A DNA stretch of 38,393 nucleotides from an uncultured Flavobacteriaceae bacterium. Lineage in GTDB: Bacteria; Bacteroidota; Bacteroidia; Flavobacteriales; Flavobacteriaceae. Of this stretch, positions 1 to 38,393 are shown piece by piece. The stretch's first letter is position 1, and each line of letters starts with the position of its first letter. Both the position numbers and the translations under genes were made by a program. Location of the stretch: NCBI GenBank assembly GCA_913020075.1, contig CAJWAE010000011.1, positions 1-38,393 of the forward strand. The letters are read 5' to 3'. Under the pieces are notes generated by a model, which was not told the DNA's origin, did not search any database, and saw only the letters and a program-made list of their open reading frames with translations.

Positions 1-132
1 TTTAATTTTTGCTTCTTCAGCACTATTTGCTGTTGAAACAACAAATTCATTGTCATTTAGATATTCTTTTACTAGTTCTCTGATTCTGTTGTCGTCATCA
101 ACTACTAAGATATGATATTTAATTTTTTCCAT
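1..132 (-). CDS. Response regulator, N-terminal receiver part (partial, runs off the window)
   Basis: Translating the minus strand from the ATG at 132 gives 44 residues beginning MEKIKYHILVVDDD and then NRIRELVKEYL. This is the start of a CheY-like receiver domain: a hydrophobic first strand followed by the acidic DDD cluster that binds Mg2+. The phosphorylated Asp and any output domain lie outside the window, so the class is not visible. The start overlaps the end of the MarR-like reading frame by 14 bases, so the two were made together. A MarR gene directly followed by an OmpR-type regulator is the petP-petR arrangement of alphaproteobacteria; calling this PetR-like is inference. The stretch is much more AT-rich than the window (about 26% GC over 1-480 by hand count) and probably does not come from the same organism as the rest. 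Confidence 0.75.
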   Translation of the reverse strand, partial: MEKIKYHILVVDDDNRIRELVKEYLNDNEFVVSTANSAEEAKIK

Positions 133-1177
133 TTATAATTTTATTTAACACTTCCTTAAATTTTATCACTGAGTCTGGTTCAGAATTTTTTAAAGCATCA
201 AATATTCTTTTTTTTTGAGACTCATATATTTTATCAAAAAAGATTTTACCTTCTTTATCTAAAAATAAATTTTTTTTTCTTGTGTCTTTTTCATCTTTTA
301 TTTGCTTTATCATTTTTGCTTTTATTAAGTCTCTCAACACCCGATTTAAACTTTGTTTGGTTATTTTAAGTTGAAACATTAGTTCACCAAGATTTGTACC
401 AGGATTTCTTTCAATTAGATTTAAAGCCCTTAAATGGGCAGGTCCAAATGAATTTTCGCTAAGTAATTTTTTAGGATCTGAAAAAATTTCTCTATAAGCA
501 TAATAAGCTCCTAGGCTATTCCAGTGAGTATCTGTGCGATAGTAAAGTTGCCCCTTATTTTTGTTTTTTATCAAACTGTGTCGCAAATCAAGAATATCAA
601 CATCTGAGTTATCTCTCATGAATTCAACAAATGTATCTACATAATTTTCCCCATATTTAGTAAACCTTGCCGGAAAATATTCAGGGTATATACTCTGCTT
701 ATTTGGAGCAATGACATACAAGTAATCGATCCCCCGCTCTGCTAATAAGGCTTGCTTTTTTTCAAGATAGTTTTTTATTTTTATTAAGTCATCAGAGGAA
801 AACCATTTGTAACCGCGGTAAGCGTCGAGCGTATTATATCGGTTTGCAAACAACCAATCCTCTTTCCCTATCATCACATCAGAACTTATTGAACCACCAA
901 AAACATGAAACCGGTAAAGTGCCAATGACCTGAGAAATAGTTTCCTAAGACCAAACTGATCATTAAAATACTTTTCATATTTATGAGTATAGCTTTTTAA
1001 TGTATATATATTTATTTCTGGAAATCCTGGAAACTTGGTTAAGACGCGCTTTTCTTCTATTGCAGGTAAATTGGGTTGAATTCTGGGGGAAATAGTTGCC
1101 AAGAGCGGAAGACATAGAAAGATACAAAATATGACTGCAGCAATATATTCGTGTCTATTTTTGGTATTTTCACTCAT
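119..1177 (-). CDS. Chimeric ORF: AlgJ/AlgX-type acetyltransferase N-terminus joined to a MarR-type regulator C-terminus
   Basis: 352-residue open frame of two unrelated halves. Residues 1-226 look like an AlgJ/AlgX/DltD-type SGNH-like periplasmic protein: an N-terminal membrane anchor (about 11-29), the segment MIGKEDWLF near 102-110, and the DTHWN motif at 216-220, which supplies the catalytic Asp and His in this family. The catalytic Ser, which lies roughly 95 residues further on in AlgX and AlgJ, is absent because the sequence changes character. Residues 233-352 are a winged-helix MarR-type domain (FGPAHLRAL at 243-251, KITKQSLNRVLRDLI at 271-285). It lacks the first helices, about 40 residues. 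The change occurs at AYREIF (227-232). A cytoplasmic DNA-binding domain behind a periplasmic one makes no topological sense. I read this as an artefactual join, not a real fusion protein. Its ATG is 3 bases after the stop of the AlgI-like frame, as in a native algI-algJ operon. Confidence 0.8.
   Translation of the reverse strand: MSENTKNRHEYIAAVIFCIFLCLPLLATISPRIQPNLPAIEEKRVLTKFPGFPEINIYTLKSYTHKYEKYFNDQFGLRKLFLRSLALYRFHVFGGSISSDVMIGKEDWLFANRYNTLDAYRGYKWFSSDDLIKIKNYLEKKQALLAERGIDYLYVIAPNKQSIYPEYFPARFTKYGENYVDTFVEFMRDNSDVDILDLRHSLIKNKNKGQLYYRTDTHWNSLGAYYAYREIFSDPKKLLSENSFGPAHLRALNLIERNPGTNLGELMFQLKITKQSLNRVLRDLIKAKMIKQIKDEKDTRKKNLFLDKEGKIFFDKIYESQKKRIFDALKNSEPDSVIKFKEVLNKIINGKN
480..500. other. 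Probable chimera junction 1 (algJ-like / marR-like)
   Basis: On the minus strand the codons for AYREIF (482-499) mark the point where AlgJ-like sequence ends and MarR-like sequence begins, with the reading frame kept. Both parent families plausibly carry a similar AYR-type peptide at this place, which would give a short stretch of shared nucleotides. GC content drops from about 35% (481-1680) to about 26% (1-480) across the point, by hand count. Confidence 0.65.
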
Positions 1178-1180
1178 AGA

Positions 1181-2776
1181 TTAAAACCTAAAGTAGATGA
1201 ATGGATTATAAGCTCCACCCGAGATAGAAATTACTGCCAATATACCTAAGAAACATAATGTATAACTTTTTATCGTATCAACCCATGCTTTTCTTAAAGG
1301 TAAAAACTTTGCTACTCCACTAACATTAAAAGAAAAAATACCCCCACAAATAAGAGTAAAGATTAGCTCCCTTGTTAAAAAATACCTGGCATCGTAGATT
1401 GGTACGAGATTAGTTTCTTTTAACATAAACATGTATTTATAAAAATAAATTGCCTGACTGAGATCATCCGCTCTAAAAAGAACCCATCCGACAATAACGA
1501 CCAGCAATACATAAAGGTGCTTGACAATATAGGGCATTCGCTTTAACACATCTCTTTTGAACTCTGTTCTTTCAATTGCTAAAAATAGGCCGTGATAACA
1601 CCCCCAGATAACAAATGGCCATGCCGCTCCGTGCCATAAACCCACAAGAGAAAAGACAACAAACAAATTTAAACTAGTTCTTAATTTTTTAAACCACATT
1701 AGCTGTGGGGAGAACACATTACATGTCATCATAGACCAATATGCCCACCAATAGGGTCCTGTAGCTCGATTTAAGAATGCATATTGTTCATACTCAACCC
1801 CAGAATACCAAGCAATAAATAACTCGGTAATGTAAGCTACTCCAACTATAGACCCAGTAATCATGATAACAATATTCATCAATTCTATATGTTGAACAGT
1901 AATATAATCTTCCAGATGAGATACTTTACGCATGATAATCAATAAAGTATTAACCATTGCAAATCCAGAAAAAACAGCTCCTGCAACAAAATAAGGTGGG
2001 AAAATAGTAGTGTGCCAGCCTGGAATTACAGAAGTTGCAAAATCAAAAGAAACTATAGTGTGAACTGAAAGTACTAAAGGAGTTGCTAATCCTGCCAAGA
2101 CTAAAGAAACTTCTTCAAACCGCTGCCAGTCTTTAGCACGGCCAGACCAACCAAAGCTCAATAAACTATAAATTTTCTTTTGAAATGGAAGAACTGCTCG
2201 ATCACGAATCATCGCGAAATCAGGCAATAATCCTGTCCACCAAAAAACTAATGAAACAGAAAGATAGGTTGAAATTGCAAATACGTCCCATAATAGAGGT
2301 GAGTTAAAGTTTACCCACAAAGAACCAAAACTATTTGGAATAGGTAGCACCCAATAAGCCAACCACGGTCTTCCCATGTGAATAATTGGAAACAATCCTG
2401 CTTGAATAACTGAGAAAATTGTCATAGCTTCAGCTGAACGATTAATCGCCATACGCCATTTTTGTCTAAATAAAAGAAGGACGGCTGAAATCAAAGTTCC
2501 GGCATGTCCAATTCCTACCCACCATACAAAGTTAGTAATATCCCATGCCCAACCCACAGTCTTGTTAAGTCCCCAGACTCCTATGCCTGTTGATATAGTA
2601 TAAACTATACAACCAACTCCCCATAAAAAGGCAGCAAGGGCTATTCCAAAGACAATCCACCATTCTTTACTAGCAATACCTTCTACAGGTGCAGCAACAT
2701 CTAATGTTACATCGTGATATGTCTTATCTCCTGTAACAAGGGGCTTTCTTATCGGTGCTTCGTAATGAGATGCCAT
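1181..2776 (-). CDS. actC: Chimeric ORF: alternative complex III subunit C (ActC, NrfD-like) joined to AlgI-type MBOAT C-terminus
   Basis: Residues 1-368 are a normal flavobacterial ActC, the NrfD/PsrC-like multi-spanning quinol-binding subunit of alternative complex III. Recognisable parts are the N-terminus MASHYEAPIRKPLV, WDITNFVWWVGIGHAGTLIS (about 79-98), FRQKWRMAINRSAEAMT, GLFPIIHMGRPWLAYWVLP and FNSPLLWDVFAIS. After WFKKLRTS (361-368) the expected ActC ending, with its last helices and the typical MWFERF segment, is missing. Residues 369-531 instead match the C-terminus of AlgI-type MBOAT O-acyltransferases: LNLFVVFSLVGLWHGAAW contains the conserved membrane His (H382), followed by WVLFRADDLSQAIYFY and a short hydrophobic end. 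The ActC half sits 17 bases downstream of actB, as expected. Such a fusion would lack part of the ActC core, so the join is very likely artefactual and neither half is complete. Confidence 0.85.
   Translation of the reverse strand: MASHYEAPIRKPLVTGDKTYHDVTLDVAAPVEGIASKEWWIVFGIALAAFLWGVGCIVYTISTGIGVWGLNKTVGWAWDITNFVWWVGIGHAGTLISAVLLLFRQKWRMAINRSAEAMTIFSVIQAGLFPIIHMGRPWLAYWVLPIPNSFGSLWVNFNSPLLWDVFAISTYLSVSLVFWWTGLLPDFAMIRDRAVLPFQKKIYSLLSFGWSGRAKDWQRFEEVSLVLAGLATPLVLSVHTIVSFDFATSVIPGWHTTIFPPYFVAGAVFSGFAMVNTLLIIMRKVSHLEDYITVQHIELMNIVIMITGSIVGVAYITELFIAWYSGVEYEQYAFLNRATGPYWWAYWSMMTCNVFSPQLMWFKKLRTSLNLFVVFSLVGLWHGAAWPFVIWGCYHGLFLAIERTEFKRDVLKRMPYIVKHLYVLLVVIVGWVLFRADDLSQAIYFYKYMFMLKETNLVPIYDARYFLTRELIFTLICGGIFSFNVSGVAKFLPLRKAWVDTIKSYTLCFLGILAVISISGGAYNPFIYFRF
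1667..1696. other. Probable chimera junction 2 (actC / algI-like)
   Basis: The minus-strand codons for WFKKLRTSL mark the switch from ActC to AlgI-like sequence, again in frame. KLRTS is compatible with both parents: ActC has a WF-K-LRTS segment here, and AlgI-type proteins have K-LRT-LNLF just before GLWHG. A few codons of shared nucleotides would explain both the position and the preserved frame. Confidence 0.7.
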
Positions 2777-2793
2777 AGCCTTATGTTTCTATT

Positions 2794-5700
2794 CTAAGTT
2801 GTTTTTTCATCTGTATTTCTCACCTTTACCTGATACATTACATTTGGTTTTGTTCCTACTCCCTCCAGTAAATGATACATTCTTTCATCCTCTACTAATT
2901 TTGAAACTTCACTTTCTTTATCATTTACATCTCCAAAGACCATTGCTCCAGTATCACATGCATTTGAACATGCACAATTCCAATCACTATCTTTAACTTC
3001 TCTTCCCTCTAATTTTGCATCTAAAATGGTTTTTTGAGTCATCTGAATACAAAAAGAACATTTTTCCATAACTCCTCTTGAACGAACTACTACATCAGGA
3101 TTCAGAACCATTCTTCCTAAATCATTATTCATATGGTAATCGAACTCATCATTTTTATTGTATAAAAACCAATTAAACCGTCTCACTTTATATGGACAAT
3201 TATTTGCACAATAACGTGTACCTACACAACGATTATAAGCCATATGGTTCTGACCTTGCCTTCCGTGAGAAGTTGCTGCTACTGGGCACACTGTTTCACA
3301 AGGTGCGTGATTACAATGCTGACACATTACAGGTTGAAAAGCTACTTGAGGATTTTCAGATGCCTTTTCCATCTTGCCAAAAGTGCTTAATGAATCTCCT
3401 ATACCTGAAATGGAATCTTTAGTTTGAATATCTCCTTCGAAAGAAGATGCAGAAGAATAGTAACGATCAATTCTTAACCAGTGCATATCGCGTGATTTTC
3501 TTACTTCACGCTTCCCTACAACAGGCACATTATTTTCTGCATGACAAGCAATAACACAAGCTCCACACCCAGTACATGAATTTAGATCAATTGAAAGATT
3601 AAAATGGTGCCCTATTGACCTGTCAAATTCTTGCCACATATCAACTTCGGGAGATGTCACATCGAACTCCATGTGATTTTTAGAAACTTGTGGGATTGGA
3701 TTCCAATGCTTCTTATCCTTGGAATTAAAAATCTCAAGGGTAGTTTCCTTTATTATATCACCTCTTCCCATTAAGGTATTATGTAACTGAACACATGCAA
3801 ATTCGTGCTCACCTTCAGCTAGTGAAATTTTTACATCCTGAATCCTCTTGAAATCATTATAAAATTCATAAGCATTTATCCCAGTTTGCATTTCTTTTTT
3901 TAAGCCCATTCTTTCACCATAACCGAAAGCAAGTCCTACAGTTCCTTTGGCTTGTCCGGGTTGTATTAAAACAGGTACTTTTAATGTTTTATCTCCAACA
4001 GTTAAATTAGCATAACTTCCATTTAATGCTCCATTCGCCGTATTGGAATTATTGAGACCATTATTTTTAGCGTCTATATATGATATGGTTAAATAATTGT
4101 CCCAACTAACGCGGGTTATTGGATCAGGAAATTCTTGAAGCCAAGGATTATTTGCTTGTTGTCCGTCGCCCATTCCTGTTTTAGCATATAAAACTAGACT
4201 CATATTAGATGCTTGAGCTATACGCAATGACGATAAATTTAAACTAGAGAAATCTGGTGTATGTTTTATTTGACCCTGTTTTGAAGAAGAGTAATAGCCG
4301 TCGTGAAGGACTTTATTCCATGAGTTATTCTCTAAAACATTCTCATTCCAGTAATCTTTAATAGCATCATAGTATTTTACATTTTTACCAGAAAGTCTCA
4401 ATAATACATCCTGAAACTGCTGTGTGTCAAACAAAGGTCTTATAGTTGGTTGAGCTAGAGCAAAGTGCCCTTCTTTCATTTCATAATCGCCCCATGATTC
4501 CAAATAATGAGGAGTAGATGCTACAAACTTAGAAACTGCTGCAGTTTCATTCATTTTGGAAGTAAAGGCCATTGAAAACTCAAGTCCTTTAATAGACTCT
4601 TTTAGACTTTCTCCGATAGCTGATGTAAATACAGGATTTACTCCAACTGAAATCAATCCTTTTACAACTCCAGTTTCAATATCATTAATAGCTTTTTTTA
4701 CTAAAGCTGAATTTCCTTTTCGAATATATTTTGGCCTTTTAGGTTCAAAAGCTTGGCTCTTTAAAAGAGTGTTAATGGCTAAGACTAAACCCTGTGCTGT
4801 TTCATCTTCAATACCTGAAACTAAAACACCATTTTTTCCTGATTTACTTAAACGACTTATCGCTTTATCAGCAGCTACCTTTATCTGAGTATTTAAATTG
4901 ATTGATGATTTTGAGCCAATTAATGTATCATATATATAGGCTAAAATATTTTTTTGTTCGGCTGGACTACAAGGAATACGAAGATCTGCATTAGCTCCTG
5001 ACAAAGACATGTTAGATTCGAACTGAATATGCCAAGACATTTCAGCTTTTTTACTTGTTTTACGTTTTGGTAAACGTGATTTAGCGTATCCACTTTCATA
5101 ACCTCCTCCTTGCCAATCACCTAATATATCCGCATCTATAGAAACTAAAGTTTTAGCCTTTGAAAAATCATAATCAGCAAGTCCCCTTACACCGTAATAT
5201 TTTTCATATGCATTTAATGCATCATCTGATGAAATTGTATCATAAATAACATGATTCACGTTTGGAAAAACAGCAATAAAATCATTAATTATTTTTTCAG
5301 TAGCAGGACTAGCCAAAGTTGGTGTCATTAAAACTACTTTTTTATCAGAAACGGCTAAGGCTTTTAACATTGCTCCTGCCTGGAGATATAGATCTTCCCA
5401 AGTTATGTCTTTACCATTAGCTTGAGGCCCCTGAATACGAAGAGTATCATAAAGCGATAGTATAGAAGCATGTATCCTTGCATTAGCACATCCCAAAGAA
5501 GGTGCTTCTGAATTACTTTCTACTTTAATTGGTCTGCCTTCACGAGTTTTAATTAAAATACTCCCAAAATCAAATCCATCAGCTATAGTGGTTGCATAAT
5601 AATTTGCTACTCCAGGACGAATCTGTTCAGGCTGATTAACATAAGGAACAGATTTAACAACTGGTCCCTCACAAGCAGCTAAGGTTGCAGCTGCAGTACT

Positions 5701-5880
5701 AAATCCAACATATTTGAGAAAATCTCTTCTAGAAGTACTACTCTCTTCAAGAGTTTTTTCATCACTTAAAAAATTTTCTGGAAGTTTAGACACAAATTCA
5801 TTTTCTTCTAATTTTTGAACTGTCTTATTAGCTGAATCTAATTGATCTATATTTTTCCAGTATGTCTTATTTGATGCCAT
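2794..5880 (-). CDS. actB: Alternative complex III subunit B (ActB), molybdopterin-oxidoreductase-like and iron-sulfur protein
   Basis: ActB passes electrons in quinol:cytochrome c/HiPIP oxidoreductase, the bc1 replacement of Bacteroidota. Of 1028 residues, about 1-85 hold a Tat-like signal (SRRDFLKYVGFS, twin Arg at 51-52) followed by LAAC. A large molybdopterin-oxidoreductase-like domain follows; in this family it has lost the cofactor. The C-terminal ferredoxin-like domain carries four Cys groups: CTGCGACVIACH from about 769, CQHCNHAPCETVCP from about 853, CVGTRYCANNCP from about 885, and CSFC with CACSNAC at about 940-975. These fit three [4Fe-4S] and one [3Fe-4S] cluster. An upstream in-frame ATG at 5922 exists, but it lies before the actA stop. 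MASNKTYWKN at 5880 leaves a 20-base gap after actA and fits family starts, so I chose it. It is followed by actC after 17 bases; one transcript with actA is likely. Confidence 0.95.
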   Translation of the reverse strand: MASNKTYWKNIDQLDSANKTVQKLEENEFVSKLPENFLSDEKTLEESSTSRRDFLKYVGFSTAAATLAACEGPVVKSVPYVNQPEQIRPGVANYYATTIADGFDFGSILIKTREGRPIKVESNSEAPSLGCANARIHASILSLYDTLRIQGPQANGKDITWEDLYLQAGAMLKALAVSDKKVVLMTPTLASPATEKIINDFIAVFPNVNHVIYDTISSDDALNAYEKYYGVRGLADYDFSKAKTLVSIDADILGDWQGGGYESGYAKSRLPKRKTSKKAEMSWHIQFESNMSLSGANADLRIPCSPAEQKNILAYIYDTLIGSKSSINLNTQIKVAADKAISRLSKSGKNGVLVSGIEDETAQGLVLAINTLLKSQAFEPKRPKYIRKGNSALVKKAINDIETGVVKGLISVGVNPVFTSAIGESLKESIKGLEFSMAFTSKMNETAAVSKFVASTPHYLESWGDYEMKEGHFALAQPTIRPLFDTQQFQDVLLRLSGKNVKYYDAIKDYWNENVLENNSWNKVLHDGYYSSSKQGQIKHTPDFSSLNLSSLRIAQASNMSLVLYAKTGMGDGQQANNPWLQEFPDPITRVSWDNYLTISYIDAKNNGLNNSNTANGALNGSYANLTVGDKTLKVPVLIQPGQAKGTVGLAFGYGERMGLKKEMQTGINAYEFYNDFKRIQDVKISLAEGEHEFACVQLHNTLMGRGDIIKETTLEIFNSKDKKHWNPIPQVSKNHMEFDVTSPEVDMWQEFDRSIGHHFNLSIDLNSCTGCGACVIACHAENNVPVVGKREVRKSRDMHWLRIDRYYSSASSFEGDIQTKDSISGIGDSLSTFGKMEKASENPQVAFQPVMCQHCNHAPCETVCPVAATSHGRQGQNHMAYNRCVGTRYCANNCPYKVRRFNWFLYNKNDEFDYHMNNDLGRMVLNPDVVVRSRGVMEKCSFCIQMTQKTILDAKLEGREVKDSDWNCACSNACDTGAMVFGDVNDKESEVSKLVEDERMYHLLEGVGTKPNVMYQVKVRNTDEKTT

Positions 5881-5900
5881 ATGTTTTTGTTTATCGCTCT

Positions 5901-7178
5901 TTAATAGTGACATTTTCCACATTCTAAGCCACCCATTTGAGCAACTGTTAATTTTTCTACACCGTATTTTTTAGAAAGTGCTTCATGAATTTTAGAATAA
6001 TATTCGTTATTTTCTACTTTTACATTTGTTTCTCTATGACAATTTATGCACCATCCCATAGTCAAGGGAGAATATTGATACATGATTTCCATTTCCTCAA
6101 CAGGCCCATGACACTTTTGACAAGCTATTTCACCAACTTCTACGTGTTGAGCATGATTGAAATAAACGAAATCAGGCAAATTGTGTATTCGTATCCATTT
6201 TACGGGCTGAGACTCGCCTGTGTACTTCTGATTAGTTTCGTCCCAACCAACAGCTTTATAAAGTTTTTTAATTTCTTTAGTATAAAATTCTTTTGTGTAT
6301 CCATTTTCCAGATCCTCTTCTCCGTTGTATTCAGCTATATTCTGATGGCAGTTCATACACACATTTAAAGCCGGAATTCCAGAGTGTTTAGAAACGCGCG
6401 CTGAGGAATGACAATATTTACATTCAATTTGGTTTGCACCTGCATGAATTTTATGCGAGTAATGTATCGGCTGGACAGGCATATAGCCTTGATCAACTCC
6501 AATTTGCATGAAATAACCATAAACAAAGTACGCACTGCTTAATAGCAATAAAACAACGCTTGTAAAAACCAAAAACTGATTTTGTACAAATGCCATCCAA
6601 ATAGGTTTACGCTTTGGCCTAGGTTCTCGGGAAATATCGACTCCACTAAGTTTAGCTATTTGAAGTAAAGTTCTTTGAACTAAAAAGAGCATAACTACCA
6701 AAATAACTAGAACTAAAGTAAGTGCTCCTAAAATAAGTGAGTTACTGACTCCTTGTTCAGCCTGTTGTAGATTAAGATTTCCTGAAATAGGAACTGCAAG
6801 TGCTGGTGGAGTATAATCAGTATAGGCAATAATATTATCTATATCAACATTGGAAAATTGAGGAAAAGAAGTCATAACTGATCCGTTATACTCCTCGTAA
6901 ATTGCAACAGCCTGAGCATCACCTGACTTAATCATGGCAGTACTATTTTTTATCCAACTATATAGCCATTCCTTATCATATTTGGTAGAAATACCCTTAA
7001 GTGCTGGACCAACAGCACGCTTGTTTAATTTGTGACAAGCCGCACAATTTGTATTAAATAATTTTTTTCCAGCTTGAACTGCTTCATCATCTTGAGCGAA
7101 TGTCGCAGAAGACATTAAAACACTTGAGATTATGAGTAAAGGAAATAAAAATGACTTCAAATACCTGTTGATGTTCAT
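5901..7178 (-). CDS. actA: Alternative complex III subunit A (ActA), six-heme membrane cytochrome c
   Basis: Multiheme c-type cytochrome that takes electrons from ActB at the periplasmic face. There are six CXXCH motifs: CAACH (about 45-49) in an N-terminal monoheme domain, then CKYCH, CMNCH, CQKCH, CINCH and CGKCH in the C-terminal cytochrome c3/c7-like part. A signal peptide is clear (LKSFLFPLLIISSVLMSSA, cleavage after AFA near 28), and two membrane helices lie between the heme domains (SLILGALTLVLVILVVMLF and LVFTSVVLLLLSSAYFVYGY). The Rhodothermus subunit has five hemes; this layout looks like that pentaheme protein with an extra monoheme domain in front. I start at the ATG at 7178 (MNINRYLKS); an upstream TTG at 7208 would put a polar stretch before the signal peptide. 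First gene of the minus-strand act operon. Confidence 0.93.
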   Translation of the reverse strand: MNINRYLKSFLFPLLIISSVLMSSATFAQDDEAVQAGKKLFNTNCAACHKLNKRAVGPALKGISTKYDKEWLYSWIKNSTAMIKSGDAQAVAIYEEYNGSVMTSFPQFSNVDIDNIIAYTDYTPPALAVPISGNLNLQQAEQGVSNSLILGALTLVLVILVVMLFLVQRTLLQIAKLSGVDISREPRPKRKPIWMAFVQNQFLVFTSVVLLLLSSAYFVYGYFMQIGVDQGYMPVQPIHYSHKIHAGANQIECKYCHSSARVSKHSGIPALNVCMNCHQNIAEYNGEEDLENGYTKEFYTKEIKKLYKAVGWDETNQKYTGESQPVKWIRIHNLPDFVYFNHAQHVEVGEIACQKCHGPVEEMEIMYQYSPLTMGWCINCHRETNVKVENNEYYSKIHEALSKKYGVEKLTVAQMGGLECGKCHY

Positions 7179-7230
7179 TCTATTTGTTGAAGGTGATAAA
7201 TTGTTCAAATAATTTTTCTAAAATACAGCA

Positions 7231-7238
7231 CAAAAATA
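7231..7238 (-). promoter_or_regulatory. Candidate -7 box of the act operon promoter
   Basis: On the minus strand this reads TATTTTTG, matching the Bacteroidota -7 consensus TAnnTTTG. It lies about 53 bases before the chosen actA start, giving a leader of about 45 bases. The -33 side is weak: only CTTTC about 16 bases upstream. Confidence 0.4.
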
Positions 7239-7362
7239 AGTGATACTCTCCTTTGAAAGAAGCTTAGCAATTAAGAATTTATTAATTTATAACCATTCTA
7301 AATAATAATTATGATTTGTTAAATAAGTGTGCTTAAAAGATAAAAAATCGTTTTTTTGTAAT

Positions 7363-7755
7363 ATGAAAAATAATTCTTGTAGACTCCTTTGTTTGCTAAT
7401 CTTATTCGGAACAATTGATTTTGTGCATTCGCAAGAAGGCATAATAAAAGTTAAACAAGACTTAAAGCTGGATAGTTTAATTCTTAAAAAAAATGAATTG
7501 GATAGGAATCGTTACTTAAATAATTATTTCACGCTTCAATTATATTATGGAAATTTAGATATGGCTGAAAAAGTTTTAAAAATATCTAATGAAAAATATC
7601 CACATATTAAAGTAGAATTAAGTTTTGAAACACCTAACTATAAAGTTCAAGCAGGCAGGTTTAAAAATAAAATAAAAGGATTAAAAACTTTAGACACACT
7701 AAAGAAATTTTTTCCATCTGCTTTCCTATTGAAGAGAAAAGGAAGTTTAAAGTAA
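7363..7755 (+). CDS. Small secreted SPOR-domain protein
   Basis: 130 residues. An N-terminal signal peptide ([16 protein letters not shown]) is followed by a charged linker and a C-terminal SPOR-like domain: [18 protein letters not shown] is the first strand and helix, and [18 protein letters not shown] carries the typical final V-Q-G-F strand. SPOR domains bind denuded peptidoglycan glycan strands, so a periplasmic, wall-associated role is likely. A GTG 36 bases upstream (7327) would add 12 residues before the signal peptide; the ATG at 7363 is preferred. Its last 9 bases overlap the end of infB, which is convergent. A SPOR gene between infB and the act operon is a common flavobacterial arrangement. 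The exact role is unknown. Confidence 0.8.
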
Positions 7756-10542
7756 TCTTTTAACGGCTACCTCTTGATAACACTCTAAAACATCCCCAAT
7801 AATAACATCATTGTAATTCTTTATCTGAAGTCCACAATCATAACCTTTAGCAACTTCCTTAGCATCATCCTTGAAACGTTTTAAAGATGATAATGTGCCC
7901 GTATGAATTACCACACCTTCTCGAATTATACGAATTCCGGAATTTCTGTAAATTTTTCCTGAAATAACCATAGAACCTGCAATGGTTCCAACTTTTGAGA
8001 TTTTATAAGTTTCACGTATTTCGGCAGTCCCCGTAATCTCTTCTCTCATTTCAGGTGAAAGCATTCCTTCCATGGCATCTTTGATGTCATTAATTGCATC
8101 ATAAATAATGGAGTAAGATCTAATATCAATCTCTTCTTTTTCAGCAACGGATCTCGCATTGCCCATCGGCCTTACATTAAATCCAATTATTATAGCATCA
8201 GAGGCAGAAGCTAAAAGAACATCTGATTCAGTGATTGCTCCAACTCCTTTGTGAATAATATTAATTTCAATTTCTTCGGTAGAAAGCTTTTGAAGTGAAT
8301 CTGTAATTGCTTCCACAGATCCATCTACATCTCCTTTAAGAATAATATTTAATTCCTTAAATTCTCCCAAAGCGATACGTCTTCCAATTTCGTCAAGCGT
8401 AATATGTCGCTGAGTACGAACACTTTGCTCTCTGATAAGCTGGGTTCGTTTTGCAGCAATTTGTTTTGCTTCGCGCTCATCTTCTAACACATGGAAAGTG
8501 TCGCCAGCTTGAGGAGCACCATCTAAACCTAGTATAGAAACTGGTGTAGCGGGTGGAGCTTCCCCCATGTGAACTCCACGTTCATTAAAAATATCTTTTA
8601 CTTTTCCGCTTTGTTTTCCTGCAAGAATGTAATCCCCTATTTTGAGAGTTCCATTTTGAATCAACACTGTCGAAACATAACCTCTTCCTTTGTCTAAAAA
8701 AGCCTCCACGACTGTACCTTTAGCCCTTCTAATTGGATTTGCTTTTAACTCTAAAAGCTCGGCTTCTAATAACACTTTTTCTAACAACTCCTTAACCCCT
8801 GTTCCTTTTAGGGCTGAAATATCTTGAGATTGAACTTTACCTCCCCAATCTTCTACCATCAAATTCATTCCAGCTAGGGCTTCTTTAATTTTTTCTGGGT
8901 TAGAATCTTGTTTGTCGATTTTGTTAATAGCAAAAATTATGGGCACACCTGCAGCTTGGGCATGACTGATTGCCTCTTTAGTCTGAGGCATAATATCATC
9001 ATCAGCAGCAACTACAATAATTGCAATGTCAGTAACTTGTGCACCTCTGGCTCTCATCGCTGTAAAAGCTTCGTGACCAGGTGTATCTAAAAAAGTGATT
9101 TTTTGGCCGTCCTCAAGGGTAACCCCATAAGCACCAATGTGCTGAGTTATACCTCCAGATTCTCCTGCTATTACATTTTCACTTCTTATATGATCAAGTA
9201 AAGAAGTTTTACCATGATCTACATGGCCCATAACAGTAACAATGGGAGCCCTTGACACCAAATCTTTCTCTTGATCCTCTTCTTCAATAATATTTTCTTC
9301 CTGCTCCGCCTTAACAAAGGAAACTTCAAAACCAAATTCATCGGCTACAATTGTTAAAGTCTCTGCGTCTAAACGTTGATTCATAGTAACCATTATACCC
9401 AGACTCATACAGGCAGATATAATTTCAGAAGAGGAAATATCCATCATGGTAGCAGTTTCACCTACAGTAATGAATTCAGTCACTTTGATCACTTTACTTT
9501 CAGCCTCAAGCTGCGCCATTTCTTCTTCAGATTTTTGACGATGCTTAACTCTTTTGTCTCTTCGGTTTTTAACTCCTCTAGATTTAGTTGATTTTCCTTG
9601 AAGTTTTTCAAGTGTTTCCCTAACCTTCTTTTGTACTTCTGCTTCTGTAGGTTCTTCTTTTTTAACTGGTTCCTGCCTAGGCTTTCGTTGATTGTCTTTT
9701 TTGAAATTTGAATTTCTTGCAGGTGGCCTAACATCTTTTGTGATGCGCTTACGCTTTTTCTTGCGCGCATCTTCAACAGTTTTTTCTTTCTTATTAACCT
9801 CTTCAAGGTTAATCGTTTGTCCAGTTTTTACTGGTCCTGAAAGTTTTTTATATTGAGTTTTAATTGTTTCATTTTCCTCAGAAGTTGAGTCGTTTTTGAC
9901 CAAAGGAACTTTATCCACAACTTTATTAAGATCTTCAACTATTTCTTCCTTGGGAGCTTCAACTATTTCTTCCTTGGGAGCTTCAACTATTTCTTCCTTG
10001 AGAGTTTCAACTATTTCTTCCTTGGGAGTTTCAACTATTTCTTCCTTGGGAGTTTCTACTGTTGTTTTCTTGAGAGTTTCTAATGTTGTTTCCTTGGGAG
10101 CAATTACATTAGGAACGGATTCAATTGTCTTTTTAGCTTCTTTTGCAGGGGACTTCTTCCTTAAAGAGTCTAAATCAATTTTACCTAATGTTTTAGGCTT
10201 TTCAATTGCAACTCGATTTGATTTTAACTCTTCTCGACTTAATTTTAAAGCTTCTCGCTTTGCTATTTGATCTTGACGTTCTTGTTCTTTTTGCTCTTGA
10301 ATCAAACGAAGTCCTTCTTTTTCTTTCCGCTTTTCCTCACTTATTTCGTGAGAAGCCACTTTTTTAGATTTATCTGTTTCAAACTCATCTAAAAGTATGC
10401 TATGTACTTCTTCAGTAATCTTAGCAGTGGGTCTTGCTTCAACATCAATTTCTTTTTGAGCTAAAAACTCAACAGCACGATCTAGAGAGATGTTTAATTC
10501 TCTTAGTACTTTGTTCAGTCGAATACTCGGTTGGTCAGCCAT
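7747..10542 (-). CDS. infB: Translation initiation factor IF-2
   Basis: 931 residues. GTPase that brings fMet-tRNA to the 30S subunit and promotes 70S joining. The N-terminal IF2N-like start ([21 protein letters not shown]) is followed by a long charged linker (about 55-345) containing an 8-residue tandem repeat. A second IF2N-like segment comes next, then the G domain: [10 protein letters not shown] (P-loop, near 438-445), DTPGHEAF (G3) and NKIDK (G4). Domains II, III and C2 complete it, with [10 protein letters not shown] and VGTIAGSMV visible. ATG at 10542. It is third in the rimP-nusA-infB operon, 47 bases after nusA. The linker is variable between species and not needed for catalysis. 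Confidence 0.98.
9937..10104 (-). repeat. In-frame 24-bp tandem repeat inside infB (KEEIVE units)
   Basis: Seven consecutive 24-base units; the five from 9937 to 10056 are nearly identical and the two from 10057 to 10104 have drifted. On the minus strand each good unit encodes an eight-residue block such as TPKEEIVE or APKEEIVE. The unit length is a multiple of three, so gain or loss of a unit keeps IF-2 in frame. There are no spacers. The repeat also makes a long antisense open frame that is not a gene. Confidence 0.95.
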
Positions 10543-10589
10543 ATATTTATTTCTCTATGTGTAAAAATAGAAATTATTTTTACAGTCTC

Positions 10590-11822
10590 TTATTCTTCAA
10601 ATTCTTCTTTAAGTATCTTAATGACATTATTTATCGTCTCTTCTTCAAGATCCGTACGTTTCATTAAATCTGCTATCTCAAGCTCTAGTACACTTTTAGC
10701 AGTGTCTAAGCCTACTTTTTTAAACTCTTCAATCACCCAGCCTTCAATTTCATCGCTAAATTCTTTTAACTCAATGTCTTCTTCAACACCTTCGCGAAAA
10801 ACATCAATTTCATAGCCAGTCAACTTTCCGGCTAGGCGAATATTTGCTCCTCCTTTACCTATAGCTTTTGAAACTTCTTCAGGATTTAAAATAACCTCTA
10901 CACGTTTATTTTCTTCATTAATTTTCAATGAATTTACTTTTGCCGGACTTAGTGCTCTTGAAATAAAAAGTTGAATATTATCTGTGTAATTAATTACATC
11001 TATATTTTCATTTCCTAACTCGCGAACAATACCGTGAATTCTAGAACCTTTCATTCCTACACAAGCACCTACAGGATCAATCCTATCATCATAAGAGTCA
11101 ACTGCAACTTTTGCTTTTTCTCCTGGTATTCTAACTGCCTTTTTAATCGTAATTAATCCATCAAAAACTTCTGGTATTTCTTGTTCAAATAATTTTTCTA
11201 AGAAAAGCGGAGAGGTTCTTGACAAAATGATTCTGGGCTTATTTCCCCTTAGTTCAACCGTTTCAATTACTCCTCTAACATTATCTCCTTTTCTGAAAAA
11301 ATCACTCGGTATTTGTCGGTCTTTTGGCAAAATAATTTCATTACCATCATCATCTAAAAGGATAATTTCCCTACTTCTAATATGGTGTACTTCTGCTGTG
11401 TAGAGTTCTCCTTCACGATCTTTAAATTGGTTAAAAGTATTTGTGCTGTCATGCTCAAATATCTTAGCCACTAAGTTTTGTCTTAAATATTGAATAGATC
11501 TTCTTCCTAAGTCAAATAATTTTACTTCTTCAGAAACGTCTTCACCTACTTCGAAATCAGGTTCTATTTTTTGGGCCTCTGAAATTTGAATCTCTTGATT
11601 AGGATCTTCTACAGTTCCATCTTCAACTACTATTCTATTTCTCCATATTTCTAAATCCCCTTTGTCAGGATTGATAATAATATCAAAATTTTCATCCGAT
11701 CCAAATTTTCGCTTTAATGTATTTTTAAAAACATCTTCCAAGATGACCATAAGAGTAACACGATCAATTAATTTATCATCTTTAAATTCTGAGAAAGAAT
11801 CAATTAAGGCTAAATTTTCCAT
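10590..11822 (-). CDS. nusA: Transcription termination/antitermination factor NusA
   Basis: 410 residues. Binds RNA polymerase and nascent RNA, and modulates pausing, termination and antitermination. An N-terminal RNAP-binding domain (MENLALIDSFSEFKDDKLID to about 125) is followed by an S1 domain (GELYTAEVHHIRSREIIL) and two KH domains. The KH region includes DRIDPVGACVGMKGSRI and EVSKAIGKGGANIRLAGKLTG, both with the GxxG RNA-binding loop. The protein ends in a short acidic tail and lacks the C-terminal repeats of E. coli NusA, as is usual in this phylum. An in-frame TTG sits two codons upstream; the ATG at 11822 is the better start. It follows rimP after 13 bases. Confidence 0.97.
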   Translation of the reverse strand: MENLALIDSFSEFKDDKLIDRVTLMVILEDVFKNTLKRKFGSDENFDIIINPDKGDLEIWRNRIVVEDGTVEDPNQEIQISEAQKIEPDFEVGEDVSEEVKLFDLGRRSIQYLRQNLVAKIFEHDSTNTFNQFKDREGELYTAEVHHIRSREIILLDDDGNEIILPKDRQIPSDFFRKGDNVRGVIETVELRGNKPRIILSRTSPLFLEKLFEQEIPEVFDGLITIKKAVRIPGEKAKVAVDSYDDRIDPVGACVGMKGSRIHGIVRELGNENIDVINYTDNIQLFISRALSPAKVNSLKINEENKRVEVILNPEEVSKAIGKGGANIRLAGKLTGYEIDVFREGVEEDIELKEFSDEIEGWVIEEFKKVGLDTAKSVLELEIADLMKRTDLEEETINNVIKILKEEFEE

Positions 11823-11835
11823 ATTCAATTATTTT

Positions 11836-12300
11836 CTATTTCACTAAAACTTTCGAACTGACAACATCAGTGTAAGAAAGTGTTTCTTGTTTTGTTACTG
11901 TTACTTTTCCTTTTCCAATTGGCTTTGGTTCTCTTTGCTTCCATGTTATAGTAAATGAATGGTTATTTACCTCTAATAATAAACCTTCTATTGATGGTCT
12001 ATCAGAAAATTCTACATGAATTTTTCTTCCGACGTTTTTTTGAAATTGCCTCTCATTTTGCAATGGGCTGCCTACTCCTGCCGATGCAACTTCTAGTGAA
12101 AAATCATATTCGTCACGATCCAGTTGATGTTCTATTGCTCTACTTATATTCATACAATCTTGAAGAGTAACACCTTTATCTCCATCAAGTGTTACTCGAA
12201 TACTATTGTCAGATCCCATAGTTAAATCAATCAAAAACAAATTAGTGTTTTGATCTAATGCTTCTTGTAATAATTTTTCTATTGTCGATCGAAAATTCAT
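11836..12300 (-). CDS. rimP: Ribosome maturation factor RimP
   Basis: 154 residues. Needed for assembly of the 30S subunit. The N-terminal alpha/beta domain includes LFLIDLTMGSDNSIRVTLDGD and the signature region CMNISRAIEHQLD; the EVASAGVGSPL segment matches the family's E-V-SSPG-..-PL motif with a small change. The C-terminal SH3-like domain carries GRKIHVEF. ATG at 12300. First gene of the conserved rimP-nusA-infB operon. Confidence 0.95.
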   Translation of the reverse strand: MNFRSTIEKLLQEALDQNTNLFLIDLTMGSDNSIRVTLDGDKGVTLQDCMNISRAIEHQLDRDEYDFSLEVASAGVGSPLQNERQFQKNVGRKIHVEFSDRPSIEGLLLEVNNHSFTITWKQREPKPIGKGKVTVTKQETLSYTDVVSSKVLVK

Positions 12301-12355
12301 ATCAAAAAAAAGAGGGACTTTATAGTCTCCTCTAGTGTTTAGTCTAAAATGAATA

Positions 12356-12363
12356 CAAATATA
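12356..12363 (-). promoter_or_regulatory. Candidate -7 box for the rimP-nusA-infB operon
   Basis: Minus-strand TATATTTG matches the Bacteroidota -7 consensus TAnnTTTG, 55 bases before the rimP ATG. No good -33 TTG was found at the usual 17-19 base distance, so support comes from position and the single box. Confidence 0.4.
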
Positions 12364-12424
12364 ATAGAATTTTCGCGGATTTATTTATTGTTTTTAATTT
12401 TTTTTAAGTTGGTTCTTTTTGACT

Positions 12425-12432
12425 TACATTTG
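12425..12432 (+). promoter_or_regulatory. Candidate -7 box for the vWA/AAA+ operon
   Basis: TACATTTG matches TAnnTTTG exactly and lies 26 bases before the vWA gene's ATG, leaving a short leader of roughly 20 bases. The nearest TTG upstream (12409-12411) is only 13 bases away, so the -33 element is poor. The stretch 12301-12458 between the divergent genes holds both this box and the rimP box and no other feature I can see. Confidence 0.4.
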
Positions 12433-12458
12433 CTGTCGTTATTTTAAAGAAAACATAA

Positions 12459-13583
12459 ATGCTTCCTAAACCAACAAGGTCAGGATTTTTATTCAAAAAG
12501 CACACTAAAAAAAAGCAAACTCCTTTTGAAAAATTGTTTGAAATTTTCAAAGAATTAATCACCCATACTTCAGGGGATTTTGATGAAGCTATCGACTGGC
12601 TGAGGGAGCTAGATAAAGAATATAAGTTGACTGACGATAATTACACTATTGACGATTTTATTGAAGAACTAAAAAATAAATCTTTTGTAAAGCCAAAGAT
12701 TGGTTCTGGGGGCAAAGGAGAAGGATTAGAGTTGACCGCTAAGACCGAAAAGCTACTCAGAGAGCATGCTTTGAAACAAATTTTTGGAAAATTAAAAAAA
12801 ACAGGCTCTGGCAATCATAAAACCAAAAAAGCTGGGCAAGGTCAGGAAAACACAGGAGAATTTAAAGCATATCAATTTGGTGATGACATTGAGAAAATTG
12901 TGGTAACAGAAAGTTTTAAAAATGCTCAAATTAGAAGTTTGGGACATGATTTTACATTACAGAATGAAGATTTGGTAGTGGAAGATGCTTTTTATAAAAC
13001 CCAGATGAGTACAGTTTTGATGATCGATATTAGCCACAGTATGATACTTTATGGAGAGGATCGAATTACACCCGCCAAAAAAGTAGCAATGGCTTTGGCT
13101 GAACTTATTACTACACGCTATCCCAAAGATACATTAGATATTTTAGTCTTTGGAAACGATGCGCGCTCAATCGCCGTTAAAGACATTCCTTATTTAGAAG
13201 TCGGTCCTTATCACACCAATACAGTTGCAGGTCTTGAGCTAGCGCTAGACATGCTTCGTAGAAAAAAAAATACAAACAAGCAGATTTTTATGATAACAGA
13301 CGGTAAGCCCAGTTGTTTAAAAATGCCTGATGGAACTTATTATAAGAATAGTGTAGGTTTAGATGAAATAATTATTGAAAAGTGCTATAATATGGCACAA
13401 CAAGCTAAAAAATTACACATTCCAATTACCACTTTCATGATTGCTCAAGACCCTTACTTAAAACAATTTGTTAGGGAATTCACAAAAGCCAACAAGGGGA
13501 AAGCATTTTTCACAGGACTCAAAGGGCTAGGTGAAATGATATTCGAGGATTACGAAACAAATAGAAAAAAACGCTTAGAGTAA
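12459..13583 (+). CDS. von Willebrand factor A domain protein, partner of the AAA+ ATPase
   Basis: 374 residues, no signal peptide or membrane helix, so cytoplasmic. The N-terminal 170 residues are charged and helical, with a Gly/Lys-rich linker (about 82-130). The C-terminal vWA domain carries a complete metal-binding MIDAS: DISHS at 190-194 (DxSxS), a Thr in YHTNTVAGLELAL, and ITDGKPS. Such proteins usually act with MoxR/ChlI-type ATPases as metal-dependent remodelling or insertion pairs. Here the ATPase gene follows after 20 bases on the same strand. The substrate is not apparent from the context. The two genes resemble the D and I subunits of metal chelatases only at fold level; no other chelatase or porphyrin gene lies next to them. 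Confidence 0.85.
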   Translation: MLPKPTRSGFLFKKHTKKKQTPFEKLFEIFKELITHTSGDFDEAIDWLRELDKEYKLTDDNYTIDDFIEELKNKSFVKPKIGSGGKGEGLELTAKTEKLLREHALKQIFGKLKKTGSGNHKTKKAGQGQENTGEFKAYQFGDDIEKIVVTESFKNAQIRSLGHDFTLQNEDLVVEDAFYKTQMSTVLMIDISHSMILYGEDRITPAKKVAMALAELITTRYPKDTLDILVFGNDARSIAVKDIPYLEVGPYHTNTVAGLELALDMLRRKKNTNKQIFMITDGKPSCLKMPDGTYYKNSVGLDEIIIEKCYNMAQQAKKLHIPITTFMIAQDPYLKQFVREFTKANKGKAFFTGLKGLGEMIFEDYETNRKKRLE

Positions 13584-13603
13584 AAATAAGATAGATTATT
13601 TAA

Positions 13604-15067
13604 ATGAAAAGAAAAGAAAATTCAACACTAGGAAACTTGAGAAAAAGTGGGTACTTACCCCAATCCATTCAAGAAGAAATCGCCTCCAATCTTCGTAATC
13701 GCTTAAGCAGCGGTAAGGCTACTTTTGAAGGTCTTATTGGTTACGAAAATACAGTAATTCCAGATGTAGAACGTGCACTTCTTTCTGGACATAACATCAA
13801 CTTATTAGGGCTTCGTGGACAAGCTAAAACTCGACTAGCCCGCCAAATGACTGGACTTTTAGACGAGTGGATTCCAGTGGTTGAAGGATCTGAAATCAAC
13901 GATGATCCTCTTGATCCAATAAGTAAAGAAGCTCAAAACTTAATAGCTAATCATGGTGAAGATACACCAATCACATGGCTTCATCGTGATGACCGTTTTT
14001 TTGAAAAATTAGCTACTCCAGATGTTACAGTTGCAGATTTGATTGGTGATGTAGACCCGATTAAAGCATCTAATCTTAAGCTTTCTTATGCTGACGAAAG
14101 AGTTATTCACTTTGGAATGATACCTCGTGCACATAGATGTATATTCGTATTGAATGAACTTCCTGATTTACAGGCACGTATTCAAGTAGCTTTGTTTTCT
14201 ATTTTACAAGAAAAGGAAATTCAAATCCGTGGTTTTAAATTACGCCTTTCGATTACTCCATTACTTGTTTTTACTGCAAATCCAGAAGACTACACCAACA
14301 GGGGAAGTATAGTAACACCTTTGAAGGATAGAATTGGGTCTCAAATTTTAACCCACTATCCACATAATAGAAACATTGCAAAAGAAATCACAAAACAAGA
14401 GGTTATCCTTAACAAGGAAAAAATCAATAGAATTCATATTCCCGAATTAGCTCGAGATATTATAGAACAAATTGGCTTTGAAGCACGTAAAAGCGAATAT
14501 GTAGATTCTAAAAGCGGAGTGAGTGCTCGAATGAGTATCACTTCTTTTGAAAACTTAACTAGCACTGCTGAAAGAAGATTACTTATTAGTGGTGAGAAAA
14601 AAACAAGTATTCGATTAGTTGATTTTTTAGGAATTATTCCATCAATTAATGGCAAAATTGAATTGGTTTATGAGGGTGAACAAGAAGGAGCTGAACAAAT
14701 TTCTTATCATTTAATTTCTGAATCTATCAAAACACTTTTTTCAGATTACTTTCCTAAAATTGAAAAATTAGAAAATGAAAATGAAAATGGCCCTTATGAT
14801 GAGTTATTAGGTTGGTTTTTTCAAGATAATGAGTTGTTCTTAGGCGATTCATTATCCGAAAAAGAATACAAGATAACTCTGGAACAAATAAAAGGAATAG
14901 ATTCCATAATAAAGAAACACCAACCCAACTGCTTAAAAGAGGATCGTTATTTTATAATGGAGTTTTTACTTTGGGGATTAGAAGCTTTTAAAAAACTAAA
15001 TAAATATAGGACATTAGAGGGATTTCAATTTAAAGATTCGCTTGGAAGTTATATTAGTAAATTGTAA
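13604..15067 (+). CDS. MoxR/ChlI-type AAA+ ATPase with atypical Walker motifs
   Basis: 487 residues. AAA+ core: Walker A GLRGQAKT at 69-76 (Ala instead of the usual second invariant Gly, GxxGxGKT); Walker B CIFVLNE at 179-185, with Asn where Asp is usual; sensor 1 FTANPEDY with Asn 226; and Arg-finger-like KDRIGS near 241-246. An insert of about 50 residues (EGSEINDDPLDPIS onward) lies between Walker A and Walker B. The C-terminal 200 residues are helical and unlike anything I recognise. The GLRGQAKTR form is shared by a known ChlI/MoxR-like subfamily, so it is probably functional and not decayed. Together with the upstream vWA gene it forms a two-gene operon ended by the hairpin at 15096-15126. 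The role is unknown; a chaperone-like complex is the family-level guess. Confidence 0.85.
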   Translation: MKRKENSTLGNLRKSGYLPQSIQEEIASNLRNRLSSGKATFEGLIGYENTVIPDVERALLSGHNINLLGLRGQAKTRLARQMTGLLDEWIPVVEGSEINDDPLDPISKEAQNLIANHGEDTPITWLHRDDRFFEKLATPDVTVADLIGDVDPIKASNLKLSYADERVIHFGMIPRAHRCIFVLNELPDLQARIQVALFSILQEKEIQIRGFKLRLSITPLLVFTANPEDYTNRGSIVTPLKDRIGSQILTHYPHNRNIAKEITKQEVILNKEKINRIHIPELARDIIEQIGFEARKSEYVDSKSGVSARMSITSFENLTSTAERRLLISGEKKTSIRLVDFLGIIPSINGKIELVYEGEQEGAEQISYHLISESIKTLFSDYFPKIEKLENENENGPYDELLGWFFQDNELFLGDSLSEKEYKITLEQIKGIDSIIKKHQPNCLKEDRYFIMEFLLWGLEAFKKLNKYRTLEGFQFKDSLGSYISKL

Positions 15068-15095
15068 CTAATATTTCAAATAACTTGAATTAATT

Positions 15096-15126
15096 AAAAA
15101 ACCCTTGATAGATTCAAGGGTTTTTT
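15096..15126. terminator. Bidirectional intrinsic terminator
   Basis: Perfect 13-base inverted repeat: AAAAAACCCTTGA (15096-15108) and TCAAGGGTTTTTT (15114-15126) around a 5-base loop. The CCCTTGA core gives a stable stem, and A/T runs on both sides provide a U-tract in both directions. It ends the AAA+ operon on the plus strand. On the minus strand it follows the tRNA-Gln 3' end by one base. Confidence 0.9.
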
Positions 15127-15127
15127 G

Positions 15128-15200
15128 TTGGCCCACTAGGGATCGAACCTAGACTCTTCTGTACCAAAAACAGATGTGTTGCCAGTTACACTATGGGCCA
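15128..15200 (-). tRNA. tRNA-Gln (anticodon TTG)
   Basis: 73 bases folding as a cloverleaf on the minus strand. Acceptor arm TGGCCCA/TGGGCCA; anticodon stem TCTGT/ACAGA with loop TTTTGGT (anticodon TTG, read as UUG, Gln); T arm CTAGG-TTCGATC-CCTAG; discriminator A. CCA is not encoded. A promoter-like pair lies directly upstream and a terminator directly downstream, so it is probably transcribed alone. Confidence 0.95.
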
Positions 15201-15211
15201 AAATTAAGCTG

Positions 15212-15240
15212 CAAATTTACATGATTTTTTATTTTTACAA
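15212..15240 (-). promoter_or_regulatory. Promoter of tRNA-Gln
   Basis: Minus strand: TTG (15240-15238), 18-base spacer, then TAAATTTG (15219-15212). Both boxes fit the Bacteroidota pattern TTG-N17-19-TAnnTTTG, and the -7 box ends 12 bases before the tRNA 5' end. This is the best two-box promoter in the window. Confidence 0.6.
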
Positions 15241-15275
15241 CTGCTTTTTTCAAAAATTTATGTTTCACTAAATGT

Positions 15276-15293
15276 GAAGTATTCTGATACTTC
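15276..15293. repeat. Inverted repeat upstream of the asparaginase-like gene
   Basis: GAAGTAT-TCTG-ATACTTC: perfect 7-base arms around a 4-base centre. It lies between the tRNA-Gln promoter and the plus-strand gene at 15341, and is flanked by two copies of TCACTAAAT (about 15264 and 15299). There is no T-tract, so a terminator is unlikely; an operator or an RNA hairpin in a long leader is possible. Confidence 0.5.
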
Positions 15294-15340
15294 TGAAATC
15301 ACTAAATAAATTATACTTTTACTTAAATTAAGCTGAACTA

Positions 15341-15829
15341 ATGATCCAGATTTTTATTACCGGAGGAACCTTTGACAAAAGTTACAATTATCTTAATGGT
15401 GAATTATTTTTTGATGAAACTCATATCCCCGAAATGCTTGGGAGAAGTAGATGTCAATTGGAAATTGATGTGGAAACCCTAATGATGATGGACAGCTTAG
15501 AAATGGAAAAATCTAATCTGAAAAAAATCATCAATGCTTGCGCAATTTCTAAACATCAATACATTGTCATTACTCATGGAACGGACAAAATGGTCACAAC
15601 CGCAAAAGCACTTGCAAAAGCAAATTTAAAAGACAAAACTATTATTCTGACAGGCGCTATGATTCCTTATGCATTTGGTAGCTCTTCTGATGGTTTTTTT
15701 AATTTAGGATGTGCTTTAGCGTATGTTCAAACTTTAAAACCAGACGTCTACATTACTATGCAAGGACAATATTTTTTATGGGATAAAGTTCAGAAAAATA
15801 GTATTAAAGGCTGTTTTGAAAAAGCTTGA
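15341..15829 (+). CDS. Short asparaginase-like protein (N-terminal asparaginase domain only)
   Basis: 162 residues, against about 330 for type I/II L-asparaginases. The N-terminal domain motifs are present: FITGGTFDKSY at 5-15 with the first catalytic Thr, and THGTDKM (about 79-85) with the second Thr-Asp pair; a Lys-rich helix follows (TTAKALAKANLKDK). The C-terminal domain that closes the active site in full enzymes is missing. The frame is intact, and similar single-domain proteins occur in other Bacteroidota and proteobacteria, so this is a defined short family and not a truncation. Substrate unproven. It is preceded by an unusual hairpin and followed, 109 bases later, by the GT117 gene. 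Confidence 0.85.
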   Translation: MIQIFITGGTFDKSYNYLNGELFFDETHIPEMLGRSRCQLEIDVETLMMMDSLEMEKSNLKKIINACAISKHQYIVITHGTDKMVTTAKALAKANLKDKTIILTGAMIPYAFGSSSDGFFNLGCALAYVQTLKPDVYITMQGQYFLWDKVQKNSIKGCFEKA

Positions 15830-15938
15830 TTTTTGTTCAAAAACCCAATATTATAGAGGGTATGCTAAACAATTTGAATAGTTTTCTTTTCCTTGATTTA
15901 TCTGTACCTTCGTTACTTTAAAATTACAAAAATCTAAA

Positions 15939-18900
15939 ATGACTGAGAAAAAATATAAGCTTTGGAACCAAAGTATAGGTTGGGCTATTTTTATCGTAGC
16001 ACTTTTTACCTTTGGAAGTACAGTAGAACCAACCGCAAGCTTTTGGGACGCGGGTGAGTATATTGCCACCTCAGCAAAACTCCAAGTAGGACATCCTCCC
16101 GGAGCTCCATTCTTTCAGATGATGGGTGCCTTTTTTGCTCTTTTTGCAACTGGCCCTCAGCAAATTGCAATAATGGTCAATTTTATGTCTGTTTTTTCAA
16201 GCGCTTTTACTATTCTTTTCTTGTTTTGGACTATTACGCTTCTTCTTCAAAAGCTTCCTTCATTTACATCACTTGACAGCTATACTGAGAAAATTGGTTT
16301 CTTTGGAAGTGCAGCAGTTGGATCCTTAGCTTTCTGTTTTTCTGACAGCTTTTGGTTTAATGCTGTTGAAACGGAGGTGTATGCAATGGCCACACTTATT
16401 CTTTCATTACTTTTTTGGATGGGGTTACGATGGGAAAAAGAAATGAATACACCAAGAGGTGATCGTTGGTTGCTTCTAATTTCATTTGTGATTGGGCTCT
16501 CCTCCGGAGTTCATTTTTTAGGACTTCTTACCATTCCCTCTCTGGCAATGTTATACTATTTTAAAAATTATAATAAAGTTACAGTTAAAGGATTTATTTA
16601 TTCAAACATTTTAGCAGTGGCTATACTATTAGCTATTTTTAAACTACTACTACCTCTAACTCTTTCCTTTTTTGGAAATACAGAAGTCTTTTTTGTAAAT
16701 ACAATTAAACTTCCATTTAATAGCGGAACCGTTATAGCTGCAATATTATTTATTGCTTTTTTCTATTATAGCTTAAGATATACTAGACAAAAAAGTTGGA
16801 TAAACCTTAATACTGCTATTTTATCTATATTATTTGTATTACTAGGTTTTTCATGCTGGATTATGATTCCTATTCGAGCAAATGCAAATACTGTGATAAA
16901 CGAAAATAGCCCCTCAGATGCTAGGTTACTTTTGGCCTATTATAATCTTGAGCAATATCCTGAGACAAAATTGTTTTATGGTCCAATGTTTTCTGATATT
17001 TATGCAGGTCAAGATCCTACAGAACCATATATAGACGACAAGCCCAAATATGAAAGAGATACAGTTTTAGGCCAATATAAAATTGTGAACTTTTGGAAAG
17101 ATGCTCGTTTTAATTCAAACAGTTCACACAATGGTCTTTTACCTCGCCTTTGGAGTAGTGAACACGCAGGAAATTACATGAATTTCACTGAACCACTAGA
17201 GTTTTCTATTAAATCATCCTATCGGTCCAACCCAAAAATACAAGAACGTGTTAATGAATTCAGAGAAGATATTGCCGATGGATCTCTTTCGGGAGACGAT
17301 TATCACGAATTTCTTAAAACTTTTAGTCCTTATCTTAATATTGAAAAACCCTCCTTCCTTTCCAATTTAAAATTCTTTTTTGAATATCAAGTTGGATATA
17401 TGTATTGGAGGTATTTTATGTGGAATTTTACCGGTCGCCAAAATGATTTTCAAGGAGAATACAATATTTTGAAAGGAAACTGGATAAGTGGAATACCTTT
17501 CGTTGATGAACTAAGATTAGGTAATCAATCTGAATTACACGAGGATGAAATCAATAACAAAGCAAGAAATACTTATTATTTTCTTCCATTCATTCTAGGG
17601 CTTATTGGATTGTATTTTATTTACCATCAAGATCCTAAACGTTTTTGGGTATTAATGCTATTCTTTCTCTTCACAGGTTTGGCACTTAAGGTGTATCTAA
17701 ATGAACGCCCTTTTGAACCTCGAGAAAGAGATTATGCTTTAGTGGGATCTTTTTATGTTTTTGCTATATGGATTGGCCTTGGTTGTATGGCATTAATTCA
17801 AAAACTAAAACGGTTTACGTCACAAAAGTATATTCAACCTGTTGTGGTTATTTTATGTCTTATGACGGTGCCTGTTTTAATGGCTTTTGAAAATTGGGAT
17901 GATCATGATCGTTCCAATAGATATACTGCTCAATCTATGGCGCGCTCCTATCTCCAATCTATACAGAAAGATAAAGGAGCTATGATTTTTACTATAGGAG
18001 ACAATGATACATTTGCGCTTTGGTATGCTCAAGATATTGAAGGTTATCGAACAGATGTTCGAACTATCAATTCAAGTTTATTGGGAACTGATTGGTATAT
18101 AGATCAAATGAAACGGAAAACCTATGAGAGTGAAAAAATACCCTCTCAAATGACCCACGATTTATATGCTTATGGTGTTCGTGATGTTATCCGCTATCAA
18201 CCAGTTTTAGATTCTGTGCGTTGGGATATTAAAGATTTTATGAACTGGATTTCAAGTGATCATCCACAAACAAAAATAAAAGATCTTCTTCAAAAAAACG
18301 GAAGAGATGTTAATCAACTTCCTGAAAGTCAACGCGAAGGTGTTTTTTATCCTACTAATAGAATTAGAATTCCTGTCAATAAAGAAAATGTTTTAAAAAG
18401 TGGTATTGTGATCCCCGAAGATTCAGACAAAATAGTATCTTATATAGATATTGATTTACCAGAGAGTGCACTTTTAAAAAACCAAATAATGATGCTAGAT
18501 ATCATTGCTAATAATGACTGGAAACGACCTATTTATTTTACCGGGGGAAGTTACTCTGATTCTGAATATATTTGGATGAAAAAATATCTTCAACTTGAAG
18601 GCTTAGTTTATAAATTAGTTCCAATTAAAACAGATTTAGGTAAAAATAATCCATATTTAATGGGTCGTATTGATTCAAATTTGATGTATGACATTGTAAT
18701 GGAGTGGGATTGGGGGAATTCAGAATTAACCGATATTTATCATGACCCCGAAACGCGTAAAAACAGTATCTCATATAGAGGGAATTTAGCACGTCTTTCA
18801 GAAAAACTAATAAATGAAGGCAAAAAAAATAAAGCGAAAGTCATAATCGACCTCGCCATAGAAAAAATGCCAATTGACTATTTTGGGTTTTATAGTTTGA

Positions 18901-19505
18901 TTGTTCCTTTTGTTGATGGATATTATAGAATAAATGAAAATGAAAAAGCAAGAAATCTTTCAAAACAAATCGGCGAAAAATATGCTGATAGACTAGTTTA
19001 CTTTAATTCATTGAATGCTGACTTACAGTATAGTCTTGGCGAAGAAATTATAACAGAAATTGAACGTTACAGGACTTTAGTAGAGGCTGATCTAAAACAT
19101 GCCGAAAAAGCAGATTTAGATTATACTTTAAACAAATTCTTAGATGTCAGTAAACCATTTAGGTACCTTTATGGAGATTATGAATTTTATACTAGCCTAA
19201 TAGACTTTGTGGAAGGATATTATTTGGAAGAGGAAAATGAAAAAGCACAAGCTTTAGCAGTAAATATTACAGGAGAATTCAGTAAGCGAATTGAATTATA
19301 TAGCCAGTTTTCTCAAGAGAATCAATTAAGTTTAATTAGTAGAATTAAAAATGAATTTTTAGACTATAATTATCTAGTCCAAATCATAAAAAGAAATGAT
19401 AGTTCCTCATTTTCAGGTGAAATTGAAAAAAAATATAATAAAAGCAGAGAATTGTTCTTGTCTGTTTTAAGTGTAAAAAATAAAATTGAAAAAAACGAGA
19501 ACTAG
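15939..19505 (+). CDS. GT117 / DUF2723 membrane protein (putative protein O-glycosyltransferase)
   Basis: 1188 residues. The N-terminal DUF2723 region has the family's DAGE motif (37-40) and GHPPGAP (51-57), followed by about ten membrane helices up to roughly 330. A further membrane block lies at about 545-650 (FLPFILGLIGLYFIYH, FWVLMLFFLFTGLALKVYL). The FEPRERDYALVGSFYVFA segment and a long periplasmic C-terminal half follow (DNDTFALWYAQDIEGYRTDVR; DWKRPIYFTGG). The family belongs to the GT-C fold and includes human TMEM260, an O-mannosyltransferase. In Bacteroidota these proteins are widespread and suspected of protein O-glycosylation; that role is inference here. The C-terminal 200 residues are helical and repeat-like (ENEKARNLS and ENEKAQALA), which looks like a TPR-type tail. 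A weak -7-like TACCTTCG lies at 15905-15912. Confidence 0.88.
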   Translation: MTEKKYKLWNQSIGWAIFIVALFTFGSTVEPTASFWDAGEYIATSAKLQVGHPPGAPFFQMMGAFFALFATGPQQIAIMVNFMSVFSSAFTILFLFWTITLLLQKLPSFTSLDSYTEKIGFFGSAAVGSLAFCFSDSFWFNAVETEVYAMATLILSLLFWMGLRWEKEMNTPRGDRWLLLISFVIGLSSGVHFLGLLTIPSLAMLYYFKNYNKVTVKGFIYSNILAVAILLAIFKLLLPLTLSFFGNTEVFFVNTIKLPFNSGTVIAAILFIAFFYYSLRYTRQKSWINLNTAILSILFVLLGFSCWIMIPIRANANTVINENSPSDARLLLAYYNLEQYPETKLFYGPMFSDIYAGQDPTEPYIDDKPKYERDTVLGQYKIVNFWKDARFNSNSSHNGLLPRLWSSEHAGNYMNFTEPLEFSIKSSYRSNPKIQERVNEFREDIADGSLSGDDYHEFLKTFSPYLNIEKPSFLSNLKFFFEYQVGYMYWRYFMWNFTGRQNDFQGEYNILKGNWISGIPFVDELRLGNQSELHEDEINNKARNTYYFLPFILGLIGLYFIYHQDPKRFWVLMLFFLFTGLALKVYLNERPFEPRERDYALVGSFYVFAIWIGLGCMALIQKLKRFTSQKYIQPVVVILCLMTVPVLMAFENWDDHDRSNRYTAQSMARSYLQSIQKDKGAMIFTIGDNDTFALWYAQDIEGYRTDVRTINSSLLGTDWYIDQMKRKTYESEKIPSQMTHDLYAYGVRDVIRYQPVLDSVRWDIKDFMNWISSDHPQTKIKDLLQKNGRDVNQLPESQREGVFYPTNRIRIPVNKENVLKSGIVIPEDSDKIVSYIDIDLPESALLKNQIMMLDIIANNDWKRPIYFTGGSYSDSEYIWMKKYLQLEGLVYKLVPIKTDLGKNNPYLMGRIDSNLMYDIVMEWDWGNSELTDIYHDPETRKNSISYRGNLARLSEKLINEGKKNKAKVIIDLAIEKMPIDYFGFYSLIVPFVDGYYRINENEKARNLSKQIGEKYADRLVYFNSLNADLQYSLGEEIITEIERYRTLVEADLKHAEKADLDYTLNKFLDVSKPFRYLYGDYEFYTSLIDFVEGYYLEEENEKAQALAVNITGEFSKRIELYSQFSQENQLSLISRIKNEFLDYNYLVQIIKRNDSSSFSGEIEKKYNKSRELFLSVLSVKNKIEKNEN

Positions 19506-19508
19506 AAT

Positions 19509-19808
19509 CTATGCAATATGATCTTTCAATAAACTAATCAAAGTATTAGCATCTTGTTCTCCACTTTGACGCCAAACCATTTCGGTAAACTTATAAATCA
19601 TAAGTGTTGGTAAAACCTTAACACGAAGTGCCTCAGAAAGCTTGAAATTTTTATCAAAATCAATTTTGATAACCTTAGCTTTATCTCCTAGAGCAGCTGC
19701 AACATCCCTAAGGATGGGGTGCATAATTGATGATTCTGTATCCTCTTGCCTATAAAAGATCAACAAAATAGGTATTTCTTCATCTAATAATTCTCCGAAT
19801 TTTGACAT
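19509..19808 (-). CDS. Thioredoxin-fold protein lacking all cysteines
   Basis: 99 residues with the full thioredoxin order: ILLIFYR (central strand, 14-20), the active-site loop, helix, AKVIKIDFD strand, VKVLPTLMIYK with cis-Pro 67, and the last strand and helix. Where thioredoxin has WCxxC this protein has the DTESS segment (23-27), and there is no Cys anywhere, so it cannot do thiol-disulfide exchange. A binding or chaperone-like role is more likely. It converges with the GT117 gene with only 3 bases between stop codons. The metallophosphoesterase lies 39 bases upstream on the same strand and may share its transcript. ATG at 19808. Confidence 0.85.
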   Translation of the reverse strand: MSKFGELLDEEIPILLIFYRQEDTESSIMHPILRDVAAALGDKAKVIKIDFDKNFKLSEALRVKVLPTLMIYKFTEMVWRQSGEQDANTLISLLKDHIA

Positions 19809-19847
19809 AGTTGAATTAAATTATAAAGCAAATGTAAAAGAAATTGA

Positions 19848-21077
19848 TTAAACCTCTTTTTTTGGCTTTTTCAAAGTAATCACAGTAACCTCTGGCCAAA
19901 TTCCAACACGCCCAGGATAACCTAAATATCCAAAGCCTCGATTAACGTTAATTCGTTGATTTGAATTAGCATAGATGCCTGCCCATTGCTTATAACGCCA
20001 TTGAACTGGGCTCCACTTAAACCATCCAGGTATTTCAATACCAAATTGCATTCCATGTGTATGACCGCTTAATGTTAAATGAATCGTTTGAGGATGGGGT
20101 AAAATCTCAGCATCCCAATGTGAAGGATCATGAGACATTAAAATCTTAAAGTCTTCCAATTTTACCTTTTCAAGAGCTTTATTCAAATCTCCTGCCTTTT
20201 TAAATCCACCTTTACCCCAATTTTCAACACCTACTATAGCTATTCGCTCTCCATCTTTTTCTATAAATCGAGATTCATTTAATAATAAATCCCAACCTAA
20301 ATCTTTATTTGCCTTATAAAAATCTTTCATGTTTTTAAGCTTCGCTGCTTCAGTTTCCCATGAAGTATAATCTCCGTAGTCATGATTTCCTAAGACTGAA
20401 AAAACACCTTGAGGAGCCTTGATTTGTTTAAATAATTTAATCCAAGGAATCACCTCTTCTGACTTATTATTAACTAGGTCTCCAGTAAATAAAACTATAT
20501 CAGATTTTTGTTCATTAATTAAATTAATCCCATATTTTACCTTTTCAGGATTATCAAAACTTCCACAATGTATATCTGATATTTGAGTAATCTTAAAGCC
20601 ATCAAACACACTGGGGAGATCATCATACTCTAATTCGTATGAAAGTACTTTGTAATTATATTTTCCTTTATACATTCCGTAAAGTAAAGATGCAAAAGGA
20701 ATAGTTGCTAAACCTAGTGCGATCTGAGAGACAATCTTTCTTCGAGATGGGTGAAAATCAGTCTGCCCGGGCAGCTTGGAAAAGTAGGCATAAATTGATT
20801 GAGGTATCCTAAATACGTCTTCTACTGCCAAAACAATAAAAGTGACGATCTGAAAAGTAAAAAGGGAGATAAAAAGACCTATTGCAAAAAATAATCTAGG
20901 TTCCATACTTGAATTACGCTCCAAGACCAAGGTATGAAATATTAAGTTTACTAAGATTAAAGTAACTGCAATACCATATAGCAGGAAAATTAGTCTATTA
21001 TTCGTTAAAGTTTTAACATTTTGAAAACTATACCATTGAAGAACAGAGAAAATTAATATGGGTAAGACCCACCTCAT
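19848..21077 (-). CDS. Membrane-anchored metallophosphoesterase (YkuE/YaeI-like)
   Basis: 409 residues from the ATG at 21077. Three to four N-terminal membrane helices (about 1-95) are followed by a positively charged SRRK segment and a hydrophobic stretch, then a calcineurin-like phosphoesterase domain. All metal motifs are present: SDIH (167-170), GD (199-200), GNHD (230-233), SHDPSHWD, and GHTHG near the end. Homologues of this type act on phospholipid or UDP-diacylglucosamine-like substrates, but the substrate here is not predictable. A TTG 12 codons upstream (21113) is an alternative start; MRWVLPILIF fits family N-termini better. The upstream dgt gene ends 53 bases before. Confidence 0.9.
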   Translation of the reverse strand: MRWVLPILIFSVLQWYSFQNVKTLTNNRLIFLLYGIAVTLILVNLIFHTLVLERNSSMEPRLFFAIGLFISLFTFQIVTFIVLAVEDVFRIPQSIYAYFSKLPGQTDFHPSRRKIVSQIALGLATIPFASLLYGMYKGKYNYKVLSYELEYDDLPSVFDGFKITQISDIHCGSFDNPEKVKYGINLINEQKSDIVLFTGDLVNNKSEEVIPWIKLFKQIKAPQGVFSVLGNHDYGDYTSWETEAAKLKNMKDFYKANKDLGWDLLLNESRFIEKDGERIAIVGVENWGKGGFKKAGDLNKALEKVKLEDFKILMSHDPSHWDAEILPHPQTIHLTLSGHTHGMQFGIEIPGWFKWSPVQWRYKQWAGIYANSNQRINVNRGFGYLGYPGRVGIWPEVTVITLKKPKKEV

Positions 21078-21130
21078 ATGCAAATTTTTCAGCAAAGATA
21101 GTAAGTTAGTCAATCAATAGCTAATTCATT

Positions 21131-22450
21131 TTATCCCCCAATATCTTGAGCCATTCTTAATGCCCTTCCATCTGAAAGACTTGCTACAAAACAACTCGTA
21201 TTAAGCAGTGTTTCATATAAACTTTTCCCGGCCATTGGAGTTCCCTCAGGAACCAGAGAAAGAATTAATTTATCATGCGAGTTTGGTTCCTCTTTATATG
21301 TCCTTACTGCTGCATGGGTTAATTGATCTAATAAAATAGATATTGCGTGATGACCCACTACTTCTTTCTGAACAACTTCTTTGGATTGATAAATGTTTTT
21401 AACACTCAATTTAATAATATCTTCCATTTGAGCTTTATACTTACTTTTATCCAAAAGAGAGGCTGAAAAATTTCCATATAAAATGGAATCTTCGTTTTCA
21501 ATAAAAACACGAACAGCGTCTTGAATTAAACTATTTATTGCTAGAGCCCTTAGGTAACTTACTCTCTGCGGTTTATGCTTAAGTTGACTGTATTTCTTGG
21601 AATCAATCTGTTCACGAACTAAGTTAATAAGATACTCTAATGCATAATCTTCTGAAATCCAACCCAAGTTAATTCCGTCTTCAAAATCAATAATAGTATA
21701 ACATATATCATCTGCTGCTTCAACTAAATAAGCTAATGGATGACGAATAAACCGATCCTCTTTCTTTAGTCCCAATTCTACAGAAAGTTCATTAAAGAAA
21801 GAACTCTGACTTTGAAAATAACCATATTTTTTATCTGCCACATGTGAAGAAGGTTTAATTGGTAAACTCCCTTTAGGATATTTAACAAAAGCTCCTAAGG
21901 TCCCGTAACTTAGGCGTAAACTTCCTGGTGTTCCATCTATCGATTCTGTTAAGATTTTTAATCCATTTGCATTACCTTCAAAATCACACAAATCTTGAAA
22001 TTCTATTGGAGATATTTCAGATTGAAATGCTTTTCCTTTACCAGTAGTAAAAAAATGTCCAATAGCTTTCTCTCCACTATGCCCAAATGGAGGATTTCCA
22101 ATATCATGAGCTAAAGCTGCTGCTGCTACTATTGCCCCAAAATCATTCGCTTTATAACCTAAGGAGGCTTCAAGATAGGGGTGCTTTTCTAAAATAGCTA
22201 GGCCAGCAATACGCCCTAAGCTTCTTCCTACAACGGAAACCTCAAGACTATGAGTTAGCCGTGTATGGACAAAATCTGTTTTAGAAAAAGGGATGACTTG
22301 AGTTTTATCCTGTAAACTTCTAAACGCATTTGAAAAAACAATACGATCATAATCTACTTCAAATCCTAAACGTAAGTTATTTTGCTCTAAACGGATGCGC
22401 TTATTGGTGTCTCCAAACCTTTTTAGTGATAAAAGTGATTCCCAATTCAT
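21131..22450 (-). CDS. dgt: Deoxyguanosinetriphosphate triphosphohydrolase (dGTPase, HD superfamily)
   Basis: 439 residues. Hydrolyses dGTP, and in some homologues other dNTPs, to the nucleoside and triphosphate. HD-domain motifs: HTRLTHSLEV (62-71, first metal His), AHDIGNPPFGHSGE (about 114-127, the HD pair and following substrate motif), YLVEAADDICYTIIDFEDG (later Asp). The DRIVFSNAFRSLQDKTQV region upstream is typical of the dGTPase family. Length and domain order are normal. ATG at 22450. It lies 55 bases downstream of the PiT gene on the same strand. It may balance the ribonucleotide reductase encoded 4 kb away. Confidence 0.93.
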   Translation of the reverse strand: MNWESLLSLKRFGDTNKRIRLEQNNLRLGFEVDYDRIVFSNAFRSLQDKTQVIPFSKTDFVHTRLTHSLEVSVVGRSLGRIAGLAILEKHPYLEASLGYKANDFGAIVAAAALAHDIGNPPFGHSGEKAIGHFFTTGKGKAFQSEISPIEFQDLCDFEGNANGLKILTESIDGTPGSLRLSYGTLGAFVKYPKGSLPIKPSSHVADKKYGYFQSQSSFFNELSVELGLKKEDRFIRHPLAYLVEAADDICYTIIDFEDGINLGWISEDYALEYLINLVREQIDSKKYSQLKHKPQRVSYLRALAINSLIQDAVRVFIENEDSILYGNFSASLLDKSKYKAQMEDIIKLSVKNIYQSKEVVQKEVVGHHAISILLDQLTHAAVRTYKEEPNSHDKLILSLVPEGTPMAGKSLYETLLNTSCFVASLSDGRALRMAQDIGG

Positions 22451-22505
22451 AAAACAAATTTAATATTCTTATTATTTACGTTAACTAAATTTTATTTAGA
22501 AAAAC

Positions 22506-24752
22506 CTACCTCTTGTAGCTTACATGGTACTCTTCCATTAATTTCATCATACTGTTAACTAAGTCCTTCGTCTCAAGTAAAATATTAAAATATAAGGTTG
22601 TGTTTTTTGGACTCGATTCTTCAGTCCTAGTGCGATCAATTTGAGTTTCAATTTTTTCAGATATAAAACCTAAGATTTCTTCTTTTTGTGAAATTATGTA
22701 AGATATTCTTTCAAATTTTTTAGTTGAAAATACTTCAATTATCTCACCTGTTAAAATCTCCAGCCTATCCTTAATTTCTTGAAGATCTTTAAATTGGCTG
22801 AACTTTAATTTTTTATGTTGATTTACAACATGCTTATAGCTTTTCTTAGATATAAATTCTAAAGATTGAGCTATGTCGGTAAGGTAGGATAAGACCGTAA
22901 TATAAAAGCTACTTCCCCTTACGCTAGTTTCATCTAAATTTTTAATTAAAAAAAAGATGTTATCTCTTAATTCTTCAATTTCCTTATCCATCTTGACTAC
23001 TCCTTTTTTACTCTTTTTAAGTAAAATAGAATCCTGCTCTGAGAGGCCTTGAAGAAAACGGGTATAAATCACATTTGATCTTGAAATAACATTAACAATA
23101 TTATCTGCACTTTCTGAAATAATTCCTTGAACAGTGCTGCTTTCAGACTTTTTTAGCTGAGAAGGACTGATGAAATTAGTTTCTTTCTTTTTAAACTTTA
23201 GAAAATTTTTGCCTGCGAAAATAATAGTTATTAATAATAGAATTGGAGTCATCACTTCTTTATTCCATTGAATCAAAAAGACAACAACACCTGCGGCTAT
23301 AAAAGCGCCAAAAGCAGTCAAGAACCATCCTCCAATAACATTTAAAACACCTGCAACTCGATAAACAGCACTTTCTCTACCCCATGCTCTATCTGCAAGT
23401 GAAGTACCCATAGCAACCATAAAAGTAACATAGGTTGTTGAAAGAGGAAGTTTCATTGAGGTTGCAATAGAAATTAAAACTCCAGAAACCATAAGATTTA
23501 TTGAAGCTCTTATCATATCAAATGCGGGGGCATCAATACTTTGATCTTTAGTTAAAATAATTGCATCCTTTCTTTTTTCAAAGTTTTTTTCAATTTTAGA
23601 CAAGAATAAATCAGGCAATAGCTTTTTGGAAACTTTTGATAAGCCAAATGAAATACTTACTAAAAATCTTGATAAATTGTTTGGACTGAATTTTTCGTGG
23701 GTGTCCATTTGCCGGGAAAGACTGATTTCTGTTTCAGCAACATTTCGTGCCTTTTTAGAAAACCATAGCGTAAGAACCATTATCCCTCCAGCTATAAATA
23801 GTAATAAAGGTTCCGCAGGTACTTTTTTATCCAAAACCTCCATGGAGAATTTAGTAGGGTCCACTCCAGACGCTACCCAAGCCTCATAGGAGTGATAAGC
23901 CGCCATTGGAACTCCTATGAAGTTAACTAAATCATTTCCAGAAAAAGCTAAAGCCAATCCAAATGTTCCTACAAGAATAACTACAATAAGAATACTCTTT
24001 TTTGTTATTTTTTGAAAAAAGTATGAGAATGCAGTTAAAATAAAATAAGACGCTATAATTATGAAAAATTCATTTGTTTTTAGAATACCAGATAAATCTT
24101 TATAATATGGAGTTCCCTTCAGTCCCTTTATGAAAATAAAATAGAGAATTGAAGTAAGGGCAATTCCTCCAAAAAAAGCTCCAAAATTTTTAATTTTCTT
24201 TTCAAATTGAAAAGAAAATATTGCACGAGATATCCATTGAACTATCGCTCCCACTGTAAAAGCAATAACTACTGATAATAAAATACCGCTAATAATAGTA
24301 ATCGCTTTATCTGTATTAATGTAATTATTTAAATCAGAAAAAGTCTGTGAATCTGAAGCTCCAATTTTAATCAACGACATTACTACAGAAGCACCTAATA
24401 AATTAAATACAATTGAAACTGTAGTTGAGGTTGGTAGTCCTAAAGTATTAAAAGTATCTAATAAAAGAATATCTGCAATTATGACTGCCATAAAAATGAC
24501 CATTATTTCGTCAAAATAAAAGGCCCCTGGATTAAATATTCCTTTTCTAGCAACCTCCATCATACCACTTGAATATACAGCTCCAATAAAAATACCAATG
24601 CTAGCAACTATTAAAATTGTCCTAAAAGAGATAACCTTTGATCCTATTGCAGAATTTAAAAAGTTAATTGCGTCATTACTTACACCAACAATGATATCTG
24701 CAACTGCAAGAACCGCGAGTGAAACAAGCATTAACAAATAAATATTTTCCAT
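22506..24752 (-). CDS. PiT-family inorganic phosphate transporter with C-terminal PhoU-like domain
   Basis: 748 residues. The N-terminal two thirds is a PiT/PHO4 permease (H+ or Na+-coupled phosphate symport). It has two copies of the family's inverted motif: GVSNDAINFLNSAIGSKVIS (23-42) and the second half around FSGNDLVNFIGVPMAAY; LGLPTSTTVSIV and MKLPLSTTYVTFMVAMGTSL are the matching helices. About 12 membrane segments end near residue 510. Residues about 560-748 are soluble and helical, with a PhoU-like pattern (EEQDSILLKKSKK-type stretch, KKSYKHVVNQHKKLKFSQF), presumably a regulatory tail. ATG at 24752. The porin gene ends 64 bases upstream on the same strand and the pair shares an upstream element, so outer- and inner-membrane phosphate uptake are probably co-regulated. 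Confidence 0.92.
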   Translation of the reverse strand: MENIYLLMLVSLAVLAVADIIVGVSNDAINFLNSAIGSKVISFRTILIVASIGIFIGAVYSSGMMEVARKGIFNPGAFYFDEIMVIFMAVIIADILLLDTFNTLGLPTSTTVSIVFNLLGASVVMSLIKIGASDSQTFSDLNNYINTDKAITIISGILLSVVIAFTVGAIVQWISRAIFSFQFEKKIKNFGAFFGGIALTSILYFIFIKGLKGTPYYKDLSGILKTNEFFIIIASYFILTAFSYFFQKITKKSILIVVILVGTFGLALAFSGNDLVNFIGVPMAAYHSYEAWVASGVDPTKFSMEVLDKKVPAEPLLLFIAGGIMVLTLWFSKKARNVAETEISLSRQMDTHEKFSPNNLSRFLVSISFGLSKVSKKLLPDLFLSKIEKNFEKRKDAIILTKDQSIDAPAFDMIRASINLMVSGVLISIATSMKLPLSTTYVTFMVAMGTSLADRAWGRESAVYRVAGVLNVIGGWFLTAFGAFIAAGVVVFLIQWNKEVMTPILLLITIIFAGKNFLKFKKKETNFISPSQLKKSESSTVQGIISESADNIVNVISRSNVIYTRFLQGLSEQDSILLKKSKKGVVKMDKEIEELRDNIFFLIKNLDETSVRGSSFYITVLSYLTDIAQSLEFISKKSYKHVVNQHKKLKFSQFKDLQEIKDRLEILTGEIIEVFSTKKFERISYIISQKEEILGFISEKIETQIDRTRTEESSPKNTTLYFNILLETKDLVNSMMKLMEEYHVSYKR

Positions 24753-24800
24753 TTAAATAATAATTAATCTTTGAACAAATATGGGTATTAATTCCACTTG

Positions 24801-24814
24801 CAATGTTACTAAAT
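24801..24814 (-). promoter_or_regulatory. Shared 14-bp element upstream of the PiT gene (copy 1)
   Basis: CAATGTTACTAAAT on the plus strand (ATTTAGTAACATTG on the minus strand), 48 bases before the PiT ATG. An identical 14-mer lies before the porin gene at 26040-26053. On the minus strand its closing TTG stands 17 bases ahead of CATATTTG, a near-match to the -7 box, so the element may overlap the -33 region of a PiT promoter. Confidence 0.5.
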
Positions 24815-24816
24815 CA

Positions 24817-26010
24817 TTAAAAATGTAGATCAAAACCAGTTCTAAATTGAACATAGTCTTTTTGGTTGTCTCTAGATGATAGACTGAGGTCTGATTGAAA
24901 TTTTAGCTTATGCCCTACAATATATTTAGAAAATCCTATTGTAAACTGTTTAAGGTCAGCTAATCCTGTTATTGTCATAAAATCTAAATCTGTATATCTT
25001 ATTGCTAGTTCAAAATTGCTGTTGAAAATATAACTTCCATGAAAATTTATAGCAGAACCAGCTGCTATAGAGTTGATGATTTTGTCATCTGATTCTTTAA
25101 TAACAATATTATCTGCAGTTCTAAAAGCATATTCTCCTGTAAAAGCAAAGCCATTATATTTCATAACACCATCAAGGAAATACGTAGTAATATCAGTTTC
25201 AAATAAGCTTTTATCATTGAGGAAAAGATAAGAGCCCATATTACTTCTATTCTTTACTGCATTTTTATTTATGTCATAAGTAAAGCCAATCATTGTTTTT
25301 AATGATTTTTCTCTAACTAAGTCGCCCTGAATGTAATTTCCTTTTGATTTAAACTCACCAAAAGGAAAAAATTCTATTCGGGAGGTATATTGATACCCGC
25401 CTAAATTTCCTTCTGTAATGTTTCTTCCTTCTCCCTGTGAAATTGCAAATTTTTCCTTAATAATAAACTGATTTCCAATTTTAGACTTATTACGTAATTG
25501 AATACCCATGTCTCTATCAATATTGAATTTACTATTTAATAGAGAACGATCAATGAATTGAAGGTTTCCAGATGAAACAACTCTTTCAATATTACCAGGA
25601 AGCTTGGTTTGGCCGGCCCATAGTTCAAATTTTTTATAAAAATTCCACATCAAAACAGCATCTAATATTTGTTTGGGAGTATTTCTATTGAATACATTTG
25701 CTCCTGAAATATCTCTGTTGGAGAGACCTAGCTCAATTTTATATTTGAGTTTAGGTGAATAAACGTAACCACTAAATTTTAATCTTGCACGACGAATTGA
25801 AAAATTGGTCGATGCTGATTCGTTATTTTTACCATCAAAACTCCATTTACTTTCATATCTAGACTGTATTCTAGGTGCAAAATTTACACTAAAAGAGCTG
25901 TCTTTAGCTATATAATTAATCATCCCTTTTCCAAATTTGGCATCACGAATTTCCTGAGACAAAGCACCTTGGAAAACTAAAAGCAAAATAATTGATACAT
26001 AATTTTTCAT
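24817..26010 (-). CDS. Phosphate-selective-type outer membrane porin (OprO/OprP family)
   Basis: 397 residues. Signal peptide MKNYVSIILLLVFQGALS, then a beta-barrel made of alternating strands: FSVNFAPRIQSRYESKW, FSIRRARLKFSGYVYSPKLK, FELWAGQTKLPGNIERVVSS, and LELAIRYTDLD-like and FTIGFSKYIVGHKLKFQSD repeats. It ends in a terminal Phe (GFDLHF), the usual BAM signal. The RRARLKFSGYVYSPKLKYKIELG stretch, quoted here as RRARLKF with KYKIELG, is typical of porin O/P. It precedes the PiT transporter by 64 bases, which supports phosphate as the substrate. ATG at 26010. Confidence 0.88.
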   Translation of the reverse strand: MKNYVSIILLLVFQGALSQEIRDAKFGKGMINYIAKDSSFSVNFAPRIQSRYESKWSFDGKNNESASTNFSIRRARLKFSGYVYSPKLKYKIELGLSNRDISGANVFNRNTPKQILDAVLMWNFYKKFELWAGQTKLPGNIERVVSSGNLQFIDRSLLNSKFNIDRDMGIQLRNKSKIGNQFIIKEKFAISQGEGRNITEGNLGGYQYTSRIEFFPFGEFKSKGNYIQGDLVREKSLKTMIGFTYDINKNAVKNRSNMGSYLFLNDKSLFETDITTYFLDGVMKYNGFAFTGEYAFRTADNIVIKESDDKIINSIAAGSAINFHGSYIFNSNFELAIRYTDLDFMTITGLADLKQFTIGFSKYIVGHKLKFQSDLSLSSRDNQKDYVQFRTGFDLHF

Positions 26011-26039
26011 TCAATAAAATTAAATCAATCCAAACTACA

Positions 26040-26053
26040 CAATGTTACTAAAT
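26040..26053 (-). promoter_or_regulatory. Shared 14-bp element upstream of the porin gene (copy 2)
   Basis: CAATGTTACTAAAT, identical to 24801-24814, 29 bases before the porin ATG. Beyond the 14 bases the two copies differ. The GTAACA core on the minus strand recalls PhoB half sites (TGTNACA type), but that comparison is inference from other phyla. Confidence 0.5.
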
Positions 26054-26082
26054 GAATAACTTAATATTATTATTTTAAAAAA

Positions 26083-28530
26083 TCAAGAACCACACATTAG
26101 ACAATCATCATCTTCACTTTGTTTAGCTTGAGACAACATTTGTTTAAGTTCTTGAGGAGTCAATGGTTCTACGGGAACACTAGCTTTTTTAGTAGCTATT
26201 GCTGATGCAACAGAATTTATAGGAGAATCTGACTCAACTAATTTTACTTTTTTATTGATTTTTTTATTGTCCAAAGTAAACTTAATAGCATCAACTGCAG
26301 ACTTAGTTCTCAAATAATACATTCCTGTTTTTAAACCTGATTTCCAGCCATAAAAATGCATAGAAGTTAACTTGGCCATCGTAGCTCCTTCCATAAAGAG
26401 GTTTAATGATTGAGATTGGTCAATGAAATAGCCTCGCTGACGAGACATATCTATGATGTCTTTCATGCTCATTTCCCATACTGTTAGATACAATTCTTTT
26501 AAATCTTTTGGTATAACCTCAATATTTTGTACTGAACCGTTATTACGCATTAACTCTTCTTTTACATCTTCATTCCAAAGGCCACGTTCTACCAGGTCTT
26601 CTAGCAGATGTTTATTAACTACAATAAATTCTCCTGAAAGAACACGACGGGTATAAATGTTTGAAGTATAAGGTTCAAAACACTCATTGTTTCCTAAAAT
26701 CTGAGAAGTACTTGCAGTTGGCATAGGTGCAACTAAAAGTGAATTACGCACACCTTGTTTCTTAATAGTTTTACGTAAAGCGGCCCAGTCCCAACGACCA
26801 CTCAATTCCTCGTCATTCACTCCCCATAGATTATGTTGAAATTCACCTTTTGATATAGGGGAGCCTTTGTAAGTTTTGTATGGACCGTCTTTTTTTGCTT
26901 CTTCAGAAGACGCAGTTACTGCTGCATAGTAAAGAGTTTCAAAAATATCTTGGTTAAGTTGTTTTGCTTCATCAGAAGTGAAAGGCATTCGAAGCATAAT
27001 AAAGGTATCTGCTAAACCTTGAACTCCTAATCCAATTGGACGATGCCTAAGATTTGAGTTTTCAGCTTCTTTTACAGGATAATAGTTCCTGTCAATTACA
27101 CGATTTAGATTCTTAGTAACCCGAACAGTAACATCAAATAGTGCTTGATGATCAAAAGCTTTGTCTTTAACGAACATGGGCAAAGCAATAGAGGCCAAGT
27201 TACAAACTGCTACCTCATCTGGAGAAGTGTATTCCATGATTTCGGTACATAGATTTGAAGAACGAATTGTTCCTAGATTTTTTTGATTAGATTTACGGTT
27301 TGCAGCATCCTTATATAACATATAAGGAGTTCCAGTTTCAATTTGAGACTCTAATATTTTTTCCCAAAGTTCACGAGCTTTAATTGTTTTACGTCCTCGG
27401 CCTTCCGACTCATATTTCAAATACAAAGCCTCAAATTCTTCTCCATGTACATTAAATAAATCAGGACATTCGTTAGGACACATTAGTGTCCATTCTACAT
27501 CCTGTTCAACTCGTTTCATAAATAAATCGGGGGTCCACATTGCATAAAACAAATCACGAGCCCTCATTTCTTCTTTACCATGATTCTTCTTAAGTTCCAA
27601 GAAATCAAAAATATCTGCATGCCATGGCTCTACATAGATTGCAAATGATCCTTTGCGTTTTCCACCACCCTGATCTACATACCGTGCAGTATCGTTAAAT
27701 ACTCTTAGCATAGGAACTATTCCGTTTGAAGTTCCATTTGTCCCAGCAATATAAGATCCTGTTGCACGTACATTGTGAATTGATAGACCTATACCCCCTG
27801 CTGATTGTGAAATCTTAGCTGTTTGTTTTAATGTGTCATAAATTCCATCTATGCTATCGTCTTTCATTGTCAACAAAAAACAAGAAGACATTTGTGGTTT
27901 TGGTGTTCCTGAATTAAATAGAGTGGGAGTTGCATGTGTAAAATAACGCTTAGACATTAGTTCATAAGTCTCTAAAGCTGATTCTATGTCTTCCATATGA
28001 ATTCCAATAGAAACTCGCATCAACATATGTTGTGGGCGTTCAACAATTTGACCATTTAGTTTTAAAAGGTATGAACGCTCTATAGTTTTAAATCCAAAAA
28101 AATCATAACCGAAATCACGATTATATATAATGCTTGAGTCAAGTTTTTCCGAATTTTTCTTAATGATTTCATAAACTTCATCTGAAAGTAAAGGAGCTTT
28201 TTTTTTAGTTCTAGGATTGACATATTTATAGAGGTCTTCCATCGTTTCTGAAAATGATTTTTTAGTATTCTTATGTAAATTAGAAACAGAGATACGAGCT
28301 GCAAGTTTTGCGTAATCAGGATGAGTTGTGGTCATGGTAGCAGCAATTTCTGCAGCTAAATTATCTAACTCAGAGGTAGTCACACCATCATATAGTCCTT
28401 CAATAACTCTCATCGCTACTCGAACTGAATCTACAAGTGGATTCAAACCATAATTCAGTTTACGAATTCTGGCAGTTATTTTATCAAACATGATGAGCTC
28501 TTTACGGCCATCTCTTTTCATTACAAACAT
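26083..28530 (-). CDS. nrdA: Ribonucleoside-diphosphate reductase large subunit, class I
   Basis: 815 residues. Reduces NDPs to dNDPs. An N-terminal ATP-cone ([20 protein letters not shown] to about 95) gives dATP/ATP activity control. The catalytic barrel has the expected elements: [20 protein letters not shown] with the first redox Cys, [39 protein letters not shown] with the thiyl-radical Cys and second redox Cys, and [20 protein letters not shown]. The C-terminal tail DDDCLMCGS (Cys 810 and 813) is the thioredoxin-reduced shuttle pair. ATG at 28530; a second ATG three codons in is also possible. It lies 68 bases downstream of nrdB, so the order is nrdB-nrdA. Confidence 0.97.
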
Positions 28531-28598
28531 ATAATACTCTTTAACTAATTAAACTTATTTTTTTACGAAAGGAAAAATGAATTTTATCCAACTTTAGA

Positions 28599-29576
28599 CT
28601 AAAAGTCCGCATCAAAGCTGATTTTGGTCTCCTTATCTTCGACATTGAGAACTCCAGCCTTTTGGTATTCACCAACTCTCTTTTCAAAGAAATTTGTTTT
28701 CCCTTGGAGAGAGATCATATCCATAAAATCAAAAGGGTTAGTAACATTAAACTCTTTTTCTAATCCAAATTCAACCAATAAACGATCTGTTACAAACTCT
28801 AGATATTGTGTCATTAGTTTTGCATTCATCCCAATTAAACTTATCGGAAGAGACTCTGTGATGAATTCGCGTTCAATTCTAAGTGCATCCAATAAAATTT
28901 CTTTTATACGAGCATTAGAGACCTTGTTTACTATGTGATGGTTATGGAGATGCACTGCGAAGTCACAATGCACACCTTCGTCTCTTGAAATTAATTCATT
29001 TGAGAAAGTTAATCCTGGCATTAATCCTCTTTTTTTCAACCAATAAATTGAACAGAATGCTCCTGAAAAGAAGATCCCTTCAACTGCAGCAAAAGCGATA
29101 AGTCTTTCTGCAAAGGAATCCGAATCAATCCATTTCAAGGCCCAATCTGCTTTCTTTTTAATCGCTGGAAAAACTTCAATGGCTTTAAAAAGTTTATCTT
29201 TTTCTTCATCATTCTTTACATAAGTATCAATCAATAAAGAGTAAGTTTCTGAATGAATGTTTTCCATCATAATCTGAAAACCATAGAAAAATTTTGCTTC
29301 TGTATATTGAACTTCATTCACGAAATTCTCAGCAAGGTTTTCATTAACAATTCCATCAGAGGCAGCAAAAAAAGCAAGAATATGTTTAATAAAATATTTC
29401 TCATCGTCTGTAAGCTTAGTATTCCAATCAGTTAAATCTTGATGCAAATCAATCTCCTCTGCGGTCCAAAAACTAGCTTCCATCTTCTTGTACCATTCCC
29501 ATATATCGTGATGCTTTATTGGGAATATTACAAAACGATTTTCATTTTCTTCGAGAATAGGTTCTAGTGCTGCCAT
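28599..29576 (-). CDS. nrdB: Ribonucleoside-diphosphate reductase small subunit, class Ia-type
   Basis: 325 residues from the ATG at 29576. Supplies the tyrosyl radical to NrdA. Diiron ligands are visible: Asp in [10 protein letters not shown], Glu and His in [11 protein letters not shown], Glu in [10 protein letters not shown], Glu and His in [11 protein letters not shown]. The Tyr in HSETYS is the radical Tyr of the eukaryotic-type R2 subgroup, so this is class Ia-like and not the Tyr-less class Ic. The C-terminal end (KISFDADF) is the peptide that docks on NrdA. A GTG 93 bases upstream would add a 31-residue extension not seen in the family; the ATG before [13 protein letters not shown] is preferred. 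Confidence 0.97.
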
Positions 29577-29800
29577 TTTTAAGTTTTTTTTGGGTTTAGT
29601 TACAATAATTAATTTGTGTCTTACAAAGATTCTAAATTGAGAGCAGAATTGAAAGAGTAACTTGTCCACAATGAGGCCTAGTTTTTAACAAAATGGTTTT
29701 TTTTTGCATTTTTTCTCTTAAAAAAAGAAAAACTACTATCCTGTAATACAGTCTGTTGCTTTATAAGATCGCTTGTAAGTACTAAAAACACTGAGATATC
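29577..29800. other. Intergenic region upstream of nrdB
   Basis: 224 bases with no gene. It holds a weak promoter-like pair for nrdB (minus strand TTTC, 19-base spacer, AATCTTTG at 29631-29624), TTGTCCACA at 29662-29670 (one mismatch from the DnaA box TTATCCACA), an AT-only hairpin (29696-29733) that could end the DUF3109 transcript, and the perfect palindrome CTGTAATACAG at 29741-29751. None is proven. Confidence 0.35.
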
Positions 29801-30367
29801 CTAAAGCGACTTTTTTACATGTTGATCGAGAGCATCATACCACTCTTGTCCAAATTTCCGAATTAAAGCCGTTTTAACAAATTTATAAACAGGAGTTTTT
29901 AATGATTTTCCAAAACTACAAGCATCAGAACAAATAGACCAACTATGGTAATTAACCGCAGTCATTTCATCATATTGCTGAACCCTAACTGGATATAAAT
30001 GACAGGAAATAGGTTTTTGAAAATGAATTACTCCTTTGTTATGTGCTTTCTCAATACCACAGGAAGCCACACCCTCTTTAGAAAAAACGGTGTAGGCACA
30101 TTCTGCCCCTTTCACCAAAGGTGTCTCAAAATCATCATCGAAGCCTTTGACAAAGACACCCTGACTCTCAATTGCAGAAATTCCTTTTGGATTTAGAAAC
30201 GGCTTTATCTTAGAGTAATTTTGTTCTAAAAAAGTAACCTCATCTTTTTCCAGAGGTGCACCCGCCTCACCAGAAACACAACACTCTCCTTTACATTTCG
30301 AAATATTACAAACAAAATCTTCTGAAATAAGATCCTCAGAAATAAGTGTGTTATCTATAGAAACCAT
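29801..30367 (-). CDS. DUF3109 family cysteine-rich protein
   Basis: 188 residues, cytoplasmic, function unknown. Cysteines are grouped as in the family: CNISKCKGECC at 20-30, ECAYTVFSKEGVASC around 89-103, ISCHLYPVR near 120-128 and SICSDAC near 144-150. The pattern suggests a bound metal or iron-sulfur cluster, related to the YkgJ/UPF0153 zinc- or iron-chelating type. DUF3109 genes next to nrdB are recurrent in flavobacteria, which hints at a link with ribonucleotide reductase maturation; this is inference. ATG at 30367, divergent from marC. Confidence 0.9.
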   Translation of the reverse strand: MVSIDNTLISEDLISEDFVCNISKCKGECCVSGEAGAPLEKDEVTFLEQNYSKIKPFLNPKGISAIESQGVFVKGFDDDFETPLVKGAECAYTVFSKEGVASCGIEKAHNKGVIHFQKPISCHLYPVRVQQYDEMTAVNYHSWSICSDACSFGKSLKTPVYKFVKTALIRKFGQEWYDALDQHVKKSL

Positions 30368-30425
30368 GAATGCTCTTTTTATGTAAAATTAATCATTTAA
30401 AAGTGTTTCATTCAAAGATTGAAAG

Positions 30426-30433
30426 TACATTTG
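30426..30433 (+). promoter_or_regulatory. Candidate -7 box for marC
   Basis: TACATTTG matches TAnnTTTG and lies 16 bases before the ATG, implying a nearly leaderless transcript. No clear -33 TTG at the normal spacing. Confidence 0.35.
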
Positions 30434-30449
30434 TGAAAAATTTTAAGCT

Positions 30450-31019
30450 ATGTTTAACGGTAAAGAAATCTTAACCGCTAGTCTTATCCTTTTTGCTGTT
30501 ATTGACATTGTTGGCAGTGTCCCTATCATTATATCACTTCGTGAAAAAGTAGGCCATATTCAATCTGAAAAAGCTTCAATTATCGCAGCGATCATAATGA
30601 TTAGTTTTTTATTTTTAGGCGAAGAAATTTTAAATTTAATTGGGATTGATGTTAATTCTTTTGCAGTTGCAGGTTCATTGGTCATTCTTTTTTTAGCTTT
30701 AGAAATGATTTTAGGAGTAACTCTTTACAGAGATGATGCTCCGGCAACCGCTTCAATCGTTCCTCTAGCTTTTCCTATGATTGCTGGAGCAGGTACAATG
30801 ACTTCGATACTTTCACTTCGTGCTGAATTTCATGTAGTCAATATTATAATTGCAATATTGATTAATATCATCTTTGTCTACATCGTCCTAAAGTCTTCCA
30901 AATTAATTGGCCGCCTGTTAGGTAAGTCAGGAATTAGTATAATTAGAAAAGTCTTTGGAGTTGTTTTATTGGCTATTGCGGTAAAACTTTTCACTTCAAA
31001 TATTGGTCAACTTTTATAA
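30450..31019 (+). CDS. MarC family integral membrane protein
   Basis: 189 residues with six membrane helices. Typical MarC features: FAVIDIVGSVPIIISL in the first helix (family D-P/G-N-P region), SFAVAGSLVILFLALEMILG, and SIVPLAFPMIAGAGTMTSIL, the most conserved motif. Function is unknown; the old link to multiple antibiotic resistance was not upheld for E. coli MarC. A small membrane-protein gene follows after 16 bases and is probably co-transcribed. Confidence 0.92.
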   Translation: MFNGKEILTASLILFAVIDIVGSVPIIISLREKVGHIQSEKASIIAAIIMISFLFLGEEILNLIGIDVNSFAVAGSLVILFLALEMILGVTLYRDDAPATASIVPLAFPMIAGAGTMTSILSLRAEFHVVNIIIAILINIIFVYIVLKSSKLIGRLLGKSGISIIRKVFGVVLLAIAVKLFTSNIGQLL

Positions 31020-31035
31020 AAAATAATTTTAAGAT

Positions 31036-31230
31036 ATGAAAATAGTTCTTCCGATTTTTATAATACTATCCTTAGGAATGTTCTTGTTTAATTTAATTCA
31101 AATAGACTGGAATAATCCTCTTGCTGGAAAAAGTAGTGTGGCTGTAATTGGAGTAATGGCATCAGCCAGTGCTTTTTTGCTTCTTCTTATCCTGATGCTT
31201 TCCAAAAGGATTGCTAAAAAAATTAATTAG
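31036..31230 (+). CDS. Small two-helix membrane protein
   Basis: 64 residues: helix 1 about 4-22 (VLPIFIILSLGMFLFNLI), a short polar loop (DWNNPLAGKSS), helix 2 about 34-56 (VAVIGVMASASAFLLLLILM), and a basic tail (SKRIAKKIN). It follows marC closely on the same strand, and the basic end suggests a cytoplasmic C-terminus. Not recognised beyond this. Its last 8 bases overlap the end of the convergent protease gene. Confidence 0.7.
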   Translation: MKIVLPIFIILSLGMFLFNLIQIDWNNPLAGKSSVAVIGVMASASAFLLLLILMLSKRIAKKIN

Positions 31231-32806
31231 ATTCTATCTCTTCAAGAGCCTTTAGAATATAGGGGTCTTTTTGATTGATGATTCGGTTAAACATGTTTTC
31301 ACCAAAGAGCTGAATTGCTATATATGCCTTAATAGAATTCAAAACTTTTTCTTCATTACTAATTTTAAAGGGTATGTTATTTTCTTTTGAAAATTCCCCA
31401 AAAGATTTTAAAAACTCTTTCTTGAAAGGCAAAGATTCATTGTAGAATTTTGGAGCATTATTAAAAGAATATGCTTTATTATTAGTATCAAGTTCAGAAA
31501 AAACAAATCTGTTTACAAAATTTGAGCGTATAAAATAATTGTCCCATGCTTCCTTGGGAGAATCATCATTTGATATATATACATCAGGAATTATACCACC
31601 TCCACCATAAACTGTTCTGCCTTGAGGTGTGGTAAAAGTCAAACTATCGTTTAAAGGTATTTTGGCTTGATTTTTCATTTCACCACTTACAAATCTTTTT
31701 TGCACCTCTCCATAATAATCTTCTCTGGAAGTTGAGTCATATGGTCGCTGAATAGATCTACCTGTAGGTGTATAATAACGTGCAGTTGTCAAACGAACTT
31801 GATCACCACCTCCAAGAGGCATCTGTTGCTGCACAAGGCCTTTTCCAAAAGTCCTAAGGCCTAAAATCAATCCACGGTCATTATCTTGAATTGCACCTGC
31901 AATTACCTCACTAGCGGAAGCTGAGTCTTGATTTACAAGAACATATAAACTTCCCTCTTCAAATAATCCAGCTGAGGATGCAACTGTTTTTTCTCTAATC
32001 CCTTTATTTCCTTCTACAATCACAATTGGTTTACCAGAAGATAAAAAATCATCTGCTATTTGTTTTGCTGGTAAAAGATAACCTCCTGGGTTTCCTCTTA
32101 AATCAAGAATTAAATGTTGTATATTTTGATTTACTAATCCTTTTAAAGCAATTTTAAATTCTTCATATGTTGTTTGAGAAAAGCGATTTATTTTTATATA
32201 CCCTGAAGCATCGTTGATCATATAAGAAGATGAAATACTTGGTAAAGGAACAGGGCCTCGAAGAATATTAAATACATAGATCGAATCTGTTTTTTTTCGA
32301 TAAACCTTGAGTTCAACTGGAATATCAGATTTTCCTTTAAGCTTAGAAACTACTTCTTCACTTCTAAGTTTTTTTTGGAAGAGAGTGTCTTTATCTGCTA
32401 TTAAAATCCTATCTCCAGATTTCAAACCAGCCTTTTCACTCGGTCCACCTTCGAGAACCCGAACTACGGCAACACTATCTTTAACCATAAAAAAACTTAC
32501 CCCAATCCCATGAAAATTTCCTCTCATACTTTCTGCAAGATCTTGTTTTTGAGCAGCTGGAATATACACTGAATGGGGGTCTAATTCATCAACAATATCT
32601 GCTATAAGAACACTAACCAAACTGTCCGTATTAATTTTATCAACGTAATCTTTAGAAAGGTATTCAATCAATCGGTCTAATTTTTGAACACTAGAATAGT
32701 TAGGTTTATTATATTTTATTTTACTTAAATCATTTGAACCAAAAAGATATCCAATCGCTATTGAAAGCAAAACAATCAAAATAAGAAATAAAGAGTTTTT
32801 TTTCAT
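31223..32806 (-). CDS. C-terminal processing peptidase (S41 family, CtpA-like)
   Basis: 527 residues. Periplasmic serine protease that cleaves near the C-terminus of substrate proteins. N-terminal signal anchor (LFLILIVLLSIAIGYLFG), helical region, PDZ domain about 85-175 (GIGVSFFMVKD, GPSEKAGLKSGDRI), then the S41 core. SASASE at 295-300 carries the nucleophile and FGKG at 320-323 the catalytic Lys (K322); LDLRGNPGGYL is the conserved core strand. A C-terminal helical extension of about 120 residues is usual in Bacteroidota homologues. ATG at 32806. It lies 5 bases after the dCMP deaminase gene, last in a four-gene minus-strand operon. Confidence 0.95.
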   Translation of the reverse strand: MKKNSLFLILIVLLSIAIGYLFGSNDLSKIKYNKPNYSSVQKLDRLIEYLSKDYVDKINTDSLVSVLIADIVDELDPHSVYIPAAQKQDLAESMRGNFHGIGVSFFMVKDSVAVVRVLEGGPSEKAGLKSGDRILIADKDTLFQKKLRSEEVVSKLKGKSDIPVELKVYRKKTDSIYVFNILRGPVPLPSISSSYMINDASGYIKINRFSQTTYEEFKIALKGLVNQNIQHLILDLRGNPGGYLLPAKQIADDFLSSGKPIVIVEGNKGIREKTVASSAGLFEEGSLYVLVNQDSASASEVIAGAIQDNDRGLILGLRTFGKGLVQQQMPLGGGDQVRLTTARYYTPTGRSIQRPYDSTSREDYYGEVQKRFVSGEMKNQAKIPLNDSLTFTTPQGRTVYGGGGIIPDVYISNDDSPKEAWDNYFIRSNFVNRFVFSELDTNNKAYSFNNAPKFYNESLPFKKEFLKSFGEFSKENNIPFKISNEEKVLNSIKAYIAIQLFGENMFNRIINQKDPYILKALEEIESN

Positions 32807-32811
32807 TTTTT

Positions 32812-33240
32812 TTACTTTTCAAAAGGAACGTGAACTAATTCTACTCCAGCTTTTTTTAAAAATTCTAATCCACTTGTATCTTTATAAGCCTTTGAATATA
32901 CAACTCGAATAATTCCTGATTGGTGAATCAACTTACTACATTCTTTACAGGGAGAGAGTGTTATGTATAAAGTTGCTTCTTTACATGATTGAGTTGAAGA
33001 GGCTACTTTTAATATTGCATTTGCTTCTGCATGCAATACATACCATTTAGTGAAATGTTCATCATCTTCACAAACATTTTCAAAACCAGAGGGAGTTCCA
33101 TTATATCCATCGGAAATTATCATTCGGTCTTTCACAATTAGAGCGCCTACTTTTTTTCTATCGCAATAAGAAAGTTTGCCCCAGGTTTCAGCCATTTTTA
33201 GATAGGCTATATCGTACTTTTCTTGTTTTTTTTCTAGCAT
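32812..33240 (-). CDS. dCMP deaminase (zinc-dependent)
   Basis: 142 residues from the ATG at 33240. Converts dCMP to dUMP for dTTP synthesis. Zinc and catalytic motifs: HAEANAIL (His 70, Glu 72) and SPCKEC (Cys 98, Cys 101). GYNGTPSGFENVCEDD and the SYCDRKKVGALIV start are typical of the dCMP deaminase branch, with the extra Cys that can bind a structural zinc. A TTG nine codons upstream is possible but would start within 14 bases of the HupE-like stop without family support. Same operon as the protease. Confidence 0.93.
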   Translation of the reverse strand: MLEKKQEKYDIAYLKMAETWGKLSYCDRKKVGALIVKDRMIISDGYNGTPSGFENVCEDDEHFTKWYVLHAEANAILKVASSTQSCKEATLYITLSPCKECSKLIHQSGIIRVVYSKAYKDTSGLEFLKKAGVELVHVPFEK

Positions 33241-33253
33241 TGATGCCAAGATA

Positions 33254-33826
33254 TTAAATTCGTTCAAAGATCATAGATAAAGACTTAGATAAAACCATTG
33301 CTCCAATTAAAAACTCCCAATTTTTCCTAGAGTTTTTAAATAAATAAGTCACTAATGCTGTGACAACTAATGTCAAAAATACGATGACTATTTGAGAAAA
33401 TTCAACACCTAAAGCAAAAGAAAACAATGAAAGTGATACTTCATCATCAGAAACAAGCATACTAAAGTAACGCCCAAAACCAAGACCATGAATTACACCA
33501 AAAACAAAAGTAATTAAGGCTGGGAAAAAATCATTTGAAGAAAGTGAATTTTTCTTTTTAAACAATAATGATAATGCACTTAATGCAATAGTCACAGGAA
33601 TTAATATTTCTATCCAATAACTTGAAAAATATATTTTAGCATAAAAATTACCTACTAGAGATAGTGTGTGTCCAATGGTGAAAAGTGTAGTCCAGATTAT
33701 TAATTTTTTGAAATCTTTTAATCCAAAAGGAATTACCAATGTTACGATAAAGAAAAAATGATCCAAGCCTTCTAAGTGTAAAACATGCCAAAAACCTAAA
33801 TCGATATAAAACTTTATCAAATCCAT
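33254..33826 (-). CDS. HupE/UreJ family membrane protein
   Basis: 191 codons or slightly fewer; six to seven membrane helices. Signature GFWHVLHLEGLDHFFFIVTL near the N-terminus supplies the metal-binding His-Asp-His pattern. GHTLSLV and VFGVIHGLGFGRYF are the second and third conserved motifs. Family members transport nickel or other divalent metals, but no hydrogenase or urease gene is visible here, so the substrate is open. The ATG at 33826 overlaps the upstream DnaJ-like stop as TGATG, suggesting translational coupling. A TTG one codon earlier is the only alternative. Confidence 0.88.
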   Translation of the reverse strand: MDLIKFYIDLGFWHVLHLEGLDHFFFIVTLVIPFGLKDFKKLIIWTTLFTIGHTLSLVGNFYAKIYFSSYWIEILIPVTIALSALSLLFKKKNSLSSNDFFPALITFVFGVIHGLGFGRYFSMLVSDDEVSLSLFSFALGVEFSQIVIVFLTLVVTALVTYLFKNSRKNWEFLIGAMVLSKSLSMIFERI

Positions 33827-34554
33827 CAATGCTCTCTTTCTTTTTGAATAATTTCATATGCTTTTTGAACCTCCTGAAATTTTTCTTTAGCACCTTTTAC
33901 CATTGCAGGATCTTTAGTTTGTAGCTTATCTGGATGGTATTTTTTTGCCATAGATCGGTACGCCTTTTTTACATCAGCATCAGTTGCTGAAATTGTAATC
34001 TCGAGAATTTTATAAGCATTGTTTGAAGATTTAACAAACATAGCCTTAATACTCTCAAAATCAGAAAAACGAATCCGCAGTGCTGCAGCTATTTGATCTA
34101 TTTTGTTTAATTCTAATTGTGAAATAGAGCCATCAGCATTAGCAACTCCAAATAAGAAATGTAATACCTGAAGTCTTGTTTCGTATTGAGTTTGACTTAC
34201 AAATACTTGAGATAAATTTAAAATATTTTGAGCTTCTTTTTTTATTTGAGCATTGAAGGTTTCAAAAATTGAAGAAGCATTTTGAGCCCCATAATTTGTG
34301 ATAAAAAAATTACGTACAAATTGCAGTTCTTCCGATTTTACTAAGCCATCAGCCTTTATAACTGTTGCCGCAAGTGACAACAGGTTTATCTGAAAATCAG
34401 CTGGTTGAGAAGTTTTAACTTGTGTTTGAAAATAACTTTTTGATCCACGACCAAAAAACTGTTGTATAATACTTCCAATAAAATATCCTAAAATAGCTCC
34501 TCCAGGGAATCTGAAGGTAAAATATCCTATAAAAGCAAACACCCATTTTAACAT
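33826..34554 (-). CDS. DjlA-like co-chaperone (membrane anchor, TerB domain, J domain)
   Basis: 242 residues from the ATG at 34554. N-terminal Gly-rich membrane segment ([32 protein letters not shown]), TerB-like domain about 55-170 ([20 protein letters not shown] and [20 protein letters not shown], the paired acidic motifs), and a C-terminal J domain with HPD at 207-209. This is the DjlA layout; such proteins stimulate the ATPase of a DnaK-type Hsp70 at the inner membrane. A TTG 12 codons earlier would precede the membrane segment with polar sequence and is less likely. First gene of the operon with hupE-like, dCMP deaminase and ctp genes. Confidence 0.9.
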
Positions 34555-34634
34555 TATTTTAAATTCATTATTTGAATGCAAATTTGACAAATAAAATCGA
34601 TGCTACAAAATGTTTAGAGATGGCTTTACTTTTA

Positions 34635-34642
34635 TATCTTTG
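34635..34642 (+). promoter_or_regulatory. Candidate -7 box for the bacilliredoxin-like gene
   Basis: TATCTTTG matches TAnnTTTG and stands 13 bases before the ATG at 34656. TGTTTA ends 19-20 bases upstream (about 34611-34616) as an imperfect -33 box. Implied leader is only a few bases. Confidence 0.4.
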
Positions 34643-34655
34643 AGAAAAAATAACT

Positions 34656-35066
34656 ATGTATCCAGCTGAACTAGTAAAGCCGATGCGCGAAGAGCTAACT
34701 AATATTGGTTTTGATGAGCTTCTCACATCAGAAGCCGTTTCGAAAGCGTTATCAAAACCAGGTACTACTTTAGTGGTAGTCAATTCTGTTTGTGGATGTG
34801 CAGCAGCTAATGCTCGTCCCGGTGTTCATCATTCATTGCAAAATGATAAAACACCAAACAATCTTGTAACTGTTTTTGCGGGAGTTGATTCTGATGCAAC
34901 CAACAGTGCTCGTGATATGATGGTCCCTTTCCCACCTTCTTCACCAAGCATTGCTCTATTTAAAGATGGTGAATTAGTTCATATGGTTGAGCGTCATCAC
35001 ATTGAAGGACGACCAGCAGAACTTATTTCAGAAAACTTAAAAGCGGCTTATAACGATCATTGTTAA
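34656..35066 (+). CDS. Bacilliredoxin-like protein (BrxA/BrxB, YphP/YqiW family)
   Basis: 136 residues, thioredoxin fold. The active-site motif is VCGCAAANARPG with Cys 46 and Cys 48 (CGC), as in the enzymes that remove bacillithiol from S-bacillithiolated proteins; a further Cys is the last residue. The start MYPAELVKPMREELTNIGF and FPPSSPSIALFKDGELVHM are hallmarks of the family. Whether this organism makes bacillithiol cannot be judged from the window. It precedes plsC by 30 bases on the same strand. Confidence 0.94.
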   Translation: MYPAELVKPMREELTNIGFDELLTSEAVSKALSKPGTTLVVVNSVCGCAAANARPGVHHSLQNDKTPNNLVTVFAGVDSDATNSARDMMVPFPPSSPSIALFKDGELVHMVERHHIEGRPAELISENLKAAYNDHC

Positions 35067-35096
35067 AAAGATAAGAAGAATCGAAGAAAACTGAGT

Positions 35097-35834
35097 ATGC
35101 CAAAAACATTGAGCTATCTTTTCTCAATATTGTATTATATTTCCTTTGGAAGTTGCTTGGTTTTTTTTCATGTCCTACAATCCATTTCATTCTTCACTAT
35201 CGGATACCGACCACAAAAATTTTTTGTAGACATTCTGAATCTTATGATTTTAAAATGTCTTAATTTATTAGGGACTAAAATAGAATTTAACCATCCCCAC
35301 ATATTACCTCTGAACCGGCCTTTAATTTTTGTAGCTAATCATCAGAGCACTTATGATGTTCCTCCTATAATATGGCATTTAAGAAAACATCATATTAAAT
35401 TTGTTAGTAAAAAAGAGCTTGGAAAAGGGATTCCTAGTGTTTCTTTTAATCTTCGTCACGGAGGGTCAGTTTTAATTGATAGAAATAAACCCAAACAAGC
35501 CATTGAACTTGTTCGTGATTTCGGTAAAAAACTCTCTGAAAAAAATCATTCTGCTATGATTTTTCCAGAAGGCACGAGAAGTAAAGATGGCGTACCAAAG
35601 AAATTTCAAAAAACAGGTTTATTAAATCTCTTAGAATGTATGCCAAATGCTCTTATCGTTCCAGTTAGTATTGAAAACTCATGGGAAATGGCAAAATATA
35701 AATATTTTCCAATTCCTATAGGGGTGAAACTAAATTTTAAAGTTCATAAATCAATGGAAATAAAATCTGATAATCATGACTTATTATTGGACAGAGTAGA
35801 GGCTATAATCAAAAAAGAAATCCTCGGAAAATAA
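35097..35834 (+). CDS. plsC: 1-acyl-sn-glycerol-3-phosphate acyltransferase
   Basis: 245 residues. Adds the second acyl chain to lysophosphatidic acid in phospholipid synthesis. N-terminal hydrophobic helix (about 5-35) for membrane attachment; HX4D motif NHQSTYD (His 82, Asp 87), the GGSVLIDR segment, and FPEGTRS (156-162) that binds the glycerophosphate. Length and order are normal. ATG at 35097. It converges with the sensor kinase gene with only 2 bases between stops. Confidence 0.93.
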   Translation: MPKTLSYLFSILYYISFGSCLVFFHVLQSISFFTIGYRPQKFFVDILNLMILKCLNLLGTKIEFNHPHILPLNRPLIFVANHQSTYDVPPIIWHLRKHHIKFVSKKELGKGIPSVSFNLRHGGSVLIDRNKPKQAIELVRDFGKKLSEKNHSAMIFPEGTRSKDGVPKKFQKTGLLNLLECMPNALIVPVSIENSWEMAKYKYFPIPIGVKLNFKVHKSMEIKSDNHDLLLDRVEAIIKKEILGK

Positions 35835-35836
35835 CT

Positions 35837-37300
35837 CTATTTAGGCAAAATAATAGTGAAAGTTGTTCCTTTTTTGGGGGTTGAGATATAAGAAATCTCC
35901 CCATTGTGGTAATCAATTATATTTTTAACAATTCCAAGACCTAATCCCATTCCTGATGTTTTTGTTGTAAACTTAGGTTCAAAAATTTTATCTCTTAGTT
36001 CAAGAGAAATACCATTCCCATTATCCACAATCGTTATAATAGTTTCGTTTACTTCAGAAGATAATTGAACACCAATTTGAGGAATTTTATTTTTAGATAC
36101 AGACTGTAAAGCATTTTGAATCAAATTGGTAATAACCCTAGTCCACTGTGTTTTGTCTAATTGATGAAAAATATGTGCCTTATTTGATGAAAAAATAATA
36201 TTCCCTCGTTCAAATATATTTAGAGCCATTTCTGTAACTTCAACTAAATCATATTCTTTCTTATTTGTTTTAGGTAGTGTAGCAAAATCAGAAAAGGCCT
36301 CCGCAACTTCACTCATAGTATCAATCTGCTGAATTAAAAGCTTTGAAAATGAATTTAATTTTTTCTTATTATCAGGGTCATTATCATCATATTTACGATG
36401 AAAACTTTGAATAGTAAGACGCATCGGTGTCAATGGGTTTTTTATTTCATGAGCTACCTGTCTTGCCATTTCTTGCCAAGCTTGTTCTCTTTCAGTTTTA
36501 GCTAACTTTTCTGCACTTTCAGCTAAATCATCAATCATTTTATTGTAAGAATTCACTAAACTGTCAATCTCTCGAGTTGCATTTTTTAAATATATCTTTT
36601 TATTCTTTTTCTGAAGGCCAGTTTGTCCCATTCTCATTCTAATTTCCTCGAGGGATCGTGTCACATATTTAGACAAAAAATAAGCGATGAACATGACTCC
36701 TATTAAAAGCAAAATATAGATTTGATAGAGATTTTCTAAAAAAGTATTTAGTTCGTTTTCTGAAAAAGAAATGTCTTCAAAATAAGGGAAAAATAGAATC
36801 GCATATTGTCGATCGAATTCATCTTTTAAAATATGATATGATGCTTGAAACTTATCTATATCAGAATTGTATTCTTCTAGATATTTACCATCATCACTAT
36901 TTTGGATTTTATTTAGAATATCTGAATCTATTGAATATTCATTAGCTATAACTTTAAGTGGAGAATGATATATAAACAATGGTGATCCATCAATGTTAAA
37001 TAGAGAATATTCAATATTGTGAATCTTATTGATTTTTTCAAAATCTAATTCGAATTTTTTCCAAACACTATTAGGCTGATTAAATAAACTATTTTTACTT
37101 ACTAGGTGATCAATATGCCTTTGAATTTGAGCTTCTTTTCGAAATAACCTTCCCGTATGATAACTTTCTTTTTGGGATTCATACTGAATAGATGTTGAAC
37201 CTAATATTAGTAATCCAGAAATCATTAACATAGAAATCATTACCATGAATAATCTTGTCCTAAATGAAAATTTCTTCGGAATTTTTATTGGAAAGTTCAT
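35837..37300 (-). CDS. NtrY-like membrane sensor histidine kinase
   Basis: 487 residues. First membrane helix about 16-36, a periplasmic sensor part of about 150 residues, second helix about 190-210, HAMP-like linker with coiled coil (about 210-270), then the kinase. H-box QVAHEIKNPLTPMRL with phospho-acceptor His 284, N-box TNLIQNALQSV, G1 DNGNGISLELRD and G2 GMGLGLGIVKNI. The EIKNPLTPMRLTIQ form is the NtrY/nitrogen-type variant. No response regulator gene lies next to it, so it is an orphan here. Its ATG overlaps the hemJ stop by 4 bases (ATGA), so its expression is tied to hemJ. Confidence 0.93.
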   Translation of the reverse strand: MNFPIKIPKKFSFRTRLFMVMISMLMISGLLILGSTSIQYESQKESYHTGRLFRKEAQIQRHIDHLVSKNSLFNQPNSVWKKFELDFEKINKIHNIEYSLFNIDGSPLFIYHSPLKVIANEYSIDSDILNKIQNSDDGKYLEEYNSDIDKFQASYHILKDEFDRQYAILFFPYFEDISFSENELNTFLENLYQIYILLLIGVMFIAYFLSKYVTRSLEEIRMRMGQTGLQKKNKKIYLKNATREIDSLVNSYNKMIDDLAESAEKLAKTEREQAWQEMARQVAHEIKNPLTPMRLTIQSFHRKYDDNDPDNKKKLNSFSKLLIQQIDTMSEVAEAFSDFATLPKTNKKEYDLVEVTEMALNIFERGNIIFSSNKAHIFHQLDKTQWTRVITNLIQNALQSVSKNKIPQIGVQLSSEVNETIITIVDNGNGISLELRDKIFEPKFTTKTSGMGLGLGIVKNIIDYHNGEISYISTPKKGTTFTIILPK

Positions 37301-37833
37301 TCCTTTTTTTTGATTTTTTTATAAAGGCGTATTCCTAATAATAAAACTATAGCTAACCCAATGAGACCTGTCAAACCAAATATCCAATGAAAGCTATCTT
37401 TTAAAATGATCAAAAATATAATAGCAAAAAGCAAAATCGTTGCACCCTCATTCCATATTCGCATAAATAAACTAGAATAGTTTGCCTCATCTTTTTGAAA
37501 TTTAATAAACATTTGGTGTGTACGGATATGGTATAAAAAAAGTAATAGCACAAAAGTAAGTTTAATATGCATCCAGGATTGCGCAAGCCAAGAGGGCATT
37601 AAAAATAAAAGCCATATTGCAAAAAGAGTTGCTAGTATCGCAGATGGCCAAGTTATAATATACCACAAACGTTTTGCCATTAATTTAAATTGGGGAATCA
37701 ATACATCCCCTTCATTTTTAGGCTTTTTTGTAGCCTCTATATGATAGATGAATAGTCTAGGGATATAAAACAAACCTGCAAACCAAGTAATTACAAATAT
37801 GAGATGTAGTGCTTTAATATAATTATAATACAA
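37297..37833 (-). CDS. hemJ: HemJ-type protoporphyrinogen IX oxidase (CopD-like fold), TTG start
   Basis: 178 residues, four membrane helices. Oxidises protoporphyrinogen IX in heme synthesis. Conserved features: YIKALHLIFVITWFAGLFYI with His 10 near the start, PRLFIYHIE, RLWYIITWPS, SWMHIKL and RIWNE. The first codon in frame is TTG at 37833, and no ATG or GTG extends or replaces it without cutting into the conserved first helix, so a TTG start is needed. It ends in a 4-base overlap with the kinase. The gene upstream ends 6 bases before. The heme it supplies is needed by the multiheme act cytochromes, though they are far away. Confidence 0.88.
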   Translation of the reverse strand: MYYNYIKALHLIFVITWFAGLFYIPRLFIYHIEATKKPKNEGDVLIPQFKLMAKRLWYIITWPSAILATLFAIWLLFLMPSWLAQSWMHIKLTFVLLLFLYHIRTHQMFIKFQKDEANYSSLFMRIWNEGATILLFAIIFLIILKDSFHWIFGLTGLIGLAIVLLLGIRLYKKIKKKE

Positions 37834-37839
37834 TAATAT

Positions 37840-38393
37840 TTATTTTATAATTAAATAATCTAGGTTCAATTTAGCAAATGCAACATTAAAATCCTCTAAA
37901 TCTCCATCTATCAATTTCTTATATTCACTTATTTGAGCCTCTACATCTTTTGTTAAATAAAGACGTACTTTTTCATCTTGATCCGTAGGAGAAAAATCGT
38001 TAATAGTTACAAGACGATTTAAATGCCCCAATTTATTAGTTAAACGAATTGGAAAATTTAATGGGTCCTGGTTACTCCTGTTTTGCGTTTGATAAAGGCT
38101 TTTTTCGATTTCTGATAATTTATTTTTAATCATTTTTACTTGTTCAATGATTACTTTAGTTTTTTCTAACTCCCCATAATTTTTTTGAAATTCAATCAGT
38201 TTTTTGTTAATACTTCTAATCTTTTTAATTACTTGATGCGCTTCATCAACTGTTGCATTTACAGTATTAACAAAATCAAATTGTTTTCTCATATCTGCAA
38301 CTTTTGCTTCAGCACGGGGATCAGGTAGAATGGAGAACATTTGCTCTTTAACTGATCCGTTTTTATCTAAACCAACTATATAATTTCCTGGAA
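37840..38393 (-). CDS. C-terminal end of a VPS10/BNR-repeat (sortilin-like) secreted protein, partial
   Basis: About 184 codons, open to the right edge; no start is in the window, although an internal ATG lies at 38340. The frame opens with PGNYIVGLDKNGSVKEQ, the final beta-sandwich strand pattern (PGxYxVxL) that precedes LPDPRAEA in large Bacteroidota proteins with BNR/VPS10 propellers, often annotated as glycosyl hydrolases. The remaining 160 residues are a helical, coiled-coil-rich tail (AHQVIKKIRSINKKLIEF, EKTKVIIEQVKMIKNKLSEI) followed by FPIRLTNKLGHLN and a short end. No enzyme active site can be seen in this part. Confidence 0.7.
   Translation of the reverse strand, partial: PGNYIVGLDKNGSVKEQMFSILPDPRAEAKVADMRKQFDFVNTVNATVDEAHQVIKKIRSINKKLIEFQKNYGELEKTKVIIEQVKMIKNKLSEIEKSLYQTQNRSNQDPLNFPIRLTNKLGHLNRLVTINDFSPTDQDEKVRLYLTKDVEAQISEYKKLIDGDLEDFNVAFAKLNLDYLIIK

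Follow-up and report, generated by a model that had tools for sequence, protein, structure and literature searches.

The first 2776 nucleotides of the contig studied here raise a question: do the two fused genes encoded there belong to any bacterium, or are they pieces of different genomes joined by error? The window (the whole stretch of DNA that was analysed) is the entire contig C11, 38,393 bp in length, of the Bacteroidota genome under study (G000; 1.70 Mb in 102 contigs, estimated to be 85.58% complete and 3.49% contaminated), whose gene content suggests a flavobacterium-like organism. The initial annotation had proposed that two successive ORFs at the contig start each join two unrelated families. 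Both ORFs exist, and Pfam domains agree with this reading (NrfD and an MBOAT tail in one, ALGX and MarR in the other). Along the minus strand, the order is ActC residues 1-368, the AlgI C-terminus, the AlgJ N-terminus, a PetP-like MarR gene and the start of a response regulator. We take ActC to be the NrfD-like subunit of alternative complex III; the act gene names used throughout are likewise our assumption. The features are as follows.

1181-2776, minus strand: fused ORF from the ORF list, ActC (Pfam NrfD) plus AlgI tail.
1673-2776, minus strand: actC, residues 1-368 only, native to the genome according to congener protein and DNA alignments.
1673-1681, minus strand: join 1 (ActC/AlgI), codons R-T-S, the overlap being about 9 nt and perhaps as long as about 15 nt.
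1181-1681, minus strand: foreign AlgI-like MBOAT O-acyltransferase, C-terminal part only (PF03062 tail below the cut-off; distant AlgI matches).
119-1177, minus strand: fused ORF from the ORF list, AlgJ plus MarR (Pfam ALGX, then MarR).
485-1177, minus strand: foreign AlgJ/AlgX-like sequence, the N-terminal 231 residues (PF16822; operon order behind AlgI).
485-505, minus strand: join 2 (AlgJ/MarR), 21 nt coding for YYAYREI, resembling AlgJ and a PetP-like MarR in one frame.
119-505, minus strand: PetP-like MarR regulator with its first residues replaced by AlgJ, foreign and alphaproteobacterial by protein and DNA identity.
1-132, minus strand: start of a response regulator gene (44 codons), from the same source as MarR (a PF00072 match of this fragment with E 8.9e-6, below the cut-off).

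The shift in base composition proposed earlier for this contig end is also present: positions 1-500 have a GC content of 25.6%, and the windows that lie between 501 and 1750 have 33-35%. Further inside the contig lies a gene that we take to be IF-2-like (7747-10542, minus strand). Its N-terminal region contains KEEIVE-type repeats (window 9896-10270), which open a 124-aa antisense frame at the same positions; the frame appears ordinary.

The ActC part could be compared directly with genomes of the same genus. Using ORF 1181-2776 as the query, we found an ActC match in 18 of the 24 congeners at 92-95% amino acid identity; the remaining six, with completeness of 57-79%, gave none. In 17 congeners the match spans residues 1-382 (92-94% identity), and in G003, where ActC is cut at a contig end, it covers residues 84-382 (95%). 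Uncut congener frames are 462-476 residues long, yet in none of the 18 does the match go past residue 382 or run on into AlgI, and so the ActC-AlgI arrangement was not seen in an independent genome among the congeners having an ActC match. In G034, a genome of the same order, the match extends to residue 403, which from the sequences we read as probably due to chance. A DNA alignment of 19 loci places the break more precisely, as actC homology ends at position 1673, directly after the codons for KKLRTS, within the interval 1667-1696 that had been suggested for this join.

Where does the rest of actC reside? When the congener actC end and downstream genes were used as the query against the contigs of the genome under study, a match at 80% identity was found on C56 (11,042 bp). 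It begins at about ActC residue 425 and covers the actC tail together with the next two genes, actD and actE, and is followed by ORFs resembling actF and what are presumably cytochrome oxidase genes. The assembly therefore does contain the true continuation of the broken gene, on a different contig; only a stretch of about 56 codons (168 bp) is absent from both. The last 775 bases of C56 have no match to the congener. They contain one further feature, a core histone ORF (PF00125, E 4.5e-17), whose closest relatives in the PDB set are histone H3 proteins.

10557-10913 of C56 (L198), minus strand: histone H3-like gene (PF00125), within the foreign end.

Taken together, the actC continuation on C56 and the unmatched end of that contig mean that actC is divided between two contigs, each loose end of which bears unrelated DNA. 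This bears on the possibility that the contig start is the product of a true and very recent recombination, in which DNA from several sources was brought to actC through 9-21 nt of shared coding sequence. If true, one lineage of Bacteroidota would carry ActC-AlgI and AlgJ-MarR fusions, both in frame. In its favor, the fused frames are open, and horizontal transfer of surface-polysaccharide genes is common. However, actC resumes on another contig of the same genome, that contig has a different foreign end, and none of the 18 congeners has the fusion. We consider such recombination very improbable. We also considered whether C11 and C56 had undergone a reciprocal rearrangement, and rejected this because about 56 codons of ActC are missing from both contigs and the two foreign ends differ.

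The second part of the contig end is the AlgI-AlgJ block. Scanned alone, the tail of ORF 1181-2776 matches MBOAT (PF03062) with E 1.7e-5 and 24.7 bits, against a curated cut-off of 27, and there is no further PF03062 match in the genome. Among the matches listed, the AlgI part is related to proteins of many bacteria at about 28-45% identity, with one at 57% over 85 residues; in the congeners G015, G021 and G024, its matches are all distant (29-34%). The inner halves of the two ORFs had been interpreted as adjacent genes of an algI-algJ operon, and the genomic data bear this out. A single match spans AlgI and AlgJ in at least 27 of the 395 genomes of the same class and also in G041, G089, G216, G493, G720 and G731, so that AlgI followed directly by AlgJ is an arrangement common to many genomes. 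The donor was sought among those 395 genomes, 385 of the class of G041, 369 of the class of G043, three of the order of G493 and eight chosen genomes. Over the whole block, no relative above 37% identity was present among the matches listed, the best having 36-37%. As for mobile elements, a match to AlgI by itself was present in 60 plasmid records, in each case below 60% identity. For the AlgJ-MarR fusion, the matches in plasmids and phages were partial and confined to one half, none of the records reaching 80% query coverage, and no relative was confirmed among viral contigs. A family search with PF14589 was uninformative, with no matches in the controls either.

The origin of the third part is much clearer. 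Of the 297 genomes of one alphaproteobacterial order, 257 have a match to ORF 119-1177. The matches listed for this order fall on the MarR half, most of them starting at residues 201-226, and the best reach 79-80% identity over 128 residues. The few that begin further upstream, some of them at residues 134-168, pass through stop codons. Of the best 25, 18 are free of stops (69-80% amino acid identity), and the other seven (54-62%) extend upstream through stops. No match listed covers both the AlgJ and the MarR halves entirely; several cross the join slightly (G042 to position 440 of the 521 in the query, G715 to 417). At the DNA level, each of the 30 fetched loci gives a single alignment to the window, starting at positions 1-58 and ending at 502-506, with 70-79% identity. 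Homology to alphaproteobacterial MarR therefore starts at 502-506, and AlgJ conservation stops at residue 231 (position 485), in good agreement with the second join as first placed (480-500). The MarR and response-regulator genes overlap by 14 nt (119-132), as they do in locus L167 (1495-1508), and the same gene order occurs in L167 and L171. In Sinorhizobium, genes for MarR, a response regulator and an ATP-binding protein follow in the same order without the overlap. The MarR/response-regulator piece of the window presumably comes from a petP-petR locus. Genomes of the donor order are 0.7-1.5 Mb in size and the 30 loci have 28-31% GC, which suggests a SAR11-like group.

Searching each piece separately, as had been advised, thus assigned native status to ActC and an alphaproteobacterial source to MarR and the response regulator, with AlgI-AlgJ left with relatives at 36-37% at best. 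The proposal of three sources holds, the MarR/response-regulator pair being the third and coming from another class. As judged by sequence comparison, parts of differing organisms stand on a single contig. The third part even retains the native gene overlap of that other class, a further point against recombination. Could the genome simply contain foreign contigs, each of them correct in itself? The estimated contamination of 3.49% would allow for binning errors. However, the foreign parts are joined within a gene to native sequence on the same contig, and the break in the middle of actC speaks against this explanation too, unless a real rearrangement took place. Binning contamination alone is hardly credible.

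We then turned to the joins themselves. The peptide at join 1 occurs in ActC as KKLRTSI; the corresponding AlgI region mostly reads RTY.N and rarely RTS.N. In 133 AlgI segments (some loci being present twice), the column frequencies are 0.73 for R, 0.62 for T and 0.02 for S, the S being normal in ActC and rare in AlgI. AlgI segments have a GNR motif ahead of RTY.NL, and in its place the window has ActC sequence. At join 2, the AlgJ pattern (79 segments) is conserved as far as residue 231, and the following well-conserved position, an L or I at residue 235, is lost. AlgJ here is of the type GAYYAY.EI, PetP-like proteins have YYAYRETF or FYAYRETF, and the window has YYAYREIF; locus L170 shares 19 identical nucleotides with the window at this point. 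Since the AlgI-AlgJ donor was not found in the sampled genomes, the exact overlaps are deduced from distant homologues, and these short similarities were presumably the overlaps actually used.

That both joins keep the reading frame could be read as a sign of selection. However, the join peptides share one frame in both parents, so the fused ORFs would be open without any selection. Shared in-frame sequence would force the kept frame just as well. On sequence grounds, the overlaps point to misjoining driven by overlap, either by the assembler or by template switching, and not to recombination.

Which of these two processes was at work is less clear-cut. Template switching during whole-genome or PCR amplification, as for a single-cell genome, may also make use of short shared stretches, and a histone H3-like gene among the foreign pieces is what stray DNA would give. 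Against it, both joins in the window have the same orientation, and chimeras from multiple displacement are mostly inverted. We regard an amplification chimera as an unlikely form of the artefact. Because the joins are direct-strand and located on short shared stretches, we favor an assembler misjoin: the assembler probably used the overlaps, with short k-mers and low coverage.

If contig ends of this genome were prone to such errors, other ends might be affected as well. We compared 74 ends (37 contigs) with 1.59 Mb of congener G004; as this genome totals about 1.9 Mb and its contigs C1-C10 sum to 1.79 Mb, the comparison covers part of it. A match of at least 300 bp was found for 49 of the 74 ends, of which 22 are clean to within 60 bp and 27 have an overhang. 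Four of the 49 (C11 start, C56 end, C4 start and C17 start) break within a congener ORF and have an unmatched outer part. A break was counted if at least 38 residues of the congener ORF lay on each side and its outer part had no match in the overhang; the limit of 38 residues is the value of C56 and was picked after the table was seen. C11 and C56 were known before this comparison, and the independent yield is therefore 2/45. Of the 27 overhangs, 23 were left uncounted: 16 had no congener ORF across the break, the C17 end and C56 start had a matching outer part, and the C3 end, C21 end, C57 end, C60 start and C61 end had only 17-36 residues on one side.

Both additional cases are apparently chimeric or foreign. 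The C4 start (L232, 1-2100) contains a formyltransferase-type ORF and ATP-grasp-like sequence, both of 40% GC. Its fused ORF combines an ATP-grasp-like start (PylC-like_N, below the cut-off) with an ABC protein of the genome under study (over the cut-off), presumably LptB, in frame at ITKFPMY. The C17 start (L244, 1-668) has a fragment of a sugar-nucleotide epimerase/dehydratase (42% GC) beside a truncated PIG-L family gene. The joins of C17 and C56, unlike that of C4, are not in-frame fusions.

The start of the window is almost certainly an artefact, a chimera of three sources. The initial annotation had likewise considered a chimera most likely, and this is supported by the actC continuation on C56, the lack of the fusion in 18 congeners, the MarR gene of another class and the similar defects at other contig ends. 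Very probably, the first 1.7 kb consist of pieces of two other bacteria misjoined to the Bacteroidota genome. The contig of this genome would have broken off within actC, and the broken end would have been extended, via a short overlap, with algI-algJ sequence from a second bacterium. A second short overlap would then have added the MarR/response-regulator locus of an alphaproteobacterium with a small genome, the third source. It is unlikely that real genes encode the two fusion proteins, which would have no function because they would be absent from any cell. There is no biological novelty in this contig end, which serves as a caution for the mining of fusion proteins. Misjoins at short shared peptides can yield long, in-frame and plausible fusion ORFs at the contig ends of draft genomes, and in surveys of gene fusion or horizontal transfer in such genomes the outermost 1-2 kb of a contig should be treated with suspicion where no reads span it.

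Each part of the contig end may be set beside a known system. The native actC corresponds to the act operon (alternative complex III) of Bacteroidota, with its tail, actD and actE on C56; unlike in that operon, the gene here is divided between two contigs, both of which lack about 168 bp of it. The AlgI-AlgJ block has the order and adjacency of the algI-algJ O-acetylation pair, yet only the AlgI C-terminus and the AlgJ N-terminus are present, and the sampled genomes hold no close relative. The MarR/response-regulator piece agrees with alphaproteobacterial petP-petR in gene order, in the 14-nt overlap shared with L167 and in DNA identity (70-79%), and differs in having the first MarR residues replaced by AlgJ. 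As to the whole, misassembly into chimeric contigs is treated in the GUNC paper (PMC8201837) as a known, relatively rare error of MAGs. The contig start resembles the cases described there in that fragments of several sources are wrongly joined in one contig; it differs in that its foreign pieces lie at the contig end and give rise to in-frame fused ORFs.
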